Source of the DNA: Roseateles saccharophilus
GTDB taxonomy: Bacteria > Pseudomonadota > Gammaproteobacteria > Burkholderiales > Burkholderiaceae_C
Reading direction: 5' to 3'
Length of the DNA: 64,000 nucleotides
NCBI RefSeq assembly: GCF_004342485.1
Contig: NZ_SMBU01000003.1
Span: forward strand, 124,001-188,000
A model generated the notes under the pieces. The model did not search any database and had not been told where the DNA came from. It saw only the letters and a list, made by a program, of their open reading frames with translations. Positions within the stretch are counted from its first letter, which is position 1; each line of letters begins with the position of its first letter. Both the position numbers and the translations under genes were made by a program. Shown piece after piece: positions 1-64,000 of the stretch.

Positions 1-280
1 GCATTGCACGCAGCAGGAAGACGCGGCACGCAAGGTGGAGCGCCGCATGCGCAAGTCCGAGGCCGCGCTCTTCCTGGCGCCGCTCATCGGCCGGACCTTC
101 GACGCCGTCGTGACCGGCCATGGCGACGCCGGCTCGTGGGTTCGCATCTTCTCGCCCCCCGCCGAAGGCATGCTGGTGGGGCGCCTGCCCGCCTTGCGGG
201 TGGGCCAGCGACTCAGGGTCAAGCTCAGTTCGACGGATGTCGAGCGGGGCTTCATCGATTTCAACGTCGCCTACGGCTGA
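1..280 (+). CDS. RNB-domain ribonuclease, C-terminal end (partial)
   Basis: Only the last 92 codons lie in the window; the reading frame is open to the left edge. The visible part starts in the end of an RNB catalytic domain, with the family-typical stretch CTQQEDAARKVERRM, and continues into a small beta-barrel (S1-like) tail with GRTFDAVVTG and VGQRLRVKL. Proteins of this type are 3'-5' exoribonucleases of the RNase II/R superfamily acting on RNA in the cytoplasm. Whether this is RNase R, RNase II or a shorter RNB paralogue cannot be decided from the tail. It converges with the diguanylate cyclase gene, leaving 33 bases between the two stops. Confidence 0.8.
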   Translation, partial: HCTQQEDAARKVERRMRKSEAALFLAPLIGRTFDAVVTGHGDAGSWVRIFSPPAEGMLVGRLPALRVGQRLRVKLSSTDVERGFIDFNVAYG

Positions 281-313
281 GAAGCGCGGCCGGCGGCGGC
301 GCGGGCCGGGCCC

Positions 314-3300
314 TCACCACTCGCAGACCCGGTTGCGCCCGGAACGCTTGGCCCGGTACATGGCCTCGTCGGCGTGGGCCGTCAGCACGTCCGCCGCCTT
401 GCCGTCGCCGGGGAAGAAGGCCACGCCGATGCTTGCCGAGACGCAAGCCTGTTTGCCGCCCAGGTCGACCGGCTTGCCCAGCTCCGCGCCCATCCTGGCC
501 AGGATAGGCCGGCACCCTTCCTTCGCACGCAGCGGCGACAGCACGACGACGAATTCGTCGCCGCCCAGGCGGGCCACCGTGTCGCTGCCGCGCACACAGA
601 GCAGCAGGCGCCGCGCCACCTCCTTCAGCAGCAGGTCGCCGGCCTCGTGGCCCATCGCGTCGTTGATCGCCTTGAAGCCGTCCAGGTCGATGAAACAGAC
701 GGCCAGCATCGTCTGCAGGCGTTCACTCATCGCGATCAGCTGGCGCAGGCGGTCGCCCAGCAGAAGCCGGTTGGGCAGGTCCGTCAGCGGGTCGTGGAAG
801 GCGATGCGCTCGACATGGGCCTGCTGCTGCTTGAGCGGCGTGATGTCCTGCACCAGCCAGACGGACTCGCCCCCGTCCAGCTGCGCGCCGCTCATGTCCA
901 CCCAGATCAGCGACCCGTCCTTGCGCACGAGCTGGATCTGGGTGCGGAAGGTGCGGCCGGCCAGGATCGCCGGATAGGCCTCACGCCCGAACTGCTGGAA
1001 GGACTCGTCGTCGGCATAGAGCTGCCGCGTCGGCGCACCCAGCAGTTCATCGGGGGAATAGCCCAGCATGCGCTCGAAGGCGTCGTTCTTCCAGATGAAG
1101 ACGCGATCCCTGGTCCGCGTGATGCCGATCACCCCCGTGTTCAGCATGGCCTCCTGCTCGCGGCTGAGACGCTGCAGCTGAGCCTGGATGCGATGCTTCT
1201 CGGTGATGTCGAACATCACGGAGCGGCTCATCACCAGCGCGCCCGAGGCGTCGCGGACCGATGTCGCGGACAGGCTCACCCGGCGGATCGTGCCGTTGCG
1301 GGAGACCAGGTCGTACTCCACGCCCTCGATGGCGCCCGTTCTCAGGAACTCGGGGAAGGCCGTCTGGTATTTCAGCTTGCTCTCATCGGTCAGGAAGTCG
1401 ACGGTGCCGAGCCTGCCGATGACCTCGTCGCGCGTGCATCCCAGCCAGGACAGCTCCACCGCGTTGATGTGGACGAACTTGCCCTCGGCATTCAACGAGT
1501 GGTAGCCGCAGGGCGCGTTGTCGTAGAGGTCCAGCACCTGAGCATTGATGGCCTCCAGTTGGAGCTTCAGTTCCTTGCGCTGGGTCACGTCGCGGCCGAC
1601 GGTCTGGAACTCCCTGACCTTGCCGTGGGCGTCGTAGAAGACGTGGTTGACGAACTCCATCCAGCGAACGCCCTGCTCCGCATGCACGACCCGGTGCTCG
1701 GTCACCACGATGGGATTCGACGGGCTCAGCAGCTTGTGCTGGGCATGGACCTGCGGCAGGTCCTCGGGCACGACGACGGACCGCCAGGTGGCCGCAGCAA
1801 AGTGCTGGGCGGAGCCCCCGACGAGGCGGCGGCAGGCTTCATTGGCGAAGACGACCTCGCCCTTGCCATCGAAGCGGCAGACGACATCGGCCTGATCCTC
1901 GAGGACGGCCTTGTAGCGTTCCTCGCTCTGGCGCAGTGCCTCCTCGGCCCGCGCCTGTGCGCTGAAGTCGCTGCCCAGGGAGTAGAAGCCGGTCACGGCG
2001 CCAGCGGCGTTGCGTTGCGGAACCAGGCCGATGAGCAGCCAGCGGCCGTTCCTGGCGCGCGACTCGAAAGCCACGGTTTCGCCGCCGAGCACCGCCTGGA
2101 TGTGCTGCTGCATTTCGGCGAAGGCCTTGCGCCCGATGACCTCCTGCAGGCTCTTGCCGATCAACGCGGCCGGTTCGGCATGGAACCAATCCTGGAACGC
2201 CTGGTTGGCGAAGCGGAAATGGCCCTGCCTGTCGTGCTCGGATATCAGCGCCGGCGCATGGTCGGCGATGTCGCGCAGGCGTTTCTCGCTGGCGGCGACG
2301 CGGGCCTCGGCTTCGCGACGCTCGGTGACATCGCGCAGCATGATCTGGGCCTGCAGCAGGCCGCGCTCGTCCATGTGGTGGGCGATCTGCGCCTCGACCT
2401 CCAAGGCAGAACCATCGGGCCGGGACAGCCGCAGGTACTGATGCAGCCGCGAGGCACCGGGAACGACGTCGTCGGACATCCAGCGGGCCAGTGCGCCGCC
2501 GTTGCCAAATGGCAGATTGGCGAGGTAGCGCCCATGGAAGTCCCGGGCGGAACACCCCAGAAGTTCTTCGGCGGCCGGGTTGAGGTCGCCCACCAGGCCG
2601 GTTGGCCCGACCACCAGGATGGCCTCGCTCGCGCGGCGGAACAGCGCCGCCTGCTGACGCCGGGTCGCCAGCAACTGCGCGGCAAGACCGCAGATCAGCA
2701 CGCTGGTGCAGGCCTGGGCCGTGATGTAGCTCCACAGCGCGAGCAGGCCGGCATGCGTGTCGTGCCCGGCGAAGGGGCCCACGCCATTGGCGGTTCCCCA
2801 GGCGGCGGTGGCCGACAGGATCAGCACGGCCGACGAGGCCGCGAGGATGCCGGCGCGCAGCGCCAGCACGGCGATCACGAACAGCGGCAGCGACAGCAGC
2901 GGGAAGAGCAGCGCCGCAGACGGCGCCGTCCACGCCGAGAAGCCGATCAGGCCGCAGACCAGCACGGTCGCCAGCAGCCCGGCGTTGAAAGCTCCGCGCA
3001 GGCCCGCAAACGATTCCCTGAAGGCCAGGGGCGTCAGCGCGATCAGGGGAATGCCGCACAGCAGGGCTCCGACCGCATCGCCGGTCCACCAGGTCATCCA
3101 CGCCGCGGGCCAGTTCGACGCCGGCAGGAGGCCGGCCACCCAGAGCCAGGCGGTCCCGTTGGTCGCCGTGGCCAGCATCCCGGCCATATCCGCGAACAGG
3201 AAGGCGCCCAGGTCGCGCCTTCGGGTCAGCGCATCGTCGAACGACCATCTGCGCAGCAATGCCGCGCCGAGCCAGGGGCCTAGCGCATTGCCGACGGCGA

Positions 3301-3604
3301 TGCCGAACGCCAGCCAGCCCGGGCCGCCGATCTGATAGTTCACGGCGAACGCGGCGGCCATGACGGCCGGCCACATCGCCGCGCCCCATCGCCAGTAGGC
3401 CGCCATCGCGATGCCGGTGGGCAGCCAGAACAGCGACACATGGGAGCCGACATAGGGGATCAGCAGGCCCAGGTAGCCAGCCAGGTAGTAGCCGGCGCCC
3501 AGGATCAGCGCCCTGAGCAGCAACTGCCGCGCGGGGCGCGAGGCAAGGGTCGCCATCGACATGGCGGTCGTCCGCACTTCAGCGGCTTCGTGGGTGTGCC
3601 TCAT
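314..3604 (-). CDS. MASE1 / five-PAS / GGDEF diguanylate cyclase
   Basis: Membrane-bound sensor that probably makes cyclic di-GMP from two GTP. The 1096 residues begin with a MASE1 membrane sensor (about residues 28-310, many hydrophobic helices). Five consecutive PAS/PAC units follow (about 325-930), each ending in a phrase like LRDVTERREAEAR or QDITPLKQQ. The C-terminal GGDEF domain has an intact GGDEF motif at about 1014-1018. The sequence RGSD nine residues before it fits the RxxD inhibitory I-site, so product feedback is expected. There is no EAL domain. The ATG at 3604 is the first start; one 14 codons downstream (MSMATLAS) is an alternative. The 257 bases upstream, before the TauE gene, show no gene. 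Confidence 0.9.
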   Translation of the reverse strand: MRHTHEAAEVRTTAMSMATLASRPARQLLLRALILGAGYYLAGYLGLLIPYVGSHVSLFWLPTGIAMAAYWRWGAAMWPAVMAAAFAVNYQIGGPGWLAFGIAVGNALGPWLGAALLRRWSFDDALTRRRDLGAFLFADMAGMLATATNGTAWLWVAGLLPASNWPAAWMTWWTGDAVGALLCGIPLIALTPLAFRESFAGLRGAFNAGLLATVLVCGLIGFSAWTAPSAALLFPLLSLPLFVIAVLALRAGILAASSAVLILSATAAWGTANGVGPFAGHDTHAGLLALWSYITAQACTSVLICGLAAQLLATRRQQAALFRRASEAILVVGPTGLVGDLNPAAEELLGCSARDFHGRYLANLPFGNGGALARWMSDDVVPGASRLHQYLRLSRPDGSALEVEAQIAHHMDERGLLQAQIMLRDVTERREAEARVAASEKRLRDIADHAPALISEHDRQGHFRFANQAFQDWFHAEPAALIGKSLQEVIGRKAFAEMQQHIQAVLGGETVAFESRARNGRWLLIGLVPQRNAAGAVTGFYSLGSDFSAQARAEEALRQSEERYKAVLEDQADVVCRFDGKGEVVFANEACRRLVGGSAQHFAAATWRSVVVPEDLPQVHAQHKLLSPSNPIVVTEHRVVHAEQGVRWMEFVNHVFYDAHGKVREFQTVGRDVTQRKELKLQLEAINAQVLDLYDNAPCGYHSLNAEGKFVHINAVELSWLGCTRDEVIGRLGTVDFLTDESKLKYQTAFPEFLRTGAIEGVEYDLVSRNGTIRRVSLSATSVRDASGALVMSRSVMFDITEKHRIQAQLQRLSREQEAMLNTGVIGITRTRDRVFIWKNDAFERMLGYSPDELLGAPTRQLYADDESFQQFGREAYPAILAGRTFRTQIQLVRKDGSLIWVDMSGAQLDGGESVWLVQDITPLKQQQAHVERIAFHDPLTDLPNRLLLGDRLRQLIAMSERLQTMLAVCFIDLDGFKAINDAMGHEAGDLLLKEVARRLLLCVRGSDTVARLGGDEFVVVLSPLRAKEGCRPILARMGAELGKPVDLGGKQACVSASIGVAFFPGDGKAADVLTAHADEAMYRAKRSGRNRVCEW

Positions 3605-3861
3605 GGGCTGGGCCGAGGGTGCTTGGGCGGCGCCGGCAAGGTCAGCGCGGCGGGATTCTGGATTTCAGCCGGGCCAGCGCACCCAAGCTGTCCGGGCGAG
3701 CGGGGCGACGGCAACGCTGATGCGAGGGCACGCCGCCATCCACATCCTGCCGGTCGATCATGGCCATGAATGGGATGGATTCGACAGCGCCGTTGCTTGC
3801 CCGCAGGATAGCCGGCATGGCTGGCATGAAACCTTTTTCCGACGAATCGGTCAGCCAGCGG

Positions 3862-4686
3862 TCAGGTGGCGGCGCCCACCGCACGCAGCAACAGCAGGAG
3901 GGCCACGGCGGCGGCGATGGCGCCGAAGGCCTGCTGCAGGCGCGGCCCGGCCAGGCGCGCGCTTAGCCGCCGGCCGGCGAGCAGGGCCAGCACGGCACCG
4001 GCCGCGAAGGGCAGCGCCACCGGCCAGGCCAGCGTGCCCTGGGTGGCCGCGCCCAGCACGCCGCCGACCGAGACCAGCGCGATGACGGCCATGGAGGTCG
4101 CGACCACACCGCGCGGCGGCACATTGCTGATGCCCGCCAGCATGGGCACGATGACGAAGCCGCCGCCCACGCCGAGCAGCCCGCTGAGCAGGCCGGACAG
4201 GCTGCCCGTGAGCGCGAGCAGCGCCGTGCAGGGCGCCCGCCACGACAGGCGCCCGGTGGCCGGGTTCATCGCGCAGACCGGTGCCCTGGCGGCCGGCCTC
4301 TTCGCCTCGCGGGCCGCCCTGCTGCCCTGCCGCAGGCCGCGCCACGCGACCCAGCCCAGCAGCGCCGCAAAGGTGGCCATCACCGGCGCATTGGGCAGGC
4401 GCTGGGCCAGGCGCACGCCGAGCGGCGCGACGAGCATGCCGGTGAGGCCGATCAGCAGGGCCGCCCGGTAGCGCACGCTGCCGTCCCGCAGGCCCAGCAG
4501 GGCGCCCAGCGCCGCCGCCAGCCCGACGGCGAGCAGGCCGATGGGCGCGGCCTGCGCCATCTGCAGGTGCAGGCCGAAGACCAGCAGCGGCACGGCCAGG
4601 ATGCCGCCGCCCGCGCCGGTCAGCGCCAGCACCAGGCCGACCGCGGCGCCCATCACGAGGCTGAGGCCGGTAGCGTCAAGAGGCAT
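3862..4686 (-). CDS. TauE/SafE family sulfite exporter-like permease
   Basis: Predicted inner-membrane permease of 274 residues with the two-repeat TauE/SafE layout. The N-terminal half has GLVLALTGAGGGILAVPLL and the C-terminal half GLLSGLLGVGGGFVIVP, the duplicated G-rich signature of the family; about eight hydrophobic segments are visible. Family members export sulfite, sulfoacetate or related organosulfonates. As the last gene of a run with persulfide dioxygenase-like and SQR-type genes, its likely cargo is sulfite made from sulfide oxidation, which is inference. The start at 4686 is chosen because the family-like sequence begins there; upstream codons run into an intergenic repeat. Confidence 0.85.
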   Translation of the reverse strand: MPLDATGLSLVMGAAVGLVLALTGAGGGILAVPLLVFGLHLQMAQAAPIGLLAVGLAAALGALLGLRDGSVRYRAALLIGLTGMLVAPLGVRLAQRLPNAPVMATFAALLGWVAWRGLRQGSRAAREAKRPAARAPVCAMNPATGRLSWRAPCTALLALTGSLSGLLSGLLGVGGGFVIVPMLAGISNVPPRGVVATSMAVIALVSVGGVLGAATQGTLAWPVALPFAAGAVLALLAGRRLSARLAGPRLQQAFGAIAAAVALLLLLRAVGAAT

Positions 4687-4739
4687 GTCGGTTATCCACG
4701 CCGCGCTCGCCCCAGCCGTGGCGCACGACCCCGGGGTAT

Positions 4740-4880
4740 TGCGGGCCGAGCGCCGGGCCGCTCCCAAGCCGGCCCGCACTGGCGATGTGCTCGCGGCTCG
4801 ATGCCGCGAGCATCGCCGTCCCCTCGGGGGACCGGCTGGGCTGGCCCGCGTTCAGCGGGGCAAGACCGGACGAGGGGCTC
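4740..4880 (-). repeat. Structured intergenic repeat, copy A
   Basis: About 140-bp element filling the gap between the BLH-SQR gene and the TauE gene. Read on the minus strand it starts four bases after the BLH-SQR stop with GAGCCCCTCGTCCGG. It then carries hairpins CCCGC-TGAAC-GCGGG, GTCCCC-CGA-GGGGAC and a long stem GGCGATG/CTCGCGGC with loop ATCGA, and ends in a stem GCGGGCCG/CGGCCCGC. Related copies lie near 6.64, 18.25 and 53.07 kb, with a fragment near 12.56 kb. No run of T follows the hairpins, so it is not a classical intrinsic terminator. Confidence 0.85.
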
Positions 4881-4884
4881 AAGG

Positions 4885-6552
4885 TCACCCCACCATCTCG
4901 GGCTGGGCCAGCCACTCGCGGCCCTTCAGCATGCCGTCCCAGTACAGCGGCGGCAGGATGCGCTCCTTCAGGTACCAGGCCAGCCGCGAGGGCCGCGTGC
5001 CGTCGATGAACCAGCGCGGGAAGCTGGGCGCCAGCTTCCCGCCGTAGCCGAACTCGGCCAGCACGATCTTGCCGCGCGCCACCGTCAGCGGGCAGGAGCC
5101 GTAGCCGTCGTAGCGAGCCTCGCCCTTGGCCGCACCGCGCGCGGCGAGCACGTTGTGGGCCACCACGGGCGCCTGCTTGCGCGCCGCGGCGGCCGTCTTG
5201 GCGTTGGCGGTGTTGGCCGCGTCGCCCAGCGCGAAGACGTTGGCATGGGCTTTGTGGCGCAGCGTGGCCGGGTCCACGTCCACCCAGCCGGCCGCATCGG
5301 CCAGCGGGCTGACGCGGATGAAGTCCGGCGCCTTTTGCGGCGGCACGACGTGGATCATGTCGAACTCGCGCACGACCTGGGTCTTGCTGCCGTCGGCATG
5401 GGTCTGGCTGAAGAAGGCCTGGCGCGCCGGGCCGTCTATGCCGGTCAGCGTCTGGCCGAAGTTCAGGTGGATGCCGTAGGCCTGGACGTATTCCATCAGC
5501 GCCGGCACATAGTCGGCCACGCCGAAGAGCACGGCGCCGGCATTGCTGAACTGGATGTCCACGCCCTCCAGAACGCCGGCGCGGCGCCACTGGTCGGCCG
5601 ACAGATACATGGCCTTCTGCGGTGCACCGGCGCATTTGATGGGCATGGGCGGCTGCGTGAACACGGCGCGGCCGCCGCGCAGGCCGCGCACCAGTTGCCA
5701 GGTGTAGGGCGCCAGGTCGTAGCGGTAGTTGGACGTGACGCCGTTGCGGCCCAGCGTGTCCACCAGGCCCTCGATGCCGTGCCAGTCCAGCTTGAGGCCG
5801 GGGCAGACGACGAGCTGCCGGTACTTGACGACCCGGCAGCCGTCGAGGATGACGGCATCGCGCTCCGGCTCGAAGGCGGCGACGGCGGCCTTGAGCCAGT
5901 GCACGCCGCGCGGCAGCACGGCGGCCATCGTGCGGGCTGTGGTGGCGGCGTCGAACACGCCGCCGCCCACCAGGGTCCAGCCGGGCTGGTAGTAGTGGAC
6001 GTCGGCGGGGTCGATGATGGCGATGTCCAGCCCCGGCTGGCGTGCCAGCAGGCTGGAGGCCACCGCGATGCCGGCCGCGCCGCCGCCGACGATGACGACC
6101 TCGTGGCTGGCGTCGGCCACCTCGACGGGCGTCCTGCCGCCATTGGCGAGGCGGCGCACCAGGCCCTTGAGGTCGTAGCCGGCGCGGGCGGCGCGCTCGA
6201 TGATCTGCGGCAGCGGCAGCGTGCCGGCCTGGGACAGGGCCCACATCGTCGTCGAACGCATGCCGGTGCGGCAGAAGGCCAGCACGGGCTTGGGGCATTC
6301 GGCCATCAGCGCGCCGAACTGGCGGCCCTGTTCGTCGCTGACCTTGCCCGACTCGGCCGGCAGGTAATGCATCGTCAGGCCCAGGCCGCGGGCGCCGGCC
6401 TCGAGCTCGGCGAACACCGGCTGGTCGTTGCCCTCGCCGTCGGGGCGGTTGCAGATCAGCGAGCGAAAGCCCGCGCGGGCGATCTCGTGCAGATCGGCCG
6501 CATGCACCTGCGCGGCCACGGCCAGCTCGGGCACCAGGGTCTTGTAGTCCAT
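4885..6552 (-). CDS. BLH/DUF442 phosphatase-like domain fused to sulfide:quinone oxidoreductase
   Basis: A 555-residue fusion. Residues 1-140 form a beta-lactamase-hydrolase-like (DUF442, tyrosine-phosphatase/rhodanese-like) domain with the loop FCRTGMRST, catalytic cysteine C94. Residues 150-555 are a flavoprotein of the SQR type with the FAD motif VVIVGGGAAGIAVASSLL (about 152-169) and ALGDAANT near 441. The cysteines C307 (IKCAGAPQKAMYL) and C487 (YGSCPLT) match the pair that forms the sulfur-bridged active site in SQR. It likely oxidises sulfide to sulfane sulfur and passes electrons to quinone at the membrane. The ATG at 6552 has GGAG eight bases upstream. It lies between the dioxygenase-like and TauE genes, flanked by repeat copies B and A. 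Confidence 0.88.
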   Translation of the reverse strand: MDYKTLVPELAVAAQVHAADLHEIARAGFRSLICNRPDGEGNDQPVFAELEAGARGLGLTMHYLPAESGKVSDEQGRQFGALMAECPKPVLAFCRTGMRSTTMWALSQAGTLPLPQIIERAARAGYDLKGLVRRLANGGRTPVEVADASHEVVIVGGGAAGIAVASSLLARQPGLDIAIIDPADVHYYQPGWTLVGGGVFDAATTARTMAAVLPRGVHWLKAAVAAFEPERDAVILDGCRVVKYRQLVVCPGLKLDWHGIEGLVDTLGRNGVTSNYRYDLAPYTWQLVRGLRGGRAVFTQPPMPIKCAGAPQKAMYLSADQWRRAGVLEGVDIQFSNAGAVLFGVADYVPALMEYVQAYGIHLNFGQTLTGIDGPARQAFFSQTHADGSKTQVVREFDMIHVVPPQKAPDFIRVSPLADAAGWVDVDPATLRHKAHANVFALGDAANTANAKTAAAARKQAPVVAHNVLAARGAAKGEARYDGYGSCPLTVARGKIVLAEFGYGGKLAPSFPRWFIDGTRPSRLAWYLKERILPPLYWDGMLKGREWLAQPEMVG

Positions 6553-6637
6553 GGGCTTGTCTCCTTGTGTTGGTGTATTGGCCAGCGAGTCATCCATCCA
6601 TGCCGCGTTCGCGGCACCGCTGCGCACGCAACCGGGG

Positions 6638-6780
6638 TAGTACGGGCCGAGCGCCGGGCCGCCCCAAGCCGGCCCACGGGGCGATGTGTTCACGGCTCAA
6701 TGCCGCGAACATCGCCGTCCCCGCGGGGGACCGGCCGGGCTTGCCCGCGTTCAGCGGGGCAAGACCGGACGAGGGGCTCA
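6638..6780 (-). repeat. Structured intergenic repeat, copy B
   Basis: Second full copy, filling most of the gap between the metallo-beta-lactamase gene and the BLH-SQR gene. On the minus strand the phrase TGAGCCCCTCGTCCGG begins just after the dioxygenase-like stop. Hairpin 1 is CTTGC-CCCGC-TGAAC-GCGGG-CAAG, hairpin 2 GTCCCC-CGC-GGGGAC, and hairpin 3 TTCGCGGC-ATTGA-GCCGTGAA inside a GGCGATG/CATCGCC clamp. Compared with copy A, one C-G pair of hairpin 3 has become T-A and another has become a G-T wobble, so pairing is kept. It is oriented with transcription, as is copy A. Confidence 0.85.
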
Positions 6781-6783
6781 CTT

Positions 6784-7680
6784 TCAAACCGCGTTGAGCG
6801 GAATCTTCAGATAGCGCACGCCGTTGTCCTCGGCCGCCGGCAGCTCGCCGCCGCGCATATTGACCTGCACCGAGGGCAGGATCAGCGTGGGCATGCCCAG
6901 CGTCGCGTCGCGCACGTTACGCATCGCGACGAAGGCGTCCTCGCTGATGCCGTCGCGCACATGCACGTTGTGCGCGCGCTCGTCGGCCACGGTGCTGACG
7001 AACTGCAACTCGCGGCCGCCGGGCTGGTAGTCGTGGCACATGTAGAGGCGCGTCTGCAGCGGCAGGCTCAGCACCTTGTTGATCGAGCGGTACAGCGTGC
7101 GCGCGTCGCCGCCGGGGAAGTCACAGCGCGCCGTGCCGTAGTCGGGCATGAAGAGGGTGTCGCCGACGAAGGCGGCCATGTCCGCATCGGCGCCCTCCCC
7201 GGCCGTGACGACATAGGTCATGCAGGCCGGCGTATGGCCCGGCGTGTGCAGCGTGCGGGCCTGCAGGCCGCCGATGGCGAAGGCCTCGTCATCCTGGAAG
7301 AGGTGGTCGAACTGGCGGCCGTCGCGGGCGAAGTCGGGGCCGGCATTGAACAGCGTGCCGAAGACCTTCTGCACCGTCGTGATGTGCTGGCCTATGCCCA
7401 ATTTCCCGCCCAGGGCCTGGCGCAGATGCGGTGCGGCCGAGAGGTGGTCGGCATGGACATGGGTTTCGAGAATCCACTGCACCCGGGCACCGAGCTCGCG
7501 CACGCGGGCGATCAACCGGTCTGCGCCGGCCGTCGTCGTGCGGCCCGACTTGGGGTCGTAGTCCAGCACGCTGTCGATGATGGCGCACTGCAGCGTGCTG
7601 CGGTCCAGCACGAGATAGCTGACGGTCCAGGTCGCCGGGTCGAAGAAGCCCTCGACCTGCAGCCGCGATTGCCGCCCCAT
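6784..7680 (-). CDS. Metallo-beta-lactamase-fold persulfide dioxygenase-like protein
   Basis: A 298-residue MBL-fold enzyme. The metal ligands are visible: H74, H76, D78 and H79 in THVHADHL, H149 in TPGHT, D174 in VGDTLF and H216 in CHDY. The phrase MPDYGTARCDFPGGDA is typical of the Blh/ETHE1-like branch that oxidises glutathione persulfide to sulfite using one Fe(II). Lying next to a BLH-SQR fusion, a DUF2892 gene and a sulfite exporter, it fits sulfane-sulfur detoxification in the cytoplasm. The ATG at 7680 follows GGGAG at a normal distance and lies 23 bases after the DUF2892 stop. Whether it binds one iron or two zincs cannot be seen here. Confidence 0.85.
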   Translation of the reverse strand: MGRQSRLQVEGFFDPATWTVSYLVLDRSTLQCAIIDSVLDYDPKSGRTTTAGADRLIARVRELGARVQWILETHVHADHLSAAPHLRQALGGKLGIGQHITTVQKVFGTLFNAGPDFARDGRQFDHLFQDDEAFAIGGLQARTLHTPGHTPACMTYVVTAGEGADADMAAFVGDTLFMPDYGTARCDFPGGDARTLYRSINKVLSLPLQTRLYMCHDYQPGGRELQFVSTVADERAHNVHVRDGISEDAFVAMRNVRDATLGMPTLILPSVQVNMRGGELPAAEDNGVRYLKIPLNAV

Positions 7681-7703
7681 GACGGTCTCCCGGGCCACGC
7701 CGT

Positions 7704-7889
7704 TCAGCGCCGGCAGGTATTGATGCCGAGCACCGAGTACAGCGGGCACAGGCCCACGGCACCGGTCAGCAGCGGCACGACACCGATCCAGCCCCACACG
7801 CCCACGGTGCCGGTGGCGGCCAGCGCCACCAGGGTCAGGCCGACGACGACGCGCAGGCCGCGATCCAGGGTTCCTTCGTTCACTTTCAT
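7704..7889 (-). CDS. DUF2892 (YgaP-type) small membrane protein
   Basis: A 61-residue protein with two hydrophobic hairpin segments and the DUF2892 ending CPLYSVLGINTC, in which two cysteines flank a short loop. The same fold forms the membrane anchor of the rhodanese YgaP, so a role near sulfane sulfur at the inner membrane is plausible, but no reaction is known. It is the first gene of the minus-strand operon that continues with the dioxygenase-like, BLH-SQR and TauE genes. Its start at 7889 is preceded by an AGGAGAGC-like ribosome site. A second DUF2892 gene occurs at 26342. Confidence 0.85.
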   Translation of the reverse strand: MKVNEGTLDRGLRVVVGLTLVALAATGTVGVWGWIGVVPLLTGAVGLCPLYSVLGINTCRR

Positions 7890-7960
7890 GGCGCTCTCCT
7901 GTTGGCACCGCAGCCCCTTGCCGGCGGCATGGCAGTTGCTGGTGCCTGCCAGCTTCCATG

Positions 7961-7976
7961 ATCAAAAGCCATGCCA
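7961..7976 (-). promoter_or_regulatory. Candidate sigma54 promoter of the persulfide operon
   Basis: On the minus strand TGGCATGGCTTTTGAT matches the sigma54 layout TGGCAYG-N4-TTGC, with GG and the second G at the right distance; the final C of the -12 element is A. It lies about 70-85 bases before the DUF2892 start and about 100 bases from the palindromes placed here as the FisR enhancer, a normal enhancer distance. FisR-type regulators activate sigma54 promoters, so one is expected in this gap. The mismatch at -12 keeps confidence moderate. Confidence 0.45.
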
Positions 7977-8076
7977 GCCCGCCCGGCCGTCGCCGGCCCG
8001 CGCCAAGTCCTTGATGTAAATGGAAATCCACAAAGACCTGGTGGGACTACGCTGCCACGAACCGCCCTTCCGTCAA

Positions 8077-8120
8077 CTGCCATCTGGCAGAAAAACTGCC
8101 AACCAACTGCCACATGACAG
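8077..8120. promoter_or_regulatory. Candidate FisR enhancer (paired palindromes)
   Basis: Two dyads of the same kind: a perfect CTGCCA-TC-TGGCAG at 8077-8090 and CTGCCA-CA-TGACAG, one mismatch, at 8107-8120. Their centres are 30 bases apart, about three helical turns, so both would face the same side of the helix. A further CTGCCA half-site lies between them (8096-8101), one at 8052 and a TGGCAG at 8125, inside the regulator's first codons. The position just upstream of fisR and about 100 bases from the facing sigma54-like promoter suits an enhancer that also lets FisR control its own gene. Confidence 0.6.
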
Positions 8121-8123
8121 AAG

Positions 8124-9464
8124 ATGGCAGCCCAGCCGGAGCCCACCGCCACCATGCCGCCCGCCACCGCCGACAGCCCCCAGGTCCAGGCCCTCGTCTC
8201 CTACCTGGAGCACGAGGCCCAGCCGATGATCGTGCTGGACCCGGACTACAACATCCTGGCCGCCAACACCGCCTACCAGCGCCAGTTCGGCACCGCGGAC
8301 CGGCCCTATCTGGGCCACAAGTGCTACCGCGTGTCCCACCACTACGACCTGCCCTGCGACCAGGCCGGCGAGCACTGCCCGATGAAGCGCGCCTTCGAGC
8401 TCAAGGGGCCGGACCGCGTGCTGCACATCCATCACACGCCGCGCGGGCCCGAGCATGTGGACGTCGAGCTGCGCCCCATCCTCGACGGCGAGCACCGCGT
8501 GGTGGCCTATGTGGAGCGGCTGACGACGGTCAGGCATGCGTCGGCACGCCCCCGCCAGGCGGGCCTGGTCGGCCGCTCGGCCGCGTTCAACGCCGCGCTG
8601 GAGGCCGTGCAGCGCGTGGCGCGCTCGCAGCTGCCGGTGCTGCTGCTGGGCGAATCCGGCACCGGCAAGGAGCTGTTCGCGCGCGCCGTGCACGAGGCCA
8701 GCGACCGGCACGACGGCCCCTTCGTCGTCGTCGACTGCTCGGGCCTGCCCGAGACCCTGTTCGAGAGCGAGCTCTTCGGCCACGAGCGGGGGGCCTTCAC
8801 CGGCGCCCAGCACCGCAAGCAGGGCCTGGTGGAGACGGCCGCCGGCGGCACCCTCTTCCTCGACGAGATCGGCGACGTGCCGCTGGGCATGCAGGTCAAG
8901 CTGCTGCGGCTGATCGAGTCCGGCACCTTCCGGCGGGTCGGCGCCACCGAGACGCAGCAGGCCGACTTCCGCCTCGTCGCGGCCACGCACAAGCCGCTGC
9001 TGCAGATGGTGGCCGAGGGCAGCTTCCGCCAGGACCTCTACTACCGCATCGCCGCCTTCCCCATCCATCTGCCGCCGCTGCGCGACCGATCTGCGGACAT
9101 CCCGATGCTGGTCGACTCCTTCCTGCAGCGCGGCGCCCGGACCGGCCAGCGCATCGCCGTGCAGGCCGCGGCCATGGCCCGGCTGCAGGCCTACGACTGG
9201 CCCGGCAATATCCGCGAGCTGCGCAATGTGCTGGACCGGGCCCGGTTGTTCGCCGACGACGGCGTCGTGCGCCCCGAGCACCTGCCGGACTGGCTGAACG
9301 CCGCGGCACGCCCCGACGCGGCCACACCGGCACCGGCCCCGGGCGACGCCGAACTGCGCCGCCTGCTGGCCGACGGGCGGCTGAGCCGCCGCGAGATGGC
9401 GGCCCGGCTCGGCCTGAGCGAGCGCACCCTGTACCGCCGGCTCAAGACTCTCGGCCTGGGTTGA
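8124..9464 (+). CDS. fisR: FisR-type sigma54-dependent sulfane-sulfur regulator
   Basis: A 446-residue enhancer-binding protein. The N-terminal sensor (about 1-140) has three cysteines, C67, C78 and C85, in KCYR, PCDQ and HCPM. Their spacing of 11 and 7 residues is that of C53, C64 and C71 by which FisR of Cupriavidus senses sulfane sulfur. The AAA+ domain (about 150-385) has Walker A GESGTGKE, the sigma54-contact loop GAFTGA and Walker B TLFLDEIG. The end is a Fis-type helix-turn-helix ([20 protein letters not shown]). It diverges from the sulfide operon and precedes soxC, so it probably activates the former and perhaps sox. The ribosome site is weak; an ATG ten codons on is an alternative start. 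Confidence 0.9.
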
Positions 9465-9593
9465 CCGGCCGCAGGCAAGGGTTCTCACCAGTCCTTCAAA
9501 AATCCGTCGTCGTTAATATAACGATCAACTGATGTTTTGACTTGGCATCGGGTGCGCGCCCCGGCGCGATCCCTCAACCCACGTGGAGCTGCC

Positions 9594-10958
9594 GTGAGCC
9601 AATCTCCCCCGCCGTCAGGCCGCCTGCGCAAGGCGCCGGAGAGCTTCCTGACGCAGGACGCCATCCGCACCGTGTTCTCCGAGGCCAGCCAGGGCCGCCG
9701 CGACTTCGTCCGCCAGGCCTTCGCCGCCGCGCTGACCGGCGGGGCGGCCGGTGCCGCCGTTGCGCAGACCGCTGCCGACGGCGACCCCAACATCCTGAAT
9801 CTGCCCGAGCACAGCAAGGGCCTGGGCCAGCCGGTCGCCGCCGAGGGCTATGGCAAGCCGTCCAAGTTCGAGACCAATGTGCAGCGCCGCCCCAGCCCCG
9901 GCCTCACGCAGACGGCGCAGGCCTCGGTGTCCTTCGCGCCGCTGCAATCGCTGTTCGGCATCGTCACGCCCAGCGGCCTGCACTTCGAGCGCCACCACCA
10001 GGGCTGGTGGGACATCGACCCCTCCAAGCACCGGCTGATGGTGAACGGCAGCGACGCCGCGCTGCTGAAGCGGCCGCTGGTGTTCACGATGGACGAGCTG
10101 ATGCGCCTGCCCAGCGTCAGCCGTTTCCACTTCATCGAGTGCGGCGCCAACACCGGCATGGAGTGGGGCAATGTGGCCGTGCCGACCTGCCAGTACACCC
10201 ACGGCATGCTGAGCTGCAGCGAGTTCACCGGCGTGCCGCTGCGCGTGCTGTTCGACCTCTGCGGCGTGGACTACAAGCGCGCCCGCTATGTGCTGGCCGA
10301 GGGCGCCGACGGTTCCAGCATGACGCGCACCGTGCCGATGGAGCTGGTGGAGAGCGGCGAGGTCTTCGTCGCCTACGGCCAGAACGGCGAGATGCTGCGC
10401 CCCGAGCAGGGCTACCCGCTGCGCCTGGTGGTGCCGGGCGTGCAGGGCGTCAGCTGGGTCAAATACCTGCGCCGCCTGGAGGTGGGCGACCAGCCCTATG
10501 GCACCAAGGACGAAACCATCCACTACATCGACCTGATGCCCGGCGGCCTGCACCGCCAGTACACCAGCACGCAGGAGTGCAAGAGCGTCGTCACGACGCC
10601 CTCCGGCGGCCAGGTGCTGCTCGACAAGGGCTACTACCAGATCAGCGGCCTGGCCTGGTCCGGCCGCGGCAAGGTCAGGCGCGTGGACCTGACGACCGAC
10701 GGCGGCCGCAACTGGCGCACGGCGCGGCTGCAGGACCCGGTGATGAGCAAATGCCTGACCCGCTTCACGCTGGACTGGCAGTGGGACGGCAAGCCCGCCA
10801 TCATCCAGAGCCGCGCGACGGACGAGACCGGCTATGTGCAGCCCGGCACCCGCCAGCTGCGCGCCGTGCGCGGCACGCGCTCCATCTATCACAACAACGC
10901 CATCCAGTCCTGGCTGGTCGAGGAGAGCGGGGAGGTGCGCAATGTCCAGCTCGCCTAA
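9594..10958 (+). CDS. soxC: SoxC, sulfane dehydrogenase molybdopterin subunit
   Basis: First gene of the sox operon, 454 residues. It has a sulfite-oxidase fold with the molybdenum-binding cysteine C183 in FIECGANTGMEWG and C-terminal dimerisation region. A twin-arginine signal is visible (GRRDFVRQAF, arginines 35-36), as expected for a periplasmic molybdoenzyme exported folded. SoxC with SoxD removes six electrons from the SoxY-bound sulfane sulfur. Its presence implies full oxidation to sulfate without sulfur globules. The GTG at 9594 is chosen because GGAG lies five bases upstream; an in-frame TTG at 9537 has no such site. Confidence 0.93.
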   Translation: MSQSPPPSGRLRKAPESFLTQDAIRTVFSEASQGRRDFVRQAFAAALTGGAAGAAVAQTAADGDPNILNLPEHSKGLGQPVAAEGYGKPSKFETNVQRRPSPGLTQTAQASVSFAPLQSLFGIVTPSGLHFERHHQGWWDIDPSKHRLMVNGSDAALLKRPLVFTMDELMRLPSVSRFHFIECGANTGMEWGNVAVPTCQYTHGMLSCSEFTGVPLRVLFDLCGVDYKRARYVLAEGADGSSMTRTVPMELVESGEVFVAYGQNGEMLRPEQGYPLRLVVPGVQGVSWVKYLRRLEVGDQPYGTKDETIHYIDLMPGGLHRQYTSTQECKSVVTTPSGGQVLLDKGYYQISGLAWSGRGKVRRVDLTTDGGRNWRTARLQDPVMSKCLTRFTLDWQWDGKPAIIQSRATDETGYVQPGTRQLRAVRGTRSIYHNNAIQSWLVEESGEVRNVQLA

Positions 10959-12021
10959 GGCAGTTAAAGCCGCCGCCGCGCTCCTGGCGCTGGCCGCGCT
11001 CGGCATGGCCGCGGCCCAGCCCCCCTACCCCGGCATCGGCCGCACGGCCACGCCGGCCGAGCTGAAGGCCTGGGATATCGACGTGCGCCCCGACTTCAAG
11101 GGCCTGCCCAAGGGCGCCGGCCCGGTCAGCCAGGGCCAGGACGTCTGGGAGGCGCGCTGCGCGGCCTGCCACGGCACCTTCGGCGAGAGCAACGAGGTGT
11201 TCTCGCCGCTGGTGGGCGGCACCACGGCCGAGGACATCAAGACCGGCCGCGTCGCGCGGCTGAACGACAGGACCTTCCCCGGCCGCACGACGCTGATGAA
11301 GGTGTCCACCGTGTCCACGCTGTGGGACTACATCAACCGCGCCATGCCCTGGAACGCGCCCAAGTCGCTGAAGACCGACGAGGTCTACGCGGTGACGGCC
11401 TATCTGCTGAACCTGGGCGGCATCGTGCCGGACGACTTCACGCTGAGCGACGCCAACATCGCCGACGTACAAAAACGCCTGCCCAACCGCAATGGCGTGA
11501 CCACGGCGCATGCGATGTGGCCGGGCAAGGGCATGGGCAAGGCCGGCGACTTCGACGTGAAGGCCAAGGCCTGCATGCACGATTGCGAGGCCGAGCCCAA
11601 GGTCGCCTCGCTGCTGCCCGACTTCGCCCGCAACAACAACGGCAACCTGGCCGCGCAGCAGCGCCTCGTCGGCCCGCAGCGCGGCGTCGACACGACGCGC
11701 CCGCCCGGCACGCCGGCGGCCGCGCCGGCCCAAGCCGCTGCAGCGCCCCCGCCGAGCGCCGCCGCGGCGACGCTGGCCCTCGTGAAGAAGCACTCGTGCA
11801 CGGCCTGCCATGGCATGGAGCAGAAGCTGGTCGGCCCCGGCTTCGCCCAGGTCGCGGCCAAGTACGGCACGGGCGCCGATGCCGAGGCCTATCTCGCCGC
11901 CAAGATCAAGAGCGGCGGCCAGGGCCAGTGGGGCGCCATCCCCATGCCGGCCCAGGCCCTGCCCGAGGCCGACCTGAAGGCCATTGCGGCCTGGCTGGCC
12001 GCCGGTGCCGCGAGCCGCTGA
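10942..12021 (+). CDS. soxD: SoxD, dihaem cytochrome c of sulfane dehydrogenase
   Basis: A 359-residue periplasmic cytochrome that takes electrons from SoxC. A Sec signal covers about residues 1-26. Two haem-binding sites are present: CAACH at 73-77 and CTACH at 286-290, joined by an Ala/Pro-rich linker near 255-278. An extra cysteine pair, CMHDC at 211-215, may form a disulfide. The gene overlaps the end of soxC by 17 bases, with GGAGGTG before the ATG, so the two are translationally coupled. Length and two-domain layout match the dihaem SoxD form. Confidence 0.92.
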   Translation: MSSSPKAVKAAAALLALAALGMAAAQPPYPGIGRTATPAELKAWDIDVRPDFKGLPKGAGPVSQGQDVWEARCAACHGTFGESNEVFSPLVGGTTAEDIKTGRVARLNDRTFPGRTTLMKVSTVSTLWDYINRAMPWNAPKSLKTDEVYAVTAYLLNLGGIVPDDFTLSDANIADVQKRLPNRNGVTTAHAMWPGKGMGKAGDFDVKAKACMHDCEAEPKVASLLPDFARNNNGNLAAQQRLVGPQRGVDTTRPPGTPAAAPAQAAAAPPPSAAAATLALVKKHSCTACHGMEQKLVGPGFAQVAAKYGTGADAEAYLAAKIKSGGQGQWGAIPMPAQALPEADLKAIAAWLAAGAASR

Positions 12022-12091
12022 TGCCCCCAGGATTGCCCCCATGCGCCCCCAAGGCCATGCACCTAACGTCCCAGACCCAGAGGAGACCCTC

Positions 12092-12550
12092 ATGCTGACC
12101 CGTCGAAACGCCCTGGCCCGCTCGGCCCAAGTCGCCCTGCTGCTGGCCGGCCTGGGCGCCCTGCCCCGTGCCGCGCTGGCCGCCTACTCCACGGCCGCCT
12201 TCGAGGCCAAGACCATCCCCGAGCTGATGAAGGCCCTGGGCGCCGGCACGCCCGTGGAGAGCAAGGACATCACCCTCACCGCGCCCGACATCGCCGAGAA
12301 CGGCGCCGTCGTGCCGGTGGGCGTGTCCACCGCGCTGCCCGGCGTCAAGCGCCTGCTGCTGCTCGTCGAGAAGAACCCCAGCGTGCTGTCGGCCGCCTTC
12401 GACGTGAACGAGTTCGTCGAGCCCGCCTTCAAGACGCGCGTGAAGATGGGCCAGACGTCCAATGTGCTGGCCGTGGCGCTGATGGCCGATGGCCGCGTGC
12501 TCTACGCCCAGAAGGAAGTCAAGGTCACGCTGGGCGGCTGTGGAGGCTGA
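12092..12550 (+). CDS. soxY: SoxY, sulfur-carrier subunit
   Basis: A 152-residue periplasmic carrier. It ends with the hallmark GGCGG, whose cysteine C150 covalently holds the sulfur substrate on a swinging arm while SoxAX, SoxB and SoxCD act on it. A twin-arginine signal is visible at the start (TRRNALARSAQ), which lets SoxY carry SoxZ across the membrane as a complex. An AGAGGAGA ribosome site precedes the ATG. A partial copy of the intergenic repeat separates it from soxZ. Confidence 0.95.
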   Translation: MLTRRNALARSAQVALLLAGLGALPRAALAAYSTAAFEAKTIPELMKALGAGTPVESKDITLTAPDIAENGAVVPVGVSTALPGVKRLLLLVEKNPSVLSAAFDVNEFVEPAFKTRVKMGQTSNVLAVALMADGRVLYAQKEVKVTLGGCGG

Positions 12551-12555
12551 GATGG

Positions 12556-12590
12556 AGCCCGCGGCCCGGCGCTCGGCCCGGAATACCGGG
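12556..12590 (+). repeat. Partial intergenic repeat, copy E, between soxY and soxZ
   Basis: The segment GCGGCCCGGCGCTCGGCCCG followed by GAATACCGGG matches only the last third of the repeat family (the end of copies A and B read in the gene direction). It lies 6 bases after the soxY stop, in the transcription direction like the full copies. The three upstream hairpins are missing, so it may be a decayed or deleted copy. Short length makes chance similarity possible, but the 18-base core is identical to copy A. Confidence 0.6.
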
Positions 12591-12632
12591 TTCATACGAC
12601 GCAACTGAAGTTCAACTGAACAGGAGAAACAC

Positions 12633-12944
12633 ATGCCAGATCCCATGCGCATCCGGGCCCAGTCGGCCGGCGACAAGACCACCGTCAAGGTGCTGATGAG
12701 CCACGAGATGGAGACGGGCCAGCGCAAGGACCCTGCCGGCAAGATCATCCCGGCCTGGTTCATCCAGCAGGTCACGGCCATGCTCAACGGCAAGCCCGTG
12801 TTCACGGCCGACTGGGGCCCGTCGGTGTCCAAGAACCCCTTCCTGGAGTTCGTCGTGAAGGGCGCCAAGGCCGGCGACAGGATCGCCATCACCTGGCGCG
12901 ACAGCCGCGGCGAGACCCGCACCGACGAAGCCACGGTCTCCTGA
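12633..12944 (+). CDS. soxZ: SoxZ, SoxY partner
   Basis: A 103-residue immunoglobulin-like protein without its own signal; it forms the SoxYZ heterodimer and is exported with Tat-targeted SoxY. Typical SoxZ phrases are KVLMSHEMETGQRKD near the start and NPFLEFVVKGAKAGD in the second half. Length is that of the family. AGGAG lies upstream of the ATG. The gap of 82 bases to soxY is longer than the other sox gaps and contains a repeat fragment. Confidence 0.95.
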   Translation: MPDPMRIRAQSAGDKTTVKVLMSHEMETGQRKDPAGKIIPAWFIQQVTAMLNGKPVFTADWGPSVSKNPFLEFVVKGAKAGDRIAITWRDSRGETRTDEATVS

Positions 12945-12981
12945 CCGCGGCCCATCCGTCCCCGCCACCGCAGGAGGGCCC

Positions 12982-13794
12982 ATGCGCTCACGACTGATTG
13001 CCATCGCCGCCATCGCGGCTGCCGCCCCCGGCGTCGCGGCGGCGCAGACGCCACCGCCGAAATCGGCCGCCGACGGCATCGCCGAGTACCGCAAGATGCT
13101 CGAGGACGGCAACCCCGCCGAGCTCTTCGAGGCCAAGGGCGAGGAGCTGTGGAAGACGCCGCGCGGCCCGAAGAACGCGAGCCTGGAGGCCTGCGACCTG
13201 GGCCTGGGCCCGGGCGTCGTCAAGGGCGCCTGGGTGCAGCTGCCGCGCTGGTTCCGCGACACGAAGCGGGTGCAGGACCTGGAGTCGCGCCTGCTGAGCT
13301 GCATGCAGACGCTGCAGGGCTTCGACGCGGCCGAGATCGCCGCCACGCCCTTCGACAAGGGCGAGCAGGCCACGGTCACCGCGCTGTCGGCCTGGGTGGC
13401 GTCGCAGTCGCGCGGCATGAAGATGGCGCTGCCGCAGAAGCACCCGCTGGAGAAGCGCGCCTACGAGCTCGGCAAGCGCGCCTTCTTCTACCGCGGCGGG
13501 CCGATGGACTTCTCCTGCGCCAGCTGCCACGGCGAGGACGGCAAGCGCATCCGCCTGCAGGACCTGCCCAACTTGACGAAGAACCCCGGCGACGGCATCG
13601 GCTTCGCGGCCTGGCCGGCCTACCGCGTCTCCAGCGGCGAGCTGTGGACCATGCAGCGCCGGCTCAACGACTGCTTCCGCCAGCAGCGCTTCCCCTACCC
13701 CGGCTTCGCCTCCGATGTGACGGTGGCCCTGGGCGTCTACATGGGCGTGAACGCCCGCGGCGCCGAGTCCATCGCGCCGGCTCTGAAGCGTTGA
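12982..13794 (+). CDS. soxA: SoxA, c-type cytochrome of SoxAX (single-haem form)
   Basis: A 270-residue periplasmic cytochrome that links thiosulfate to SoxY with SoxX. It has a Sec signal (about 1-21), one haem site CASCH at 179-183 and the active-site cysteine C231 in NDCFRQQRFP, which in the family is the persulfide-modified axial ligand. The N-terminal domain keeps C71 and C107 but has no CxxCH, so it is the single-haem type rather than the dihaem type of Paracoccus. AGGAGGG precedes the ATG. Confidence 0.94.
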   Translation: MRSRLIAIAAIAAAAPGVAAAQTPPPKSAADGIAEYRKMLEDGNPAELFEAKGEELWKTPRGPKNASLEACDLGLGPGVVKGAWVQLPRWFRDTKRVQDLESRLLSCMQTLQGFDAAEIAATPFDKGEQATVTALSAWVASQSRGMKMALPQKHPLEKRAYELGKRAFFYRGGPMDFSCASCHGEDGKRIRLQDLPNLTKNPGDGIGFAAWPAYRVSSGELWTMQRRLNDCFRQQRFPYPGFASDVTVALGVYMGVNARGAESIAPALKR

Positions 13795-13805
13795 GGAGAA
13801 CGAGC

Positions 13806-14444
13806 ATGAAGATCGCACACTTCGCTGCCCTCGCCCTGCTCGCCGCCGGCGCCGCACAGGCGCAAAGGCCCGCCGACCGGCAGGTCGACCTGCAGACCGC
13901 CGTGATGATGCGCGCGAGCTTCCGCGACCAGGGCATCGCCAAGGTCGAGCGCCTGAACCAGGACGCGGCCCAGCGGGCCTGCTCCCAGCCCGAGCCGCCG
14001 CCGGCGGCCGTCGCGAAGAAGATCCAGGCCCGCGAGGCGGCCGCGATCAAATGGCCCGCCGACGGCCAATTCATCGGCGACTGGAAGGAAGGCGAGAAGC
14101 TGGCCCAGAACGGCCGCGGCATGACCTGGAGCGACGCCAGCGCCGCCACCGCCAAGAACGGCGGCAGCTGCTACAACTGCCACCAGATCGACAGGAAGGA
14201 AATCTCCTTCGGCACCATAGGCCCCAGCCTCTGGAACTACGGCAAGCTGCGCGGCGTCGCCGACCCGGCCAGCCCGGCCGCGGCGGACATCGTCCGCTAC
14301 ACCTGGGGCAAGCTGTGGAACAGCAAGGCCTACGCCGCCTGCTCCAACATGCCGCGCTTCGGCCACGCCGAGCTGCTGGACGAGCGGCAGCTGCGCGACG
14401 TGATGGCCCTGCTGCTGGATCCCAAGTCACCGGTCAACCAGTAG
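13806..14444 (+). CDS. soxX: SoxX, c-type cytochrome of SoxAX
   Basis: A 212-residue periplasmic cytochrome partner of SoxA. It has a Sec signal (residues 1-19), one haem site CYNCH at 122-126 and a distal methionine ligand M182 in SNMPRFG. About 80 residues between the signal and the haem domain are longer than in the shortest SoxX proteins and include C59, which could pair with C179. The gene begins 11 bases after soxA with GAGGAG before the ATG. Confidence 0.93.
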   Translation: MKIAHFAALALLAAGAAQAQRPADRQVDLQTAVMMRASFRDQGIAKVERLNQDAAQRACSQPEPPPAAVAKKIQAREAAAIKWPADGQFIGDWKEGEKLAQNGRGMTWSDASAATAKNGGSCYNCHQIDRKEISFGTIGPSLWNYGKLRGVADPASPAAADIVRYTWGKLWNSKAYAACSNMPRFGHAELLDERQLRDVMALLLDPKSPVNQ

Positions 14445-14451
14445 GCGCGCC

Positions 14452-16191
14452 ATGTCCCTGTCCAAGCGCGATTTCCTGCAGGTGCTGTCCTGCGCCGCCG
14501 TGGCCGGCCTGCCGCTGGCCCGCGAGGCCGAGGCGGCCACCGACAAGGCCGAAGCGGCGCTCTACGACTTGCCGCCCTTCGGCAACGTCTCGCTGCTGCA
14601 CATGACCGACTGCCACGCGCAGCTGCAGCCCATCTACTTCCGTGAGCCCAGCGTCAACATCGGCGTCGCCGGCATGCAGGGCCAGTTGCCCCATCTCGTC
14701 GGCGAATCGCTGCTGAAGGCCGCCAGCCTGCGCCCCGGCACGGCCGTGGCCCACGCGCTGACGGCGCTGGACTTCGAGACTGCCACGCGCCGCTACGGCC
14801 GCGTCGGCGGTTTCGCCCACCTCACCACCCTGGTCAAGCGGCTGAAGGCCAGCCGCCCCGGCGCGCTGCTGCTGGACGGCGGCGACACCTGGCAGGGCTC
14901 GGCCACGTCGCTGTGGACGAATGGCCAGGACATGGTGGACGCCTGCAAGCTGCTAGGCGTGGACGTGATGACCGGCCACTGGGAGTTCACCTATGGCATG
15001 GAGCGCGTCAAGGAGATCGTCGAGAAGGACTTCGCCGGCCAGGTCGACTTCGTCGCGCAGAACGTGAAGACGGCCGACTTCGGCGACCCCGTCTTCAAGC
15101 CCTACACGCTGCGCAGGATCAACGGCGTGACCGTGGCCATCGTCGGCCAGGCCTTCCCCTACACGCCCATCGCCAACCCGCGCTATATGGTGGCGGACTG
15201 GGAGTTCGGCATCCAGGACGCCAATATGCAGAAGTTCGTGGACGAGGCCCGCGCGGCCGGCGCCCAGCTCGTCTGCCTGCTGTCGCACAACGGCATGGAC
15301 GTGGACCTCAAATTGGCCACGCGCGTGCGCGGCATCGACGCCATCTTCGGCGGCCACACCCACGACGGCGTACCCCTGGCCGTGCCGGTGAAGAACGCCG
15401 GCGGCACGACGCTGGTGACCAATGCCGGCAGCAACGGCAAGTTCCTCGGCGTGATGGACTTCGACGTCAAGGGCGGCCGCATGGTGGACTTCCGCTACCG
15501 GCTGCTGCCGGTGTTCGCCAACCAGCTGCGCCCCGACCCCGACATGCAGGCGCTGATCGCCAGGGTACGCGCGCCGTTCGAGGCGAAGCTGGGCGAGAAG
15601 CTCGCCGTCACCGACGGCCTGCTCTACCGCCGCGGCAACTTCAACGGCAGCTGGGACCAGCTGATCTGCGACGCGCTGATGGACGTGCAAGGAGCTGAGA
15701 TCGCGTTCTCGCCGGGCTTCCGCTGGGGCACCAGCCTGCTGCCCGGCGACACGATCACGCGCGAGCTGCTGATGGACCAGCTCGCCATCACCTACCCCCA
15801 TGCCACGCTGACCGAGATGAGCGGCGCGACCATCAAGACCGTGCTGGAAGACGTGGCCGACAACCTCTTCAACCCCGACCCCTACTACCAGCAGGGCGGC
15901 GACATGGTGCGCGTGGGCGGCCTGAGCTACACGATGCGGCCGGACGAGGCCATGGGCAGCCGCATCACCGACATGCGCCTCAACGGCAAGCCGCTGGACG
16001 CCGACAGACGCTACAAGGTGGCCGGCTGGGCGCCGGTGGCCGAGGACGCAAAGAACGCGCCGGGCGTGAAGCCGGTGTGGGAGCATGTCGAGGCTTGGCT
16101 GCGCGCCCAGGGCGGCCGCGTGAAGCCACGCACGCTGAACACGCCCAAGCTGGTCGCCATGCAGGGCAACCCTGGTCTGCTGGGCGGCTGA
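14452..16191 (+). CDS. soxB: SoxB, sulfate thiol esterase
   Basis: A 579-residue dimanganese hydrolase that releases sulfate from SoxY. Metal-site motifs are in order: D53 and H55 in TDCHAQL, D145 in GGDTWQGS, H176 in GHWEFTYG, H279 in LSHNGMD and H302/H304 in GGHTHDG. A 5'-nucleotidase C-terminal domain follows (about 370-560). The N-terminus SKRDFLQVLSCAA looks like a Tat signal in which the first arginine is lysine. Seven bases separate it from soxX. It is the last gene of the classical sox set here. Confidence 0.95.
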   Translation: MSLSKRDFLQVLSCAAVAGLPLAREAEAATDKAEAALYDLPPFGNVSLLHMTDCHAQLQPIYFREPSVNIGVAGMQGQLPHLVGESLLKAASLRPGTAVAHALTALDFETATRRYGRVGGFAHLTTLVKRLKASRPGALLLDGGDTWQGSATSLWTNGQDMVDACKLLGVDVMTGHWEFTYGMERVKEIVEKDFAGQVDFVAQNVKTADFGDPVFKPYTLRRINGVTVAIVGQAFPYTPIANPRYMVADWEFGIQDANMQKFVDEARAAGAQLVCLLSHNGMDVDLKLATRVRGIDAIFGGHTHDGVPLAVPVKNAGGTTLVTNAGSNGKFLGVMDFDVKGGRMVDFRYRLLPVFANQLRPDPDMQALIARVRAPFEAKLGEKLAVTDGLLYRRGNFNGSWDQLICDALMDVQGAEIAFSPGFRWGTSLLPGDTITRELLMDQLAITYPHATLTEMSGATIKTVLEDVADNLFNPDPYYQQGGDMVRVGGLSYTMRPDEAMGSRITDMRLNGKPLDADRRYKVAGWAPVAEDAKNAPGVKPVWEHVEAWLRAQGGRVKPRTLNTPKLVAMQGNPGLLGG

Positions 16192-16208
16192 ACCGCAAGG
16201 AGTCCGCG

Positions 16209-16709
16209 ATGAACCACCTGTTGACGCTTGCCGCACTGACCCTGGCCGCCTCGGCCCAGGCCGCCGACGCACCACCGCTGTTCGGCCTGCAGCAGATGAC
16301 GCCGGAGACCGCCCTCGTCGCGGCCCAGGCCGCCCTCGCCCACTGCCGCAAGGCCGGCCATCAAGTGGCGGTCGCCGTCGTGGACCGCGGCGGCCTCGTG
16401 CAGGTGCTGCTACGCGACCGCTTCGCCGGCGCCCACACGCTCGACATCGCACCTCGCAAGGCCTGGACGGCGGCGAGCTTTCGCATGTCCACCACCGCGC
16501 TGGCGGCCGACACCCAGGCCGGCAAGCCCATGAGCGGCATCCGCCAGTCGCAGCAGGTGATGGCGATTGGCGGCGGCCAGGTCATCGAGGCCGCGGGCGC
16601 GGTCGTCGGCGCCATCGGCGTGTCGGGCGCGGCCGGCGGCGAGGCCGACGATGCCTGCGCGCTGGCCGGCGTCAAGGCCGCCACGGAACTTATCGAATTG
16701 CACGATTGA
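16209..16709 (+). CDS. Secreted GlcG/HbpS-like protein
   Basis: A 166-residue protein with a Sec signal (about 1-19) and a GlcG/HbpS fold: AVAVVDRGGLVQVLLRD near 50-66 and GGGQVIEAAGAVVGAIGVSG near 118-137. Streptomyces HbpS binds haem and acts in redox sensing; that function is not shown for this branch. AAGGAG lies before the ATG, 17 bases after soxB, so it belongs to the sox transcript. A periplasmic haem or redox role linked to the Sox cytochromes is possible and is inference. Confidence 0.8.
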   Translation: MNHLLTLAALTLAASAQAADAPPLFGLQQMTPETALVAAQAALAHCRKAGHQVAVAVVDRGGLVQVLLRDRFAGAHTLDIAPRKAWTAASFRMSTTALAADTQAGKPMSGIRQSQQVMAIGGGQVIEAAGAVVGAIGVSGAAGGEADDACALAGVKAATELIELHD

Positions 16710-16719
16710 GGATCCCCCC

Positions 16720-17133
16720 ATGCGCAAGCGCTTCCTGCTCGTCCTGTTCACGCTGCTGCTCGCCACGCCACTGGCCTGGGCCGGCGACCTCGTCGTCTAC
16801 CACTTCGACAACGCGGCCGCGCAGGGGCTCAAGGGCCTGCGCAACATCCGCAACCACCTCGACGTGGACCCGTCCGCCCAGATCACCGTCGTCACGCACG
16901 CCGATGGCGTGGACATGCTGATGGAGGGCGCCAAGGCGCCCGGCGGCGTCGAGTTCGGGCCGCTGGTGTCGGCCCTGAAGGCCCGCGGCGTGCGCTTCGA
17001 GGTCTGCGAGATCACGCTGAAGAACCGCGGCCTGAAGAAGGAGCAGTTCATGCTGGAAGCCGACTACACGCCCTCGGGCGTCGTGCGCCTCGTGAAGCTG
17101 CAGAAAGAGGGCTACGCCTACATCAAGCCATAG
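16720..17133 (+). CDS. Periplasmic DsrE/DsrF-like protein
   Basis: A 137-residue protein with a clear Sec signal (residues 1-21, ending AWA) followed by a DsrE-type fold: DLVVYHFDNAAAQ at the start of the mature part and HADGVDMLMEGAK in the middle. One cysteine, in FEVCEITLKNRG, sits where DsrE-family sulfur carriers hold persulfide. It is 10 bases after the GlcG-like gene and inside the sox transcript, so a periplasmic sulfur-carrier function is likely but unproven. No strong ribosome site is visible. Confidence 0.8.
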   Translation: MRKRFLLVLFTLLLATPLAWAGDLVVYHFDNAAAQGLKGLRNIRNHLDVDPSAQITVVTHADGVDMLMEGAKAPGGVEFGPLVSALKARGVRFEVCEITLKNRGLKKEQFMLEADYTPSGVVRLVKLQKEGYAYIKP

Positions 17134-17151
17134 CTCGGCCACCTGCCCAGG

Positions 17152-18243
17152 ATGTCGTTTCTCGAACCCCTCATCGACCGCCTCGGCGAACCGGCTACGC
17201 TGGCCCTGGGCGCCGCGCTGATCGGCGTGCTGTTCGGCTTCTTCACGCAGCGCTCGCGCTTCTGCCTGCGCGCGGCCGTCATCGAGTTCGCCCGAGACCA
17301 GCGCACCGGCGGCCGGCTGACGGTCTGGCTGTTCGCCTTCGCCACGGCCGTCGGCGCGACCCAGACCCTGGCGATGCTGGGCTGGTTCGACGCCGGCAAC
17401 GCGCGCCAGATCGCCGCGCGCGGCAGCCTCTCCGGCGCGGCGGTCGGCGGCGCGTTGTTCGGCATGGGCATGATCCTCGCGCGCGGCTGCTCCAGCCGCA
17501 TGCTGGTGCTGGCGGCCCAGGGCAATCTGCGTGCGCTGCTGTCGGGGCTGGTGTTCGCGGTCGCGGCGCAGTCGGCGCTGACCGGCGCGCTTTCGCCGCT
17601 GCGGCTGGCCATCTCCGAGTGGTGGACCATCGACGGCGGCGGCGCCCGCGACCTGCTGGCCCGCACCGGCATGGGCCATGGCGGCGCACTGCTGTTCGCG
17701 GCCCTGTGGTTCGCCGCCGCGGTGTTCTGGGCGCGGCGCCAACGCGTGGGCGCCTGGGGCTGGGGCGGCGCCATCGGCGTGGGCCTCACGGTGGCGGCGG
17801 GCTGGTGGTTCACCTACGCCGTCTCCAGGCTGGCCTTCGACCCCCACCCCATCCAGTCGCTGAGCTTCACCGGCCCCTCGGCCGAGGTGCTGAGTCGTGT
17901 CCTCTTCGTCAGCGACAAGCCGCTCAGCTTCGACGTGGGCCTGATCCCGGGTGTCTTTCTCGGCGCCTTCCTCGCCGCGGCGCTGTCCGGCGAGCTCAGG
18001 CTGGAAGGCTTCCAGGGCGGCGCCAGCATGCGCCGCTACATCGTCGGCGCGGTCTGCATGGGCTTCGGCGGCATGCTGGCCGGCGGCTGCGCCGTCGGCG
18101 CCGGCCTGTCGGGCGCAGCGGTGTTCACGGCCACGTCCTGGGTCACGCTGGCCGGTATCTGGGCCGCCGCCGCGCTGACCGACCGGCTTGTCGACCAGGG
18201 CGACACGCCGCCGGCCACGAACGAGGCTGGTGGCCGGCCCTGA
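17152..18243 (+). CDS. YeeE/YedE (TsuA-like) thiosulfate/sulfur transporter
   Basis: A 363-residue inner-membrane protein with about nine to ten hydrophobic helices. Three conserved cysteine motifs of the family are present: RSRFCLRAA (C38), ARGCSSRM (C113) and GGCAVGAGLSG in the C-terminal half. In TsuA these cysteines form the conducting path for thiosulfate. It is the last plus-strand gene of the sox group and converges with a second member of the same family. Import of thiosulfate or related sulfur species is the likely role; direction is not shown by sequence. Confidence 0.88.
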   Translation: MSFLEPLIDRLGEPATLALGAALIGVLFGFFTQRSRFCLRAAVIEFARDQRTGGRLTVWLFAFATAVGATQTLAMLGWFDAGNARQIAARGSLSGAAVGGALFGMGMILARGCSSRMLVLAAQGNLRALLSGLVFAVAAQSALTGALSPLRLAISEWWTIDGGGARDLLARTGMGHGGALLFAALWFAAAVFWARRQRVGAWGWGGAIGVGLTVAAGWWFTYAVSRLAFDPHPIQSLSFTGPSAEVLSRVLFVSDKPLSFDVGLIPGVFLGAFLAAALSGELRLEGFQGGASMRRYIVGAVCMGFGGMLAGGCAVGAGLSGAAVFTATSWVTLAGIWAAAALTDRLVDQGDTPPATNEAGGRP

Positions 18244-18250
18244 AGAGCGC

Positions 18251-18358
18251 ATTCCGGGCCGAGCGCCGGCCCGCCCTGGCGATGTGCTTGCGGCTCGGTG
18301 CCGCAAGCATCGCCGCCCCCTCGGGGGGCGGCCCAGCGTACCCGCTGGGCCGGGGGCC
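18251..18358 (-). repeat. Structured intergenic repeat, copy C
   Basis: Full but more diverged copy between the two convergent YeeE genes. On the minus strand it starts directly after the stop of the 18359-19477 gene. Hairpin 1 is CCCAGCG-GGTA-CGCTGGG, hairpin 2 GCCCCC-CGA-GGGGGC, and hairpin 3 CTTGCGGC-ACCGA-GCCGCAAG inside GGCGATG/CATCGCC. The last stem is CGGGCCG-GCGCT-CGGCCCG. Hairpins 1 and 2 differ in sequence from copies A and B but pair fully. Confidence 0.8.
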
Positions 18359-19477
18359 TCATCCCAAGCGCCACTCCTGATAGCGCAGCGCCAGCCAGGC
18401 GCCGACCACCATCGCAGCCAGCGCGATGAAGCTGCCCAGCGACAGCGTCGACACACCCGTGACGCCCTGGCCGATGCTGCAGCCCATCGCGACGATGCCG
18501 CCCACGCCCATGCAGGCCGCGCCCACGAGGTGCAGGCCCAGGTCGCCCACATTGCCGAAGCCCTCCCAGCGGAAGCTGCCTTCGCGCCAGGCCATCAGCG
18601 CCGCGCCGACGACGATACCGGCCACGCTGGCGATGCCCAGCGTCAGCGTCTTGGACTGGTCGCTGAACAGCAGCAGCCAGTCCAGCGCATAGGCCACCGG
18701 AGCGATCGTGCTCAGCGACTCCATGTGGCGCGAGTTCGTCGCCAGATAGACCGGCTCCAGCGTGCGCGGGTCCTCGGGCAGGAAGCCCAGATGGCCCGAC
18801 ACCCACCACAGCGCGGTGACCAGCGCGCCCACGCCCAGCCCGGCGAGCGCGACCTCCAGCGAGCGCCCCGCGCGCGGCAGCAGCGCCCAGGCCAGCAGCG
18901 CCACGGCCACCAGCACGGCCAGGCCCAGGCCCCAGGCCGCCGCGCCGCCCGGCAGCACGGCGGCAACAAGCCCCGGCAGGGCCTGGCCCGCCGGCAGATC
19001 GACGAAGACCTTCTCCACCGTGGCCACGCGCAGCACGGCCGTCAGGCCGCGCAGCGTCGCGCCGGCCGCGATGGCCGCCACCGCCAGCACCACCAGCGAC
19101 TTCAGGCTGCCGCCGCCCAGGCGCACGAGGTTGCGGCTGATGCAGCCCGAGCTCAGCACCATGCCGAAGCCGAACACCAGCCCGCCCAGCGCAGCCGACA
19201 GCCAAAGCAGGCGCGGCCCCGCATAGATGCTGGCGGCCGGGTCGAGCTGGCCCAGCGCCACCAGGCCGTTGAAGCCCAGCATCGCGACGGCCACCGCGAC
19301 CACCCACATGCGCGCGCGCCGCCAGTCGCCCATCGTGTAGACGTCGGAGATCGCACCCATCGTGCAAAAGCGCGTGCGCTGGCACAGCGCGCCGAACAGC
19401 ACGGCCAGGCCGAACGCGGCGCCGAGCACTTGGTGCGTGAGGGCGGGCAAGCTCGATTCGTCCATGGCGGTCAGCAT
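18359..19477 (-). CDS. Second YeeE/YedE (TsuA-like) transporter
   Basis: A 372-residue membrane protein of the same family as the gene at 17152, with CQRTRFCTMGAISDV (C32, C38), SSGCISRNLVRLGGG and GCSIGQGVTGVS as the cysteine-bearing re-entrant motifs. About ten hydrophobic segments are visible. It diverges from the ArsR-type gene at 19575 across 97 bases, so the regulator may control it. An ATG four codons inside (MDESS) is an alternative start. A cargo of thiosulfate or another sulfur anion is inferred from family and context. Confidence 0.86.
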   Translation of the reverse strand: MLTAMDESSLPALTHQVLGAAFGLAVLFGALCQRTRFCTMGAISDVYTMGDWRRARMWVVAVAVAMLGFNGLVALGQLDPAASIYAGPRLLWLSAALGGLVFGFGMVLSSGCISRNLVRLGGGSLKSLVVLAVAAIAAGATLRGLTAVLRVATVEKVFVDLPAGQALPGLVAAVLPGGAAAWGLGLAVLVAVALLAWALLPRAGRSLEVALAGLGVGALVTALWWVSGHLGFLPEDPRTLEPVYLATNSRHMESLSTIAPVAYALDWLLLFSDQSKTLTLGIASVAGIVVGAALMAWREGSFRWEGFGNVGDLGLHLVGAACMGVGGIVAMGCSIGQGVTGVSTLSLGSFIALAAMVVGAWLALRYQEWRLG

Positions 19478-19574
19478 TCAGCAAGAGTTCCGGGCCCCGC
19501 ATTCTCCATTCCCTGAGGCACACATCGGCGCTTGCTGATACAGTGATTTTCCTGCTCCACCCCGCCCCGCCGCG

Positions 19575-19931
19575 ATGACTGCCGCTCCCGAGGAAGACCG
19601 CGTCTTCGAGTCCGCCGCCGAGCTCTTCAGCGTGCTGGCCACGCCGATCCGGCTCAAGATCATCAGCGCCGTCTGCAACGGCGAGCGCAATGTCTCCGAG
19701 CTGCTGGAGCAGATCCAGACCACCCAGCCCAATATGTCCCAGCACCTGTCCACGCTCTACCGCGCCGGTGTGCTGGGCAAGCGCCGCGAGGGCACGCAGA
19801 TCTACTACCGGCTGCAGAGCGAGAAGGTCGCGATGCTGTGCCGCGCGGTCTGCACCCAGCTCGCCGTGGAGCTCGACGGTGGCGAACCCGTGCCTGCCGA
19901 GGAGCGCCTGCTCGTCGGCGGCCAGCGCTGA
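19575..19931 (+). CDS. ArsR-family sulfur-responsive regulator (SoxR/SqrR/BigR-like)
   Basis: A 118-residue winged-helix repressor. The recognition region reads VSELLEQIQTTQPNMSQHLSTLYRAGVLGKRREGTQIYY. Cysteines C34 (SAVCNGE) and C89/C93 (MLCRAVC) sit in helix 2 and helix 5, where SqrR and BigR keep the pair that forms a polysulfide bridge and releases DNA. It is divergent from a YeeE gene and is followed by a redoxin, as soxR is followed by soxS in other sulfur oxidisers. Sulfane-sulfur sensing is inferred from these points. Confidence 0.85.
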   Translation: MTAAPEEDRVFESAAELFSVLATPIRLKIISAVCNGERNVSELLEQIQTTQPNMSQHLSTLYRAGVLGKRREGTQIYYRLQSEKVAMLCRAVCTQLAVELDGGEPVPAEERLLVGGQR

Positions 19932-19938
19932 AGGCCCC

Positions 19939-20451
19939 ATGGCCGGGCTCACGCGCCGCCACTGGTGCCAGGGCATCGGCGGCGCGCTGGCGACGGGCCT
20001 GGGCGGCGCAGGCGCGGCCGAGGCACTGAGAAACGTGCCGGCCGTCGGCGCCCCGCTGCTCCTGCCCGATGTGCCGCTGCTCGAAGGCGGCGAGTTCAAG
20101 GCGGCCTCGGCCCGGGGCCGCGTCGTCGTCGTGTACTGGTGGGCGAGCTGGTGCCCCTTCTGCGCCCAAGTCACGCCGGCCATCCAGAAGCTCTGGCAGA
20201 CGCAGCGCGAGCGCGGCCTGCTGGTGCTGGGTCTGTCCATCGACCAGGACCTCGCCGCGGCCAAGGCCTATCGCGCCCGGCGCAGCTATGACTTCCCTTG
20301 TGGCTGGGTGACGCCCGCCATCGAGGCCGTGCTGCCCAAGCCCCAGGGCCTGCCGGTCACGGTCGTGCGCGGGCGCGACGGCCGCGTCGCGGCGGCCGAG
20401 GTAGGCCAGCTCTTTCCCGAAGACGTCGAAGCACTGGCTCGCTTTCTCTGA
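19939..20451 (+). CDS. Periplasmic TlpA/SoxS-like thioredoxin-fold protein
   Basis: A 170-residue protein with a Tat-like signal (TRRHWCQGIGGALATG) and a thioredoxin fold with redox motif WCPFC (C72, C75). A later proline-containing loop, LPVTVV, matches the cis-proline region. It starts 7 bases after the ArsR gene and is probably cotranscribed with it. SoxS-type proteins reduce oxidised SoxY cysteine in the periplasm; the context supports that job. A cytochrome-maturation role is the alternative. Confidence 0.82.
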   Translation: MAGLTRRHWCQGIGGALATGLGGAGAAEALRNVPAVGAPLLLPDVPLLEGGEFKAASARGRVVVVYWWASWCPFCAQVTPAIQKLWQTQRERGLLVLGLSIDQDLAAAKAYRARRSYDFPCGWVTPAIEAVLPKPQGLPVTVVRGRDGRVAAAEVGQLFPEDVEALARFL

Positions 20452-20460
20452 GCCCGCGGC

Positions 20461-20883
20461 TCAGCGCAGCGCGCCGTCCACCCAGGCACTGAGTTGGGCC
20501 GCGGACATCGCGCCGCTCTGCCGCGCCACCTCGCGCCCACCGACGAAGAGCAGCGTCGTCGGGATGCTGCGGATTTGCAGCGCGGCGCTGGAACGCGGCG
20601 CCGCGTCGCTGTCCACCTTGACGAAGCGCAGCTCCGGCCGCGCGGCGGCGAGTTGCTCGAACTGCGGCGCATAGGAGCGGCAGGGCCCGCACCAGGCGGC
20701 CCAGAAGTCCACCAGCACCGGCGCCTCCGTGCCCTGCAGATAGGGCATGAGGTCGGCATCGCCGAGGGCCACGGGCTTGCGCGGCACCACCGGCTGGCCG
20801 CAACGGCCGCAATTCGGGTCGTCTGCAAGGCGAGCGTCGGGTACGCGGTTGCGGGTGCCGCAGTGGGGGCAGACGAGCAGCAT
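20461..20883 (-). CDS. trxC: Thioredoxin 2 (TrxC)
   Basis: A 140-residue cytoplasmic thioredoxin with the N-terminal zinc-binding extension of TrxC: C5 and C8 in CPHC, C25 and C28 in CGRC. The redox site WCGPC (C65, C68) and cis-proline IPTTLLF follow. It reduces protein disulfides and works under oxidative stress. It converges with the redoxin gene, leaving 9 bases between the stops. Confidence 0.93.
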   Translation of the reverse strand: MLLVCPHCGTRNRVPDARLADDPNCGRCGQPVVPRKPVALGDADLMPYLQGTEAPVLVDFWAAWCGPCRSYAPQFEQLAAARPELRFVKVDSDAAPRSSAALQIRSIPTTLLFVGGREVARQSGAMSAAQLSAWVDGALR

Positions 20884-20976
20884 CAGGGGCTCCAGGATTG
20901 GTCTGGCCCTGCATATCGGGCGGCCGCAGCGAACTTAAAGGGCCGGCCATGCGCCCCGCCAGCAGTTCGACCCAGG

Positions 20977-21126
20977 TCAGTGCTGGCCGCGGGCACGCCG
21001 CTCGTCCTCGCGCATATGGCGCAGGAAGTAGCGGACGTAGAAGCCGCCCATGCCGAACATGAAAAGCAGCACCGCCAGGCTCATCAGGCCGACATCGCTG
21101 GTAAGCAAACCCTTGAATGCAGACAT
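20977..21126 (-). CDS. DUF3149-type small membrane protein
   Basis: A 49-residue protein: MSAFKGLLTSDVG, one hydrophobic helix (about residues 14-36, LMSLAVLLFMFGMGGFYV), then a charged tail ending RRARGQH. It matches the small DUF3149 family common in betaproteobacteria; its function is unknown. GAGGAG precedes the ATG at 21126, well upstream of trxC on the same strand, so the two may be cotranscribed across a 93-base gap. Confidence 0.75.
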   Translation of the reverse strand: MSAFKGLLTSDVGLMSLAVLLFMFGMGGFYVRYFLRHMREDERRARGQH

Positions 21127-21254
21127 TTCGTACTCCTCGTTCTGAAACACCATGGCTCGATTCGAGGACGATGCCTCCCACCCGGCATTGACCTGACGCA
21201 AGACCCGCCCGGCCGCCGTGGCTAAGCTCCCACGGCCATCAGGTCCTGCGCCCC

Positions 21255-21566
21255 ATGCCCGCTCCATCAACCTCCGCCGGACCGGCGCACGACGCGCTGG
21301 ACCGCATCGCCGACCTGCTCAAGGTGCTGGGCAACCGGGACCGGCTGCACCTGCTGCTGGCGCTGGCCGGCGAAGAGCTCTGCGTGGGTGAGCTGGAGGC
21401 ACGGCTGCGGATCCAGCAGCCGACGCTTTCCCAGCAGTTGACCGTGCTGCGCCGCAACGGCCTGGTCGCCACGCGGCGGGCCGGCAGGCGCATCTACTAC
21501 CGCGCCGGCGAGGGCATGGTGCGCCAGCTGCTGGCCCTGCTGCCGCCGCTCGCGCAAGCCGCGTGA
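21255..21566 (+). CDS. ArsR/SmtB-family transcriptional regulator
   Basis: A 103-residue winged-helix protein with RLHLLLALAGEELCVGELEARL and a recognition helix QQPTLSQQLTVLRRNGLV. The ELCVGEL box resembles the metal- or thiol-binding motif of ArsR/SmtB repressors, but only one cysteine is present, so a two-cysteine switch cannot form within one chain. Its stop faces the end of another ArsR gene 10 bases away. The target is not evident; the divergent DUF3149 gene is one candidate. Confidence 0.8.
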   Translation: MPAPSTSAGPAHDALDRIADLLKVLGNRDRLHLLLALAGEELCVGELEARLRIQQPTLSQQLTVLRRNGLVATRRAGRRIYYRAGEGMVRQLLALLPPLAQAA

Positions 21567-21576
21567 ACGAGCCCGT

Positions 21577-22008
21577 TCAACGGGCGCGGCGCGCCACCCG
21601 GGTCCCCTTCAGGAAGCTGCTGCGTTGCGCCGCATCGCGCTCCATCTGTCGGCCGATGTTGCCGCAGACCAGATCGCACAGCGCATAGACCGAGTCGTCG
21701 GCAATGCTGTAGTAGACGGCCGAGCCGCGCGCCTCGCGCGCGACCAGGCCCTGCTGCATCAGCACCGACAGATGGCGCGAGATGTTGGCCGACGTGAAGC
21801 CACAGGCCTGGGCGATCTCGCCCACGTTGTGCTCGCCGCGCCGCAGCAGGTTGAGGATCTGCAGCCGCGTGGGCTCGGAGAGGGCCTGGAAATAGGCGGC
21901 CACCTGTTGGAGGGCTTCGTCGGGCAGGTCCTGCATTGCGGAGGCACATGGGCTGGTGGCGGGGTCCCCATCATGCCCGATCCGCGCTGGATTCACTTGA
22001 TTGCTCAT
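21577..22008 (-). CDS. ArsR-family regulator divergent from the RND efflux operon
   Basis: A 143-residue winged-helix regulator: LQALSEPTRLQILNLLRRGEHNVGEIAQACGFTSANISRHLSVL forms the DNA-binding part, written here from about residue 40. Cysteines C69, in the recognition region, and C111/C115, in YALCDLVCG, could form a thiol or metal site. It is divergent from the RND adaptor gene across 75 bases that contain an A/T-rich dyad. The presence of a DUF2892 gene in that operon hints at sulfur or thiol signals; metals are the alternative. Confidence 0.82.
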   Translation of the reverse strand: MSNQVNPARIGHDGDPATSPCASAMQDLPDEALQQVAAYFQALSEPTRLQILNLLRRGEHNVGEIAQACGFTSANISRHLSVLMQQGLVAREARGSAVYYSIADDSVYALCDLVCGNIGRQMERDAAQRSSFLKGTRVARRAR

Positions 22009-22021
22009 GTCGCCACTTGAC

Positions 22022-22043
22022 TATTTAGCTACTTAGTTAAATA
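22022..22043. promoter_or_regulatory. Candidate ArsR operator (TATTTA-N10-TAAATA)
   Basis: A perfect 6-bp inverted repeat with 10-base spacer lies in the divergent gap between the ArsR gene and the RND operon. It is strikingly A/T-rich against its surroundings, as ArsR-family operators often are, and overlaps the place expected for both promoters. Function is inferred from position and symmetry only. Confidence 0.5.
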
Positions 22044-22083
22044 CTAGAACAACTCGCATCGGAAGTCACGCACAGGAGCGCCC

Positions 22084-23142
22084 ATGTTTCGCTGGTCCCA
22101 CGGTCTGCCCAGGATCGCCCTGGCCCTCATGCTGGGCGCTCCGCCCGGCCTCGGCCATTCGGCGGGTACAGCGGATTCGGCGGGCGGGCTGGCCACCTGG
22201 ACGGTGGCGCCCGCCACGGCGCAAGCCCTGGCCAGCCACGACGGCACGATCGAGGCGGTGCGCCAGACGCTCGTCTCGGCCCAGGTGGCCGGCGCCGTCG
22301 TGGCCCTGCCGGTCAAGGCCGGCGACCGGGTCAAGGCCGGCCAGCTGCTGGCGCGCCTGGACGCGCGCGCGGCCGAGCAGCAGGCCGGCGCCGCCGCCGC
22401 CCAGGTGGAGGCCGCACGCGCGGCCCAGCAGGTGGCGACGCTGGAGATGCAGCGCCAGCGCCAGCTCTTCGCCAGCCGCTTCATCAGCCAGGCCGCGCTG
22501 GACCGGGCCGAGGCCCAGTTCAAGACGGCCACGGCCCAGGCCCAGGCCCAGCTGGCGGCAGCCCAGGCTGCGCGCACCGAGAGCGGCTACTTCATCGTCC
22601 GCGCGCCCTATGACGCGGTCGTCTCCGAGCTCAGCGTGATGCCCGGCGACATGGCCATGCCGGGCCACGCCCTGCTCACGCTTTTCGACCCGGCGGCGTT
22701 GCGCGTGGCCGTGGCCGTGCCGGAGTCGGCGGCCGCCGCGCTGAGGCGCCAGCTCGCGTCGCCGGTGGCGGTCGAGATCGCCGGCCAGCGCATCACGGCG
22801 CCGCGCTGGGAGGTGCTGCCCGCGGCCGACCCGGTGACCCACACGGTCACGGTGCGCATCGATCTGCCGGCAGGCAGCGCCGCCGCCCCGGGCGGCTTCG
22901 CGCGGGCCTGGCTGCCGCTGGCCGCGCAGGCCGGCGCGGCCGGGCGGGTGTTCGTCCCGAGCCGTGCCCTGGTGCAGCGCGCCGAGCTGAAGGGCGTCTA
23001 CGTCATCGCGCCCGACGGGCGGGCGCTGCTGCGCCAGGTGCGCACCGGCCCGGCCGGCGCCGACCAGACCGAGGTGCTGGCGGGCCTGGCGGCCGGCGAG
23101 CGCATTGCGCTGGACCCGCAGGCCGCCGCGCGGAGGCCGTGA
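22084..23142 (+). CDS. RND efflux periplasmic adaptor (HlyD/MFP family)
   Basis: A 352-residue adaptor with a signal-like N-terminus, a split lipoyl domain (VSAQVAGAVVALPVKAGDRVKAGQLLARLD and later YFIVRAPYDAVVSEL), a coiled-coil hairpin rich in Ala/Gln between them (about 95-165) and beta-barrel plus membrane-proximal domains. It would connect the RND pump to an outer-membrane channel; no channel gene is present nearby. Its TGA overlaps the ATG of the pump gene, so the two are coupled. Confidence 0.9.
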   Translation: MFRWSHGLPRIALALMLGAPPGLGHSAGTADSAGGLATWTVAPATAQALASHDGTIEAVRQTLVSAQVAGAVVALPVKAGDRVKAGQLLARLDARAAEQQAGAAAAQVEAARAAQQVATLEMQRQRQLFASRFISQAALDRAEAQFKTATAQAQAQLAAAQAARTESGYFIVRAPYDAVVSELSVMPGDMAMPGHALLTLFDPAALRVAVAVPESAAAALRRQLASPVAVEIAGQRITAPRWEVLPAADPVTHTVTVRIDLPAGSAAAPGGFARAWLPLAAQAGAAGRVFVPSRALVQRAELKGVYVIAPDGRALLRQVRTGPAGADQTEVLAGLAAGERIALDPQAAARRP

Positions 23143-26100
23143 TGGAGCTCGGCCTGTCGGGGCGCATCGCCCGCTTCTTCCAGTCGGCCCGGATCACGCC
23201 GCTGCTGGCCCTCGTGGCCCTGCTGCTGGGCCTCTTCGCGGTGGCGGTCACGCCGCGCGAGGAGGAGCCGCAGATCAACGTGACGATGGCCAATGTGCTG
23301 ATCCCCTTCCCCGGCGCCGCCGTGCGGGACGTCGAGCAGATGGTGGCGACACCGGCCGAGCAGGTGCTGTCGCAAATGGCCGGCGTCGAACATGTGATGA
23401 GCGTGTCGCGCCCGGGCCTGGCCGTGATGACGGTGCAGTTCAAGGTGGGCGTGCCGCGCACCGAAGCCCTGGTGCGGCTCTACGACACGGTGCAGTCGCA
23501 TGCCGACTGGCTGCCCGCCGGCCTGGGCACAGCGGCGCCGCTGGTCAAGCCCAAGGGCATCGACGACGTGCCCATCGTCACGCTGACGCTGTATGCCAAA
23601 GACGCGCAGACCGGCGCCTTCGACCTGGAGCGCATCGCCCACAGCCTGGAGGCCGACCTCAAGCGCGTGCCCGGCACCCGCGAGGTGGCGACGCTGGGCG
23701 GCCCGGGCCGCGCGATCCGCGTCGAACTCGACCCGGCCCGCCTGGCGGCGGCCAGCCTCTCCGTGGCCGAGCTGCGCCAGGCCCTGCAGTCGGCCAACAC
23801 GGGCGCCGCCGCCGGCCAGCTGCTGGCGGGCGACCGCGCGGTGGATGTCGAGGCCGGCCCCTTCCTGCGCGATGCGCGCGAGCTGGGCCAGCTGGTGGTG
23901 GGGGCGCGCAACGGCCGGCCGGTCTACCTGGGCGACGTGGCCCAGGTGGTCGACGGCCCGCTGCCGCCGCAGCGCTATGTCTGGCACGGTGCGGGCGGCG
24001 CCGAATTCCCGGCGGTGACCCTGTCCATCACGAAGAAGCCCGGCGAGAACGCGATCCAGGTCGCCGACGCCGTCATGCAGCGCGTGGCCGAGCTGCGCAA
24101 CACCGTGATCCCGCAGGGCGTGGAAGTGGCCGAGACGCGCAACTACGGCGCCTCCGCCAACGACAAGGCGATGAAGCTGATCCAGAAGCTGATGTTCGCC
24201 ACCGCCTCGGTCGTCGCGCTGGTCTTCATCGCACTGGGCCGGCGTGAGGCCGCCATCGTCGGCAGTGCGGTCGTGCTGACGCTGACCGTCACGCTGTTCG
24301 CCTCCTGGGCCTGGGGCTTCACGCTGAATCGCGTGTCGCTGTTCGCGCTGATCTTCTCCATCGGCATCCTGGTGGACGACGCCATCGTCGTCGTCGAGAA
24401 CATCCACCGCCACATGGCCCTGCACCCGGACCGCACGCTGGCCCAGCTCATCCCCGGCGCGGTGGACGAGGTGGGCGGCCCCACCATCCTGGCCACACTG
24501 ACCGTCATCGCGGCCCTGCTGCCCATGGCCTTCGTGTCCGGCCTGATGGGGCCCTATATGAGCCCCATCCCCATCAACGCCAGCATGGGCATGTTGCTGT
24601 CGCTGGCCATCGCCTTCATCGTGACGCCGTGGCTGGCAAGGCTGTGGCTGAAGCGCACGGGCGATAGCGGCCACGCCGGCCATGGCCTCGCGGCCCGGCT
24701 GGGCCCGCTGTTCGAGCGCCTGTTCCGCCCGCTGCTGGACGATGCCCGCGGTGCGCGCAACCGCCGCTGGCTGGGCGCCGGCGTGGCCGGGCTGATCGCG
24801 CTCTCGCTGGCGCTGCCGGTGCTCGGCCTCGTCGTGCTGAAGATGCTGCCCTTCGACAACAAGTCGGAGTTCCAGGTCATCGTCGACATGCCGGCCGGCA
24901 CGCCGCTGGAGCGCACCGCCGCCGTGCTGCACGAGCTGGGCAGCTATGTCGGCAGCCAGCCCGAGGTGACCGACTACCAGGCCTATGCGGGCGCGGCGGC
25001 GCCGATCAATTTCAACGGCCTGGTGCGCCAGTACTACCTGCGCAGCGGCGGCGAGGTCGGCGACCTGCAGGTCAACCTGGTCGACAAGCACCACCGCAGC
25101 GCGCAGAGCCATGCCATCGCGACCCGCATGCGCCCGGCACTGCAGGCCATCGCCCGTCGTCACGGCGCCAACGTCAAGGTCGTCGAGGTGCCGCCCGGCC
25201 CGCCGGTGCTGTCGCCCATCGTCGCCGAGGTCTACGGCCCCGACGCCGACGGCCGCCGCCAGGTGGCCGGCCAGGTGCGCCAGGTCTTCGAGCAGACGCC
25301 GGGCGTCGTCGACGTGGACGACTCCGGCATCGCGGCCGCGCCCAAAACGCTGCTGCTCGTGGACCGCCGCAAGGCGGCCCTGCTCGGCGTGCCGCAGTCT
25401 GCCGTCGTCGCCACGCTGGCGGCCGGCCTGGCCGGCGAGGCCGCCACCTGGCTGCACGACGGCAGCAAATACCCCGCCAGCGCCTGGCTGCAGCTGCCGG
25501 CCTCCGCCCAAGGCGACCTGGACACGCTGCTGCAGCTCGGCGTGCGCAGCGCCGCCGGCGCCCTGGTGCCGCTGCGCGAGCTGGTCACCGTCAGCGACAG
25601 CCTGCGCGAGCAGCCCCTCTTCCACAAGGACGGCCTGCCGGTGCACTACGTCGTCGGCGACATGGCCGGCGCGCTGGACAGCCCGCTCTACGGCATGTTC
25701 AGCATGCGCGGCGAGCTCACAAGCATCGCCACGCCGGGCGGCGGCCGGCTGCAGGAAGCCTTCATCAAGCCGCCCAGCGACGCCTGGCGCGACTACACGC
25801 TGAAGTGGGACGGCGAATGGCAGGTCACCTACGAGACCTTCCGCGACATGGGCGCCGCTTATGCGGTGGGCCTGGTGCTGATCTACCTGCTGGTGGTGGC
25901 GCAGTTCGGCTCGTATCTGACGCCGCTGATCATCATGGCGCCCATCCCGCTGACCCTGGTCGGCGTGATGCCGGGCCACGCGCTGCTGGGCGCGCAGTTC
26001 ACGGCCACCAGCATGATCGGCATGATCGCGCTGGCCGGCATCATCGTGCGCAATTCCATCCTGCTGGTGGACTTCATCCGGCTCGAGGTGGCCCAGGGCC

Positions 26101-26345
26101 GGCCGCTGAAAGAGGCCGTCGTGCACTCCGCCGCGACGCGCGCCCAGCCCATCGTGCTGACCGGCCTGGCCGCGATGCTGGGCGCCTTCTTCATCCTCGA
26201 CGACCCCATCTTCAACGGCCTGGCGATCGCGCTGATCTTCGGCATCCTCGTCAGCACGCTGCTGACCCTGGTCGTCATCCCCCTCCTCTATTTCGTGGCC
26301 TACCGCCACGAGGCCCCGTCCGAAACCTCAAGGAGTGCTTCATGA
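23142..26345 (+). CDS. RND efflux transporter permease
   Basis: A 1067-residue inner-membrane proton antiporter of the AcrB/MexB superfamily. It has the two-fold layout: a first helix (ARITPLLALVALLLGLFAV), a large periplasmic loop, then a helix block with the proton-relay aspartates in ILVDDAIVVVENIHR, followed by a second repeat ending in RNSILLVDFIRLEVAQG and the last helices. Substrate cannot be read from the sequence. It shares an operon with an adaptor and a DUF2892 protein and is divergent from an ArsR gene. The start ATG at 23142 overlaps the adaptor stop. Confidence 0.92.
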   Translation: MELGLSGRIARFFQSARITPLLALVALLLGLFAVAVTPREEEPQINVTMANVLIPFPGAAVRDVEQMVATPAEQVLSQMAGVEHVMSVSRPGLAVMTVQFKVGVPRTEALVRLYDTVQSHADWLPAGLGTAAPLVKPKGIDDVPIVTLTLYAKDAQTGAFDLERIAHSLEADLKRVPGTREVATLGGPGRAIRVELDPARLAAASLSVAELRQALQSANTGAAAGQLLAGDRAVDVEAGPFLRDARELGQLVVGARNGRPVYLGDVAQVVDGPLPPQRYVWHGAGGAEFPAVTLSITKKPGENAIQVADAVMQRVAELRNTVIPQGVEVAETRNYGASANDKAMKLIQKLMFATASVVALVFIALGRREAAIVGSAVVLTLTVTLFASWAWGFTLNRVSLFALIFSIGILVDDAIVVVENIHRHMALHPDRTLAQLIPGAVDEVGGPTILATLTVIAALLPMAFVSGLMGPYMSPIPINASMGMLLSLAIAFIVTPWLARLWLKRTGDSGHAGHGLAARLGPLFERLFRPLLDDARGARNRRWLGAGVAGLIALSLALPVLGLVVLKMLPFDNKSEFQVIVDMPAGTPLERTAAVLHELGSYVGSQPEVTDYQAYAGAAAPINFNGLVRQYYLRSGGEVGDLQVNLVDKHHRSAQSHAIATRMRPALQAIARRHGANVKVVEVPPGPPVLSPIVAEVYGPDADGRRQVAGQVRQVFEQTPGVVDVDDSGIAAAPKTLLLVDRRKAALLGVPQSAVVATLAAGLAGEAATWLHDGSKYPASAWLQLPASAQGDLDTLLQLGVRSAAGALVPLRELVTVSDSLREQPLFHKDGLPVHYVVGDMAGALDSPLYGMFSMRGELTSIATPGGGRLQEAFIKPPSDAWRDYTLKWDGEWQVTYETFRDMGAAYAVGLVLIYLLVVAQFGSYLTPLIIMAPIPLTLVGVMPGHALLGAQFTATSMIGMIALAGIIVRNSILLVDFIRLEVAQGRPLKEAVVHSAATRAQPIVLTGLAAMLGAFFILDDPIFNGLAIALIFGILVSTLLTLVVIPLLYFVAYRHEAPSETSRSAS

Positions 26346-26551
26346 GTTCCTGGCAAATCGTGCGCCTGTTCGCAGGCAGCTTCATCCTGATCTCGCTGGC
26401 CCTGGGCGTGCCTGGCAGCCCGTTCTTCGTCAGCCCCTGGTGGCTGGCCTTCACGGCCTTCGTCGGCGCCAACCTGCTGCAGAGCTCGATCACGCACTGG
26501 TGCCCGCTGGAGATCATCCTGCGCAAGCTGGGCGTCAATGCCGGCTGCTAA
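26342..26551 (+). CDS. DUF2892 small membrane protein in the RND operon
   Basis: A 69-residue protein with two hydrophobic segments and the DUF2892 ending HWCPLEIILRKLGVNAGC, in which two cysteines flank the terminal loop. It starts inside the last codons of the RND gene with AAGGAG before the ATG, so it is part of that operon. It is a paralogue of the protein encoded at 7704 in the sulfide operon. No function is established for stand-alone DUF2892 proteins. Confidence 0.85.
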   Translation: MSSWQIVRLFAGSFILISLALGVPGSPFFVSPWWLAFTAFVGANLLQSSITHWCPLEIILRKLGVNAGC

Positions 26552-26561
26552 ACTGCCGCCC

Positions 26562-26670
26562 GTCATTGGGGAGTAGCCGCACCGAAGGTCTTTCGGTGGC
26601 TCGCGTCAACATACTTGGCCTCACGGCCATGGCGCGCGCGGTGTACGACTTGGCAAGACCTTTGACCATG
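26562..26670 (+). ncRNA. yybP-ykoY manganese riboswitch
   Basis: Leader RNA of the GDT1-type exporter gene. The conserved blocks of the yybP-ykoY class are present in order: GGGGAGTAGCC, then CGCGTCAACATACTTGG with the cross-helix loop, and the closing strand GGCAAGACCTTTGACC. The class binds Mn(II) and turns on exporters when manganese is high. Seven bases of the closing strand, TTGACCA (26662-26668), are perfectly complementary to TGGTCAA at 26698-26704, just before the ribosome site. This suggests the switch between the two pairings controls expression. Confidence 0.9.
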
Positions 26671-26737
26671 CATCCGCGGTTCGGCCGGGCGGGCGCGTGG
26701 TCAACCGTCTTCGTCCGGCCGAGGAATCCGCAGCAGC

Positions 26738-27310
26738 ATGGAAGCACTCCTGATGTCCACCGGCGTGGTGGCCCTGGCCGAGATCGGCGACAAGACCCAA
26801 CTCCTGGCCTTCGTCCTGGCCGCCCGTTTCAAGCGGCCCGTCCCCATCATCCTGGGCATCCTGGCCGCGACCATCGTCAACCACGGTGCCGCGGGCGCGC
26901 TGGGCGCCTGGATCACGTCGGTGCTGAGCCCCGAGCTGCTGCGCTGGGTGGTCGGCCTGTCCTTCCTCGGCATGGCGGCCTGGACGCTGATCCCCGACAA
27001 GATCGACGACGAGGACACCCGCGTCAGCGGCCACCTCGGCGTGTTCGGCACGACGCTGGTCACCTTCTTCCTGGCCGAGATGGGCGACAAGACGCAGATC
27101 GCCACCATCGCGATGGCGGCGCACTACCCGCAGCCGCTGCTGGTCGTGGCCGGCACGACGCTGGGCATGCTGATCGCGGACGTGCCCGCCGTCTTCGTCG
27201 GCGACCGCTTCGCGAAGAAGATCCCGATGAAGCTGGTCCACGGCGTCGCCGCGGCGATGTTCGCGGTGATGGGCCTGGCGACGCTGCTCAGGGTCGACCG
27301 CTGGCTCTGA
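26738..27310 (+). CDS. TMEM165/GDT1 (UPF0016, MneA-type) manganese exporter
   Basis: A 190-residue inner-membrane protein made of two homologous halves. Each carries the E-x-G-D-K-T signature, ALAEIGDKTQLLAF at about 13 and FLAEMGDKTQIATI at about 110, whose acidic residues bind the cation. Six hydrophobic helices are visible. MneA homologues export Mn(II), and the riboswitch upstream supports this here. GAGGAA lies 11 bases before the ATG at 26738; an ATG five codons on is the alternative. Confidence 0.92.
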   Translation: MEALLMSTGVVALAEIGDKTQLLAFVLAARFKRPVPIILGILAATIVNHGAAGALGAWITSVLSPELLRWVVGLSFLGMAAWTLIPDKIDDEDTRVSGHLGVFGTTLVTFFLAEMGDKTQIATIAMAAHYPQPLLVVAGTTLGMLIADVPAVFVGDRFAKKIPMKLVHGVAAAMFAVMGLATLLRVDRWL

Positions 27311-27314
27311 GAGC

Positions 27315-27465
27315 TTGAGAGTCTTTCACCCATGCCCGCCTTGCACGCCAAAACACCCTCGCTCGTCGTTGCAAATGCTCGCCATAGCCCGAGCTATGGC
27401 TGCGCTTTGCGCCTAGATCGAGGGCGTTTTGACGCGCCTTTCGGGCACGGCCGAAAAACTCTCAA
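27315..27465. repeat. 151-bp nested palindrome between convergent genes
   Basis: Large imperfect inverted repeat between the GDT1-type gene and sodB. Nested arms are TTGAGAGT/ACTCTCAA, ATGCCCG/CGGGCAC, CAAAACACCCTCG/CGAGGGCGTTTTG and, at the centre, GCCATAGC-CCGA-GCTATGGC. The centre of symmetry is near 27391. It could form a cruciform or a long RNA hairpin in both directions. No open frame is evident, and no second copy occurs in this window. Confidence 0.75.
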
Positions 27466-27479
27466 ACTCTGAGCCCAGC

Positions 27480-27505
27480 AAAAAGGCCGGCGGATGCCGG
27501 CCTTT
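27480..27505 (-). terminator. Intrinsic terminator of sodB
   Basis: On the minus strand GGCCGGC-ATCC-GCCGGCC is followed by TTTTT, a seven-pair G/C stem with a U-run, 20 bases after the sodB stop. Confidence 0.85.
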
Positions 27506-27524
27506 GCCTGGTGCGCGAGGTGCC

Positions 27525-28106
27525 TCAGGCGAAGTTGGCTTCGGCGAACTGCCAGTTCACGAGGTTGCTGAAGAAGGTCTCGACGAACTTCTGGCGCAGG
27601 TTGCGGTAGTCGATGTAGTAGGCGTGCTCCCACACGTCGACGGTCAGCAGGGCCTTGTCGGCGGTGGTCAGCGGCGTGCCGGCGGCACCGGTGTTGACGA
27701 TGTCGACCGAGCCGTCGGCCTTCTTCACGAGCCAGGTCCAGCCGGAACCGAAGTTGCCGACGGCGCTCTTCACGAAGGCTTCCTTGAAGGCGGCGTAGCT
27801 ACCCCACTTGGCGTTGATGGCCGCGGCCAGCGCGCCGCTGGGCTCGCCGCCGCCGGCCGGCTTCATGCAGTTCCAGAAGAAGCTGTGGTTCCAGATCTGC
27901 GCGGCATTGTTGTAGACGCCGCCCGAGCTCTTCTTGACGATCTCTTCCAGCGTCAGCGCTTCGAACTCGGTGCCCTTTTGCAGGTTGTTGAGGTTGACCA
28001 CATAGGCGTTGTGATGTTTGCCATGGTGGAACTCCAGCGTTTCCTTGCTGTAGTGCGGGGCCAGGGCGTCGATGGCATAGGGCAGCGGGGGCAGCGTGTG
28101 TTCCAT
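27525..28106 (-). CDS. sodB: Iron superoxide dismutase
   Basis: A 193-residue cytoplasmic superoxide dismutase. Metal ligands are H27, H74 in [10 protein letters not shown]157 and H161 in [13 protein letters not shown]. The N-terminus [20 protein letters not shown] and the residues around the ligands fit the iron type. No signal peptide. Its own terminator follows, and xseA lies 57 bases upstream on the same strand. Confidence 0.95.
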
Positions 28107-28163
28107 GGTGGGTCCTCGAATGTTGGGGGGAAGGGAAACGCGGCGGATTGTAGGGAGCGGGGA

Positions 28164-29513
28164 TCACCCCTGCGGGGATGCCCGTACTCTGAGAATTTGC
28201 AAGTCGGCGCTGCCATCGGCCAGCACGGCGCGCACCGCCCCGCCAGGCCGCAGCGCCTGCACGGACGTGACCGCGCCGCCCTGGCCGTCGTCCAGCCAGG
28301 CATAGCCGCGCGCCAGCACATGCTGGGGGTCCAGCGCCTGCAGCCGGGCCTGTAGCGCGTCCAGCCGCGCGCTGTGGCGCGTCAGCAGCTCGGCCTGCGC
28401 GCGCGCATGGCGCTGCGCGAGATGCTCCAGGCGCTGGCGCTGCAGCTCGACACGCCGCCCCGGCGCCGCGGCCGCCCGCTGGGCCAGCAGCTCCAGCAGC
28501 CGGCGCTGGCGGGCCAGCGCGTCGCTGGGCCGGGCCAGGCGCAGCGCCAGGCGGTCCAGGCGCTGGCCCAGGCTCTGCAGCCTATGGTCCAGGCGCAGCG
28601 TCAGGCCACGCTCCAGGCCGGCCAGTTCGGTCAGTAGCGTCTCACGGGAAGGCGCGGCCAGCTCCGCGGCGGCCGTCGGCGTCGGCGCGCGCAGGTCGGC
28701 AGCTAGGTCGCACAGCGTCACATCGGTCTCGTGGCCGACGCCGCAGACGACCGGCAGGGCGGACGACGCGACCGCACGCACGACGCGCTCGTCATTGAAG
28801 GCCCACAGATCCTCCAGCGAGCCACCGCCGCGCACCAGCAGCAGCAGGTCGACCTCGGCCCGCGCATTGGCCGTGCTCAGCGCATTGACGAGGGCCGGCG
28901 GCGCCTCGGCGCCCTGCACGAGGCTGGGGTAGACGACGACCTCGACCTGGGGGGCGCGCCGCGCCAGCGCGGTCAGCACATCATGCAGGGCAGCACCGGC
29001 CGTCGACGTGATGACGCCAATGCGGCGCGGGTGGAGCGGCAAGGCCCGCTTGGCCTCGGGGTCGAACAGGCCCTCGGCCGCGAGCCGCGCGCGCAGCTTC
29101 AGGAACTGCTCGTACAGCGTGCCTGCGCCGGCCCGGCGCATGGCCTCGACGACGAACTGCAGCTCGCCGCGCGGCTCGTAGACGGCCACGCGGCCGCGCA
29201 GCTCGACGAGAGCGCCGTCGGCGGGCGTGAAGTCCAGCATCGCGGCCGCGCGGCGGAACATCGCGCAGCGCAGGCTCGCGGCCAGGCCGTCGGCGTCCTT
29301 CAGCGTGAAGTAGCAATGGCCGCTGGCTGCGCGCGTGAAACCGCCGATCTCGCCGCCGACGGTGACGACTGAGAAGCGCTCGGCCAGGCTCTGCGAGATC
29401 GCCTCGACAAGGCCGGCCACGCCCCAGACACGACGGCCGGATGCGGGTTCGCGCGCCTCAATCACGCGCAAACCCAATGCCGGCGCGGGCCGGGAAGTCC
29501 ACAGCCGCGCCAA
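28164..29513 (-). CDS. xseA: Exodeoxyribonuclease VII large subunit
   Basis: Up to 449 residues. An N-terminal OB-fold (about 30-130, FSVVTVGGEIGGFTRAASGHCYFTLKD written in part) is followed by the catalytic region with RIGVITSTAGAALHDVL, LLVRGGGSLEDLWAFNDE and VVCGVGHETDVTLCDLAAD. A long coiled coil (about 295-395) precedes a C-terminal QRARG-like strand (ARGYAWLDDGQG). With the small subunit, not in this window, it degrades single-stranded DNA in both directions. The start is uncertain: TTG at 29513 is the longest choice and a GTG at 29465 is possible; no ATG fits. Confidence 0.9.
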   Translation of the reverse strand: MARLWTSRPAPALGLRVIEAREPASGRRVWGVAGLVEAISQSLAERFSVVTVGGEIGGFTRAASGHCYFTLKDADGLAASLRCAMFRRAAAMLDFTPADGALVELRGRVAVYEPRGELQFVVEAMRRAGAGTLYEQFLKLRARLAAEGLFDPEAKRALPLHPRRIGVITSTAGAALHDVLTALARRAPQVEVVVYPSLVQGAEAPPALVNALSTANARAEVDLLLLVRGGGSLEDLWAFNDERVVRAVASSALPVVCGVGHETDVTLCDLAADLRAPTPTAAAELAAPSRETLLTELAGLERGLTLRLDHRLQSLGQRLDRLALRLARPSDALARQRRLLELLAQRAAAAPGRRVELQRQRLEHLAQRHARAQAELLTRHSARLDALQARLQALDPQHVLARGYAWLDDGQGGAVTSVQALRPGGAVRAVLADGSADLQILRVRASPQG

Positions 29514-29813
29514 TACTGGGCTGGCGGGCGATTTCGGCTCATGGCGGCCGTCATGGCGTCGTCATGAGCACATAAGGCCTTGTTTTTCAATTCGAATTCC
29601 GCTGCTCAAACTTGAGGCAAATTGTCCAAGGCCTTGATTTGACGGCCCCTGGCGCCCACCACCCCGGGCTTGCCCACAAAGTTATCCACAGCGGCGGTGG
29701 ATTGTGAGGGCGCTTTCAGGGGATAGCGGAACTGGCGGCCGGGACCAGGGCTGGGGTCATAATCCCGCGCACTCATCCGGCCTCCGCGGCCGTTTTTTTC
29801 GACGAGGACGACC
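29514..29813. other. Intergenic region between xseA and exbB
   Basis: About 300 bases without a gene, between divergent xseA and exbB. It holds one perfect DnaA box, TTATCCACA, at 29682-29690, and A/T-richer patches near 29590 and 29790 that may carry promoters for the two directions. GACGAGGAC before the exbB start serves as its ribosome site. No other structure was recognised. Confidence 0.6.
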
Positions 29814-30431
29814 TTGTTTTCGATCATACAAGCGGCCGGCTGGCCGATCTGGCCCTTGCTCCTGTGTTCCGTGGTGGCCCTGGCCCTGATCATCGAGCGC
29901 CTGTCCAGCCTGCGCGCCAGCCGCATTCTGCCGCCGCGGCTGCTGGACGACGTGATGAACGTCAGCGCCCAGCAACTGCCCGCGCCCGACATGGTCGACC
30001 GCCTGGCCGAGAACTCTCTGCTCGGCGAAGTGCTGGCCGCGGGCCTGCGCGCCGTCACGGCCGAGCCGCAGATGCCCGAAGGCAAGCTGCGCATGGTGTT
30101 CGAGTTCGCCGGCCGCCGCGCCGTGCATCAGCTCGAGCGCTACATGAACACGCTGGGCACCATCGCGACGGCCGCGCCGCTGCTGGGCCTGATGGGCACG
30201 GTGGTGGGCATGATCGAGATCTTCGGCAGCCAGACGCCCGGCGGCGGCAACCCCGCCCAGCTCGCGCACGGCATCTCCATCGCCCTCTACAACACGGCCT
30301 TCGGCCTGATGATCGCCATCCCCTCGCTGATGTTCTACCGCTACTTCCGCGGCAAGATCGAGGAATACGTGCTGGAGCTGGAAGCCGCCGCCGACCGGCT
30401 GCTGGGCCAACTGCGCCGCTACACCGCCTGA
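29814..30431 (+). CDS. exbB: MotA/TolQ/ExbB proton-channel protein
   Basis: A 205-residue inner-membrane protein with three helices: one near the start (WPIWPLLLCSVVALALIIERL) and two in the conserved C-terminal block (LGTIATAAPLLGLMGTVVGMIEIF and AHGISIALYNTAFGLMIAIPSLMFY). With ExbD it makes a proton-driven motor for TonB or a Tol-like partner. It starts at TTG, supported by AGGA upstream and by the family-like MFSIIQAAGW. It heads the exbB-exbD-lpxK-Trm112-kdsB-adk group; its TonB partner is not adjacent. Confidence 0.9.
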   Translation: MFSIIQAAGWPIWPLLLCSVVALALIIERLSSLRASRILPPRLLDDVMNVSAQQLPAPDMVDRLAENSLLGEVLAAGLRAVTAEPQMPEGKLRMVFEFAGRRAVHQLERYMNTLGTIATAAPLLGLMGTVVGMIEIFGSQTPGGGNPAQLAHGISIALYNTAFGLMIAIPSLMFYRYFRGKIEEYVLELEAAADRLLGQLRRYTA

Positions 30432-30451
30432 GCCCGAGCGAGGAACACGCC

Positions 30452-30868
30452 ATGCGCTTTCGCTCCCCGCATCGCGAGCCGCCGGAGATCAATCTGATCC
30501 CCTTCATCGACGTGCTGCTGGTGATCCTGATCTTCCTGATGCTGTCGACGACCTATTCCAAGTTCACCGAGCTGCAGATCACGCTGCCCTCGGCGGACGC
30601 GGAGAAGCTCAAGGACAGGCCGCAGGAGGTCATCGTCGGCATCGCCGCCGATGGCCGCTTCGTCATCAACCGCCAGCCGGTGGAAGGCCGCTCGGTCGAC
30701 ATCCTGATCGGCGCGCTGCGCCAGGCCTCGGGCGGCAACGCGGAGGCGTCGCTGATCATCTCGGCCGACGCGGCCACGCCCCACCAGGCCGTCATCAACG
30801 TGATGGACGCCGCGCGCCGCGTCGGCCTGACGCGTGTCACCTTCGCCGCGCAGACCGACGCTCGCTGA
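30452..30868 (+). CDS. exbD: ExbD/TolR biopolymer transport protein
   Basis: A 138-residue protein with one N-terminal helix carrying the proton-coupling aspartate in LIPFIDVLLVILIFLM, followed by a periplasmic ExbD/TolR domain. It partners the upstream ExbB, 20 bases away. The lpxK gene begins inside its 3' end, an arrangement that couples the motor pair to lipid A synthesis genes in many betaproteobacteria. Confidence 0.92.
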   Translation: MRFRSPHREPPEINLIPFIDVLLVILIFLMLSTTYSKFTELQITLPSADAEKLKDRPQEVIVGIAADGRFVINRQPVEGRSVDILIGALRQASGGNAEASLIISADAATPHQAVINVMDAARRVGLTRVTFAAQTDAR

Positions 30869-31886
30869 TCGGCTGCAGCGCGAGTGGTTGAGCGGTGGAC
30901 CTCTGTCCGCCGCGCTGCTACCGCTGAGCTGGCTCTACCACGGGCTGCTGGCCCTGCGCGGCCTCGCCTACCGTGCCGGGCTGAAACGCAGCGGGAGCCT
31001 GCCGGTGCCGGTCATCGTCGTCGGCAACTGGATCGTCGGCGGCGCCGGCAAGACGCCGACGACGCTGGCCCTGCTCGAACTGCTGCGCGCGCGCGGCCTG
31101 CGCGCCGGCGTCGTGTCGCGCGGCTATGGGCGGGCCGACACGGACGTTCGAATCGCCGGGCCGGGCGGACGGGCGCAGGAACTCGGCGACGAACCCCTGC
31201 TCATCCACCGCCGCGCCGGCGTGCCGGTGGCCGTCGGCGCCGACCGCGTCGCCGCGGCGCGGGCGCTGCTCGCCGCCCATCCCGAGCTGGACCTGCTCGT
31301 CAGCGATGACGGCCTGCAGCACTGGCGGCTGCCGCGCGAGCTGAGCCTGCTGGTCTTCGACGACCGCGGCCTCGGCAATGGCCGGCTGCTGCCGGCCGGC
31401 CCGCTGCGCCAGCCCCCCGCACCGCTGGCCGCCGACGAACTCGTCATCTACAACGCAGCCCGGCCCAGCACCGCCCTGCCCGGCTTCGTCGCGGAGCGCC
31501 GGCTGGCGGGCGCCGTGCCGCTGGCCGGCTGGTGGGCCGGCGAGCGCGCCGACATGGCCACGCTGCTCGCGCTGAGCGGCCGCGCCGGCCTGCTGGCCTG
31601 CGCCGGCCTCGCGCGTCCGCAACGCTTTTTCGACATGCTGGCCGGCCTGGGCCTGGCCTTCGAGCCCCTGCCCCTTGCCGACCACGCGGACTTCGGCACG
31701 CTCCCCTGGCCCGCGGACGCGGCCGGCGTGCTGCTGACCGAAAAGGACGCGGTCAAGCTGCCGCCCGAGCGCGCCGGCGGCGCGCCGGTCTGGGTCGTGA
31801 CGCTAGACTTTGCCCTCGGCGCCGGCTTCGAGGCCGCGCTGGACACCCACCTCCAACGCCTGTTTCCCCAATGGATCAACGACTGA
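30834..31886 (+). CDS. lpxK: Tetraacyldisaccharide 4'-kinase
   Basis: A 350-residue membrane-associated kinase that phosphorylates the 4' position of the lipid A disaccharide. It has an N-terminal hydrophobic segment (SWLYHGLLALRGLAY) and a Walker A loop, GNWIVGGAGKTPTT, near residue 63. LVSDDGLQHWRL matches the family DDGLQH motif. A GTG at 30834 inside exbD is the best start because conserved sequence begins at ADRLQREWL soon after it; no ATG is available. Confidence 0.93.
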   Translation: MSPSPRRPTLADRLQREWLSGGPLSAALLPLSWLYHGLLALRGLAYRAGLKRSGSLPVPVIVVGNWIVGGAGKTPTTLALLELLRARGLRAGVVSRGYGRADTDVRIAGPGGRAQELGDEPLLIHRRAGVPVAVGADRVAAARALLAAHPELDLLVSDDGLQHWRLPRELSLLVFDDRGLGNGRLLPAGPLRQPPAPLAADELVIYNAARPSTALPGFVAERRLAGAVPLAGWWAGERADMATLLALSGRAGLLACAGLARPQRFFDMLAGLGLAFEPLPLADHADFGTLPWPADAAGVLLTEKDAVKLPPERAGGAPVWVVTLDFALGAGFEAALDTHLQRLFPQWIND

Positions 31887-32080
31887 TCGAGATGCTGGTC
31901 TGCCCGCTGTGCAAGGGGCCGCTGACGCTGCTGCGCGGCGATGAGCCTGCCCTGGCCTGCCGCGCCGACCGCCTGGCTTTCCCGGTCCGTGACGGCATCC
32001 CGCTGATGCTGGAGAACGAGGCCAGGCCCTGGGATCCGGAGGCCGCCAGCGCGCCCGTGCCGCTGGCACCTGCCGAGTGA
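31871..32080 (+). CDS. Trm112-family (YcaR-like) small zinc-ribbon protein
   Basis: A 69-residue protein with [11 protein letters not shown] (C11, C14) and a third cysteine in [20 protein letters not shown]. Bacterial members are found between lpxK and kdsB, as here. Three rather than four cysteines are seen, so zinc binding may be incomplete. Eukaryotic Trm112 activates methyltransferases; the bacterial role is not settled. It overlaps lpxK by 16 bases. Confidence 0.88.
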
Positions 32081-32820
32081 TGGGCGGCTTCACCGTCATC
32101 ATCCCGGCCCGCCTCGCATCGACCCGGCTGCCGAACAAGCCGCTGGCCGATATCGCCGGCCTGCCGATGATCGTGCGTGTGGCCCAACGTGCGGCCGAAT
32201 CCGGCGCAAGCCAGGTCGTCGTCGCGACCGACGCTCCCGACGTCGCGGCCGCCTGCGCCGCCCACGGCGTGCGTGCGCTGATGACGCGGGCCGACCATCC
32301 CTCCGGCAGCGACCGTCTTGCCGAAGCCGTCGAGCAACTCGGCCTGGCTGACGACGCGACGGTCGTCAACGTGCAGGGCGACGAGCCGCTGATCGCGCCA
32401 GCCATGATCGACGCCTGTGCCGCAACGCTGGCCGCGCAGGCCGACTGCGTGATGGCCACCGTGGCGCACGCGCTGACCGAGCCTTCCGAGTTCGCGAATC
32501 CCAATGTCGTCAAGCTCGTCACCGACAAGGCCGGCCGGGCCCTTTATTTCTCGCGCGCGCCCATCGCCTGGTGGCGCGACGGCGCAGGCCTGCCCAACCA
32601 GGCGCTGCGCCATGTCGGCCTCTACGCCTACCGCGCCGGCTTCCTGCGCCGCTTCCCGACGCTGGCGGTCAGCCCGCTGGAGCAGATCGAGTCGCTGGAG
32701 CAGCTCCGGGTGCTGTGGCATGGCGAGCGCATCGCGGTGCATGTGAGCGCTGAACGGCCCGGTCCGGGCGTCGACACGCCCGAGGATCTGGAGCGCGTGC
32801 GTCGCTTGATTCACGCGTAA
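32080..32820 (+). CDS. kdsB: CMP-KDO synthetase
   Basis: A 246-residue cytoplasmic 3-deoxy-manno-octulosonate cytidylyltransferase that activates KDO with CTP for lipopolysaccharide core synthesis. Family motifs are [16 protein letters not shown] at the start, [11 protein letters not shown] in the middle and [13 protein letters not shown] further on; the end has [13 protein letters not shown]. The ATG at 32080 overlaps the Trm112 stop by one base; a GTG one codon earlier is an alternative. Confidence 0.95.
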
Positions 32821-33579
<759 letters not shown>

Positions 33580-33597
33580 AATCACTGCCGCTTCCAC

Positions 33598-33631
33598 AAA
33601 AGCCGCAGCGCCTGTGCCCTGCGGCTTTTTT
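33598..33631 (+). terminator. Intrinsic terminator of adk
   Basis: AAAAGCCGCAG and CTGCGGCTTTTTT form a stem with a loop of about 12 bases and a T-run, downstream of adk and ahead of the next gene's ribosome site. Confidence 0.88.
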
Positions 33632-33683
33632 GTCGGCCACAATTGACGTTTACGTCAACCAATCAACCCAGGAGATCCTCATC

Positions 33684-34442
<759 letters not shown>

Positions 34443-34458
34443 CCGCTGCGGCGGCATG

Positions 34459-34491
34459 AAAAAAGGGCCTTGTGCGAACCAGGCCCTTTTT
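34459..34491. terminator. Bidirectional terminator between dehydrogenase and TPR genes
   Basis: AAAAAAGGGCCT and AGGCCCTTTTT flank a 10-base loop. The A-run on one side and T-run on the other allow use by both convergent genes. Confidence 0.85.
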
Positions 34492-34510
34492 GTTTGGCTT
34501 TGCGGCCGGA

Positions 34511-35767
34511 TCAGCGCTTGGCCGAACGCGACTGGATGATCCACAGGCGGGCGAGTTCGGCGGAACCGTCCGTGCCCCTGACCGTCTTCCAGGCGCCCTG
34601 GGCCCTGGCGCTGTCGCCACCCAGGTAGTAGGCCAGGCCCAGGTAGAGCTTGGCGTCCTCGGGGCGCTTCAGATTGCCCTTGGCGATGCCCTGCTCGATC
34701 TGCGACACGCCCTTCTTGGCGTCGCCGCCGAAGGCATTGGCCAGGCCCAGCGTCACGAAGGCATTGCCATCCTTGGTTTCTTCGGCGGCCTTCTCGTTGG
34801 CAGCAGCGCCGGCCTTGGCCTCGCCGATCTTCTTGACCATCAGGTCGGCCAGACGTTTGTGGCGCGCGCCCTCGGTGCCCTGGCCCAGCAGGCCGGCGGC
34901 CAAGCCCTTGTCGACAACCTGCTTGCCTTCCTCGGGATAGCCGGCCTGGGCGGCGAGCTGCGCCATCTCCATGTAGTCGTTGGCCTCGCGCATATTCCCG
35001 GTGGCCAGACGCAGGCGGTACAGGTCGAGCTGGTAGCGGTCCGAAGCGAAGCTCTTCTTCTGCGGCAGGCTGCCCAGGATCTGGGCCCAGAGCTTGGGAT
35101 CGGGGTAGTAGTTCAGCAGCTTCTCGGTCGCGACGCCTTCGGCATTCGCATCGCCCTTCTTCTGGGCCGCGAACAGCAGCAGGTTGAGCTTGTCGCGCGA
35201 CGGCGCACGGCCAGCCTTCTCGTCGGCGGCGATCTCGTCCAGCGTGTCCCTGATCGTGGCGCTCATGTCGCCCGACAGGAACTGGGCGTTCTGCTGCACC
35301 TGCTTCATCGCGGGGCTGTTGCCGCCTTCCTTGAAGTAGCGCTGCGCCCAGGCCAGCGCCTTGGCGTTGTCCTTGTTGCGCAGATAGGTGCCGGCGATGG
35401 ACTCCATCATCTGCAGTTGTTGGGCCTGGCCGAGGCGGCCCGCGGCCTTCAGGGCCTCGAAACCCTTGACCATCGAGTCGGCATCACCTGCGCCCGAAGC
35501 CGCGGCGACCCGCATGCCTTCGATGGCGTTGTTCTCGGCCTGGGTGCGGCCACCAACGGCCTCGGCGTCGCGCACCTTGCCCAGGGCTTCCTTGTACTTG
35601 CCGGCCTTGATCAGCTTGCTGGCTTCGGTCAGGTGGGTGCCGATCTCCTTGCGCACGCTCTCCTGAGCCGACGCCTGGCTGACGCCGAATTCAGCGCCGG
35701 GCGCGCCGCTCAAGGACAGGGCCAGGGCGCCAACGGCGACCGCCACCAGGGTTTTCAAAGTCTTCAT
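34511..35767 (-). CDS. Secreted TPR-type protein next to the TonB cluster
   Basis: A 418-residue protein with a Sec signal (about 1-35, cleaved near ASAQES). Helix-pair repeats include ASKLIKAGKYKEALGKVRDAEAV and, near the end, AKLYLGLAYYLGGDSARAQGAWK, as in tetratricopeptide repeats. Lying downstream of tonB-exbB-exbD-exbD on the same strand, it may be a periplasmic partner of that system; this is inference. A strong terminator lies 18 bases before its start, so it is expressed by read-through or from its own promoter. Confidence 0.8.
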   Translation of the reverse strand: MKTLKTLVAVAVGALALSLSGAPGAEFGVSQASAQESVRKEIGTHLTEASKLIKAGKYKEALGKVRDAEAVGGRTQAENNAIEGMRVAAASGAGDADSMVKGFEALKAAGRLGQAQQLQMMESIAGTYLRNKDNAKALAWAQRYFKEGGNSPAMKQVQQNAQFLSGDMSATIRDTLDEIAADEKAGRAPSRDKLNLLLFAAQKKGDANAEGVATEKLLNYYPDPKLWAQILGSLPQKKSFASDRYQLDLYRLRLATGNMREANDYMEMAQLAAQAGYPEEGKQVVDKGLAAGLLGQGTEGARHKRLADLMVKKIGEAKAGAAANEKAAEETKDGNAFVTLGLANAFGGDAKKGVSQIEQGIAKGNLKRPEDAKLYLGLAYYLGGDSARAQGAWKTVRGTDGSAELARLWIIQSRSAKR

Positions 35768-35784
35768 TTGCTCTCCTGCAAAGC

Positions 35785-35814
35785 AAAAACGCGCCGCCCT
35801 CTCGGGCAGCGCGC
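35785..35814 (-). terminator. Intrinsic terminator after the second exbD
   Basis: On the minus strand GCGCGCTGCCC-GAGA-GGGCGGCGCG is followed by TTTTT. It sits between exbD and the TPR gene, 34 bases after the exbD stop. Confidence 0.82.
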
Positions 35815-35847
35815 ATTCAAAGTATCAGCGTCAGTCCCGAGTTCACG

Positions 35848-36285
35848 TCACTTGACGTACTGCTCGTTGCCGACCATGCCCATCTTCTTGACGCTGTTGC
35901 GCTGGGCCGAGGCCATGACGGCAGCGACGGCACCGTAATCCACCAGCTTGTTCGGCTTGATGTGGACTTCGGGCTGGTCGGCCACCGGCATCTGGCCGAT
36001 CTCGACCATCTTGGCGTCGACCGCTGCCTGATTGGGCAGCGGGTCGTTGTCCCAGTACAGCGAGCCGTCGAAGTCGATCACGACCGTGTGCACGACCGGG
36101 TCCTTGTCGGGCGGCGTGGTGCTCGGCGGCGGCATGTCCAGGTTGATCGAGTGCAGCTGGATGGGGATGGTGATGATCAGCATCACCAGCAGCACCAGCA
36201 TCACGTCGATCAGGGGCGTCGTGTTGACGTCCAGCATGACCTCGGGCTCACCGCTCCCCGAGGAACTTCCAACATTCATTCCCAT
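35848..36285 (-). CDS. exbD: ExbD-family protein (second of the pair)
   Basis: A 145-residue protein with the ExbD layout: one helix with the aspartate in NTTPLIDVMLVLLVMLIIT and a periplasmic domain with DGSLYWDNDPL and a C-terminal MGMVGNEQYVK. Its start MGMNVGSSSG is nearly the same as that of the neighbouring ExbD, pointing to duplication. In tonB-exbB-exbD1-exbD2 clusters the second ExbD is needed only for some substrates. It lies 15 bases after the first exbD. Confidence 0.9.
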   Translation of the reverse strand: MGMNVGSSSGSGEPEVMLDVNTTPLIDVMLVLLVMLIITIPIQLHSINLDMPPPSTTPPDKDPVVHTVVIDFDGSLYWDNDPLPNQAAVDAKMVEIGQMPVADQPEVHIKPNKLVDYGAVAAVMASAQRNSVKKMGMVGNEQYVK

Positions 36286-36300
36286 GCTTGACTCCTGGCT

Positions 36301-36732
36301 TCAACCACCGCGCTCGGGCGGCTCGGTGACGAAGCTGATCTTCATGATGCCAGCGCGCTGGCAGGCGAAGACCACGCGGCCGACCGACTCGTAACGAGAC
36401 TTGTCGTCACCGCGGATATGCACCTCGGGCTGCGGGTTCTTGACCGATTCCTTGCCGAGGCGCTGCACCAGCTCCTCCATGTCGGGAACGACCTTGGTAC
36501 CCCAGTAGACTTCGCCGTCCTTGGCGACCGAGATTTCGATGTTTTCCGGCTTGGTGACGCGGATGACGTTGGTCTCCTTGGGGAGATTCAGCGCGATCGA
36601 CTGCGTCACCACCGGGACGGTGATGAGGAAGATGATCAGCAGCACCAGCATCACGTCCACGAGGGGCGTGGTGTTGATGGCCGAGACCACCTCGTCTTCA
36701 CCGCCGGATGAGGATCCGACGTTCATGCCCAT
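36301..36732 (-). CDS. exbD: ExbD-family protein (first of the pair)
   Basis: A 143-residue protein with the helix and proton-coupling aspartate in NTTPLVDVMLVLLIIFLIT, then the periplasmic part with KDGEVYWGTKVVPDMEELV and VHIRGDDKSRYESVG. With ExbB and TonB it energises outer-membrane receptors. It follows exbB by 30 bases. Confidence 0.92.
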   Translation of the reverse strand: MGMNVGSSSGGEDEVVSAINTTPLVDVMLVLLIIFLITVPVVTQSIALNLPKETNVIRVTKPENIEISVAKDGEVYWGTKVVPDMEELVQRLGKESVKNPQPEVHIRGDDKSRYESVGRVVFACQRAGIMKISFVTEPPERGG

Positions 36733-36762
36733 AGCTTTGGCTCCTGTGCGAGCAGGCTGGGC

Positions 36763-37590
36763 TTAGCGCTTGGCGACGGAACGGTTGCCCATCAGCACGC
36801 CATGCAGGTCGGCGGCGAAGGCGCGGACTTGGCCCATCACGCTCTTGTTGCGGTTGACCAGCCAGTTGTAGCCCAGCACGGCCGGAACGGCGACGCCCAG
36901 ACCGATGGCGGTCATGATCAGCGCTTCACCGACGGGGCCGGCAACCTTGTCGATCGAAGCCTGGCCGGCGACGCCGATGGCGGTCAGGGCTTGCAGAATG
37001 CCCCACACGGTACCGAACAGGCCGATGAAGGGAGCGGTCGAACCGACGGTAGCCAGGAAGCCCAGACCGGCGCCAACCTTGTTGTTGACATCGGTGACGG
37101 CGCGGTCGATGTTGACCGTGACCCAGCTGCTCAGGTCGATGTTCTCGGTCAGGGCACCTTCATGGTGCTCGGAAGCCTCGACGCCGGCGGCGGCGATGTA
37201 GCGGAAGGCGCTTTCTTCCTTCAGGCTGCGGACGCCATCAGCCAGGCTGGTCTTCTTGAAGAACGTGGAGCGCACGTCCTTGGCCTCGGAACCCAGCTTG
37301 CTGGTGTCCCACAGGCGAACGATCAGGATGTACCAGCTGCCCATCGACATGATCAGCAGCAGGGTCAGCACAGACTTGGAAACCATGTCGCCGTGCTGCA
37401 GCATCGCACCCAGGCCATAGGGGTTGTCCGATGCCTTGGCGGGCGCGGGGGTGGCAGCGGGTGCGGGAGCGGCGTCAACAACGGCCGAAGCGGCGTCGGC
37501 CGGCTTCTGGTCTTGGGCGTGAACGGGCGAAACGGCCAGGGTCGCGGCGACGGCGATGGCGGCGAAGAGGCCGGTGATGCGAGAAATCAT
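36763..37590 (-). CDS. exbB: ExbB with N-terminal signal and Ala/Pro-rich extension
   Basis: A 275-residue TonB-system proton channel subunit. A Sec signal (about 1-25, ending VHAQ) and an Ala/Pro linker come before the three helices: SVLTLLLIMSMGSWYILIV, then GAGLGFLATVGSTAPFIGLFGTVWG and EALIMTAIGLGVAVPAVLGYNWLV. The extended N-terminus is found in the long ExbB type. It lies 78 bases after tonB. Confidence 0.92.
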   Translation of the reverse strand: MISRITGLFAAIAVAATLAVSPVHAQDQKPADAASAVVDAAPAPAATPAPAKASDNPYGLGAMLQHGDMVSKSVLTLLLIMSMGSWYILIVRLWDTSKLGSEAKDVRSTFFKKTSLADGVRSLKEESAFRYIAAAGVEASEHHEGALTENIDLSSWVTVNIDRAVTDVNNKVGAGLGFLATVGSTAPFIGLFGTVWGILQALTAIGVAGQASIDKVAGPVGEALIMTAIGLGVAVPAVLGYNWLVNRNKSVMGQVRAFAADLHGVLMGNRSVAKR

Positions 37591-37668
37591 GGAGTCAACT
37601 CCTACGGAAAATTCTGGTTTGGTGTTGGTTAACGCGCCGAGCGGGCGCCGAATTCGAAGCGGAACTTG

Positions 37669-38310
37669 TTACTCGATCTTGAACTGGAACTCCTGCTCGA
37701 ACACATGATCGCCCGGGCACTCGTAGGTGTCGCGCAGCGTGGCCTCGATGGCCTGGACCAGCGCACGTTGCGCCTTGCGGTCCACGCCGCCACGCAACGA
37801 GGTGATTTCGACGGCGGTGACGCGGCCAGACTTGACGGTCGCGACGGCCTTGTACAGCGCTTCACCGCTCCAGTTGACCGACGGCATCTCGGGCTTGCCC
37901 ATCTTGGTGCAAACCATGCCAGCCGTGATCTTCGTGGGCTTGGCGGCCGGCGGAGCGGCCGGTGCGGGCGGCGGTGCCGGACGCACTTCGGCGACGGCGG
38001 GCGGCGCGACCTGAGTGGACTGGATGGCCGGTGCCGGTGGCGCCGGTGCGGTCACCTGGAACTCGGGCGGCGGCACGAAAGGCGGCGGCGGGGCCTTGAG
38101 ATCCGGCGGAGGCGGCACCACCTTCTCAGGCGGTGGCGGCGGTTTGACCTTTTCCTCGATCACCTTGACATCGAGCGGCCCGACGACCTTCTCTGCCACC
38201 TTGCGTGCCAAGCCGCTGGCAAGCGCCCAAATGATGATCACGTGGATCAGGATCACCGCCCCGATGCCCGTGAACCGGGACGCGCCCTGCTTCTCCTGCG
38301 CAAAATTCAT
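37669..38310 (-). CDS. tonB: TonB energy-transducing protein
   Basis: A 213-residue protein with a cytoplasmic start, one helix (IGAVILIHVIIIWALASG), a Pro/Lys-rich periplasmic spacer with runs such as EKVKPPPPPEKVVPPPP, and a C-terminal TonB domain ending YECPGDHVFEQEFQFKIE. It passes energy from ExbBD to receptors. The ATG at 38310 with GGAGCGC upstream is preferred over one six codons earlier. It heads the tonB-exbB-exbD-exbD cluster. Confidence 0.92.
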   Translation of the reverse strand: MNFAQEKQGASRFTGIGAVILIHVIIIWALASGLARKVAEKVVGPLDVKVIEEKVKPPPPPEKVVPPPPDLKAPPPPFVPPPEFQVTAPAPPAPAIQSTQVAPPAVAEVRPAPPPAPAAPPAAKPTKITAGMVCTKMGKPEMPSVNWSGEALYKAVATVKSGRVTAVEITSLRGGVDRKAQRALVQAIEATLRDTYECPGDHVFEQEFQFKIE

Positions 38311-38501
38311 GCGCGCTCCTTCTTGCAACTACAAATCACAGTCAACGACTTCATTCAGGATTGGGTAGGTAGAGGTTGCACTCCAGCCTTCGTCAGGCTC
38401 CCGAAGGGCGTGGATTCTAGATCGTGAAAGGCTTGATCCCGCCCCGTCAAAAAACATGAAGTTCAGCAGTTTTGTAAAGTCCCTTTGCGCTGGTTCGAGC
38501 A

Positions 38502-38534
38502 AAAAAAACGCCCGGTGGCATGATGCCGTCGGGC
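38502..38534 (-). terminator. Orphan intrinsic terminator
   Basis: On the minus strand GCCCG-AC-GGCA pairs with TGCC-AC-CGGGC and is followed by GTTTTTTTT. No open reading frame ends just upstream; the nearest, the TonB-dependent receptor, has its own terminator 340 bases away. It may end a small RNA. Confidence 0.65.
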
Positions 38535-38874
38535 ATGCGTTTCATCGCCACGATCCAAGCGCAGCAAGGCTGCACACAGGCCAGAAATGGCCATGAGGCA
38601 TCTTAGCCGCCGGTCTTCGGCCCATTTCCTGGGGCTAACCCCAGCTGGAGCGACAGAGTGATTACATGTTCGTTCGCGAGCACGACCCGAGACTGTGCGC
38701 TGATCCAGCAGGCCGATCGACATGTGCTGGACTACACCCAGCTACCAGACTAGGCTGCGAGCCAAGGGTGCCCCGGCAATCGAGGCGACAAGGGTTCTCT
38801 CAGCCTGGCCCACGCACGCTACGGCTACGACCGCCTCCGCACGCTTCTGCCCAGCCTCAGCATCAAGCACAGTC

Positions 38875-38902
38875 AAAAAAACCCGCGCCGGAGCGCGGGT
38901 TT
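38875..38902 (-). terminator. Intrinsic terminator of the TonB-dependent receptor
   Basis: On the minus strand AACCCGCGC-TCCG-GCGCGGGTT is followed by TTTTT, 30 bases after the receptor stop. Confidence 0.88.
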
Positions 38903-38932
38903 CGAATTGACGCTAAAGCAATTTACGCGGGA

Positions 38933-41773
38933 TCAGAACTTCACGTTCGCACCCAGGTAGAACTGGCGGCCAATCGGGTCGGTGTAGCGACCATCGAAGC
39001 CACGCGCGTTGCCAGCATTCAACTGATCGACAACGCTGAAAGGCGGCTTCCGATCAAACAGATTCTTGATGCCACCAGTGATGGACACCGACTTGTTCAG
39101 CGCGTACTTCGTCTGCCAGTCGACCAGCATATAGCTGCCGACATGACGGCCAATCTGGTACTTGCCATCGGCCGTCATCAAGCAGGTGTTGCCGGTTGGG
39201 TCCGCTGGGTCCGCACGGCAATAGTCGGTCGTGTCATCCATGTAGCCCGGCTTGAAGTTCAGCGTGGCGGTGTTCGAGAACGCGCCAGTATCCAGGGTTG
39301 CACTCAGACGGAGCTGATAACGGAACGTCACCTGACCATCAGGCCCCACCTGGCTCATGCTGGTCTGATAACCCGGAACACCAGGCGACTGATAGTCAGC
39401 CTTGAGCATGTAGGTGCCGGCGAAGTGCGTCGTCAGACGACCGACGGGCGTGTTCATCCGACCGGTCGCGTCAAAGTCGATACCTTGATAGTTTGCCTTG
39501 CCGGTGTTGATGGGAAGGCTCAGGAAATTTAGGACAGGTGCATGGCTGACGGGATCCGGCGCAACCGTGAACAACTGCGGATATGCCGTGATGCCGTTGG
39601 CGGGGAAGGCCGTGTTGTCAGTCACCGTGTTGATCTGGTCCTTCAGGCGCACGAGCCAGAAGTCAGCACCGACGGAAATCGAATCGGTCGGCTCGAAGCG
39701 GAAACCCAGCGTGGCCTGCTGAGATTTTTCAGGCTTGAGCGCAGCGGCACCCGTCTGCGGATTGCCGCCCGCCAGGATGTTGTACTCCATCGTGCCTTGG
39801 CAATAGGCCTCCACCGCCGCGGGCAGATTGGTCGGGCAGGCATGCATGCCCGTCACCCCGCCGGATTGCAGAGGCGACGTCACATTGGCCATGGACGGGG
39901 CCTTGAAGCCCGTGCCCACCGAGGCGCGGAACAGCAGGTCCTTGGTAGGCTGGAAACGCAGGCTCAGCTTGTAGGTGGCCGAGGAATTCGTCTTGCCCTG
40001 GGTCGCAGCAGCGACCGGGTTGCCATTGGTATCGAAGTTGTCGTTGTTCTTGATCGCGGTATAGGAGTCATAGCGAGCAGAACCCGTGAACTCCAACGAC
40101 TTCGTCACCGGCAGAACCAGTTCGGTGAACAGGCCAAACGCATTGCGCGACGAATCGAACGGCAGAGCCCCGCCGCCGCCGCCCACGATGGCGTCCGCGT
40201 AGTTCGGCTGCAGCGCGTTCTGTCCTTGGAGGATCGCGCTGGGGTTGTCCTTGTACTTCTGCAACGTGTAGTCAGCACCAATGCCCAGACCGATATCACC
40301 GCCAGGCAATTTGCCGAGCGAGGTCGAGCCGCGGACCGAAACCACATCGATCGAAGACTCAGATTGATCGATGACCTGGTGCAGAACCAGCGGGCGCAGC
40401 GAATTGACGCCGGCCCCCTTCACGGACATCAGCGGATCCCACGCGCCGCTGGACACGAGCTGGTCAAAGCCGATCTTGTCAACGTAGCCGCCATCGGCCT
40501 TGTCGGAGAACTTGTTCACCGAATGGGTGTAGGTGGCCGTCGTGTCCCAGTTGCCCAGGGTCGCGTCGACACCCGCGACAAAATGCAGCGTGTTGGTGGT
40601 GTACACGTCCGTACGGCCACCCGCGTCGAACAGGCGCATATTCATCAGCGTCGAGTTGCCCGCGACGGCGGTCACCCCGGGATGCCCCAACTGCGCCAGG
40701 TAGGGGTTGATATCCGCGGCAAGCAGGGATGCGGGGATCAGGTAGTTCTGCTGCGCCGGAGCCGCATAGACCGGCCGGTTCTGGAAGTTCGAAAGCGCCA
40801 ATTCCGTGAACAGGGAAACCTTGTCGGACACGACCAAACGGCCGCTGGTGAACAGGCTGGCGCGGGTCGAAGCAGGGAGGTCCTCAACCGTTGCCGAATA
40901 GTCGTACTTGCAATAGTTGCCGGACTTGACCTGGTCGGCCGGGCAGGAACCCGACGCCAGCAAATGCGGGTTGAACTTCTTCTTGTACTGCGAACCATCG
41001 GACAACAGCACGTTCGACACGTTGGCAGGCACCGAATTCGAACTCAGCAACGGGATATTCTGCAGCTGGCCCTGATCCATGAACGTCAGGTTGCCCGTCT
41101 TCGAGAAATCACGCTGGCTTGCGAAGAGCGCCTGCTGGTTATCGAAGCCTGCCGCGAAGAGGATGTTGAACTTGTCCTTCTCCAGATCGCCGAAGCCCTT
41201 GCTGATGGACATCGTCGAGCTACCGCCGCCCGGATGCTGCGGCTTGTAGGCGCTAACGTTGAATTCGCCGTTGGTCGAATCCTTCTTCGTGATGAAGTTG
41301 ACCACGCCGGCAATGGCATCGGAGCCATACAGCGCAGAAGCGCCGTCCGTCAGCACTTCGACCCGTTCGATGGCCGAAAGGGGAATGGCGTTCAGATTGA
41401 CGGTGGAGCCCGTGTTCAGCGGCGCAAGGCGACGGCCGTTCAACAGAACCAGCGTATAGGACGCACCGACATCGTGCAGCGAAGCAGTGGTCGCACCAGC
41501 GCCGCCGCCATTCACCGACATCGAACTGGTGGTGAACCCCTGCATGGCCGGCAGGTTCTGGATCAGGTCCGTGACCGAGGTCACGCCGGACTTGGCGATC
41601 TCGGCCGAACTGATGGTCTGAACCGGCAGCGCCGCCTCGCCAGCAATGCGCTTGATCGAAGAACCCGTGACTTCGATGCGCTCCAGCTTTTGAGTGTCTT
41701 GAACCTCCTGGGCAACAGCGGTCGTGGCGGCCAGCGCCAAGATGGCGCCAGTGATAGTGGTAGTTTTGAACAT
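38933..41773 (-). CDS. TonB-dependent outer-membrane receptor
   Basis: A 946-residue receptor with a Sec signal (1-21, ending AVAQ), a plug domain (about 50-165, VTSVTDLIQNLPAM and ERVEVLTDGASALYGSDAIAGVVNF in part) and a long beta-barrel ending in a terminal phenylalanine (FYLGANVKF). The substrate is not evident. The closest relatives by style are large receptors for peptides or carbohydrates rather than siderophores. It lies downstream of a peptide-type ABC operon on the same strand and upstream of tonB-exbBD, so uptake of an oligopeptide is a reasonable guess. Codon use is a little less GC-biased than that of its neighbours. Confidence 0.9.
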   Translation of the reverse strand: MFKTTTITGAILALAATTAVAQEVQDTQKLERIEVTGSSIKRIAGEAALPVQTISSAEIAKSGVTSVTDLIQNLPAMQGFTTSSMSVNGGGAGATTASLHDVGASYTLVLLNGRRLAPLNTGSTVNLNAIPLSAIERVEVLTDGASALYGSDAIAGVVNFITKKDSTNGEFNVSAYKPQHPGGGSSTMSISKGFGDLEKDKFNILFAAGFDNQQALFASQRDFSKTGNLTFMDQGQLQNIPLLSSNSVPANVSNVLLSDGSQYKKKFNPHLLASGSCPADQVKSGNYCKYDYSATVEDLPASTRASLFTSGRLVVSDKVSLFTELALSNFQNRPVYAAPAQQNYLIPASLLAADINPYLAQLGHPGVTAVAGNSTLMNMRLFDAGGRTDVYTTNTLHFVAGVDATLGNWDTTATYTHSVNKFSDKADGGYVDKIGFDQLVSSGAWDPLMSVKGAGVNSLRPLVLHQVIDQSESSIDVVSVRGSTSLGKLPGGDIGLGIGADYTLQKYKDNPSAILQGQNALQPNYADAIVGGGGGALPFDSSRNAFGLFTELVLPVTKSLEFTGSARYDSYTAIKNNDNFDTNGNPVAAATQGKTNSSATYKLSLRFQPTKDLLFRASVGTGFKAPSMANVTSPLQSGGVTGMHACPTNLPAAVEAYCQGTMEYNILAGGNPQTGAAALKPEKSQQATLGFRFEPTDSISVGADFWLVRLKDQINTVTDNTAFPANGITAYPQLFTVAPDPVSHAPVLNFLSLPINTGKANYQGIDFDATGRMNTPVGRLTTHFAGTYMLKADYQSPGVPGYQTSMSQVGPDGQVTFRYQLRLSATLDTGAFSNTATLNFKPGYMDDTTDYCRADPADPTGNTCLMTADGKYQIGRHVGSYMLVDWQTKYALNKSVSITGGIKNLFDRKPPFSVVDQLNAGNARGFDGRYTDPIGRQFYLGANVKF

Positions 41774-42021
41774 TGAGACTCCTGTAAGGCTTGGGGCCTG
41801 CCCCCGTATTGAGGGCTGACTGACCCGGATGGGGCCGATCCTTGGACTGAGCGATTGGCTCAGGTTCGGGTGCCGAAAGTTTGATCGGGAGGGGGATATG
41901 CGCCCCCTTGGTAGATACCCCTAGGCCTCGTCAGAAATCACCTAAGCCATTGATTTATAAGAATCCGCACCATGATGGACCCTAGAGTGATTGCCCTAGG
42001 CGTTGGTTCTGCGCGACGGGT

Positions 42022-43846
<1,825 letters not shown>

Positions 43847-43854
<8 letters not shown>

Positions 43855-45289
43855 GCTCCGCCGCCCTCCTGCGCACGAAGACCCGAGGCCGCGTCGAGCG
43901 TGCCTTGGGGTCGAAGGCGTCGCGCACGCCGTCGGCGAACAGGTTGGCCGCCAGCACCAGGCTGACCATGAAGCCGAAGGCCGCCGCGAAGCTCCACCAG
44001 ACGATGGGGTCGGCCGACATCTCGGCGCGGGCCAGGTTGATCATGCTGCCGAAGCTGTTCATGACCGGATCGACGCCGACGCCGACATAGGTCAGCACCG
44101 CCTCGTACAGGATCAGCTCGGAGAAGCTCAGCACCACGGTGATCAGCACCAGGTGCATCACATTGGGCAGGATGTGGCGACCCATGATGCGCAGATCGCC
44201 CACGCCGAAGGCGGTCGCGGCCTGCACATAGTCCAGCTCCCTCAGCTTCAACGTCTCGGCGCGCACGAGGCGGCACAGGCCGGCCCAGCCGGTCAGGCCG
44301 AGGATGAGGCAGAGCATCAGCATCTTGACGTCCGAGCGCTCGGCCGCGGTCTCGAAGAGTTCGGGGTTCTTGTCGAAGAAGACCTGCACCATCAGCACGC
44401 AGGCGGCGATCAGCAGCACATTGGGCACCGAGCTCAGCGTCGTGTAGAGGTACTGGATGGCCTCGTCCACCCAGCCCTTGTAGTAGCCGGCCAGCACGCC
44501 GAGCAGCAAGGCCAGCGGCAGCGTGGCCAGCGTGGACAGCGCACCGATGACGAACGCCGTGCGCAGGCTCTTCAGCGCCTGCACCAGCACGTCGTTGCCG
44601 GTGCGGTCGGTGCCGAAGACGTGGTAATGAGGCATCAGCGCGATGACGGGGCCGGCCAGCAGCAGCGCGACGGTCAGCGTGATGAGGATGGCGCGCAGCG
44701 GGTAGAAGCTGCGGTCGGCCGCGAGGTCGGCCAGCGCATGGCGCCAGCCCCCGTGCTGGCGGGCCAGGGCGGCGGCGGTCAGCGCCACGAGCAGCGCGGC
44801 GACCGCGAGGCCGGCGGCCAGGCCCAGGCCGGCGCGCGCAGCCACGTCGCCGGCCCACTGCGCGGCCGGGTCGCTCAGATGGGCGCCGCCGAACTTCAGG
44901 CGCGGGTAGTCGCGATGCACCTCGCCCCGGGCATCGATGACGCTTTCGCGGTTGAACCCATGTGTGCCCAGCGGCATGGAGTAGCTGATCTCGCGCATGT
45001 CGAGCTGGCGCTCCAGCAGCAAGTCCAGCAGCGACAGCGTGCGCGTGTCGTAGACGGCCGCCTCGCCCGGGGCCGTCGGCAACGCACGGCGCAGATGCAG
45101 ACTGTCGACCAGGGTCACCAGCAGGCACAGCGCCAGCACGACACCGGCGCTCGCCGCCACCGGGTCGCGCAGCACGCGGCTCCAGGTCGTGCGCAGATGG
45201 GCCAGCGCCCTCACGCGCAGCGCATAGCCCACGCAGGCCGCGGCCATCAGCCACAGCGCGAGGTCGGTCCAGAGCAGCACGAACTTCAT
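43847..45289 (-). CDS. Peptide ABC transporter permease (YejE-like)
   Basis: A 480-residue inner-membrane permease. An N-terminal helix and a large periplasmic part with PLGTHGFNRESVIDARGE precede a second membrane region. GTDRTGNDVLVQALKSLRTAF and the coupling loop LDYVQAATAFGVGDLRIMGRHILPN match the DppC/OppC type. It is longer than DppC because of extra helices between residues 140 and 230. Its ATG overlaps the preceding stop by four bases. Confidence 0.9.
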
Positions 45290-46269
45290 TGCAATCTCAC
45301 CCGCGGGTCCACCCAGGTGTAGGCGATGTCGATCAGCGCATTGCTCGCGATGTAGAGCAGCGCGCCGAGGAAGACCATGGTGCGCACGATGGCGAAGTCC
45401 TGGCCGGTGATGGCCTCGATGACGAAGGCCCCGAGGCCGGGGATGCCGAAGAAGCTCTCGAACACCAGGCTGCCGAGGAAGACATAGGGCAGGTAACCGC
45501 CGGCGCTGGTGATGATGGGGATCAGCGCATTGCGCAGCACGTGGCGGCCCAACACCCGCCCCTCGCTCAGCCCCTTGGCGCGCGCGGTGCGGACATAGTC
45601 CTTGCCCATCTCCTCGAGGAACATCGCGCGGTACAGGCGAGCCTCGCCGCCCAGCCGGCTCAGCAGCGACAGCAGGATGGGCAGGGCCAGGAAGCGCACC
45701 GCGTCCAGGCCCGGTGCAAAGCCGTTCATCGGCACGAGGCGCAGCACGCGGGCGAACAGGAACTGGCCGACGATGATGTAGAACAGGCTGCTGATGGACA
45801 GCATCAGCACGCAGAGCACGACGCCCCAGAAGTCGATGCGCGTGTGCCTGAAGAACACCAGCAGCAGCGCGAAGGCCACGCTGGCGATGACCTGCAATAT
45901 GAACAGCGGCAAGGCGAGTTGCAGGCTCACGCCCATGCGCACCTTGACCTCGTGGCCGATGTTGATGGCCTGGCGCGCATCGCTCTTGCCGAAGTCCAGC
46001 GCGAACAGCGACACCGAGCGCTCCCACAGGATGGTGTGCGTGACGCGCTCCGCCCCGGAGCGGCTGGCGTCGTAGTAGAGCGGCTTGTCATAGCCGCGCT
46101 CGGTCTTCCATTTCTCGATCTGCTCCTGCGTGACACGCTTGCCGCCGATGTTCAGCCGCGCCATGTCGTCCGGGGTGTTGACCGAGAAGAACAGGAAGAA
46201 GGTGAAGAGATTGACGCCGACCAGGATGGCCAGGCCATAGCCCAGGCGGCGCAGCACGAAGCCCAGCAT
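45286..46269 (-). CDS. Peptide ABC transporter permease (YejB-like)
   Basis: A 327-residue permease of the DppB/OppB type. It starts FVLRRLGYGLAILVGVNLFTFFLFF, has a periplasmic insert of about 100 residues, and carries the coupling sequence KDYVRTARAKGLSEGRVLGRHVLRNALIP. The start at 46269 overlaps the end of the binding-protein gene, and the stop overlaps the next permease by four bases, so all four genes are translationally coupled. Confidence 0.92.
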   Translation of the reverse strand: MLGFVLRRLGYGLAILVGVNLFTFFLFFSVNTPDDMARLNIGGKRVTQEQIEKWKTERGYDKPLYYDASRSGAERVTHTILWERSVSLFALDFGKSDARQAINIGHEVKVRMGVSLQLALPLFILQVIASVAFALLLVFFRHTRIDFWGVVLCVLMLSISSLFYIIVGQFLFARVLRLVPMNGFAPGLDAVRFLALPILLSLLSRLGGEARLYRAMFLEEMGKDYVRTARAKGLSEGRVLGRHVLRNALIPIITSAGGYLPYVFLGSLVFESFFGIPGLGAFVIEAITGQDFAIVRTMVFLGALLYIASNALIDIAYTWVDPRVRLQ

Positions 46270-48497
46270 CAGGCCGCCTCCACCCGAGCGGGCGCGGCCG
46301 TGGCCGTCTCGCGCTTGGCCCAAGCTCGGCGCGTGGCAACCCAGATGGCCAGAGCGCCGGCCGCCAGCAGCAGTAGCGGCCACCAGACCGGCCGGTTCCA
46401 TTCGGCGACCTTGCGCGCGCGCTCCTCGGCATCCACGCGCAGATAGCGCGCACGGTCGCGCACGACGACGCCCGGCTTGCCGTTATGCACCCAGTGCTGG
46501 TAGGCGACGCCCGAGTAGCTCCAGTAGCCGAAGGCCCAGGGCGAGTCCTGGCGGACGATGTCCTCCATCTGCGCCATCAGCCGCGCCTTTTCGGGGCCGT
46601 CCTCCAGCGACTGCAGCTTGCGGAAGAGCCGGTCGTACTCGGAGTTGGCGTAGTTGGCCGTGTTCTCGCCCTCGTGCAGGCTCTTGCTGTTGGGGCCGTA
46701 GAGCAGGAAGAGGAAGTTCTCGGCGTCGGGGTAGTCGGCGAACCAGCCCCACCAGAAGATCTGGTGCTTGCCCTTGAGCACCTTTTCCTGGAACTGGTTG
46801 AAGTCGGTCGCGCGGACGTCGAGCTGGATGCCGAGCTTGGCGAACTGGCGCACCAGCCAGTCGTTCTCGGCCTTGAGCTCGGGCGTGATGACGCGCTGGA
46901 AGTCGTAGTTCAGCACCAGGGGCTTGCCCGTCACCGCGTCGCGGCCGCCGGGATAGCCGGCCTCGGCCATCAGCCTGAAGGCCTCCTCCAGCGGCCGGCG
47001 CACCACCCTGCCGTTCACGAGCCGGTGCGTCACCGGGTTGTATTCGCCGGGCTGGCCTTCCACGGAGCCGAACACGCCCGGCGGGATGGGGCCGTGGGCC
47101 GCATCGCCACCCTTGTCGCGGAAGATGCGGCCATAGCCCTCCTCCCAGTCGATGGCGATGGAGATGGCCTGGCGCAACGCGCGGTTGCGCTTGCTCTGCT
47201 CGGGCGTGTCGCCGCGGCCGACGACAGGGTCCAGCCAATTGAAGCCCAGATACCAGTTGGAGATGTCCACCATCATCGGCAGCCGGAAGCCGCGCTCCTC
47301 GTAGAAGCGCCTGACCTCGTCCGAGTCGTCGCGGTCCACCGCGAGATTGACACCCCAGTCGGCGCGGTCCATTTCGGGCAGGTCGAGATAGCCCTGCTTG
47401 AACAGCTCCTTGATGGGCACCTTCTCCTTCACGTTGGTGGCCACGACCTTGTCGACGAAGGGCAGGCGCTTGCCGCAATCGGCCAGCAGGCCCGCCTGCG
47501 CATCGCCCGGGCTGCCCTCGCAGGGGAAGGTGTCGGCGTGGTAGTTGGGGTTGCGGCTCAGCACGTGGCGGCGATCCTGCACGTACTCGGTCATCATGAA
47601 AGGGCCGCTGCCGACCGGCCACTGGTTCCAGGTCAGCGAATGGGCCGCCATGCCGGGCTGGGCGTAGAAGGCGTCGACTTCCCAGGGGATGGCTGCCGTG
47701 AAGTTGGTGGCCAGCCAGTACTGCCATTGCGGGTAGCGGCCCTTCAGGCGGATGCGCAGCAGGTGGTCGTTGACCGCCTCGGCACCGACCAGCGGCCAGC
47801 GGCGCAGGTCCAGGAAGGGCTTGTCGCCCAGGCTCTCGGGCAGGCCGGCCAGCTGGCTGTCGCTCTCGTGCCTGAGCAGGGCCATGTAGTCCTTCAGCCC
47901 CAGCACATGCTCGGAGAACAGCGCCGCCAGCGGCGCCTCGATGCGCGGGCTGGCATGGCGCTTGAGCGCATAGACGAAGTCCTCGGCCACGACGGCGCGC
48001 GTCGCCAGCTGCTTGAACTCGAAGGGGCTGCGCCTGTCGCCCAGTTCGCCGGGCTTGAGGTGGTGGTAGAGGTAGTTGCCCTGTGCGTCCTTCGCAAAGG
48101 CCGGGTGCGGCGACCACTTCAGGTCGGCGCGCAGGGGGATGTCGTAGACCGCCTCGGCGATCTGCTCGTCGGGTGCGTCGTCGGGCAGGCGGCGGCCCTG
48201 CGCGTCCAGGTAGTAGGGCTTGGCGATGGCCGCCGCGGCACGCGGGATCAGCGCATAGGGGCGCTTCAGCGCGTGATAGCCGTAGAGCGGCTCGCTGATC
48301 TCGTAGACGAAGGTGCTCTCGGGCGCCGAGTAGGACGAGGTCGGGTCCAGATAGCGCGGCGAGCGCTCCGAGAAGGCCATGTAGAGCGTGTTCTCCCGCT
48401 CGGCGCCCTGCGGATAGGGGCTGTTGTTGCAGCCGGCGAGCAACACGAGCGTCAACGCACCCAGGCCCGTCCTGATCCAAGCACCGATTCCAGCCAC
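46269..48497 (-). CDS. Peptide ABC transporter substrate-binding lipoprotein
   Basis: A 742-residue family 5 solute-binding protein. The signal ends in lipobox LLAGC (cysteine 23), so the mature protein is a lipoprotein. Binding-domain phrases include FVYEISEPLYGYHALKRPY, DLKWSPHPAF and WWGWFADYPDAENFLFLLYGPNS. Unusually, it ends with a transmembrane helix (PVWWPLLLLAAGALAIWVATRRA) and a charged tail, about 150-200 residues beyond typical DppA length overall. It is the first gene of the ABC operon. Confidence 0.9.
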   Translation of the reverse strand: MAGIGAWIRTGLGALTLVLLAGCNNSPYPQGAERENTLYMAFSERSPRYLDPTSSYSAPESTFVYEISEPLYGYHALKRPYALIPRAAAAIAKPYYLDAQGRRLPDDAPDEQIAEAVYDIPLRADLKWSPHPAFAKDAQGNYLYHHLKPGELGDRRSPFEFKQLATRAVVAEDFVYALKRHASPRIEAPLAALFSEHVLGLKDYMALLRHESDSQLAGLPESLGDKPFLDLRRWPLVGAEAVNDHLLRIRLKGRYPQWQYWLATNFTAAIPWEVDAFYAQPGMAAHSLTWNQWPVGSGPFMMTEYVQDRRHVLSRNPNYHADTFPCEGSPGDAQAGLLADCGKRLPFVDKVVATNVKEKVPIKELFKQGYLDLPEMDRADWGVNLAVDRDDSDEVRRFYEERGFRLPMMVDISNWYLGFNWLDPVVGRGDTPEQSKRNRALRQAISIAIDWEEGYGRIFRDKGGDAAHGPIPPGVFGSVEGQPGEYNPVTHRLVNGRVVRRPLEEAFRLMAEAGYPGGRDAVTGKPLVLNYDFQRVITPELKAENDWLVRQFAKLGIQLDVRATDFNQFQEKVLKGKHQIFWWGWFADYPDAENFLFLLYGPNSKSLHEGENTANYANSEYDRLFRKLQSLEDGPEKARLMAQMEDIVRQDSPWAFGYWSYSGVAYQHWVHNGKPGVVVRDRARYLRVDAEERARKVAEWNRPVWWPLLLLAAGALAIWVATRRAWAKRETATAAPARVEAA

Positions 48498-48621
48498 TGC
48501 GCCGCCCTCAAAACACGACGCCCCGGCGCGGGCCGGGGCGATGGGCGGGATGATAGTCGGGCACCTCGTCCGGACGAGGCTCGCGCCCCGGGAAAGCCGC
48601 TACGGAAAACCCGGTGTGACT

Positions 48622-49599
48622 TCAGTGATGGTGATGATCGTGCGCGTGGTCATGCGCATCGTGGGCCAGGCGCGGGTCCGACTGCCAGCCGACGATGGCC
48701 TCGCGGCCCTGCACATAGAGCTCCACGGTCCCGCCCACGGGCAGGCAGACCTTGGTGCGCACATGGCCGAAAGGCAGGCCGGTCAGCACCGGCGTCTTGG
48801 TGCGCGCACGCAGCGCCGCGACGGCGTCCTTGAGGCCGTAGCCGCGGTCCAGCGGCGACCTGGCCGCACCGCTGAAGTCGCCCAGCAGCACCGCCGCCTG
48901 CGCGTCGATGACGCCGGCCTGCTGCAGCTGCAGCAGCATGCGCTCGACGCGGTAGGGATGCTCGTTGACGTCCTCGAGGAACAGGATGCCGCCCTTGACC
49001 TTGGGCCAGTGCGGCGTGCCGAGCATCGAGCACAGCACGGTCAGGTTGCCACCCCAGAGTCGGCCGCGCGCCTCCAGGCCGTCGAAGTCGGCGGTCGGCG
49101 CACGGAAACCCACCGCCTCCAGCGCACCGCTCATCGCCTCCAGGAAGCAGTCGCGCGTGACCTCGTCGACGCCACCTTCCGCCTCGCTGCGGCCGAAGTC
49201 GTCGCAGGCCAGCGGGCCGGCCCACATGGACAGGCCCCCTTTGCGGCCGGGATTGCGCGCGATCAGGCCGTTCTGCAGCGCGGTCAGGTCGCTGTAGCCG
49301 ACCCAGCGCGTGCCGTGCTCGACGCTATGCGCGATGCGGCCCCAGTCGAGCTGGTCGAGCAGGCGCGTCAGGCCATAGCCGCCGCGCGTGGCCAGCGCGA
49401 CCGAAGGCGCCGCGTCGGCAATGCGGTGGATGGCGGCGAGGCGGGTCGCGTCGTCGCCGGCAAAGCGCTGCTGCCTGGCGAGCGCATCGGCGTCGATGCT
49501 GACCTCGAAACCCAGCTGCGTCAGCCGCTTGGCCGCGCGGTTCAGGTTCGCGGCCTTGGCCAGCACGCCCGAAGGCGTGAAGAGCGTCAGTGAAGTCAT
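48622..49599 (-). CDS. LD-carboxypeptidase (S66 family) with His-rich tail
   Basis: A 325-residue peptidase of the LdcA type that trims murein peptides to tripeptides. Family motifs are ATRGGYGLTRLLDQLD, the nucleophile serine in VGYSDLTALQNGL, and the C-terminal GLPFGHVRTKVCLPVG with the catalytic histidine. No signal peptide is seen, consistent with a cytoplasmic recycling enzyme. The last 14 residues contain eight histidines (HDAHDHAHDHHHH), a likely metal-binding tail not needed for catalysis. Its ATG overlaps the tadA stop. Confidence 0.9.
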   Translation of the reverse strand: MTSLTLFTPSGVLAKAANLNRAAKRLTQLGFEVSIDADALARQQRFAGDDATRLAAIHRIADAAPSVALATRGGYGLTRLLDQLDWGRIAHSVEHGTRWVGYSDLTALQNGLIARNPGRKGGLSMWAGPLACDDFGRSEAEGGVDEVTRDCFLEAMSGALEAVGFRAPTADFDGLEARGRLWGGNLTVLCSMLGTPHWPKVKGGILFLEDVNEHPYRVERMLLQLQQAGVIDAQAAVLLGDFSGAARSPLDRGYGLKDAVAALRARTKTPVLTGLPFGHVRTKVCLPVGGTVELYVQGREAIVGWQSDPRLAHDAHDHAHDHHHH

Positions 49600-50156
49600 C
49601 AGGATTCGTCCAGTTCGGTGGCTTCGCCGGTGGGAATGAGGCCTTGGCCTGATTCGGCATTTCGGGCCCGCCGCGCACGTGCCGCCTCGCGGCGTTCGGC
49701 GAAGAAGTCGCGCAGCAGCTGGGCCGAGGCGTCCGCCATCAGCCCGCCTTCGACGCGCGTGTGGTGGTTGAGCTGCGGCTGGGCGAACAGGTCCATGACC
49801 GAGCCGGCCACGCCGGTCTTGGGGTCGGCCGCCGCGAAGACGACGCGCTTGAAGCGCGCATGCATCAACGCCATCGCACACATCGCGCAGGGCTCCAGCG
49901 TGACGAAGAGCTCGCACTCCGGCAGGCGGTAGTTCTCCAGCAGCGTCGCGGCGTGGCGCAGGGCCACGATCTCGGCATGGGCTGTCGGGTCATGCGTCGT
50001 GATCGGGCGGTTGTAGCCGGTCGCGATGACCTGGCCGCCACGCGTGATGACGGCGCCCACCGGCACCTCGCCCACCAGCCAGGCGTTGTGTGCCTGGTCC
50101 AGCGCCTGGCGCATGGCGTATTCGTCGGCGGGGGAGAAGGTGGTCGACTCGCTCAT
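49599..50156 (-). CDS. tadA: tRNA-specific adenosine deaminase
   Basis: A 185-residue enzyme that deaminates A34 to inosine in tRNA-Arg. The zinc site is H60 in THDPTAHAEIV, with E62 as proton shuttle, and C90/C93 in LEPCAMCAMAL. The C-terminus is about 20 residues longer than in E. coli (ESGQGLIPTGEATELDES). It shares a one-base overlap with the LD-carboxypeptidase gene. Confidence 0.93.
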   Translation of the reverse strand: MSESTTFSPADEYAMRQALDQAHNAWLVGEVPVGAVITRGGQVIATGYNRPITTHDPTAHAEIVALRHAATLLENYRLPECELFVTLEPCAMCAMALMHARFKRVVFAAADPKTGVAGSVMDLFAQPQLNHHTRVEGGLMADASAQLLRDFFAERREAARARRARNAESGQGLIPTGEATELDES

Positions 50157-50181
50157 CGGGCCGGCAGTTTAGGCGCGGACC

Positions 50182-50697
50182 TCAGAGGGAAGCAGCGGAA
50201 CGCGACGCCTGGTCGTACAGCCCCGACAAAAGGCGCATCAGCTGCGCGCAGTCGCCGATGTCCTGGTTCTGCTGCGCGCCGTCGGCCAGGGCTTCCATCA
50301 GGCAGCGCTCGCGCACCTCGCGGTAAGCCTCGCACAGCACCTGGCCCTGCTCGGTCGTCGAGTAGAAGGCCTCCTTGCCGATCTTCTCGCTCTGCACCAG
50401 GCCCAGGCCGACGAGCTTGCGCAGCGAGTAGGCCACGACGTGGGTGTCCTCCACGTTCAGCACGAAGCAGATGTCGGCCAGCTTCTTCTGCCGGTCGCGG
50501 TGGTTGACGTGGTGCAGCAGCGAGACGTCCATCGCCGCCAGGTCCTTCATGCCGGCCGCGGCCATGCAGCGCACCATCCAGCGGTTGAAGGCATTGCCGA
50601 CGACGATGAGCCCGAATTCGAACTCCGACAGCTCGGCGCTCTTGTCCGACACCAGATGCGAGGACGACACGATGCTGCGAACCATGATTGACATCAT
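50182..50697 (-). CDS. MarR-like winged-helix regulator of the 5-oxoproline operon
   Basis: About 171 residues: FGLIVVGNAFNRWMVRCM, then a winged helix with VSLLHHVNHRDRQKKLADICFVLNVEDTHVVAYSLRKL (from about 58) and a wing ending EAFYSTTEQGQ. It resembles winged-helix proteins of the MarR superfamily that sit beside pxpBCA genes. It diverges from pxpB across only 45 bases and probably controls it and itself. Three clustered ATGs (50697, 50694, 50685) are possible starts; none has a good ribosome site. Confidence 0.8.
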   Translation of the reverse strand: MMSIMVRSIVSSSHLVSDKSAELSEFEFGLIVVGNAFNRWMVRCMAAAGMKDLAAMDVSLLHHVNHRDRQKKLADICFVLNVEDTHVVAYSLRKLVGLGLVQSEKIGKEAFYSTTEQGQVLCEAYREVRERCLMEALADGAQQNQDIGDCAQLMRLLSGLYDQASRSAASL

Positions 50698-50725
50698 AAA
50701 CACGACTCGAATACAAATTGCATAC

Positions 50726-50736
50726 GTTTTGAAAAC
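50726..50736. promoter_or_regulatory. Palindrome in the regulator-pxpB gap
   Basis: GTTTTGAAAAC is an 11-base palindrome centred between the two divergent starts in an A/T-rich stretch. It is a candidate binding site for the adjacent MarR-like protein; the short gap would make it block both promoters. Confidence 0.35.
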
Positions 50737-50742
50737 ATTGAC

Positions 50743-51399
50743 ATGAGCACCGCGCCACCACCCGACCTCCTCGTCCGCCCGCTGGGCGAGGCGGCGCTGT
50801 GCTGCGCGGTGGACGCGCCGGTCGCGCTCGAGCACCAGCAGCGCATCTGGCAGCTCGCCGCGGCGCTGGCCCGGACCGAGGGCGTGCTCGGCCTGATCCC
50901 GGGCATGAACAACCTGACGCTGAGCTTCGACCCGCTGAAGACCGATGGCGACGCGCTGGCCGAGGCCGTGCTCACGCTGTGGCGCAAGCCGCTGAAGCGC
51001 CAGCAGGCCGGGCGGCTCGTCGAAATCCCCGTGTGCTACGACGGGCCCGACCTCGCCGACGTCGCCGCTCACTGCGGCCTCACGCCCGACGAGGTCGTGC
51101 GCCGCCACAGCGCGGCCGACTATGTCGTCTACTTCATCGGCTTCCAGCCCGGCTTCGCCTACCTCGGCGGGCTGGATGAATCCCTGCACACGCCGCGCCG
51201 CGCCGAGCCGCGCACGGTGGTGCCGGCCGGCAGCGTCGGCATCGGCGGCGCGCAGACCGGCATCTATCCGCTGGCCACGCCGGGCGGCTGGCAGCTGATC
51301 GGCCGCAGCGCCCTGCCCCTGTTCGACCCGCAGGCCGAGCCGCCCACGCTGCTCGCCCCCGGGGACCGCGTGCACTTCGTCGCGGAGCAGCCCTCGTGA
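50743..51399 (+). CDS. pxpB: 5-oxoprolinase subunit PxpB (KipI-like)
   Basis: A 218-residue protein with the carboxyltransferase subdomain C/D fold: DYVVYFIGFQPGFAYLGGLD and PAGSVGIGGAQTGIYPLATPGGWQLIGR. With PxpC and PxpA it makes the ATP-dependent enzyme that opens 5-oxoproline to glutamate. No ribosome site is visible before the ATG, so a leaderless or very short leader transcript is possible. The next gene starts inside its stop. Confidence 0.92.
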   Translation: MSTAPPPDLLVRPLGEAALCCAVDAPVALEHQQRIWQLAAALARTEGVLGLIPGMNNLTLSFDPLKTDGDALAEAVLTLWRKPLKRQQAGRLVEIPVCYDGPDLADVAAHCGLTPDEVVRRHSAADYVVYFIGFQPGFAYLGGLDESLHTPRRAEPRTVVPAGSVGIGGAQTGIYPLATPGGWQLIGRSALPLFDPQAEPPTLLAPGDRVHFVAEQPS

Positions 51400-52316
51400 T
51401 CGAGGTCTTGCGCGCCGGCCCGCTGACCACGGTGCAGGACCTCGGCCGCCATGCCTGGCGCGACCGGGGCCTGAGCCTTTGCGGCGCGCTGGACGAACTT
51501 GCGCTGCAGGCCGGCAACCTGCTGGTCGGCAACCCGCCGGATGCGGCCGGCCTGGAGTTCACGCTGGGCCCGGCCACGCTGCGCCTGCATGCCGACGGCT
51601 GCGTCGCGCTGACCGGCACCGATGCCGACGCCAGCCTCGACGGCCGCCCGCTGCGCCCCGGCTGGCGCATCCCGGTCCGCGCTGGCCAGACGCTCAAGCT
51701 CACCGCACCGCGTGAGCGCATGCGCAGCTATGTCTGCGTCAGCGGCGGTATCGCCGTGCCCGCCGTGCTGGGCTCGCGCAGCACCGACCTGAAGGCCGGC
51801 TTCGGTGGCCTCGAGGGCCGCGCGCTACGCGACGGCGACCGCCTGCCCATCGGCCCGACCGCGCGCCTGCCGACCCGCGCGATCGGCCTGCGCCTGCCCG
51901 ACTGGACGCCCGCCGTGCGCGTGCTGCCCGGCCCCGAACACGAGGACTTTTCCACCGCCGCCCGCGAGGCCTTCTGGCAGGCCGGCTGGGTGCTGACGCC
52001 GCAGAGCAACCGCATGGGCTACCGGCTGGCCGGCCCCAGGCTGGAGCGCGAACGCGGCGGCGAGCTCGCCTCGCATGGCGTGCTGCCCGGCGTCATCCAG
52101 GTGCCGCCCTCGGGCCAGCCCATAGTTCTGCTGGCCGATGCGCAGACCACCGGCGGCTATCCCAAGATCGGCGTCGTCATCCGCGCCGACCTGTGGAAGC
52201 TCGCACAGCTGCGCCTGGGCGCCACGCTGCGCCTGCTGCCCTGCACCGCCGACGAAGCCCGCGCCGCACTGCGCGAGCAAACACTTCTGCTGGACCTGAT
52301 GAGGAGCGCACTGTGA
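51396..52316 (+). CDS. pxpC: 5-oxoprolinase subunit PxpC (KipA-like)
   Basis: A 306-residue biotin-dependent-carboxyltransferase-like protein: [20 protein letters not shown] at the start, [22 protein letters not shown] in the middle and [19 protein letters not shown] near the end. It pairs with PxpB. The GTG at 51396 overlaps the pxpB stop. Confidence 0.92.
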
Positions 52317-53059
52317 GCGAAACCCTGCACGTCGACCTGAACGCCGACCTCGGCGAAGGCGCCCCCGACGACGCCGAACTGCTGGCCCTGGTCAGCTCCG
52401 CCAACATCGCCTGCGGCTGGCATGCCGGCGATGCGCGATTGATGCAGGCCACCGTGGCCGCGGCACTGGCCAAAGGCGTCGCCATCGGCGCCCACCCGAG
52501 CTACCCCGACCGCGAGAACTTCGGCCGCAGCGAGATGCGGCTCGAGCCCGCCGAGGTGCGCGCCGACCTGATCTACCAGATCGGCGCGCTGGACGCCCTG
52601 GTGCGCGCGGCCGGCGGCCGGCTGCACCACGTCAAGCCCCACGGCGCCCTCTACAACCAGGCCGCGCGCGATCCGGTGCTGGCCGATGCCATCGCAACGG
52701 CCGTGCTCGACGTGGACCCCTCGCTGGCCGTCTACGGCCTGGCCGGCGGTGAGCTGCTGCGCGCCGCCGAGCGTGCCGGCCTGCGCGCCGTCGCCGAAGT
52801 CTTTGCCGACCGCGGCTACCGCGCCGACGGCAGCCTGGTGCCGCGCAGCCAGCCCGGCGCCATGGTCGACGACGTCGGCGCAGCCGTCGCGCGCACGCTG
52901 CGCATGGTCAGCGAAGGCGTCGTGCAGGCCGTCAGCGGCGAGACCATGCCGCTGCGGGCCCAGACCATCTGCCTGCACGGCGACGGCCCGCATGCCCTCG
53001 CCTTCGCACGCGCCATCCACGGTGCGCTCGCCACCGCCGGCGTTCAGCTGCACGCCTGA
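52313..53059 (+). CDS. pxpA: 5-oxoprolinase subunit PxpA (LamB/YcsF family)
   Basis: A 248-residue cytoplasmic protein with the family start [10 protein letters not shown], metal-site motifs [12 protein letters not shown] and [11 protein letters not shown], and [17 protein letters not shown] near the end. It is the third subunit of 5-oxoprolinase. The GTG at 52313 overlaps the pxpC stop and follows GAGGAGC. Repeat copy D follows its stop. Confidence 0.93.
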
Positions 53060-53066
53060 AATGATG

Positions 53067-53190
53067 ACCCCTCGTCCAAGGCGTACCTTGGCCGGTCCCC
53101 CGTGGGGACGGCGATACATGCCGGCTCGACCGGCATGTACATCGCCAGCGCGGGCCGGCTTGGGAGCGGCCCGGCGCTCGGCCCGCAAGA
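53067..53190 (+). repeat. Structured intergenic repeat, copy D
   Basis: Full copy in the plus orientation between pxpA and the DUF969 gene, beginning with CCCCTCGTCC nine bases after the pxpA stop. Hairpin 1 is CCAAGG-CGTA-CCTTGG, hairpin 2 GTCCCC-CGT-GGGGAC and hairpin 3 ACATGCCGG-CTCGA-CCGGCATGT inside GGCGAT/ATCGCC. The end reads GGGCCGGCTTGGGAGCGG, then CCCGGCGCTCGGCCCG. Hairpins 1 and 3 have different bases from copies A and B in nearly every pair yet remain perfect. Confidence 0.85.
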
Positions 53191-53220
53191 TCACGCGCGA
53201 AAGCGCCATGGAGCACTGAC

Positions 53221-53934
53221 ATGCAAACCACCGTCTCCCTGTGGCCACTGATCGGCGTCGCCGTCGTCATCGTCGGCTTCGTGCTGCGCTTCAACGCTGT
53301 CCTCGTCGTCACGGCGGCGGGCATCGCGACGGGCCTGGCGGCCAAGCTGCCGCCCGACCTCATCCTCGCCAAGCTGGGCACGGGCTTCGTGAAGACGCGC
53401 AACCTGCCGCTGACCCTGCTGCTGCCCCTGCCCATCATCGGCCTGCTGGAGCGCCACGGCCTGCGCGAGCGCGCCCAGGCCTGGATCGCCGGCATACGCT
53501 CGGCGACGGCGGGCCGCCTGCTCGTCGTCTACCTCTTCATCCGCGAGCTCGCCGCGGCGATGGGCCTGACCTCGCTGGGCGGGCATGCGCCGATGGTGCG
53601 CCCGCTGGTCGCGCCGATGACCGAGGCCGCCGCTGAAAAGACCCACGGCCCGCTGCCACCCACCGTGCGCGACAAATGGAAGGCTATGGCCTCGGCGACC
53701 GACAACGTCGGCCTGTTCTTTGGCGAGGACGTCTTCGTCGCGTTCGGCTCCATCGTGCTGATGCAGACCTTCCTGGCCGAGAACGGCATCGTCACCGACC
53801 CGCTGCACATCGCGCTGTGGGGCCTGCCGACCGCCATCGCCGCCTTCGTCATCCATTCGGCGCGGCTGATCCGCCTGGACCGGCGCCTGCCGCTGGACAT
53901 CGCCCGCGCTCGCGCCAACGGGAGCACTGAATGA
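53221..53934 (+). CDS. DUF969 membrane protein, probable transporter subunit
   Basis: A 237-residue inner-membrane protein with about six hydrophobic segments; typical DUF969 sequence includes VKTRNLPLTLLLPLPIIGLLERHGLRERAQ and GLTSLGGHAPMVRPL. DUF969 and DUF979 proteins occur as pairs beside pxp genes and are predicted to carry 5-oxoproline or a related anion. The gene lies downstream of pxpA behind repeat D and overlaps the DUF979 gene by four bases. Confidence 0.85.
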   Translation: MQTTVSLWPLIGVAVVIVGFVLRFNAVLVVTAAGIATGLAAKLPPDLILAKLGTGFVKTRNLPLTLLLPLPIIGLLERHGLRERAQAWIAGIRSATAGRLLVVYLFIRELAAAMGLTSLGGHAPMVRPLVAPMTEAAAEKTHGPLPPTVRDKWKAMASATDNVGLFFGEDVFVAFGSIVLMQTFLAENGIVTDPLHIALWGLPTAIAAFVIHSARLIRLDRRLPLDIARARANGSTE

Positions 53935-54893
53935 ACGCCCTGCTCAAGCTCGACCAGATCTTCCTGCTGACCGGCCTGGCGCTGCTGGTCGTGGCCGGCC
54001 TGACCTGGCGCGACCGCAGCAACCCGCGGCGCTGGAGCAGCGCGCTGTTCTGGGCGCTGTGGGCCGCCATCTACCTGGTGGGCGACAGCCTGCCGCCCGT
54101 CGTCAGCGGGCTGATCGTCGTCATGCTCGCCGCGCTGGGCGGCCTGGGCGGCGTGTCCATCGGCAAGCACGGCCAGCGCGAGCCGGCCGAACGCGAGGCC
54201 AGCGCCGCGCGCCACGGCAACCGGCTCTTCCTGCCCATCCTCGCGATCACGGTGCTGACCCTGGTCGGCAGCCTGACGCTGAAGGACGTGGGCCTGGCCG
54301 GCTGGAAGCTCGTCGAGACCAAGAACCTGACCCTGGTCAGCGTCGGCATCGGCGCGCTGGTCGGCCTGGCCGCCGCGCTGCGGATGACGCGCGAGCGGCC
54401 GATGCAGGCCCTGCGCGAGGCGCGCCGCCTGCTGGAGGCCATGGGCCCGGCCGTCATCCTGCCGCAGATGCTCGCCACCCTCGGCCTGCTGTTCGCCGAT
54501 GCCGGCGTCGGCAAGGCCGTGGCCCATATCGCGACCAGCACCATCCCGGTCGACAACCCGCTGTTCGCCGTCGCCGCCTATGCCATCGGCATGGCCCTGT
54601 TCACGATGGTGATGGGCAATGCCTTCGCGGCCTTCCCGGTCATGACGGCCGGCATCGGCATTCCCATCCTGGTCGGCCTGCACCAGGGCGACGCGGCCGT
54701 GATGGCCGCCATCGGCATGTTCTGCGGCTACTGCGGCACACTGATGACGCCCATGGCCGCCAACTTCAACATCATCCCCGCCGCCCTGCTCGAGCTGAAG
54801 GACAGGAACGCCGTCATCCGCGCGCAGTGGCCCACGGCCCTGCTGCTGCTGGCGGTCAATATCGTGCTGCTCAAGCTGCTGATGTTCCGCTGA
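53931..54893 (+). CDS. DUF979 membrane protein, probable transporter subunit
   Basis: A 320-residue inner-membrane protein with about ten hydrophobic helices, including FAAFPVMTAGIGIPILVGLHQGD in part and MFCGYCGTLMTPMAANFNIIPAALLELKD, the most conserved DUF979 region. It is the partner of the DUF969 protein. Its stop overlaps the ATG of pcp, placing transport and pyroglutamate release in one transcript. Confidence 0.86.
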   Translation: MNALLKLDQIFLLTGLALLVVAGLTWRDRSNPRRWSSALFWALWAAIYLVGDSLPPVVSGLIVVMLAALGGLGGVSIGKHGQREPAEREASAARHGNRLFLPILAITVLTLVGSLTLKDVGLAGWKLVETKNLTLVSVGIGALVGLAAALRMTRERPMQALREARRLLEAMGPAVILPQMLATLGLLFADAGVGKAVAHIATSTIPVDNPLFAVAAYAIGMALFTMVMGNAFAAFPVMTAGIGIPILVGLHQGDAAVMAAIGMFCGYCGTLMTPMAANFNIIPAALLELKDRNAVIRAQWPTALLLLAVNIVLLKLLMFR

Positions 54894-55555
54894 TGAAGAC
54901 CGCCACCGTTCTGCTGACCGGCTTCGAACCCTTCGGGGGCGAAACCATCAACCCGTCCTGGGAGGCGGTGCGCCGCCTGGACGGCTGGACCGCGCCCGGC
55001 CTGCGCGTCGTGGCCGGCCTGCTGCCCTGCGAGTTCGGCGCCGCGCGCGACGCGCTCGAAGTGCTGATCGAGCGCCACCGGCCGCAATGCCTGATCGCCG
55101 TCGGCCAGGCCGGCAAGCGCACCGAGATCTGCGTCGAGCGCGTCGCCATCAACGTGGACGACGCGCGCATTCCCGACAACGCCGGCCGCCAGCCCATCGA
55201 CACGCCCGTCGCACCCGACGGTCCGACCGCCTATTTCGCGACTCTGCCGATCAAGGCCATCGTGCACCGCCTGCGCGAGGCCGGCATACCGGCCGCGGTA
55301 TCGCAGACGGCCGGCACCTTCGTCTGCAACCACGTCTTCTATGCCGCCATGCACGCGGCGGCCCAGCGAAGTTCAGGCGGCGGCGCCATGCGCGCCGGCT
55401 TCATCCACATCCCCTACCTGCCCGAGCAGGCCGCCCGCCACGACGGCGCGGCCAGCCTGCCGCTGGACCTCGTCGTGCAGGCGCTGCAGCTGGCCGCGCA
55501 GGAATGCCTGCGGACCGGCGCCGACCTGCGCGAGGGCGGCGGCCAGATCGACTGA
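54893..55555 (+). CDS. pcp: Pyrrolidone-carboxylate peptidase
   Basis: A 220-residue cytoplasmic cysteine peptidase that removes N-terminal pyroglutamate from peptides. It has LLTGFEPFGGETINPSWEA at the start and the catalytic triad E82 in CVERVAIN, C145 in GTFVCNHVFY and H172 in FIHIPYLPEQ. Freed 5-oxoproline would be the substrate of PxpABC upstream. It overlaps its neighbours on both sides by one base. Confidence 0.95.
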   Translation: MKTATVLLTGFEPFGGETINPSWEAVRRLDGWTAPGLRVVAGLLPCEFGAARDALEVLIERHRPQCLIAVGQAGKRTEICVERVAINVDDARIPDNAGRQPIDTPVAPDGPTAYFATLPIKAIVHRLREAGIPAAVSQTAGTFVCNHVFYAAMHAAAQRSSGGGAMRAGFIHIPYLPEQAARHDGAASLPLDLVVQALQLAAQECLRTGADLREGGGQID

Positions 55556-56541
55556 TGCAAGAGGACTTCTTCGGCACAGCGGCCGCCCGGCCGCGCACCC
55601 GCGGCGTGCAGCCCTGCCCACCCGACCCGACCGACGAAGCCCTGGCCGCGGCGCTGTCGCCGCATATCCATCTCGGCACCTCGACCTGGAGCTACCCCGG
55701 CTGGCAGGGCCTGGTCTGGACCGGCCGGCACGGCGAGGCGACGCTGTCCAAGACCGGCCTGACGGCCTATGCCGCCCACCCGCTGCTGCGCGCCGTCGGC
55801 ATCGACCGCGGCTTCTACCGGCCGCTCGCGGCCAGCGAGTTCGAACGCCATGGCAACCAAGTCCCGCAGGGTTTCCGCTTCACGGCCAAGGCGCCCGCCC
55901 TCGTAACCGACGCGCTGCTGCGCAGCGAGGACGGCCGCGGCCAGAAGCCCAATCCGCTGTTCCTCGACGCAGAGACGGCGCTGCGCGACTTCGTCGAGCC
56001 GGCCTGCGAGGGCCTGGGCACGAAGATCGGCGCCCTGGTCTTCCAGCTCAGCCCCCTGACGCCGGCGCTGCTCGGGCGCATGAGCGAACAGCTGGACCGC
56101 CTGCATACGCTGCTGCTGGGCCTGCCCAAACCGCCGGCCGGTGTCATCGCCGTCGAGGTGCGCAACCCCGAGTGGCTCTGCCCCGACCTCGTCGCGCTGC
56201 TGCGCGACGCCGGTGCGCGCTACTGCGTCGGCCTGCATCCCAAGCTGCCGCCGCTGGCGGAGCAGCTGCCGCTGCTGCGCGCGCTGTGGCCCGGGCCATT
56301 GGTCGTGCGCTGGAACCTGAACCGCCGGCACGGCCCCTTCGGCTACGAGGCCGCCGAGAAGCGCTACGGCGAGTTCAACGAGATGCTCGACCCCGACCCC
56401 GACACGCGCGCCGAACTGGCCCGCGTGATCCGCGGCACGGCCGGCGCCGGCCAGGACTGCTTCGTCACCATCTCCAACCATGCCGAGGGCTCGGCGCCGC
56501 TGTCCGTGCGGGCGTTGGCCGAGAACATCGTCGAAGTCTGA
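55555..56541 (+). CDS. DUF72 family protein
   Basis: A 328-residue protein with the DUF72 TIM-barrel start HIHLGTSTWSYPGWQGLVWTG (in part) and FYRPLAASEF, followed by FRFTAKAPALVTDAL and VRWNLNRRHGPFGYE. The last part, CFVTISNHAEGSAPLSVRALAENI, is also typical. The biochemical role of DUF72 is unknown. Its ATG overlaps the pcp stop, so it may ride on the 5-oxoproline operon. Confidence 0.88.
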   Translation: MQEDFFGTAAARPRTRGVQPCPPDPTDEALAAALSPHIHLGTSTWSYPGWQGLVWTGRHGEATLSKTGLTAYAAHPLLRAVGIDRGFYRPLAASEFERHGNQVPQGFRFTAKAPALVTDALLRSEDGRGQKPNPLFLDAETALRDFVEPACEGLGTKIGALVFQLSPLTPALLGRMSEQLDRLHTLLLGLPKPPAGVIAVEVRNPEWLCPDLVALLRDAGARYCVGLHPKLPPLAEQLPLLRALWPGPLVVRWNLNRRHGPFGYEAAEKRYGEFNEMLDPDPDTRAELARVIRGTAGAGQDCFVTISNHAEGSAPLSVRALAENIVEV

Positions 56542-57087
56542 TCAGGGCTGCAAGGGCCAGCGGCCGATGACCTCGTGCCGCGTCTCGCCCTGCGGGCTTT
56601 TCACGAGCACGAATTCGCTGGCGATCCAGCCCGGCAATGCAACGTCCCAGGCCGGCGCGACGCGCTTGTCGTAGCGCAGGGTCAGATGCGGTTCGTAGTC
56701 GCGCGCCGGTGCGGCCAGACCATGGGCGACCAGGCGCGCAACCAGGGCGTCGCGCAGCTCGCGAACCGGCTCCAGGCCCTGGCCGCCGGTCAGCACGAAA
56801 GGATGCTTGCTCGCCGCGGGTTCGCCCCAGCTCCTGAAGCAGTCGAAGCCCAGGTCGAAGGCCGGCCGCAGCACCTCGGCCGCCGCGCGGCTGGCCAGCG
56901 CGACGAGCTGCGCATCCGGCTCGCCATCGAAGTAGCCGAAGTAGTGCAGCGTGATGTGGAAGATGCGGCTCGGCCGCAGCCGCGGCGCCAGCCCGCGCGC
57001 CGCATGCTCGGCGCTGACGGCACCGGCGATGCGCTCGGCCGTCTCCGCGTCGGGCCGCAGCGCGAAGAAGAGCTTGTGGCCGGGCAC
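56542..57087 (-). CDS. thpR: RNA 2',3'-cyclic phosphodiesterase (2'-5' RNA ligase family)
   Basis: A 181-residue protein with the two HxTx motifs of the 2H phosphoesterase fold: HITLHYFG at about 50 and HLTLRYDK at about 135. The start KLFFALRPDAETAERIAG is typical of ThpR. It opens 2',3'-cyclic phosphates on RNA. A GTG at 57087 with GAGG upstream is the best start; no ATG is near. It follows a small membrane-protein gene by 8 bases. Confidence 0.85.
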   Translation of the reverse strand: MPGHKLFFALRPDAETAERIAGAVSAEHAARGLAPRLRPSRIFHITLHYFGYFDGEPDAQLVALASRAAAEVLRPAFDLGFDCFRSWGEPAASKHPFVLTGGQGLEPVRELRDALVARLVAHGLAAPARDYEPHLTLRYDKRVAPAWDVALPGWIASEFVLVKSPQGETRHEVIGRWPLQP

Positions 57088-57095
57088 CGGCGGCC

Positions 57096-57314
57096 TCAGT
57101 TCGTCGCGGCGGAGGCGGCTTCGGCGGTGCGCCGGGCCGCCTCGTCGATGCTGCCCTGCACCTGCCGGCCGACGGCCTGGGGGACAGGCAGCGCCTCGCT
57201 CGCGGCCGACGCGGCGCCGGCCTGCGGCTTCAGCGCCGTGGCCTGCTTCTTGGCCAGCGACAGCACGATGGCCGCGACGATGACGAGGGCGAGAAGGCTG
57301 AAGGCGGCACGCAC
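57096..57314 (-). CDS. Small membrane-anchored protein upstream of thpR
   Basis: A 72-residue protein: one N-terminal helix (AAFSLLALVIVAAIVLSLA), then an Ala/Gln-rich soluble tail with QVQGSIDEAARRTAEAASAATN. It starts at GTG with GGGGA upstream. It has no recognised domain. The tight spacing to thpR and the clean membrane-anchor layout support a real gene. It could be exported or face the cytoplasm. Confidence 0.65.
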   Translation of the reverse strand: MRAAFSLLALVIVAAIVLSLAKKQATALKPQAGAASAASEALPVPQAVGRQVQGSIDEAARRTAEAASAATN

Positions 57315-57597
57315 GATGGAATCCCCGCGGATGGATGGTGGTGGCCGGATTGTGGCGGCTCCACATCAGCCAGGAACCCGCTGCGTAAAGTTTGGTCAAC
57401 GCAGCGAACGCCACCGCGTGGAGGCGGGGCCGGGTCTTGCCCGTTTTGCCTGCGCAGCCGGGCCGGCATTCCTGCGGCAGACGACGGGACCCCCACCAAT
57501 CAGGGGACAGGCTTGCCCGATTGACGCTGTGCGGCACGGTCCGTAGAACCCGCGGGCCAGGCCCGACCAGGGCGCCACTTCCACACAAGGGAATCCC

Positions 57598-59496
57598 ATG
57601 TCCATTCGCAAGCACAGACTCAATACCCTGATGCAGGCCGCCGCCTGCGCGCTGATCCTGTCGACCACCGCACCCGCGGCCTTCGCCGGCCGCTCCGGCG
57701 CGGCGCCCCAGGACCTGGGCGCCACCGCCGCCGACGCGGCGCAGACCGTCTCCATCGTGCTGAAGCTGCGCCACGCCGACGATCTGGATGCCTACATCAA
57801 GGCCACGGTCGACCCCGACAGCCCGCTCTACCACCGCTTCCTCAGCGTCGAGCAGTTCCGCGCCGCCTTCGCGCCCAGCCGTGACGAGATCCGCCGCGTG
57901 ACCGCCTTCCTCGCCGCCAACGGCATCGCCGTCAACGAGGTCTACCCGAACGGCCTCATCATCAAGGCCACCGGCACCGCGGCCCAGTTCACGCAGGCCT
58001 TCCAGGCCATCATGCACGACTACCGCGACAGCGACGGCAAGACCTTCCGCAGGCCGGCCCACGGCCACAAGGTGCCGAGGGACATGGACGACGTGATCCT
58101 CTATGTGGCCGGGCTGAACACCCAGTCCTCGCAGTTCAAGCCCCACTCCACCCAGGCCAGGGCCAAGGCCGCCGGGCTGGGCGATGCGCAGCCCGCCGTG
58201 GTGCTGCCGGCCGGCAACGGCACGGCCACCGGCGTGCCGGGCAGCTTCACGACCGGCGACGTGGCCAATATGTATGGCGTGAACCCGCTCTATGCCAGGG
58301 GCATCACCGGCAAGGGCAAGACCATCGGCATCGCGACGCTGGCCAATTTCTACCCGTCCGACGCCTACACCTACTGGGGCGCCATCGGCCTGAACGTGTC
58401 GCCGACGCGGATCACCCAGGTGCACGTGGACGGCGGCGGCGACCTGTCGGCCAATGCGGGCTCGGGCGAGACGACGCTGGACGTGCAGCAGTCCGGCGGC
58501 CTGGCGCCCGACGCGAAGATGGTCGTCTACGACGCCCCCAACACCGAGGCCGGCTTCATCGACGTCTTCTACAAGGCCGTGGCCGACAACACCGTGGACA
58601 CGCTGTCGGTCAGCTGGGGTTCGCCCGAGATCCTGAACTACGACATCCCCGGCATCTCCAGCGAGAGCCTGGGCGTGATGGTGGCCTACCACCAGGTCTT
58701 CGCCGAGGCCGCGGCCCAGGGCATCTCGACCTTCGCGTCGGCCGGTGACGACGGCGCCTATGACACCAACTCGGTGGCGCCCTACCCGACCTTCTCCAAG
58801 ATCCTGACGGTGGACTCGCCCGCCTCCGATCCCTATGTCATCGCGGCCGGCGGCACGACCATCCCGGCCGACATCCAGCGCAAGTACGGCGTCGTCCATG
58901 TCCCGACCGAGCAGGTCTGGGGCTGGGACTACTTCAACCCCTACCTGATCGCCAACTACGGCAACGCCTTCAAGGACTACTACTTCTCGGTCGGCGGCGG
59001 CGGCGGCGTCAGCGTGTTCTGGCCGCAACCGGACTACCAGAAGAACACCAGGGGCGTCCGCCGCAGCGAGCCCAACCAGGTCTGGACCTACACCGACCCG
59101 AGCACCGGCGTGCAGACCTATCTGTACACGGTGCCGGCCAACGTGAAGGGCCGCAACCTGCCCGACATCTCGCTGAACTCCGACCCCTACACCGGCTACC
59201 TCGTCTACTCGACGACGGATGGCGGCTGGATCGCCGGCTACGGCGGAACGAGCTTCGCATCGCCGCAGCTGAACGGCATCTTCACGCTGATCTCGCAGGC
59301 CAAGTCCTCGCGCCTGGGCCTGCTGCACCCGATGCTCTACGGCGGCCGCGGCGAAGACTGGCGCCGTCTGTCCAAGCCGGGCACGCTGGACATCACCGCC
59401 GGCGACAACTGGTTCTACGGCGGCGTGAAGGGCTACGAGCCCGGCGCCGGCCTGGGCACCATCGACGCGTCGGCATTGGTGCAGGCCATCCGCTGA
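57598..59496 (+). CDS. S53 family (sedolisin) secreted serine-carboxyl protease
   Basis: A 632-residue protein with a Sec signal (about 1-30) and a pro-kumamolisin activation domain (about 50-175, DPDSPLYHRFLSVEQFRAAF in part). The catalytic domain has the Glu/Asp pair E291 and D295 in GSGETTLDVQ, the oxyanion aspartate in ASAGDDGAYD (about 384) and nucleophile S552 in GYGGTSFASPQ. The end matches a calcium site (DITAGDNW and GYEPGAGLGTID). Such enzymes degrade proteins outside the cell, often at acidic pH. GGGAATCCC precedes the ATG. Confidence 0.93.
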   Translation: MSIRKHRLNTLMQAAACALILSTTAPAAFAGRSGAAPQDLGATAADAAQTVSIVLKLRHADDLDAYIKATVDPDSPLYHRFLSVEQFRAAFAPSRDEIRRVTAFLAANGIAVNEVYPNGLIIKATGTAAQFTQAFQAIMHDYRDSDGKTFRRPAHGHKVPRDMDDVILYVAGLNTQSSQFKPHSTQARAKAAGLGDAQPAVVLPAGNGTATGVPGSFTTGDVANMYGVNPLYARGITGKGKTIGIATLANFYPSDAYTYWGAIGLNVSPTRITQVHVDGGGDLSANAGSGETTLDVQQSGGLAPDAKMVVYDAPNTEAGFIDVFYKAVADNTVDTLSVSWGSPEILNYDIPGISSESLGVMVAYHQVFAEAAAQGISTFASAGDDGAYDTNSVAPYPTFSKILTVDSPASDPYVIAAGGTTIPADIQRKYGVVHVPTEQVWGWDYFNPYLIANYGNAFKDYYFSVGGGGGVSVFWPQPDYQKNTRGVRRSEPNQVWTYTDPSTGVQTYLYTVPANVKGRNLPDISLNSDPYTGYLVYSTTDGGWIAGYGGTSFASPQLNGIFTLISQAKSSRLGLLHPMLYGGRGEDWRRLSKPGTLDITAGDNWFYGGVKGYEPGAGLGTIDASALVQAIR

Positions 59497-59546
59497 AGCA
59501 CGACGCCGCGCGGCCTGCGGGCCCTGCGGCTTGACGGCATCGCCAC

Positions 59547-59579
59547 GAGCCAGGGCCCGAGAGGGCCCTGGCTCTATTT
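59547..59579. terminator. Hairpin between convergent S53 and lipoprotein genes
   Basis: GAGCCAGGGCCC-GAGA-GGGCCCTGGCTC is a perfect 12-pair stem followed by TATTTC. The T-run is interrupted, so termination strength is uncertain; it lies 50 bases after the S53 stop. Confidence 0.65.
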
Positions 59580-59601
59580 CATCGGGCCGCGCCGCCGGCC
59601 G

Positions 59602-60012
59602 TCAACGCCGCACGCGGATCTCGACGTGTGCCTCGGCGGCCGGGTATTCGCGCAGCCGGGCCACCACGTGGAAGACGCCCTCCGTCGGCGGCGCGACATA
59701 GCGGGCCGCATAGCTGCCATCCTCGGCGCGCGCCTCGACAGGCTCCAGGCGGCCGCCGGCCTGGCCTTCGGCGACCTGCCAGTCGACATGGAACAGGATC
59801 GCCTCGCCGCCCTGCGGGCGCGCCGCGAGACGGACCTCGCCGCCGGGTGCCAGCAGCAGTTGGGCGGGCTGCAGTTCGAGTCGCGGCTGCGGCACAACTG
59901 GGCGGGCGGCCGGCACCGGTACCGCGCAGGCGGCCAGGCCGGCGATCAGTGCAAGCAGCGCGGCCGCGACATGCCGGCGCGGGCGTGCTTGCGATGTGGG
60001 CATCTCTTTCAT
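59602..60012 (-). CDS. Small predicted lipoprotein
   Basis: A 136-residue protein with a signal ending in a lipobox-like LAACAVP (cysteine near residue 29), then an all-beta region: LELQPAQLLLAPGGEVRLAARP, ILFHVDWQVAEG and GVFHVVARLREYP. The fold looks like a single immunoglobulin-type domain. It is downstream of the PKD-protein gene on the same strand but separated by a terminator. The start at 60012 has GGAG upstream. Function is unknown. Confidence 0.7.
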   Translation of the reverse strand: MKEMPTSQARPRRHVAAALLALIAGLAACAVPVPAARPVVPQPRLELQPAQLLLAPGGEVRLAARPQGGEAILFHVDWQVAEGQAGGRLEPVEARAEDGSYAARYVAPPTEGVFHVVARLREYPAAEAHVEIRVRR

Positions 60013-60031
60013 CGACACGGACTCCAAGAAG

Positions 60032-60057
60032 AAAAAGGGCGGCCCGACGGGCCGCCC
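60032..60057 (-). terminator. Intrinsic terminator of the PKD-protein gene
   Basis: On the minus strand GGGCGGCCC-GTCG-GGCCGCCC is followed by TTTTT, 33 bases after the stop and 20 bases before the lipoprotein start. Confidence 0.85.
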
Positions 60058-60090
60058 CTGGTTCAACGCGAGTGTGATCTCAAGGAATGA

Positions 60091-62253
60091 TCACTGCACG
60101 GTCAGCGTGATGTCGTCCAGCACGAAGGAGGTCGCGAGCGACGAGTCCTCGGTACCGACGAACTTGAGGGTCACGGTCTGGCCGATGTAGGCGCTCATGT
60201 TCAGGCTCTTGAGCGCATAGCCAGAGGCTGCATTGACGTTGGAGTAGGTCGCCAGCGTGCCGAGCACCGTGCCGGCGCTGTTCAGCACCTGGACCTTCAG
60301 CGTGTCGTAGGCGGTCGAGCCCGTCTCCTGGGTGTCGATGTGCAGGTAGAACGACAGCGTCGCACTGGTCTTGCCGGCGGGGATGCTGACGGTCTGCGCG
60401 GCCGTGTCGGTGTGGCTGCTGCCGTAGCCGTCGAGCCACAGGAACCAGCTGCCGGCATGGGCCGTCTCGCCGCTGCAGCTGCTGTTGGAGCAGAGCACGC
60501 CGGAGGTCAGGGTCCAGGGCGCGGCGGCGCCGCTCTCCAGGCCGGTATTGCCCAGCAGCTGCGACGAGGTGCTCACCGTGACCGAGGTGGTCTTGGTGTT
60601 GCTCGTGCCGCTCACGCTGTCGGTCACCGTCTCGCTGACGCTGTAGGTACCCGAGGCCGCGTAGGTGTGGCCGGGGCTGGTGGCCGTCGAGGTCGAACCG
60701 TCGCCGAAGTTCCACGAACGCGAACCGATGGTGCCGCCGGTGTCGGTCGAGGTGTCGGTGAAGTTCGCCGTCAGGCCGCTGGTGGTGAACGTGAAGTTCG
60801 CCACCGGCGTGCCGCCGCTCGGGCTGACCGTGACCGAGACCGTCTTGGAGCTGGTCTTGCCGCTGGCGCTGTCCGTCACCGTTTCCGTCACGCCGTAGGT
60901 ACCAGCGGCCGCGTAGCTGTGGCTCGGGCTGGCAGCGGAGGAGGTGCCACCGTCACCGAAGGTCCAGGCGTAGGACGTGATCGCGCCGCCCGAGTCGGTC
61001 GAGGTGTCGGTGAAGTTCACCGTCAGCCCCGTGGCCGCATAGCTGAAGTCCGCGGTCGGCGTGCCGCCGGAACCCGCCACGATCGGATGCGAGAGGTCGC
61101 AGCGGTTGGTGTCGTTCGACCAGGTGCTCTGCATCGCGAAGCTGCCGGTCGACATCGCCACCAGCGCCGTGGCGCCCTGGCCCGAGCTGATCCAGGCGCA
61201 CTCGTCACCGTTCTCCTGGCCGTTGGAGGCGGAGCCCGTCTGGTTGATCCAGCCACCCGCGGGGTTCTGGTCGGTGACGGTCTCGGCGTACTCATGGCCG
61301 CCCACGATGGAGAAGCCGTCGAGCACCGAGCTCACCGAGCTCTGGCCGCAGCTGGTGCCCATGTCGGTCACATAGGGCATGTTGGTGAACGCGATGTCGC
61401 CATAGGACGAGTTCACCGCGCCGCCGCTGAGCGACGTGTCGCCGGTGTAGTCGTGCCAGGCGCAGAAGCCGCCATTCGGCGTGTTGAAGCCGTCGGGCTT
61501 GGTGCCCGTGGGCGACATGATCACGTACTGCACGTAGCGGTTGGACGCCGCCGTCGTGTTGCCGAAATGGGCCGCCGCCTTGACGGCCTCGGCACCGATC
61601 TGGTTGCCCGTGGCGGCCGAAGGTGCCGCCGCGGAGGTGTCGACCCAGACGCCGGCCAGCACGCCGCCGCCGGTCGGGTAGCCCACGTGGGGGGCGCCGG
61701 ACGGGCAGCTGGTGGCGCCCCTGGCGACGAGCGGGCCGTCGCAGTACTGGGTCATCACGCCGGACCAGAGCTCACCATTGGTGCCCAGGCCCTTGATCCA
61801 CTTCTGCATATAGGGCGCCGCGTTCTGCGGGTCGCCGGACAGGGTGGTGTAGCCGTTGGCATCCGTGCCGGACGTGCCCCACTGGCTGCCCCAGAAAATC
61901 AGATAGACGCGCGGCGTGCCGCTGGTGACGCCGATGCCGTTGACGCCGCCGTTGTAGCTCAGCGTCTGAGTTCCGGTTGCCACGGTGGCGGTAGTGGCCT
62001 TGCCCGCACGCACGGACGGGTGGACCGGGTGGTTCGCGGCCGACCAGGCACGCATCTTCGCGTGGGCCTCGCGGGTGGGCACGACACCGTGCCGGTAGGC
62101 GTGTCCGTTGCGCGGCGAGTGGGGGTTGACCACGTCGGTCGCATTGCCGGCGTTCTTGCCCGGGGCTGCCTCAGTCGCAACCGCGACGGACATCGTCGTG
62201 CACAAGCCAATCAAGGCGGCGCCTAGGCCTAGCCTTCTTTTCAAGTTGTCCAT
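60091..62253 (-). CDS. Secreted PKD-domain protein with HExxE motif
   Basis: A 720-residue protein with a Sec signal (about 1-29). A catalytic-looking region (about 110-390) starts [12 protein letters not shown] and carries [14 protein letters not shown] (H320, E321, E324), which resembles a zinc-peptidase HExxE site. Two tandem PKD domains follow (about 398-478 and 482-562), each with a WxFGDG core. A beta-sandwich like a galactose-binding domain (about 567-720) ends it. Cysteines are mostly paired, as in secreted proteins. Protease activity is inferred, not established. GGAG lies ten bases before the ATG. Confidence 0.82.
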
Positions 62254-62651
62254 GGATCCATCTACTCCAGAGTAAGGGTGACTACTGGTACGAGGAGGAT
62301 CGGCACTGCGGCCAGGTGGGCGGGCGCCATTCAAGCGGCACAACGCGAACACCGATCCCAACGAAGCCCCGAGGTCGAGGCCGGGCGGATGCTAGGAGTG
62401 CGTCTTGAACGGGTGCGTGCGGGTTAGCGAGATGCGTCAGCCGAACGCAAGGAAGTGTTGCTGGACCACCAGTGATTTGTAATCGAATGATTCAGTTTTG
62501 CTTACTTGTATGTACAAGCTGAGGCCTGCGCCCGCGGCCTCGGCCTCGGCGAAGGTTGCACCAGCAGCGTGCGCGATTGCGCGTGCGGGGGGGGCCAGGC
62601 GACGGCCAGCCAGCCATTCAGTGCCAACCCGGCGCGCCTGGGCAAGCGCCC
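62254..62651. other. Intergenic region between the PKD protein and the histidine kinase
   Basis: About 400 bases with no convincing gene. The left part should hold the promoter and leader of the PKD-protein gene. Around 62470-62515 is an A/T-rich patch. The right part, before the kinase stop, is G/C-rich with a G8 run near 62590. No terminator, riboswitch or repeat was recognised. Confidence 0.5.
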
Positions 62652-64000
62652 TCAGACCACGGCGTGGCCATCCAGCACCTGGAGCAGCTGCCGAAGGTCG
62701 ATGGGCTTGGTGAGGTAGCCCTCGAAGCCCCGATCCATGGCGGCACGAATCTGTTCCGGCAATGCGTCGGCGGACACGGCGACCAGGCGAACCCGCGCCG
62801 TCGCCGGGTTGCGCCGCAAGGCCCATGCGAGTTCCAGCCCGGTCATGTCGCCCAGGTGCATGTCGACCAGCATCAGGTCGGGAGGATCCTTGCTCGCCTG
62901 GATGAAGGCCTCCGCACCGTTGAGCGCCACGCGCAGCTTGACCGCCGGGCGAAAGGACACCATCTGACGCATCAGTTCGACGTTGACCTCGTTGTCCTCC
63001 GCGTACAGGACATTCAGACTCTCGCCATCGAGTTGGGCATGGACGCTTGGCGCAAACGGGGCGGGGGCGATCGCGGCCGCGTCGTCGGCGCGCTGCAGGC
63101 GCACGGTGGCGACCGTGCCGACCCCGACAAGGCTGTCGATGTCCAGGCGGCCGTGCATCAGCTCCACCAGATGCCGTGACAGCACCAATCCAATGCCCGT
63201 GCCTTCGACGCCGGTCCGCTCGGCGCCCAATCGATTGAACGGCTCGAACAGGTGCGCGAGTTGTTCCGCCGTCATCCCGCCGCCGTCGTCCCGGATCGTG
63301 CAGTCGACACCGCCGCCCTTGGGCTCGAAGTCGAGCGCGACGCCGCCGCCGCGGCGGTTGTACTTGACGGCATTGCCCAGGAGATTGACCAGCACCTGGC
63401 GTAATCGCACGCGATCCGCGACGACCCATGCCTCACGCTCAACGGCAGGCCTCTGCGCGAAGGCCCGGCGGATTCGCACTTCAGCGTCCTTGGCCAGCAT
63501 GTCGACCATCGAGATCGCTTCGTCGGCGACGGCATGCAGGGCGACACCCTCGAGCGACAGGCTCAAGCGACCTGACTCGACCCGCGACAGATCGAGCACG
63601 TCGTTGACCAGGGCCAGCAGATGATGTCCCGCATGCTCGATATGCTGGACCTGGTTCAACTGCGCCTGCGCCAACGGCGGGTTCTTGGCCATCCTCAACA
63701 GCTGCGCGAATCCCAGCACCGCGTTCAGCGGCGTGCGCAGCTCATGGCTCATGCGCGACAGGAAATCCGTCTTCGCGCGGCTGCTGGCTTCCAGCGCCTC
63801 GTGGGCCTCGCGTTCCTCGCGTATCGCCAGATGCGCGCTGATGTCGCGCAGCACCACCGTCGTCAGCACGTTCGGGCCCATCGAAAGCCGGGACAGCGAG
63901 GCCTCCATCGGAAACTGCTCACCGCTGGCGCGCCTGCCGACCAGCTCATGCAGGCCGTTGTGCGCTGACGAACCGCCCTCCTGCCCAGCCAACCCAGCCA
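62652..64000 (-). CDS. Hybrid histidine kinase (partial, start outside the window)
   Basis: At least 449 residues, with the reading frame open at the right edge. The visible order is: end of a PAS domain (GRRASGEQFPMEASLSRL ... VLRDISAHLAIRE), HisKA with phospho-accepting histidine in SHELRTPLNAVLGFAQLL, HATPase with DRVRLRQVLVNLLGNAVKYN and GTGIGLVLSRHLVELM, and a receiver domain with phospho-accepting aspartate in LMLVDMHLGDMTG and lysine in YLTKPIDL. It would autophosphorylate and pass phosphate to its own receiver; the output partner is not in the window. Confidence 0.9.
   Translation of the reverse strand, partial: AGLAGQEGGSSAHNGLHELVGRRASGEQFPMEASLSRLSMGPNVLTTVVLRDISAHLAIREEREAHEALEASSRAKTDFLSRMSHELRTPLNAVLGFAQLLRMAKNPPLAQAQLNQVQHIEHAGHHLLALVNDVLDLSRVESGRLSLSLEGVALHAVADEAISMVDMLAKDAEVRIRRAFAQRPAVEREAWVVADRVRLRQVLVNLLGNAVKYNRRGGGVALDFEPKGGGVDCTIRDDGGGMTAEQLAHLFEPFNRLGAERTGVEGTGIGLVLSRHLVELMHGRLDIDSLVGVGTVATVRLQRADDAAAIAPAPFAPSVHAQLDGESLNVLYAEDNEVNVELMRQMVSFRPAVKLRVALNGAEAFIQASKDPPDLMLVDMHLGDMTGLELAWALRRNPATARVRLVAVSADALPEQIRAAMDRGFEGYLTKPIDLRQLLQVLDGHAVV

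Follow-up and report, generated by a model that had tools for sequence, protein, structure and literature searches.

We found that a hairpin repeat in the window analyzed here, a 64,000-nt stretch of the Roseateles saccharophilus genome, belongs to a multicopy family whose members usually lie between a stop and a start codon, are species-specific at orthologous junctions, face a direction bound to their subtype, and carry conserved, covarying hairpins. The family splits in two: type I has a third hairpin, and type II lacks it. We are highly confident that this is a mobile intercistronic family. The fuller reading that we favor, a mobile, palindrome-rich intercistronic element family that is REP/ERIC-like in its working, includes a function and is reasonably likely.

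Architecture and spread of the family

Copies A to D of the window, all type I, have a CCCCTCG-like lead, hairpins 1 to 3, and a terminal hairpin that spans 37 nt except in C, where it is shorter. In these copies, hairpin 1 takes either a short form (AAGG-AGTA-CCTT-like) or a long form with the loop CTGAA, hairpin 2 reads GTCCCC-CGN-GGGGAC, and hairpin 3 reads GGCGAT-stem-loop (mostly NNNGA)-stem-AC-ATCGCC. Copy A (4741..4877, − strand) comprises the lead (4868-4877), a long hairpin 1, hairpin 2 (4818-4832), hairpin 3 (4781-4817), and the terminal hairpin (4741-4777); its upstream neighbor is the gene at 4885-6552 (−). A 3' extra module of copy A (4687..4740, −; ACCCCGGGG..GCGTGGATAACCGAC) resembles, by eye, the right module in about 12 other copies and reaches a possible start codon of the next gene (ATG, 4686), which was our choice and which the gene finder placed later. 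Copy B (6642..6776, −; lead 6767-6776) follows a gene ending at 6784 (−). Copy C (18252..18356, −) has a short hairpin 1, the lead CCCCCGG, and a terminal hairpin without 16 inner nt. Copy D (53068..53186, +) has a short hairpin 1, hairpin 3 at 53110-53146, and the terminal hairpin at 53150-53186, downstream of a putative pxpA/LamB-YcsF-like gene (+, assigned by eye).

These four copies had been reported in an earlier note made from the sequence, and all were located where claimed; a covariance model built from 33 copies (R1) scored them at 107 (A), 94 (B), 71 (C), and 103 (D) bits, which is circular, as all four sat in the alignment behind it. Their leads begin 7, 7, 2, and 8 nt past the stop codon in A, B, C, and D, in agreement with the claimed proximity. 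The genes on either side of A, B, and D share a strand, as described, and C lies between convergent genes (17152-18243, +, and 18359-19477, −) according to our own gene calls. Compensatory changes of stem bases among the four were reproduced by sequence comparison. The shared architecture holds for the lead and the hairpins, but the terminal hairpin, at 37 nt, is longer than the GGGCCG/CGGCCC clamp originally described. The lead CCCCTCGTCC did not prove distinctive by itself, matching the window 10 times at ≤1 mismatch against 8.7 expected. Copies A and D, the two that were folded singly, fold below dinucleotide shuffles (z = −3.07 and −3.37). R1 also gave six weaker matches in the window (E 0.1-0.91), which seem to be chance or the opposite strand of the same copies. 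No Rfam model matched positions 4700-4920 (copy A) at E ≤ 1. Within the window, the only Rfam match at the gathering threshold was a yybP-ykoY manganese riboswitch (26556-26729, +, 87.5 bits), which closely precedes a gene called at 26738-27310.

A DNA search of the same genome with copy A gave 40 matches (the best 40 of 172 first-look candidates scored), and R1, which is biased toward A-like copies, gave 84 at E ≤ 1 (best 150 of 18,432 first-look candidates scored). Ten further matches in this genome, absent from the R1 list, were given by a type II model (R2). The type I copies vary in composition: an extra module stands ahead of hairpin 2 in 17 of 71, the terminal hairpin of 13 of 71 (#47, 51, 52, 58-63, 66-68, and 77) contains an insertion that is AACTGGAGTCGGACACAAG-like at its start, and about 12 copies show, by eye, a 3' module whose GGATAACTGA-like end is close to the following start.

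Across 60 genomes, scanned with stricter filters and at most 70 candidates scored per genome, R1 was positive in all 20 of the genus, this genome among them; in 4 of 16 further family genomes, each from a different genus; and in none of 24 from other families. R2 at E ≤ 1e-6 was positive in 28 of 100 family genomes, or 27 of 99 genera. The exact 33-bp terminal hairpin occurred in at least 117 stretches of named bacterial genomes. The genera among the matches listed (80 titles) were Pelomonas, Roseateles, Paucibacter, Piscinibacter, Aquabacterium, and Methylibium, together with Rhizobacter, Ideonella, Rivibacter, Sphaerotilus, Rubrivivax, and Aquincola, and Burkholderiales and Pseudomonadota records. 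Plasmid and phage sequences gave no match to copy A. One contig of a viral collection (L329, 885-917, −) contains the terminal hairpin. Titles and opening lines of abstracts in the open-licence literature yielded no description of this hairpin-repeat family.

Placement relative to stop and start codons

We examined placement using gene calls from a simple finder based on codon scores, which had the window as its training set and was also applied to other genera. The type I count comprised ranks 0-69 of the 84 R1 matches (70 copies) and left out #77 (type I with an insertion), the 11 type II copies (70-76, 78-81), and the poor matches 82 and 83. Between co-directional genes, 43 of these 70 copies were in sense and 3 in antisense; of the rest, 17 had convergent and 6 had divergent neighbors, and 1 was at the end of a contig. 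Where a same-strand upstream gene was present, the lead began 0-10 nt past its stop in 56 of 61 copies (the pattern matched 57 leads, all at 0-10 nt, of which #19 was false, its real lead being about 67 nt off, and 4 were unmatched). Uniform placement would put 19.4 of 56 leads near the stop; 56 of 56 were scored there (55 without #19), and the maximum in 20,000 simulations was 32. Among the 14 roomy junctions, #19 was mis-scored, and the downstream gene call at #40 overlaps the element. Orientation and stop distance, chosen beforehand as the test of the idea, are thus strongly non-random.

The same held elsewhere. In Pelomonas aquatica KCTC 42961 (G005), type I copies between co-directional pairs were 13 in sense and 2 in antisense; 17 of 20 had a same-strand upstream gene, and the lead was found in 13 of these 17, within 10 nt of the stop in 12. 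For type I in named genomes, the corresponding counts were 24 in sense and 4 in antisense among the matches listed.

The placement described in the earlier note, in sense and close to stop codons, fits type I, but the note overlooked a second subtype that lies in antisense and abuts the start codon. Type II is the commoner form outside Pelomonas and Roseateles among the titled matches listed. Its co-directional pairs in named genomes were 46 in antisense and 4 in sense, and the two types differed in orientation with a Fisher p of 4e-12, again among the matches listed; these named-locus counts cover 124 occurrences, 14 of them unclassified, with tandem units counted singly and P. aquatica included. 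Of the type II copies among the R1 matches in the R. saccharophilus genome, all 11 were in antisense and none in sense, and P. aquatica had 0 sense and 3 antisense co-directional pairs. A lead could be located in 49 of the 51 listed copies antisense to both flanking genes. Read along the genes, these copies start ≤30 nt past the stop in 39 of 49 and end in CGAGGGG-N5-ATG; in 34 of 49, a CAT precedes the lead at a distance of exactly 5 nt (both counts among the matches listed). By its sequence, CGAGGGG is a putative Shine-Dalgarno-like site, and its spacing to the following start is fixed.

A model-chosen sample of type II (n = 40; 31 loci of genome G098 and 9 of Methylibium sp. NZG, G024), which lowers the bias of exact matching, gave 31 antisense co-directional copies, 3 reversed, and 6 other, and in 20 of the 40 the ATG stood exactly where the model ends; its Methylibium rows overlap the named loci, and two of its G098 rows represent a probable duplicated junction. 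At L291 and L292 in G098, about 2.9 Mb apart, the element ends and near flanks are identical as printed, and this is probably a duplicated gene junction. Type II also occurs in tandem arrays (L178, L207, L221, L248 with a 90-bp period, L261 with an 81-bp period, and G108:C198 144233-144679), whose inner units often retain an ATGACAG-like sequence next to the lead.

Mobility, strand asymmetry, and alternative readings

We aligned 20 sites of the R. saccharophilus genome to P. aquatica, a comparison that covered 1.18 Mb of the latter and records presence or absence without polarity of gain or loss. Four sites were filled in both species (#8, #14, #50, and #62) and 16 were empty in P. aquatica (#82 among them is a poor match and weak evidence; #75 and #81 are type II), which indicates that the family is mobile. 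Flanks of filled and empty junctions were 84-95% identical, and several empty junctions (#34, #55, #75, and #81, by eye) are gene overlaps. The pxpA-like junction where copy D sits is occupied in 3 of 18 genus genomes, R. saccharophilus included, by copies with differing forms of hairpin 1; the gaps in the other 15 range from −4 to 62 nt. The earlier suggestion of a mobile REP-like family is thus borne out by the many copies (84 R1 matches) and by junctions that are occupied in one species yet vacant in the other.

Covariation went beyond the shuffles on most measures in the test proposed earlier: four of five measures exceeded all 500 shuffles in both types, and the fifth, further pair types, was equalled by 3 of 500 shuffles for type II and 34 of 500 for type I, although such shuffles ignore relatedness among copies. 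Stem pairs had changed on both sides in 7 of 12 cases in type II and 8 of 32 in type I. Since the type II alignment was chosen by the exact 33-bp match, its terminal hairpin carries no covariation information. In type I hairpin 3 (38 distinct stems; 97 of 135 hairpins used, with 10 of other lengths and 28 on the opposite strand or odd excluded), Watson-Crick pairing was 0.877, against 0.664 with the arms re-dealt. Arm-to-arm copying in palindromic DNA can also yield compensatory change; covariation fits RNA or DNA alike and does not decide between them.

Mismatches carry strand information. On the mRNA strand, the type I hairpin 3 set showed 13 A-C, 5 G-U, and 24 other mismatches, an A-C excess that opposes the expectation from RNA selection but is not significant alone (sign test about 0.1). 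Type II hairpin 1 showed 9 G-U, 0 A-C, and 8 other (26 distinct stems, drawn from the 54 copies, of 58, whose loop has 4 nt), and the type I hairpin 1 consensus folds better in antisense (−15.1 vs −8.9 for the long form, −8.9 vs −4.9 for the short form). Though based on small numbers, these asymmetries implicate one and the same physical strand of the element in type I and type II alike and would also fit a single-stranded DNA stage. Folding of whole elements gave no significant strand difference (type I, p = 0.54, n = 44; type II, p = 0.08, n = 48), and strand-specific folding of the whole element was dropped. The stems covary, but type I wobbles do not favor the mRNA strand, so the covariation does not amount to proof of an RNA function such as the role in processing, stability, attenuation, or protein binding suggested earlier.

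The strongest competitor is purely selfish DNA, in which placement and orientation would follow from a preference for inserting at stop/start junctions (ATGA, TGA-N-ATG) together with purging of harmful insertions, and the hairpins would serve single-stranded DNA transposition. The failure of type I mismatches to favor the mRNA strand suits this reading. So do the flanks left of the lead, with a loose consensus ATGAAG in type I (n = 57) and CATG(A/T)C(A/T)G in type II (CATGACAG/CATGTCTG; n = 49, among the matches listed), from which it follows that an ATG adjoins the lead in both types. Empty sites include, by eye, ATGA or TGATG overlaps (#55, #75, and #81), and a TGA immediately precedes the start of the downstream gene in 9 of 41 type I pairs, compared with 19 of 365 in the background (p = 0.0008). 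Nevertheless, TGA as the insertion target, hinted at by #20 and #27, was not clearly enriched among the stops (54 of 61 vs 836 of 1021 in the background). Target-site duplication was not above shuffled pairs in type I (p = 0.64, n = 54) and was weak in type II (5.34 vs 5.04 shuffled, sd 0.16, n = 41), and it is not supported as a general rule; single suggestive cases are #55, with CTGCC[A/G]TGA on both sides, and L246, with CCGGTCATG on both sides. Moreover, selfishness alone leaves the opposite facing of types I and II unaccounted for. We give purely selfish DNA a substantial but minority chance.

A dedicated regulatory RNA, either an attenuator or a switch that sequesters the Shine-Dalgarno site, is quite improbable. 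A predicted fold of copy A pairs the lead CCCCTCG with CGAGGGG in the loop and arm of hairpin 2, and the type II hairpin 1 wobbles do fall on the mRNA strand. However, the hairpin 2 loop varies although CGAGGGG is largely kept, so this alternative pairing is not conserved and the sequestering switch is not supported; in addition, the sites come and go among close species.

That these copies form a true REP family, mobilized by a RAYT (Y1 transposase), is very improbable. Y1_Tnp was found in 34 of 40 genomes, with a single gene in R. saccharophilus, but it also occurs in four of four genomes of the same family (G020-G023) in which no R1 or R2 copy was found. The R. saccharophilus gene (L111 1390-2260, G000:C29) bears inverted GGGGTCGGAGTC/GACTCCGACCCC repeats at both ends, unlike the element, and has no element copy within 1.5 kb; a short-motif search at Y1 loci L107 and L102 found no copy in the flanks. 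We accordingly rejected a RAYT link for the three loci examined. Intrinsic terminators, as which strong G+C hairpins near gene ends might pass, are scarcely credible, as the earlier note had held of ordinary terminators: TTTT occurred within 12 nt of the terminal hairpin in 0 of 70 copies, 43 of the 70 lie in sense between co-directional genes, and #36 precedes a separate terminator-like hairpin with a T-run.

Proposed working and comparison with known systems

We return to the mobile, palindrome-rich intercistronic element, which probably acts on ribosomes and message stability. Copies would persist where both neighboring genes remain intact and, once inserted, would be co-transcribed within the operon. 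In type I, the first stem would lie roughly 8-18 nt past the stop (an estimate from 0-10 nt plus about 8 unpaired lead nt), where it may slow or stall the terminating ribosome and may guard the upstream message against 3' exonucleases. In type II, CGAGGGG-N5-ATG may serve as the ribosome-binding site of the downstream gene. We give even chances to a real post-transcriptional effect at many sites, and consider the version with ribosome stalling unlikely. A bolder and rather doubtful extension is a portable intercistronic region, with two subtypes built for operon junctions, whose insertion would part overlapping genes while both stay readable and would reset how much each is translated relative to the other and how stable their messages are; by spreading, it would rewire operon stoichiometry across a bacterial group.

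If the favored reading is right, small mobile repeats can become closely matched to operon junctions and even bring a start-proximal ribosome-binding site, and in Pelomonas, Methylibium, Piscinibacter, Aquabacterium, and relatives a single family may alter both translation and message stability for dozens of genes in each genome. Species pairs with filled and empty sites between flanks of such high identity (84-95%) would then be natural tests of stop-proximal hairpins.

Several known systems resemble the element in part. REP sequences carry a conserved GTAG tetranucleotide 5' of the hairpin. Like the stop-proximal class of E. coli REP/BIME, the family consists of multicopy intergenic palindromes downstream of genes; it differs in length (about 80 to 290 nt), in having several distinct hairpins and a strong orientation rule, in showing no GTAG-type end in the 8 nt left of the lead (consensus ATGAAG and CATGACAG/CATGTCTG), and in the lack of a RAYT link at the three Y1 loci examined, for which reason we do not file it under REP. 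In the passages of PMC12306157 used here, E. coli REPs act on translation only within 15 nt of the stop (Liang 2015, cited there), a ribosome-stalling rule that, in that form, would cover the type I copies. The same passages place 446 of 4,072 E. coli REPs, or 260 of 496 by Liang's count, within 15 nt of the stop, compared with 56 of 61 sense copies here (70 copies in all).

Correia/NEMIS, RUP, and other bacterial MITEs are likewise short intergenic repeats without genes of their own, but, compared by description, our element shows no clear duplication signal and no terminal inverted repeats by eye: its visible ends, CCCCTCG and GGCCCGC, are not mutual inverted repeats, although they may not be the true ends. 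With MITEs and ERIC it shares presence that is polymorphic at orthologous sites. ERIC, as described in the portion of PMC2229807 used here, is a mobile, intercistronic, co-transcribed hairpin whose orientation affects message stability, and to that extent our element is, like ERIC/IRU/RU-1, a mobile and orientation-dependent intercistronic hairpin. It is set apart from them, by description, by a placement tied to stop and start codons and by the lack of an Rfam match of copy A at E ≤ 1. Given the lack of clear MITE-type ends and duplications, we do not file the element under ERIC either, though ERIC and the stop-proximal REPs are its closest working models. We place it among the bacterial mobile intergenic hairpin elements, as a variant of its own that fits stop and start codons unusually well.
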